Shown here piece by piece: positions 1 to 12,543 of a stretch of 12,543 nucleotides of DNA. The position numbers and the translations under genes were made by a program. Under the pieces are notes generated by a model. That model was not told the DNA's origin. It saw only the letters and a program-made list of their open reading frames with translations, and did no database searches. Each line of letters opens with the position of its first letter. The stretch's first letter is position 1. The DNA lies in NCBI GenBank assembly GCA_009885275.1, contig VFKY01000280.1:1-12543 (forward strand), in the 5' to 3' direction. This DNA is from Verrucomicrobiota bacterium (GTDB taxonomy: Bacteria > Verrucomicrobiota > Verrucomicrobiia > Verrucomicrobiales > Verrucomicrobiaceae).

Positions 1-1152
1 GCTCCTCGCGAAGTCCGCGGCCCCTTCAAAGCCATCAACACGAAGAGTCCGGACATACAGATCACGGAAATTTTTCCCCAGATGGCGAAGGTTGCCGATA
101 AATTTTCGTTAGTACGCAGTGTTTATCATACAGCTACGGCGGTGCATGACACTGGGCATCAGATGATGCAAACGGGTCGCCTTTTTTCGGGTGGTGTGAA
201 CACTCCGCATGTTGGTTGTGCGCTGGAGTTTCTGAAAGGACGCCGATCCGAGATGCCGGCGCATGTCATTTTGCCAGAGCCGATGGGGCCAACGGGAGGG
301 AATATGCCGCATGGTCAGGATGCAGGGTTCTTGGGCAAGACCTATGATCCATTTGTGCTCAATGCTGATCCCTCGGCCAAAGATTTTCGCGTGCCGGATT
401 TACTGCCGCCAAAAGAAATCGATGAGGTGCGTTTGGAGCGTCGCCGTTCCATTCGAGAAGTTGTGGATCAGTCGGTGAAAAATTTTGAAGCCAGTGAAGC
501 AGCGAAGCTCATGGATACAAATTTCACTGATGCTTACCGCCTGATGACAAGCACGGCAGCGCGTGAAGCTTTTGATCTTACCCAAGAACCCGTGAAGGTG
601 CGCGAGCGCTATGGGATGAATCGCTTCGGTCAGTCTTGCCTACTCGCGCGACGTCTTGTCGAGCGCGGAGTTCGCTTTGTGACCGTGAATACGTTTATCA
701 CTGTTTTTGGCGAGATTACTTGGGACATTCACGGCTCCAAACCCTTCACCAGTATTGAAGGCATGCGGGACATCGTGGCTCCAATGTATGATCAGGGATA
801 TAGCGCATTGATTGAAGACTTGTTTCAGCGGGGCATGTTGGATACGACGATGGTAACTGCGCTCGCTGAGTTTGGTCGTACTCCCAAGGTAAATCCTGCC
901 GGTGGCCGAGATCATTGGCCTGGAGTTTGGACAGTGAGCTTTGCCGGTGGGGGAGTGCAAGGTGGGCGAGTGGTGGGTAAGAGTGACGAAATCGGCGCCT
1001 ATCCCGCAGAGAATCCCGTGACACCAGGCAATGTGGTCGCCACGATTTATGAATCTCTCGGCATTGATTTAGAAACTCATTTGCCCGGACCGCAAAGTAG
1101 ACCTTATCCCGTGGTGGATTTTGGAGTCACCCCCATCAAGGCATTGTTTTAA
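1..1152 (+). CDS. DUF1501 family protein (5' end cut by window edge)
   Basis: The frame is open from base 1 to the TAA at 1150-1152, giving 383 residues. The N-terminus, probably an export signal plus roughly 70-100 residues, lies outside the window; the ATG at 82 is internal, because in-frame residues before it already match the family. Visible family features in partial numbering are the segment FSLVRSVYHT followed by a DTGH motif near residue 50, WDIHG at 241-245, AEFGRTP at 289-295 and GRDHWP at 302-307, ending in a family-typical PIKALF tail. DUF1501 proteins belong to the alkaline phosphatase/sulfatase-like fold group and are usually exported; their substrate is unknown. In planctomycetes and verrucomicrobia they commonly lie beside DUF1549/DUF1553 genes, as here. 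Family assignment is secure from the motifs; a hydrolase role is inference only. Confidence 0.93.
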   Translation, partial: APREVRGPFKAINTKSPDIQITEIFPQMAKVADKFSLVRSVYHTATAVHDTGHQMMQTGRLFSGGVNTPHVGCALEFLKGRRSEMPAHVILPEPMGPTGGNMPHGQDAGFLGKTYDPFVLNADPSAKDFRVPDLLPPKEIDEVRLERRRSIREVVDQSVKNFEASEAAKLMDTNFTDAYRLMTSTAAREAFDLTQEPVKVRERYGMNRFGQSCLLARRLVERGVRFVTVNTFITVFGEITWDIHGSKPFTSIEGMRDIVAPMYDQGYSALIEDLFQRGMLDTTMVTALAEFGRTPKVNPAGGRDHWPGVWTVSFAGGGVQGGRVVGKSDEIGAYPAENPVTPGNVVATIYESLGIDLETHLPGPQSRPYPVVDFGVTPIKALF

Positions 1153-1164
1153 TCAAATATATTC

Positions 1165-1198
1165 ATGCCTGCAAAGCGAGGCGCTTTGCAGGCATTTT
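1165..1198 (+). terminator. Rho-independent terminator-like hairpin
   Basis: A perfect 14-base-pair inverted repeat (arms 1165-1178 and 1182-1195, arm ATGCCTGCAAAGCG) closes a 3-base AGG loop and runs into a short T tract at 1195-1198, followed by AT. It begins 13 bases after the DUF1501 stop codon. The T tract is on the plus side only, so it fits termination of rightward transcription. It ends only 15 bases before the chosen start of the next gene, leaving no room for a complete promoter between hairpin and start. It may therefore be a partial terminator or leader hairpin rather than a clean operon boundary. Confidence 0.8.
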
Positions 1199-1213
1199 AT
1201 CCGTTTTCATCCC

Positions 1214-3424
1214 ATGCGTATTATGTTCAAGCTCTGTGCTATTTTTTTTCTTACGATCTTCAGCATGATTTCAACCAAGGCTGAAGACGCTCCCTCATTC
1301 CGCAATCAGATTCAGCCAATATTGGCGCGCTACGGTTGTTCCAGCGGTGCCTGCCATGGGGCTGCCGCAGGGCAAGGTGGATTTAAGCTCTCTCTGCGCG
1401 GTTATGATAATGAGGGAGATTTCTTGAGCGTCACACGCTCATCCCAAGGCCGAAGAGTAACCTTGGAAGATCCCGCAAGGAGTCTGATCTTACTCAAGGC
1501 TACCAAGACGGTGTCGCATAAAGGGGGAGAAAAAATCAAGGCCGACTGGCCAGAGTATAAGATACTTGCTGACTGGATCGCCAGCGGTGCTCCCGGACCT
1601 CAGGAGAGCGACACTCGCATTGATCACATCGAAATTTCACCTGCACATGTCACCTTGAAAAATGGTGAGACCCTGCCGCTTAAGGTAATCGCATTCTTTA
1701 AAGACAATCGACAAGAGGATGTCACCCGCTGGGTGAAGTATACCGCGGGAAACTCGGCTGTAGCCACAGTGGAGGACACCGGTGTGGTGAAGATCGTGGG
1801 GCGCGGTGAAGGCACCATTACCGCTTGGTATTTGAGTCAACTTTCCATCGCGACCATCTCGGTACCTTACGAGAAACCGGTGTTAACAGAAGCTTTCGAC
1901 GCCTTCAAACCGAAAAACTTTATTGATGAAGAAGTACTGAAGAAATTGGTGGAATTGAACATTCCGCCCTCGGCTCAATGCACCGATGGAGAGTTTATTC
2001 GCCGGGCTTATATTGACACTCTGGGAATCTTACCTTCATCCGATGAGGCCAAGAACTTTCTTAGCGATAAGAGTTTGGACAAACGGGATCGTCTTATCAA
2101 CACACTTTTGCAGCGCCCTGAGTTCGTCGATTACTGGACTTACAAGTGGAGTGATCTTTTCCTCGTCAATGGTAACAAATTGCCGGTGCAACCCATGTGG
2201 AGTTATTATCAGTGGATTCGACGTCAGGTGGAGCTCAACACGCCGTGGGATGAAATGGTTCGCAGTCTGCTGACTGTTACAGGAAGCACTTTGGAGAATG
2301 GAGCGGGGAATTTCTTTACCCTTCATGACGAACCAACCAAGTTGGCTGAAACGGTATCAGTGGCCTTTCTTGGCATGTCCATCAATTGTGCAAAGTGTCA
2401 CAATCATCCAATGGAGAAGTGGACGAACGATCAATACTTTGCGTTCGCCAATCTTTTTTCCCGCGTTCGTTCCAAGAACGGTGAAGTGAAAGATGAGCGT
2501 ATTATTTACGCAGCTACCGAGGGAGATATCGTGCAACCCCTAAAAGGTGTGCCGCAGTCACCGGCAGCACTCGATGCCCTCCCAATAGCATTGACTTCTA
2601 CGGATGATCGACGCATTACGCTCGCAAAATGGCTGACCGCAGCTGAGAATCCTTACTTTTCGAGATCTATCACCAATAGATTATGGAAAAATTTCTTTGG
2701 GATCGCGGTAGTGGAATCAGTTGACGATCTTCGTATGACGAATCCTGCGAGTAACGAAAGGCTTCTTAGCGCTGCAGCGAGCTTTCTCGTAAAAAACAAA
2801 TTCGATCTCAAGGAGTTGATGCGCGAAATCATGAAGAGTGAAACGTATCAACGGAGTAGTGTCGCCCTGCCGGGCAATAAGGACGACAATCGATTTTATG
2901 CCCGCTATTATCCGAAGCGTCTTATGGCAGAGGCGGCACTTGATGCGGTCTCGCAAGTAACGGCAGTGCCCACGGATTTTCGTATGGATAAACGCAATGC
3001 CAACCAAGGTATTGGTGAAGCTTACCCTATGGGGTATCGGGCCATGCAGATCCCAGATTCTAATACGGTGAGCTATTTCCTCTCAAGCTTTGGCCGTCCT
3101 GAGCGTGTTCAAACATGCGAATGCGAACGAACCAATGAACCGAGCATGGCGCAGGCTTTACACCTCGCTAATGGAGATACGCTGAATAAAAAACTCGCGG
3201 AAAAAGAGAATCGCATCAGCAAATTACTCGCGGAGGGCAAGACAGATGAGCAACTGATTGATGAGGCTTATATTCTCTGTGTTAGCCGGTTCCCTACAGA
3301 GATCGAAAAAAACTCATTTATAAAACTACTTAGTGAAAGTAAAACCCCCGTAGAAAAACGCATCGTGCTCGAAGATGTGTTCTGGGGCCTGATGAGTTCA
3401 CGGGAATTCATGTTTAATCACTAA
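1214..3424 (+). CDS. Exported DUF1549/DUF1553 protein with Ig-like domain and cytochrome-type motifs
   Basis: This 736-residue protein starts at ATG 1214, which gives a clean signal peptide (hydrophobic core about residues 8-19, likely cleavage after TKA at 23). An in-frame start at 1121 would read through the terminator hairpin and overlap DUF1501, so I reject it; ATG 1223 is an alternative. Domains in order: an N-terminal cytochrome-like domain with CSSGACH at 42-48 (CX4CH spacing), a Big_2-like Ig domain at about 135-220, DUF1549 (PSCyt2) at about 235-420 with a canonical CAKCH at 392-396, and DUF1553 (PSD1) at about 460-736 with ITNRLWKNFFG at 486-496. The family is exported and probably binds haem or another metal centre, but no reaction is established. 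It lies 29 bases before the next gene on the same strand, so cotranscription is likely. No Shine-Dalgarno sequence is visible. Confidence 0.93.
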   Translation: MRIMFKLCAIFFLTIFSMISTKAEDAPSFRNQIQPILARYGCSSGACHGAAAGQGGFKLSLRGYDNEGDFLSVTRSSQGRRVTLEDPARSLILLKATKTVSHKGGEKIKADWPEYKILADWIASGAPGPQESDTRIDHIEISPAHVTLKNGETLPLKVIAFFKDNRQEDVTRWVKYTAGNSAVATVEDTGVVKIVGRGEGTITAWYLSQLSIATISVPYEKPVLTEAFDAFKPKNFIDEEVLKKLVELNIPPSAQCTDGEFIRRAYIDTLGILPSSDEAKNFLSDKSLDKRDRLINTLLQRPEFVDYWTYKWSDLFLVNGNKLPVQPMWSYYQWIRRQVELNTPWDEMVRSLLTVTGSTLENGAGNFFTLHDEPTKLAETVSVAFLGMSINCAKCHNHPMEKWTNDQYFAFANLFSRVRSKNGEVKDERIIYAATEGDIVQPLKGVPQSPAALDALPIALTSTDDRRITLAKWLTAAENPYFSRSITNRLWKNFFGIAVVESVDDLRMTNPASNERLLSAAASFLVKNKFDLKELMREIMKSETYQRSSVALPGNKDDNRFYARYYPKRLMAEAALDAVSQVTAVPTDFRMDKRNANQGIGEAYPMGYRAMQIPDSNTVSYFLSSFGRPERVQTCECERTNEPSMAQALHLANGDTLNKKLAEKENRISKLLAEGKTDEQLIDEAYILCVSRFPTEIEKNSFIKLLSESKTPVEKRIVLEDVFWGLMSSREFMFNH

Positions 3425-3453
3425 GGTTTTTCGCCGCACACAATCTAGCCATC

Positions 3454-6400
3454 ATGCTTATCCCATCTCATTTAATCATCACGATTTGTTCGGCATTCAC
3501 CGCGGGACTGATCTTGTCTGCTGAACCTGTGGACTATGCCGCAAAGATAGCTCCAATTTTTCAGGAGCATTGTGTCGACTGTCACTCAGCGGATGAACCT
3601 GACGGGGAGTTTAATCTTGAAACCTACGAAGCTCTATTTAAAGGCGGCAAGACCGGCAAAGATATTATTGCAGGAAATGCTGATGACTCACTGCTCGTAA
3701 AGTTTCTTGAGGGTCGTAGTGGTAAAGAAGGTAAAAACCAGTTCATGCCACCTGGTAAGAAGGCGCATCTCAGCCCCGAGCAAATCGCGATCATTAAGGA
3801 CTGGATTAATGCTGGAGCGCTTCCCCCTGCCGCTCCTATGAAGCCCTCGGATGTCCTGGCAAAATTACCCAAGATAACATCCAAGCCCGGATTGAAGCCT
3901 GCAATTCAAGCTTTGGGCTATTCCACAAAAACCAAACAAATTGCCACTGGATCATTCGGTTTTGTTCAAATTCTAGACAGCAAAACATTGAAACTTGTGC
4001 GAAAAATTGAGGGAGTATCGGGCAAAGTGAATTCCCTCGTTTTTTCAATTGATGGAAGCATGCTCTTTGCCGCCGCAGGTGATGCTGGACTTAGCGGTAT
4101 TGCCTATCAATGGAAAGTCAGTGACGGTAGTTTAGTCCGGAAATATGAAGGACACACCGATGCTATTTATGCGCTTGCATTGTCTCCAGATGGAAAAACA
4201 TTGGCGACCGGAAGTTACGATCAGAAGATCAAGTTGTGGAATGTCGAAACGGGGACTGAGACTGCGCTTCTAAAGGGGCACAATGGAGGCGTTTTTGGGC
4301 TCAGTTATAGGCTTGATGGCAAAGTGCTTGCCAGTGCCAGCGCTGATCGCACCGTGAAGTTGTGGGATGCAACTACCGGTAAAAGGCTCGACACCCTTTC
4401 TCAGCCTTTAAAAGAACAGAGCACCGTTACTTTTTCGCCCGATGGAAAATCACTGGTAGCCGCTGGAGTGGACAACCGCATCAGACTCTGGAGCATTTCA
4501 GCTGATGCCATCGAAGGCACCAATAAGCTGCTGTATACTCGTTTCGCCCATGAAGGGGCGTTGTTGAATCTAGTTTTTACACTTGATGGCAAAACATTAA
4601 TTTCCACTGCGGCAGATAAGACTGCCAAGACCTGGGATGCGAGTAATCTTACCGAACAGCATCTGCTTGAAAAGCAATCAGACTGGTCGCCGGGTCTTAC
4701 GTTGATTGATGAAGGCAAGATTGTACTTGGTCGGCTTGATGGCTCCTTGGGTGTCTATGATGCAACGAGTGGACAGCCTGTGCTTCTGGCAGAGGCAAAA
4801 GAAAAAAAGGAAGTTGCTAAGCCGGCGCCCAAGCCTGAGTTGACTCGTCTGGAGCCACGTGGAGTGCAAAGTGGTGCTACAACGCAAGTTACTGTGACGG
4901 GAAAAAATCTGAGCGCAGTAAAATCTGTTAATTTTAGTCATGCTGGATTGAAAGCCAATGTGATTTCCATCAACAAAGAAGGAACGCAGGTACTATTGGA
5001 TGTCGTTACTGAAAAGACATTGCCGCGCTCTCAGCAAGATGTGACCTTGGCGACGGAAGGCGGAACTACGGCTAAGCTTAAATTGTTGGTTGATTATTTG
5101 CCACAAATGGTCGCGGTGAAATCTGGATCCAACGAGATCAAAACTCTTCCCATTAATATATGGGGGACGCTTCGTGAGATTGGGCAACTCGACAATTACC
5201 GGTTCACTGCAAAAAAAGGACAAACACTGATCTTTGATTTAGCATCAAAGCTAGCGGAGTCGAAAGCCGTATCGCCACGGTTGGAAATATTTAACACCGC
5301 AGGCATGTTGCTCGCCTCTAACAATGGGCTTGATAGTGGCAGTGATCCCTTTCTCGCTTTCACGGTGCCGATAGATGGAGATTATATCGTACGGGTTCGA
5401 GAAATTACACTGGGAGGATCAGAGGATCATGTTTATCGTCTTACGGCAGGTGAATTGCCCTATATTACTGGATGGTGGCCACTTTCGGTGCCCGCGAATA
5501 CAGAAAGTAAGGTGTACCTCGTGGGCCATAATCTTCCGGCAGAATATGTCATGGTGAAAGCAGGGGCGGGTGGTGATATAATTCTTCCATCGGACACGGA
5601 CGAATATCGCAGTCGTGCTATCATGAAAGTAATGGTGAGTGCTATGGCTGAGGTACTAGAACATGAGCCGAATAATGCGATTGAAAATGCCGAGTCTCTT
5701 ACCATTCCTATTTCAGTGAATGGTCGTCTCTTTCAGGACGGGCAGACAACAGGGAATGACACTGATTTATATCGCATCGAAGCTGACAAGGATCAGATGC
5801 TAATTATAGAGACTCGTGCCGCCATGATGGAATCCCCGGCGGATACCAAGATCGAAGTGCTCGATGCCAAGGGGCAACCTGTTCCGATGATGAATCTACA
5901 GGCCACTAAGGATTCATGGCTTACTCTTCGGAGCACGGATGCCAATGCGCCAGGCATTCGTCTGGGACAATTCTTGGAGATGGACTTGAATGATTACATG
6001 TATTTCAATGGAGAAGTTCTCAAGATTTCCCGCGTCGCCAATGGACCTGATTCGGATATGAGTTTTTATTCTAAGAATGGTAAACGTCGTAATTATTTTA
6101 ACACGAGTCCTTCGGCGCATGGCCTTGATGATGTTTGTTATGTGGTAGAATCCAAACCCATGGGGAATCGTATTGTTCCCAATGGATTACCGGTATTTAC
6201 GGTTAATTATTCCAATGATGATGATGGTGACCGTGAACTGGGCCGAGATTCCCGCCTCATTTTTAAAGCTCCCGAAAAAGGTAGCTACTTGATCCGTGTT
6301 TCAGACACTCGCGGTTGGAGTGGCGGTAGATTTGCTTATCGTCTTATCGTGCGCCCACCGAAATGGGATTACGTTGCAAAACTAGTAGTAGGCAATGAAA

Positions 6401-7113
6401 CGAAAATCCCCATAGGGAGTGGTGTCCAGTTTTACATCAGTGCAGACCGGGATGATGGATTTGATGGCGATGTGCGGGTGGATGTTAGTGGGGTGCCTGA
6501 GGGCTTTTTTATCTCAAGTCCTATTATAGTACAGGCGGGGCATCTTGATGCGAGTGGGTGCTTGTATGCTCTGCCGCAAGCAAAGCTAGGCGTTCATGAT
6601 TTTAGTAAAGTGAAGCTTACCGCGACTTCAATGGTCAATGAAAAGTCAGTGGAAAAATCGGCGGGAGCATTCCCCATGATAACGGTAACTGAAGCGTCAA
6701 AAAAAGCGCTTTTTATGGAGCCTGATCAAGAGGGGAAGCCACTGGGTGACGGTAAAACGGCACCCGAAAAACCCTATGAGGTTACGATGATTCCAGGAAC
6801 GAATGTTTCGGTCTGGTTGAGAGTGGATCGTCGTGGCGATGACGCGTTGATATCTATGAATGTAGAGAATCTTCCTCAGGGAGTCATTGTGGAAAATATT
6901 GGACTCAATGGCGTGCAGATCCGCGAGAAGGAAAATGAACGTGAGATCAATATTTCATGTGCTAAATGGGTGCCTGATCAAGATCGACTCTGTCATGTTA
7001 TCGTGGGCAGCGCGCGCAGTGATGCCGTGAAAGCAGATAACTCACAGACAAGCTTTCCTGTGCTGATTAAAGTGCGTAAAGACGGAAAATCTGTTGCGAC
7101 GGGAGCACCTTGA
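3454..7113 (+). CDS. Exported PSCyt1 cytochrome-like/WD40/PPC multidomain protein
   Basis: This 1219-residue protein has a signal peptide with likely cleavage after LSA at 23. A PSCyt1 (planctomycete cytochrome c) domain covers about 28-125, with the haem motif CVDCH at 40-44 and a downstream MPPG at 98-101 that could supply the methionine ligand. About 150-442 holds seven WD40-type blades; the clearest start at GHTDAIYALALSPDG (233) and GHNGGVFGLSYRLDG (275), enough for a closed propeller. An IPT/TIG-like segment follows at about 461-550, then a PPC-type beta domain at about 570-668. A second PPC-type domain starts at EHEPNN (736) and is split by an insertion at about 828-928. The C-terminal 250 residues look beta-rich and I recognise no family in them. 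Transport of electrons and protein or glycan binding at the cell envelope are inferences. It is probably cotranscribed with the DUF1549/DUF1553 gene upstream. Its stop lies 22 bases from the convergent kinase gene. Confidence 0.93.
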   Translation: MLIPSHLIITICSAFTAGLILSAEPVDYAAKIAPIFQEHCVDCHSADEPDGEFNLETYEALFKGGKTGKDIIAGNADDSLLVKFLEGRSGKEGKNQFMPPGKKAHLSPEQIAIIKDWINAGALPPAAPMKPSDVLAKLPKITSKPGLKPAIQALGYSTKTKQIATGSFGFVQILDSKTLKLVRKIEGVSGKVNSLVFSIDGSMLFAAAGDAGLSGIAYQWKVSDGSLVRKYEGHTDAIYALALSPDGKTLATGSYDQKIKLWNVETGTETALLKGHNGGVFGLSYRLDGKVLASASADRTVKLWDATTGKRLDTLSQPLKEQSTVTFSPDGKSLVAAGVDNRIRLWSISADAIEGTNKLLYTRFAHEGALLNLVFTLDGKTLISTAADKTAKTWDASNLTEQHLLEKQSDWSPGLTLIDEGKIVLGRLDGSLGVYDATSGQPVLLAEAKEKKEVAKPAPKPELTRLEPRGVQSGATTQVTVTGKNLSAVKSVNFSHAGLKANVISINKEGTQVLLDVVTEKTLPRSQQDVTLATEGGTTAKLKLLVDYLPQMVAVKSGSNEIKTLPINIWGTLREIGQLDNYRFTAKKGQTLIFDLASKLAESKAVSPRLEIFNTAGMLLASNNGLDSGSDPFLAFTVPIDGDYIVRVREITLGGSEDHVYRLTAGELPYITGWWPLSVPANTESKVYLVGHNLPAEYVMVKAGAGGDIILPSDTDEYRSRAIMKVMVSAMAEVLEHEPNNAIENAESLTIPISVNGRLFQDGQTTGNDTDLYRIEADKDQMLIIETRAAMMESPADTKIEVLDAKGQPVPMMNLQATKDSWLTLRSTDANAPGIRLGQFLEMDLNDYMYFNGEVLKISRVANGPDSDMSFYSKNGKRRNYFNTSPSAHGLDDVCYVVESKPMGNRIVPNGLPVFTVNYSNDDDGDRELGRDSRLIFKAPEKGSYLIRVSDTRGWSGGRFAYRLIVRPPKWDYVAKLVVGNETKIPIGSGVQFYISADRDDGFDGDVRVDVSGVPEGFFISSPIIVQAGHLDASGCLYALPQAKLGVHDFSKVKLTATSMVNEKSVEKSAGAFPMITVTEASKKALFMEPDQEGKPLGDGKTAPEKPYEVTMIPGTNVSVWLRVDRRGDDALISMNVENLPQGVIVENIGLNGVQIREKENEREINISCAKWVPDQDRLCHVIVGSARSDAVKADNSQTSFPVLIKVRKDGKSVATGAP

Positions 7114-7135
7114 GTGAGCTCGAAACTCGAAGTGT

Positions 7136-9712
7136 TTAGTCGCCTACGCGTTTAATGGAAGCTTCTTTGAGCTTCATTAAAGGGTCGTTGGAGAGTATTT
7201 GTTGGGGATGAATCCAGATGTAGTAGCTACCGGGTTTGATGATTTGAGCTCTACCGACGTTGATCGATTTGAATTCAGTATTGCCCTGTGTCTTCTCAAC
7301 CTTTTTGTATAATAGGCTTTTCCCAAAGGTCATGGTATAGCCGCCAGGGAAATCTCCGCTGTGTGATTGACTGAGTTGAAGTTCGTATTGTCCTGGCTTT
7401 TCTATGTTCACAAACCATCCAACATAGTCGGACATGCCCAGCCAGTTCATGATTATTCCATCAGTGAGGAGAAGCGGGCCAATAGTGAGAATTGCTTTAG
7501 CAGTATCAAGAGTGGCGGAGTCTCCAACTACTACTATTTTAGCCAGATTATCGTTGATGGATTTAATTGCGAGTGTGGCGTTGGCTTGTTGACGTGGGTC
7601 TTTTTTGGAAACTTCCTCAAGAAATGGAATTACGGAAGCGTGAGTGACATGAGTTAGAGCCTGAACAATGCTTGTTTGCTCTTTGATGTCGGTTGTTTTG
7701 CCATAAATTTCTATCAACTTTTGAGCGATGTCCTCTTGAGGCACCTCTCCAGATAATTGCGCCAAGTCGCCAATAGTTTTGACGATGTTGGTTCGGATCA
7801 CGGCGTCCTTGGTTGATGTCAGTGTTGTAAGCAGTGCCGGCAGAGGTTCTGAATTTGGCCAACTTTGAAAAGATATGGCGGCTGCATTCCGGATCATAGG
7901 GTTGCCGTTTTCAAGGCTTTTCAGGATGTCATCCATGGAATTGCTCCCCCCAATTTTCCCGAGGACACGAATTAACAACGCTTTTGCTGATTCGTCATTT
8001 GAGTTAGCTCTGAAAGCGGTCAAGAAAGGCTGGCTGGCGAGATTTGGGTCGGGTTCTTTTTGAGCAACACTCATGAGCGCTATTTCAGCATCGCGTGATT
8101 CATCGCCTGTGTTTGTCGATAGGGCACCAATGAGCGCGTCTGTGTCTGAAGGTTCTCCAGTTCGTCTAAGAGCCTGCCAGATGGCGATCCGCGTGTCTGC
8201 CTCCTTAAAGGTTTGTAGATGTTTGATGAGTGGTGCAGTCGCACTTGCAGGACCACCGCGGGCAGCAATGGCAAGTGCGATGTTTTTAAGTCCAAGGGTG
8301 GATTTGGTGTTGTTGAGAAAAGCGACAATGGGTTTTTCCGCGACGCTGTCGTCAATTATTTTTCCAAGTACCCCACTTGCAATTTTACCATTGTCCAGAT
8401 CATCGATGGACCTTAAAAGCATGGTTATATCATTGGAATTTACATTTGTTGGAGTTTGCATGTTAGCAAGCGCCTGAAGACGCCTGCCGGACATGAAATC
8501 AATAGTCAACTTGTATGCACCAAGAAGCACGATCACGACGCCTATAATCAGGGGAGTCCAAAAAGTAAGAGATTTGGGCAATGCTTTTTTCTCGATCAAA
8601 TGTACTGGCGCGGCTGCAGTGGCAATATTAACGACGCGAGCAACAGGCTTGGGAGCTTGACGTTGCCCGATGCCTTGTGTGATAGGGCCTGGCCGACTTG
8701 GGCGTGGGGCCGTTTGACGTAGCATCTGACTTACTCTGCCTGTATTAACTCCGGCTGGACGAGCAGGGCGTGGGGCCGTATTGTTAATTATTTGAGTGGA
8801 ACCAGGAAGATAAGAAGGATCTGATGCGGCCTCTGGAATGGGTAGTGCCACGGCAGTAGCCACCGGAACTACCGGAGGCTCAGGCATAGGTGATTGTCCA
8901 GCAAGGAACCATTCGTAGGCTTGAGCTGCTGTAACTGGACGACTATCTGGGTTACGACAAATCAACCATTCTACCCAACGACAAATCACTGGAGGAAGAT
9001 CTGGTCTTAGTTGTTCCAGCGGCACAAGACTGTGATAGAGGTGACTGGCCATGACCTCAGGCCCTGTTTCTCCATTGAAAGGATAGCTTTGAGTGAGAGC
9101 AAAATAGAAGACGCATCCAAGAGAATAAAGGTCTGTTCGCACATCAACAGGAGCACGCTCAAACTGTTCCGGCGCCATGAAGAATATACTGCCAAGAATT
9201 GAACCGTCATCGTTCATGTCCTGCACAGTTGGTGTATGTGCTAGCATGGACAAACCGAAGTCCAGAATTTTAATCTGGAACTTGCCCGTAGGCAGCCAGA
9301 CGACCATGAAGTTTTGCGGTTTGATGTCGAGGTGAATCAACCCCGTGCTATGAGCAGCGACCATCCCCTCAAGACTTTGGGTGACTAGTTCTCTGAAATC
9401 GAATGGATTTAACGCACCTCGAGCAATAATATCTTCGAGAGTTTCTCCTTTGAGCAACTCCATGACGATGTAGGCGCCTTGCTCATCTTTACCAACATCG
9501 AAAATTGTGACGATGTGTGGGTGTTGGAGAGTAGAGAGGGTACGTGCTTCTGCAAAAAGTTGGTCCGCCTGCGCCGATGCCTCTTCGGGAGAATCCGCTC
9601 TTACACGTTTAAGCGCCACTTCACGTCGAAGATTTCGATCGTAGGCTTTATAGACTGTGCCAAGGCCGCCTTCGGCGATCTGTCCTAGAACTTCGTAGCG
9701 ACTTGAACTCAT
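7136..9712 (-). CDS. Transmembrane Ser/Thr protein kinase with HEAT repeats and C-terminal lectin-like domain
   Basis: This 858-residue protein starts at ATG 9712, directly before a kinase glycine-rich loop. Kinase domain at about 6-271: GQIAEGGLGTVY (10-21), VALK with Lys35, alpha-C Glu55, catalytic loop HLDIKPQN (127-134), DFG (151-153) and APE (180-182). All catalytic residues (K35, D129, K131, N134, D151) are present, but the HRD arginine is leucine, so it is a non-RD kinase. A Pro/Ala-rich linker (272-375) contains two TAPRPxRP repeats. One hydrophobic helix spans about 382-400. After it, about 425-730 is helical and HEAT-like, and about 735-858 is a beta-sandwich with a pattern like the carbohydrate-binding domains appended to many verrucomicrobial exported enzymes. 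The expected topology is kinase inside, HEAT and beta-sandwich outside, as in a receptor kinase. The ligand and phosphorylation targets are unknown. Confidence 0.94.
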   Translation of the reverse strand: MSSSRYEVLGQIAEGGLGTVYKAYDRNLRREVALKRVRADSPEEASAQADQLFAEARTLSTLQHPHIVTIFDVGKDEQGAYIVMELLKGETLEDIIARGALNPFDFRELVTQSLEGMVAAHSTGLIHLDIKPQNFMVVWLPTGKFQIKILDFGLSMLAHTPTVQDMNDDGSILGSIFFMAPEQFERAPVDVRTDLYSLGCVFYFALTQSYPFNGETGPEVMASHLYHSLVPLEQLRPDLPPVICRWVEWLICRNPDSRPVTAAQAYEWFLAGQSPMPEPPVVPVATAVALPIPEAASDPSYLPGSTQIINNTAPRPARPAGVNTGRVSQMLRQTAPRPSRPGPITQGIGQRQAPKPVARVVNIATAAAPVHLIEKKALPKSLTFWTPLIIGVVIVLLGAYKLTIDFMSGRRLQALANMQTPTNVNSNDITMLLRSIDDLDNGKIASGVLGKIIDDSVAEKPIVAFLNNTKSTLGLKNIALAIAARGGPASATAPLIKHLQTFKEADTRIAIWQALRRTGEPSDTDALIGALSTNTGDESRDAEIALMSVAQKEPDPNLASQPFLTAFRANSNDESAKALLIRVLGKIGGSNSMDDILKSLENGNPMIRNAAAISFQSWPNSEPLPALLTTLTSTKDAVIRTNIVKTIGDLAQLSGEVPQEDIAQKLIEIYGKTTDIKEQTSIVQALTHVTHASVIPFLEEVSKKDPRQQANATLAIKSINDNLAKIVVVGDSATLDTAKAILTIGPLLLTDGIIMNWLGMSDYVGWFVNIEKPGQYELQLSQSHSGDFPGGYTMTFGKSLLYKKVEKTQGNTEFKSINVGRAQIIKPGSYYIWIHPQQILSNDPLMKLKEASIKRVGD
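8690..8779 (-). repeat. Pair of 24-base direct repeats in the kinase linker
   Basis: Two 24-base units at 8690-8713 and 8756-8779 encode TAPRPSRP and TAPRPARP (kinase residues 334-341 and 312-319), starting 66 bases apart. The shared core on the plus strand is GGCGTGGGGCCGT. The 22-residue spacing, together with a further related APKP segment at 353-356, suggests a duplicated Pro/Arg-rich tail between kinase domain and membrane. It is coding sequence, not an intergenic element. Such tails are usually disordered and often carry phosphorylation sites; that role is inference here. Confidence 0.6.
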
Positions 9713-9745
9713 GCGTGCGTTTTTTGAGTAGTTATGACCGATAAT

Positions 9746-9774
9746 AATATATGAAATATATCAGTCTGAAACAA
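9746..9774 (-). promoter_or_regulatory. Candidate sigma70-type promoter of the kinase gene
   Basis: On the minus strand, TTGTTT (9774-9769) and TATATT (9751-9746) are separated by exactly 17 bases, close to the TTGACA-17-TATAAT consensus. The expected transcription start is near 9739, giving a leader of about 27 bases. The -10 region lies in an AT-rich stretch containing a small symmetric element, ATATAT-GAA-ATATAT (9747-9761), that could be an operator or merely AT-rich sequence. The rest of the 200-base gap (9713-9912) between the isomerase stop and the kinase start shows no reading frame or clear hairpin that I could support. Confidence 0.4.
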
Positions 9775-9912
9775 ACCGACAGGTATTGAATACAAACAGG
9801 TTACATATGGCAAGCAATGAAGTTCTTTACTTGTAAGAAATTGGCGGCACAAAGAGCGCGAGTGGTTGAAGATCTATGCGGCACTGTAGAAAATTCAGTT
9901 TCCTGCCTGCGG

Positions 9913-10659
9913 TTACCAGATCCGATCTAGGATTTTTTCAAGAGGTCCCTTTAGAGATTCTGGTCTTGTCGTGCCACCTTTTTTGTTCTTCGTGGAGGAG
10001 AGAGACACCAACGGGCCCTTTTGTTCGATAATGCGAATCTTGGATATTTCTGCACGCTCCAAAGGACAATCATTCGAGTCTGTCACCACATTGGATAGTT
10101 GTTTAAGTTCGTCCAGACCTGATACAATTTTACCAAAGACTGTGTATTGCCCGTTTAAGTTCGACATGTTGCCTAAGGCAAAATAAAACTGAGTGCCATC
10201 GGATTTATGTTCAGGATTGGACTCATCGCTGCGGCGCGCCATGGCAACTGAGCCGATTTCATGAGGAAGCTTAAATTCGCCGGGGATGGTGTATTCCTGA
10301 GTAAGTCCCCAGCGTTCACGGGCATTCTTGTCTTTGCTGGCCGGATCACCTGTTTGCACGAGGTAACCGTCAACCGCTCTATGAAAGGCCATTCCTTTGT
10401 AGATACCTTTATCAACATTGCTGATGAAATTCCCCACTGTTTTTGGAGCACCCTTAGCCAAAAGTTCAAAAATTATTTGATGGGTGTCACCGCCGAAAGA
10501 TATATCCATAACAGCGAGTGTGTGTGTCTCATCCATCTTTTCCTTGGCGACAACCTTTGCCGCTTCGGTAGTGGTGGGTGATACAGGTTTCGGAGCCGCT
10601 TGCAGAGTAGATAGAGCGAGAGTGGTAAATAAGATGAGGGATCGGCGTGTCAGCTTCAT
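9913..10659 (-). CDS. Exported cyclophilin-type peptidyl-prolyl cis-trans isomerase
   Basis: This 248-residue protein begins at ATG 10659 with a signal peptide (basic MKLTRR, hydrophobic core, likely cleavage after LQA at 21), so it acts outside the cytoplasm on proline peptide bonds of exported proteins. The cyclophilin domain covers about 48-213. Visible motifs are FHRAVDGYLVQTGDP (92-106, with catalytic Arg94), GSVAMAR (136-142), GTQFYFALG (155-163) and GQYTVFG (170-176). The tryptophan that contacts cyclosporin in human cyclophilin A is not present at the aligned position before LNGQYTVFG, as in many bacterial members. The last 35 residues are a basic tail outside the domain. It lies 55 bases downstream of the lipoprotein gene on the same strand and is probably cotranscribed with it. 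Its exported clients are unknown. Confidence 0.94.
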   Translation of the reverse strand: MKLTRRSLILFTTLALSTLQAAPKPVSPTTTEAAKVVAKEKMDETHTLAVMDISFGGDTHQIIFELLAKGAPKTVGNFISNVDKGIYKGMAFHRAVDGYLVQTGDPASKDKNARERWGLTQEYTIPGEFKLPHEIGSVAMARRSDESNPEHKSDGTQFYFALGNMSNLNGQYTVFGKIVSGLDELKQLSNVVTDSNDCPLERAEISKIRIIEQKGPLVSLSSTKNKKGGTTRPESLKGPLEKILDRIW

Positions 10660-10714
10660 GGGGATTAATCGGGCGAGGGGTGATTGGTTTTGGCAGAGGA
10701 ATATGAAGTGTTAA

Positions 10715-11050
10715 CTATCGCAACTGAGGGACTTTGGAGAGATCGGTGGGAGTAGTGGGTTGGCTTGGTAGCTCTTTGATAGGCTCGGGCTCAGGTGCAG
10801 GCGTTGGGGATGAGCGTTGTACACTTGGAGCGGGGGCGCTAGGAGCGATCATGTCTCTTGGTTCAGCTTGGCGTATGCGCGGTTGCACTTGTCGTGGCGC
10901 CATCCCCCATTGACTTTCATGACGAGCCATTTCATCAACAGTTGGATAATTAATTACTTGGCCCCCTCCACTTGAATTGGTGGAACTGCAAGAGCTTAAA
11001 CACGCGGTGAAAAGCACGATGATGGTAAGAAAAGTATGGTTAATGTTCAT
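10715..11050 (-). CDS. Small proline-rich lipoprotein, function unknown
   Basis: This 111-residue protein starts at ATG 11050. A short hydrophobic signal (residues 6-18) ends in the lipobox LSSC, with Cys21 as the likely lipidated residue; FTAC at 14-17 is a less good match. The rest is low-complexity, rich in Pro, Ser, Gln and Glu (for example the APEPEP stretch near residue 86), with no domain I recognise, and is probably disordered in the periplasm. The start codon overlaps the stop codon of the dehydrogenase-YgfZ fusion gene as ATGA, so its translation is probably coupled to that gene. The downstream isomerase gene is also exported. A tether or spacer role is possible but unsupported. Confidence 0.8.
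   Translation of the reverse strand: MNINHTFLTIIVLFTACLSSCSSTNSSGGGQVINYPTVDEMARHESQWGMAPRQVQPRIRQAEPRDMIAPSAPAPSVQRSSPTPAPEPEPIKELPSQPTTPTDLSKVPQLR
11047..11050 (-). promoter_or_regulatory. ATGA stop-start overlap (translational coupling)
   Basis: The lipoprotein start codon (11050-11048) overlaps the TGA stop of the fusion gene (11049-11047) by the classic four bases ATGA. No Shine-Dalgarno sequence precedes this start, so ribosomes finishing the upstream gene are the likely source of initiation here. Confidence 0.75.
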
Positions 11051-12543
11051 GGGAGAGTAATTTCAACGTCATTAAAAATTCTAGTCGGGTCTTCGCTGGC
11101 AAGCAATAAAGAATGCGCACCTGCTGAGGCTTGACGCACATACGCAAGGCCCATCGCGCGGTCAAGCACGGGATGATGTGTTACGCTAGTGATTACCCCT
11201 ACTTCTCGAAAGTCTTCATTATCGGTTTTCAAGGATAGAGCGGCACCGGGTTGCATGACACCATCGGCGCTTTTCATCACCACTTTAACCAGTGTTCCGG
11301 GCATTTTACCCGTGGTTTTGATACGAGAGAGCACTTCTTGGCCAATGTAGCAGCCTTTGGAGAAATCCATGGCCCGGTCCTGCAACCCTGCTTCGGGTGG
11401 GAAGACATCGATATTAAGTTCATGAGGAAATCTCGGCACCGCAGCGATGATGCGAAGGGTCTCAAGCTCCATATCCGATAAGACGGGTACGTCAGCTATG
11501 AGCGTCGTAATATCCGCCGAAACTGGGAGCCAAAGATCTAATCCCGGTTGTCCTAAGCGGATAGATTTCACTTTTCGGCCCTTTTCCGGCAGCTCGAAAG
11601 ACTCTGCAACCTTCATGGCATCTCCGAAAAAATGCCAGAGGTTCCAGTCGGAGGTGACATCATTGATGGTGACGTCATCAGAAACGATGTAGCGCTCAAG
11701 ACGCATTTTTAAAGGTTCACGCAGATCTGATTCTGCGTCCAACGACAAGGATTCATTGCTGGGAATGGGGTGAATGAAGACATCGCCCTCGATCTTGCCT
11801 TTTGCATTGGTGACGCAGGCATAAATTGCGGAATCTTCCTTGGCTTTGTCCGCATCATTAGTCACCTGACCATTGAGATAGCGCAGGCGATCAGCACCTG
11901 TGACCTGCCATTTAGCACGATTAGAGAGGTTCACTGCGGCTCCATTTTTCAGGAGTTGCTCAAATCGTTGCGCGGTAAAGGATTTATCATTTTCTTTGTC
12001 TACCATCGAGAGAGCGGGCGGCGTCAGCTTGGTCGGCATATCAGGCACGACAGAGGGGGTTTTCGGTGCTTTCTCACGTTGATGCACTTTGACAGGGGCG
12101 AAATGTTCCATGATAACCGAGAAATCAAGTTCACCTCTGCCTGCTTGGGCCTGTTCATCCATCACTTGCGTGGTGGCATTGAGCACAGGGAGAGCCAGAT
12201 TTTTTTCCAAGGCCAGTGCTTGGGCATAGCGCGTGTCCTTGAGCATGTTCTTCAGGGAAAAGTGCGCGTTATAGCTGCGCGAGATCATGTTCGGCAGCTT
12301 CATACTGATGAGTGGCGAACAATTAGCGTTGAGGGTCAGGGCTTCCGCCAGTTTTTCTGGTGACACATCATGCGCCTTAGTAAGGGCAATAGCTTCCGCC
12401 ACCGCTTCGACCACGGCGGCAGTAATCAAATTGGTGGTGATCTTTATGACGGTCGCGTCTCCAATCTTCCCGAGGTAGAGTATTTTCTTGCTGCTGGCTT
12501 CTAGGACTGGTTTTACGATTTCAAGAACCGATTCCTCACCGCC
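11047..12543 (-). CDS. Fusion of a 3-hydroxyisobutyrate dehydrogenase-like enzyme and a YgfZ/GcvT-like folate-binding protein (5' end cut)
   Basis: The frame is open from the right edge to TGA at 11049-11047, giving 498 residues with the N-terminus missing. A TTG at 12429 is internal, not the start. In partial numbering, residues 1-148 are the C-terminal part of a beta-hydroxyacid dehydrogenase: the edge falls at the VGG-type strand end (GGEES), catalytic Lys34 sits in ATVIKITTN with Asn38, and the domain ends in GRGELDFSVIMEHF. The KxxxN spacing and DFS ending resemble glyoxylate/succinic semialdehyde reductases. The missing part should be the NAD(P)-binding Rossmann domain. Residues 149-188 are a Pro/Lys-rich linker. 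Residues 189-498 are a full-length YgfZ-like domain with the signature KGCYIGQE (396-403, including the functional Cys398) followed by RIKTTGKMPG. YgfZ proteins bind folate and support Fe-S enzyme maintenance. First visible gene of the probable minus-strand operon. Confidence 0.9.
   Translation of the reverse strand, partial: GGEESVLEIVKPVLEASSKKILYLGKIGDATVIKITTNLITAAVVEAVAEAIALTKAHDVSPEKLAEALTLNANCSPLISMKLPNMISRSYNAHFSLKNMLKDTRYAQALALEKNLALPVLNATTQVMDEQAQAGRGELDFSVIMEHFAPVKVHQREKAPKTPSVVPDMPTKLTPPALSMVDKENDKSFTAQRFEQLLKNGAAVNLSNRAKWQVTGADRLRYLNGQVTNDADKAKEDSAIYACVTNAKGKIEGDVFIHPIPSNESLSLDAESDLREPLKMRLERYIVSDDVTINDVTSDWNLWHFFGDAMKVAESFELPEKGRKVKSIRLGQPGLDLWLPVSADITTLIADVPVLSDMELETLRIIAAVPRFPHELNIDVFPPEAGLQDRAMDFSKGCYIGQEVLSRIKTTGKMPGTLVKVVMKSADGVMQPGAALSLKTDNEDFREVGVITSVTHHPVLDRAMGLAYVRQASAGAHSLLLASEDPTRIFNDVEITLP

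Follow-up and report, generated by a model that had tools for sequence, protein, structure and literature searches.

A reading frame joining a β-hydroxyacid dehydrogenase to YgfZ in an uncultured member of the Verrucomicrobiota, a probable fusion of an old gene pair

The locus and its fused reading frame

The window, i.e., the whole 12,543-nucleotide stretch of DNA that was analysed, is an entire contig from a 409-contig assembly of an uncultured Verrucomicrobia genome (2.54 Mb, 77% complete). One end of it carries a minus-strand frame of 498 codons without a stop, which terminates at 11047-11049 and is still open at the contig end (Table 1). We confirm the first-pass annotation in that this frame passes from the C-terminal domain of a dehydrogenase, through a linker, into a complete YgfZ. 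The contig stops within the dehydrogenase, so the Rossmann half of the fused gene lies outside view, and no match to that half turned up when the N-terminal 140 residues of a relative were searched against the rest of the assembly (without a positive control). Full-length orthologues of the dehydrogenase have both halves, PF03446 and PF14833, in each of the two that were scanned (L044 and L037).

Both domain identities held up against profile models. NAD_binding_11 matched residues 28-146 of the fused frame with 70.9 bits (cut-off 30), GCV_T matched residues 204-307 with 42.5 bits (cut-off 25.6) and GCV_T_C matched residues 418-474 with 23.2 bits, below its cut-off of 25.9. The NCBIfam model CAF17_like_YgfZ matched residues 361-472 with 67.4 bits (cut-off 49), which assigns this part to the YgfZ family (TIGR03317). 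It aligns over its full length with 14 relatives, and in the resulting 15-row alignment the columns of the KGCYxGQE motif are invariant except for the variable position. The lysine and asparagine that had been called catalytic are present as Lys34 and Asn38 and coincide with residues that an orthologue has in common with PDB 3doj; we take these to be the catalytic residues of β-hydroxyacid dehydrogenases.

Table 1. Features of the fused frame and of the genes that follow it in the window
Feature	Position	Strand	Basis or remark
Serine/threonine kinase with HEAT repeats	7136..9712	minus	Pfam
Cyclophilin-type peptidyl-prolyl isomerase	9913..10659	minus	Next gene; Pfam match in the window, L034 and L061
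Small lipoprotein-like gene, 111 aa	10715..11050	minus	4-nt overlap with the end of the fused gene
Fused ORF, 498 aa	11047..12543	minus	Dehydrogenase C-terminal half, linker and YgfZ; 5' end off contig
YgfZ/COG0354 domain, complete, residues 189-498	11047..11979	minus	Pfam, NCBIfam, alignment
KGCYIGQE, YgfZ signature, intact	11335..11358	minus	ORF translation, alignment
TTT (Phe189) where family relatives start YgfZ	11977..11979	minus	Alignment column
Linker, residues 148-188, Pro- and Lys-rich	11980..12102	minus	Where separate dehydrogenases in some nearby genera have a C-terminal tail
In-frame ATG, residue 180	12004..12006	minus	Precedes the homologous YgfZ start by 9 codons; closest site at which YgfZ might be initiated on its own
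β-hydroxyacid dehydrogenase C-terminal domain, PF14833, residues 28-146	12106..12462	minus	Pfam and alignment via orthologue
Asn38 codon	12430-12432	minus	Matches Asn common to orthologue and PDB 3doj
Lys34 codon	12442-12444	minus	Matches Lys common to orthologue and PDB 3doj

Codons 151-190, which make up most of the linker, contain no stops in the frame of the fusion (frame 0), against two and four in the other frames. Codon usage there favours frame 0 with log-likelihood ratios of 10.4 and 16.8, compared with averages of 11.1 and 10.1 over 83 known 40-codon coding segments drawn from the same five other window ORFs on which the codon model was trained. The nearest YgfZ proteins are less than 60% identical, so a dN/dS test of the linker is not useful.

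The tails of separate dehydrogenases vary greatly in length: 42-57 residues in two nearby genera (G004, G014, G007, G016), 647-732 residues, with abundant Pro, Ala, Lys and Glu, in three congeners (G001-G003), and 1-11 residues at the remaining loci measured. Compared by eye, the linker has no clear sequence similarity to these tails, so it is its position that suggests descent from one. The long tails, carried by the dehydrogenases at L037:2590-5379, L038:2278-5157 and L039:2538-5837, are of low complexity, with composition taken from L037 and L039, and the tail in L039 includes a long AEPTP run.

At the boundary of linker and YgfZ, 60 of the 63 aligned family relatives begin ygfZ in the column where the window has TTT (55 with ATG, 5 with GTG). 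The three exceptions are two genes that start elsewhere (G008, G012) and one cut by its contig end (G081). The two residues that follow Phe189 (T and A) are the commonest in their columns among the relatives.

The neighbouring genes belong to a conserved order. Relatives have a similar small gene in the place of the lipoprotein-like gene, for which no Pfam match was found, and the order ygfZ, small lipoprotein-like gene, cyclophilin, kinase recurs in L034 and also in L037, where the genes were matched by their positions and N-termini; in both, the gene that follows the operon has an N-terminus like that of the window's kinase. The operon in L034 is preceded by genes for a PpiC-type isomerase and a ClpP-like protease. 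Because the window's gene order matches that of its kin, a chimeric contig is an unlikely source of the fusion. The C-terminal region of the window's kinase resembles DUF5077, with a score below cut-off. Positions 1-7113 encode, in a row, a DUF1501 protein, a DUF1549/DUF1553 protein with Big_2, and a WD40/PPC protein (Pfam), a combination typical of Planctomycetes and Verrucomicrobia.

The dehydrogenase–ygfZ pair in relatives

The gene pair, not the fusion, is the widespread feature. The window's protein was matched in 56 of the 57 genomes searched as relatives (its own included), and YgfZ was found in 66 of 68 family genomes at the cut-off used. We counted arrangements in 63 of the 65 other genomes of the family, omitting two with fragmentary matches (G074, G077). 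An orthologous dehydrogenase lies directly upstream of ygfZ, on the same strand and as a separate gene, at 26 of these 63 loci, and a paralogue of it, 28-30% identical, holds that position at 12. Neither was found upstream at the other 25, a few of which (e.g., G081, G086) are near contig ends, so the partnership seems dispensable. There are 23 family genomes, forming one clade, that have ygfZ without an adjacent dehydrogenase of either type.

The pair extends beyond the family. In other families of the order, 28 loci were examined, one of which lacked YgfZ, and the dehydrogenase stands upstream of ygfZ at 23 of the remaining 27. Beyond the order, one set of 20 loci (18 of the class and 2 of other classes) has the pair at 3 and the genes apart at 17, and a second set of 20 has it at 11 and the genes apart at 9; the second set was picked for resemblance to the window's protein and does not give an average for the class. 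At the loci measured, the two genes mostly touch or overlap, and most pairs with measured frames have them in different frames. In five orthologue pairs (G004, G014, G008, G048, G510) both genes lie in one frame with a stop between them, so that fusion would take only the loss of one stop. The genes of three paralogue pairs (G066, G068, G084) are likewise in a common frame.

The paralogue occurs in part of one genus (g8), where a different dehydrogenase directly precedes ygfZ (L061, L096, L026, L028, L030 and seven more). Two of these replacements were scanned, and for both the best model was tartronate-semialdehyde reductase, with a score below cut-off. The replacement precedes a similar small gene and cyclophilin in L061 (by Pfam) and L096 (by position only). 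All seven tested genomes of the usual arrangement carry an orthologue of the replacement elsewhere, 76-80% identical, and three swapped genomes (G024, G028, G034) likewise keep the usual dehydrogenase elsewhere. On a YgfZ tree built quickly from 63 rows (without G081), on which many branches are weak, the four upstream states need 5 changes, compared with a mean of 28.9 when shuffled, so the upstream position has changed hands rarely. A recurrent dehydrogenase that can be exchanged for another at ygfZ makes a functional link more plausible, judging from gene arrangement, and such a link is still short of demonstration because the 23-genome clade has ygfZ without either enzyme.

We found the two genes separate in all of the relatives' pairs examined, in agreement with the first-pass annotation, which had called them normally separate proteins. 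Conservation of the fusion across Verrucomicrobiota, which it had proposed to check, was not borne out at the same loci. Searches matched 183 of 239 genomes at the level of the order (listed without the weakest matches), 31 of 286 in the class at a strict cut-off and 45 of 194 in the phylum. No second fusion appeared among the loci examined and the listed ygfZ frames of at least 550 aa. Five frames of 426-442 aa (G210, G169, G202, G094, G040) fell outside this check, and a fusion truncated at the edge of its contig, as in the window, may lie among them. The plasmid search returned 12 records, all of which fell short of 80% coverage of the query, and viral contigs gave no match. Since these searches brought up no other genome with the fusion, conservation cannot confirm it.

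Several long frames were considered as fusions and rejected. Large open frames in G004, G008 and G048 have a stop between the genes on translation, and a frame survey resolved the one in G014 into separate genes. Of the ygfZ frames of at least 550 aa, those in G029 and G064 have no dehydrogenase within the locus examined, whereas a dehydrogenase is present in a different frame in G598 and behind a stop in G510. The G290 frame encodes YgfZ with tetratricopeptide repeats instead, and the extension in G313 does not look like a dehydrogenase, going by appearance only. Among shorter long frames, the dehydrogenase is in another frame in G238, G095, G125 and G487 and absent in G483.

Two kinds of unusual frame were seen along the way. 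Two genomes of other classes have a C-terminal extension on YgfZ (L135:2136-3950, L136:2232-3917), which consists of tetratricopeptide repeats in the former (Pfam) and looks alike in the latter. Distant dehydrogenase matches (28-31%) also occur in frames of 558-588 aa, which is more than one dehydrogenase (G038:C108, G045:C22, G048:C61).

Families of the two parts

The C-terminal domain, with its conserved lysine, belongs to the β-hydroxyacid dehydrogenase superfamily. The best solved relatives of an orthologue are 3doj (E 3.4e-32), 3pdu and 2uyy, which we take to be Arabidopsis GLYR1, a Geobacter dehydrogenase and human N-PAC, and which presumably place the enzyme in the GLYR1/GLYR2 branch. 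An orthologue aligns with 3doj across both domains. The segment that follows the second strand, which would be of NADPH type in the GLYR branch, reads VWNR in several orthologues and VWSR in others, a part absent from the window's sequence. The window's domain shares with these enzymes the Lys, the Asn and the F.LK...KD segment, and differs in being fused to YgfZ, where three congeners have the 647-732-residue tail instead. None of the scanned orthologues reaches an NCBIfam equivalog cut-off: L044 scored 117.4 for 3-hydroxyisobutyrate dehydrogenase (cut-off 291.6), 107.4 for tartronate semialdehyde reductase (340.75) and 135.3 for L-threonate dehydrogenase (350). The glyoxylate-reductase type proposed in the first-pass annotation is a reasonable guess in view of the solved relatives, and reduction of glyoxylate or succinic semialdehyde is a guess at the level of the family.

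The other part matches the YgfZ/COG0354/IBA57 family in its complete domain, its signature and its score above the NCBIfam cut-off, and also matches the YgfZ structure 1nrk by sequence; it departs from that family in that it forms the C-terminal end of a larger chain and lacks the usual start codon. It is not a GcvT aminomethyltransferase by the relevant models (TIGR00528, 44.5 vs 235.85; PRK00389, 60.3 vs 300). To our knowledge, the use that YgfZ/IBA57 makes of folate is unsettled. One report describes YgfZ as a folate-dependent protein that helps to make or mend Fe/S clusters under oxidative stress, and its genes as often clustered with those of Fe/S proteins (PMC3223725).

SoxA-type sarcosine oxidase and TMAO demethylase likewise combine a folate domain of the GcvT superfamily with an oxidoreductase in one chain, but they join other oxidoreductases to GcvT-like domains, whereas the window joins a Rossmann-type β-hydroxyacid dehydrogenase to YgfZ. 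The fused frame scores 22.2 bits with the SoxA model (cut-off 1164) and 29.5 with the TMAO demethylase model (cut-off 1100), and its 498 aa, the N-terminal part being off the contig, have no FAD-dependent oxidoreductase domain among their Pfam matches. Dimethylglycine dehydrogenase is a further fusion of a GcvT-like domain with an oxidoreductase. We know of no fusion of a β-hydroxyacid dehydrogenase with YgfZ, and a literature search at the level of titles and abstracts, mostly outside subscription journals, found neither the fusion nor the gene pair.

Origin and possible meaning of the fusion

The reading that we prefer, with a probability of roughly 0.65, is a genuine, lineage-specific fusion within an old operon. 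In the ancestor, ygfZ would have stood immediately behind a gene for a GLYR-like β-hydroxyacid dehydrogenase, the two usually touching or overlapping. The dehydrogenase's stop or frame boundary would then have been lost in the window's lineage, its tail may have become the linker of approximately 40 residues, and the ygfZ start codon, superfluous after fusion, may have decayed to TTT. We infer that the fused gene yields a single polypeptide, the two parts of which would fold independently and keep their usual jobs. The dehydrogenase part would reduce a small aldehyde or keto-acid (e.g., glyoxylate or succinic semialdehyde), the YgfZ part would use tetrahydrofolate to maintain iron-sulfur enzymes, and the tether would fix the ratio of both and hold them together.

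An artefact, in which two overlapping genes that the organism keeps separate are joined by a one-base error in the linker, is unlikely, though several observations would suit it. Because most measured pairs use different frames, one indel could join such genes; frames 1 and 2 of the linker hit stops near the ATG at residue 180, from which ygfZ could start if the genes were separate; and the fusion is known from a single fragmented, incomplete assembly whose contig ends inside the gene. However, such an error would place the ygfZ start upstream of its usual site, and an in-frame Met within 15 codons upstream occurs in only 3 of the 60 relatives whose ygfZ begins in the aligned column. Frame 0 is the best-scoring one in each half of the linker (the stop penalty in the other frames contributes), and no frame break is evident from the ORF list and Pfam in the contig's five other main ORFs. 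The loss of the usual start is not explicable by one indel, which argues for a real fusion, and together with the coding character of the linker it makes a simple sequencing frameshift unlikely. A frame that is fused in the DNA, with YgfZ still or also made separately, is also rather improbable: the in-frame ATG lies only nine codons before the homologous start, but no Shine-Dalgarno sequence is obvious by eye within 20 nt upstream of it (weak evidence), and with no stop upstream there can be no coupling of termination to restart. We therefore regard the genuine fusion, for now a single case, as probably real, and the first-pass interpretation as sound on the fusion, its domains and their usual separateness.

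As to what the linkage does, co-synthesis of two stress or housekeeping proteins is most likely. Direct coupling, in which chemistry on YgfZ-bound folate would use an aldehyde or hydride that the dehydrogenase provides or takes away and the fusion channels, is quite improbable. The pair does recur over many families, and part of one genus has a different dehydrogenase in the same position, as if one were useful there. But the 23-genome clade dispenses with the neighbour, the genes stand apart at many loci beyond the order (9/20 and 17/20), only one fusion was found, and we know of no metabolite that the two proteins share. The fusion can be explained without folate coupling, so coupled chemistry is not needed. 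It is similarly doubtful, though slightly easier to entertain, that the two proteins share a pathway in Verrucomicrobiia, e.g., one that uses NADPH to clear a carbonyl harmful to folate or Fe-S enzymes, which would make the fusion a 'Rosetta stone' of a direct physical and metabolic partnership.

If that shared pathway were real, the fusion would help to define the role of YgfZ's bound folate. If co-synthesis is all that the fusion achieves, and it is thus only bookkeeping, it is a clear case of evolution from operon to fusion, with the upstream stop and the downstream start both gone. Its value lies in pointing to a recurrent dehydrogenase–ygfZ pair that is widespread and unexplained: a dehydrogenase neighbour that recurs, is fused in one lineage and is exchanged in another offers a testable hint at a partner of YgfZ.
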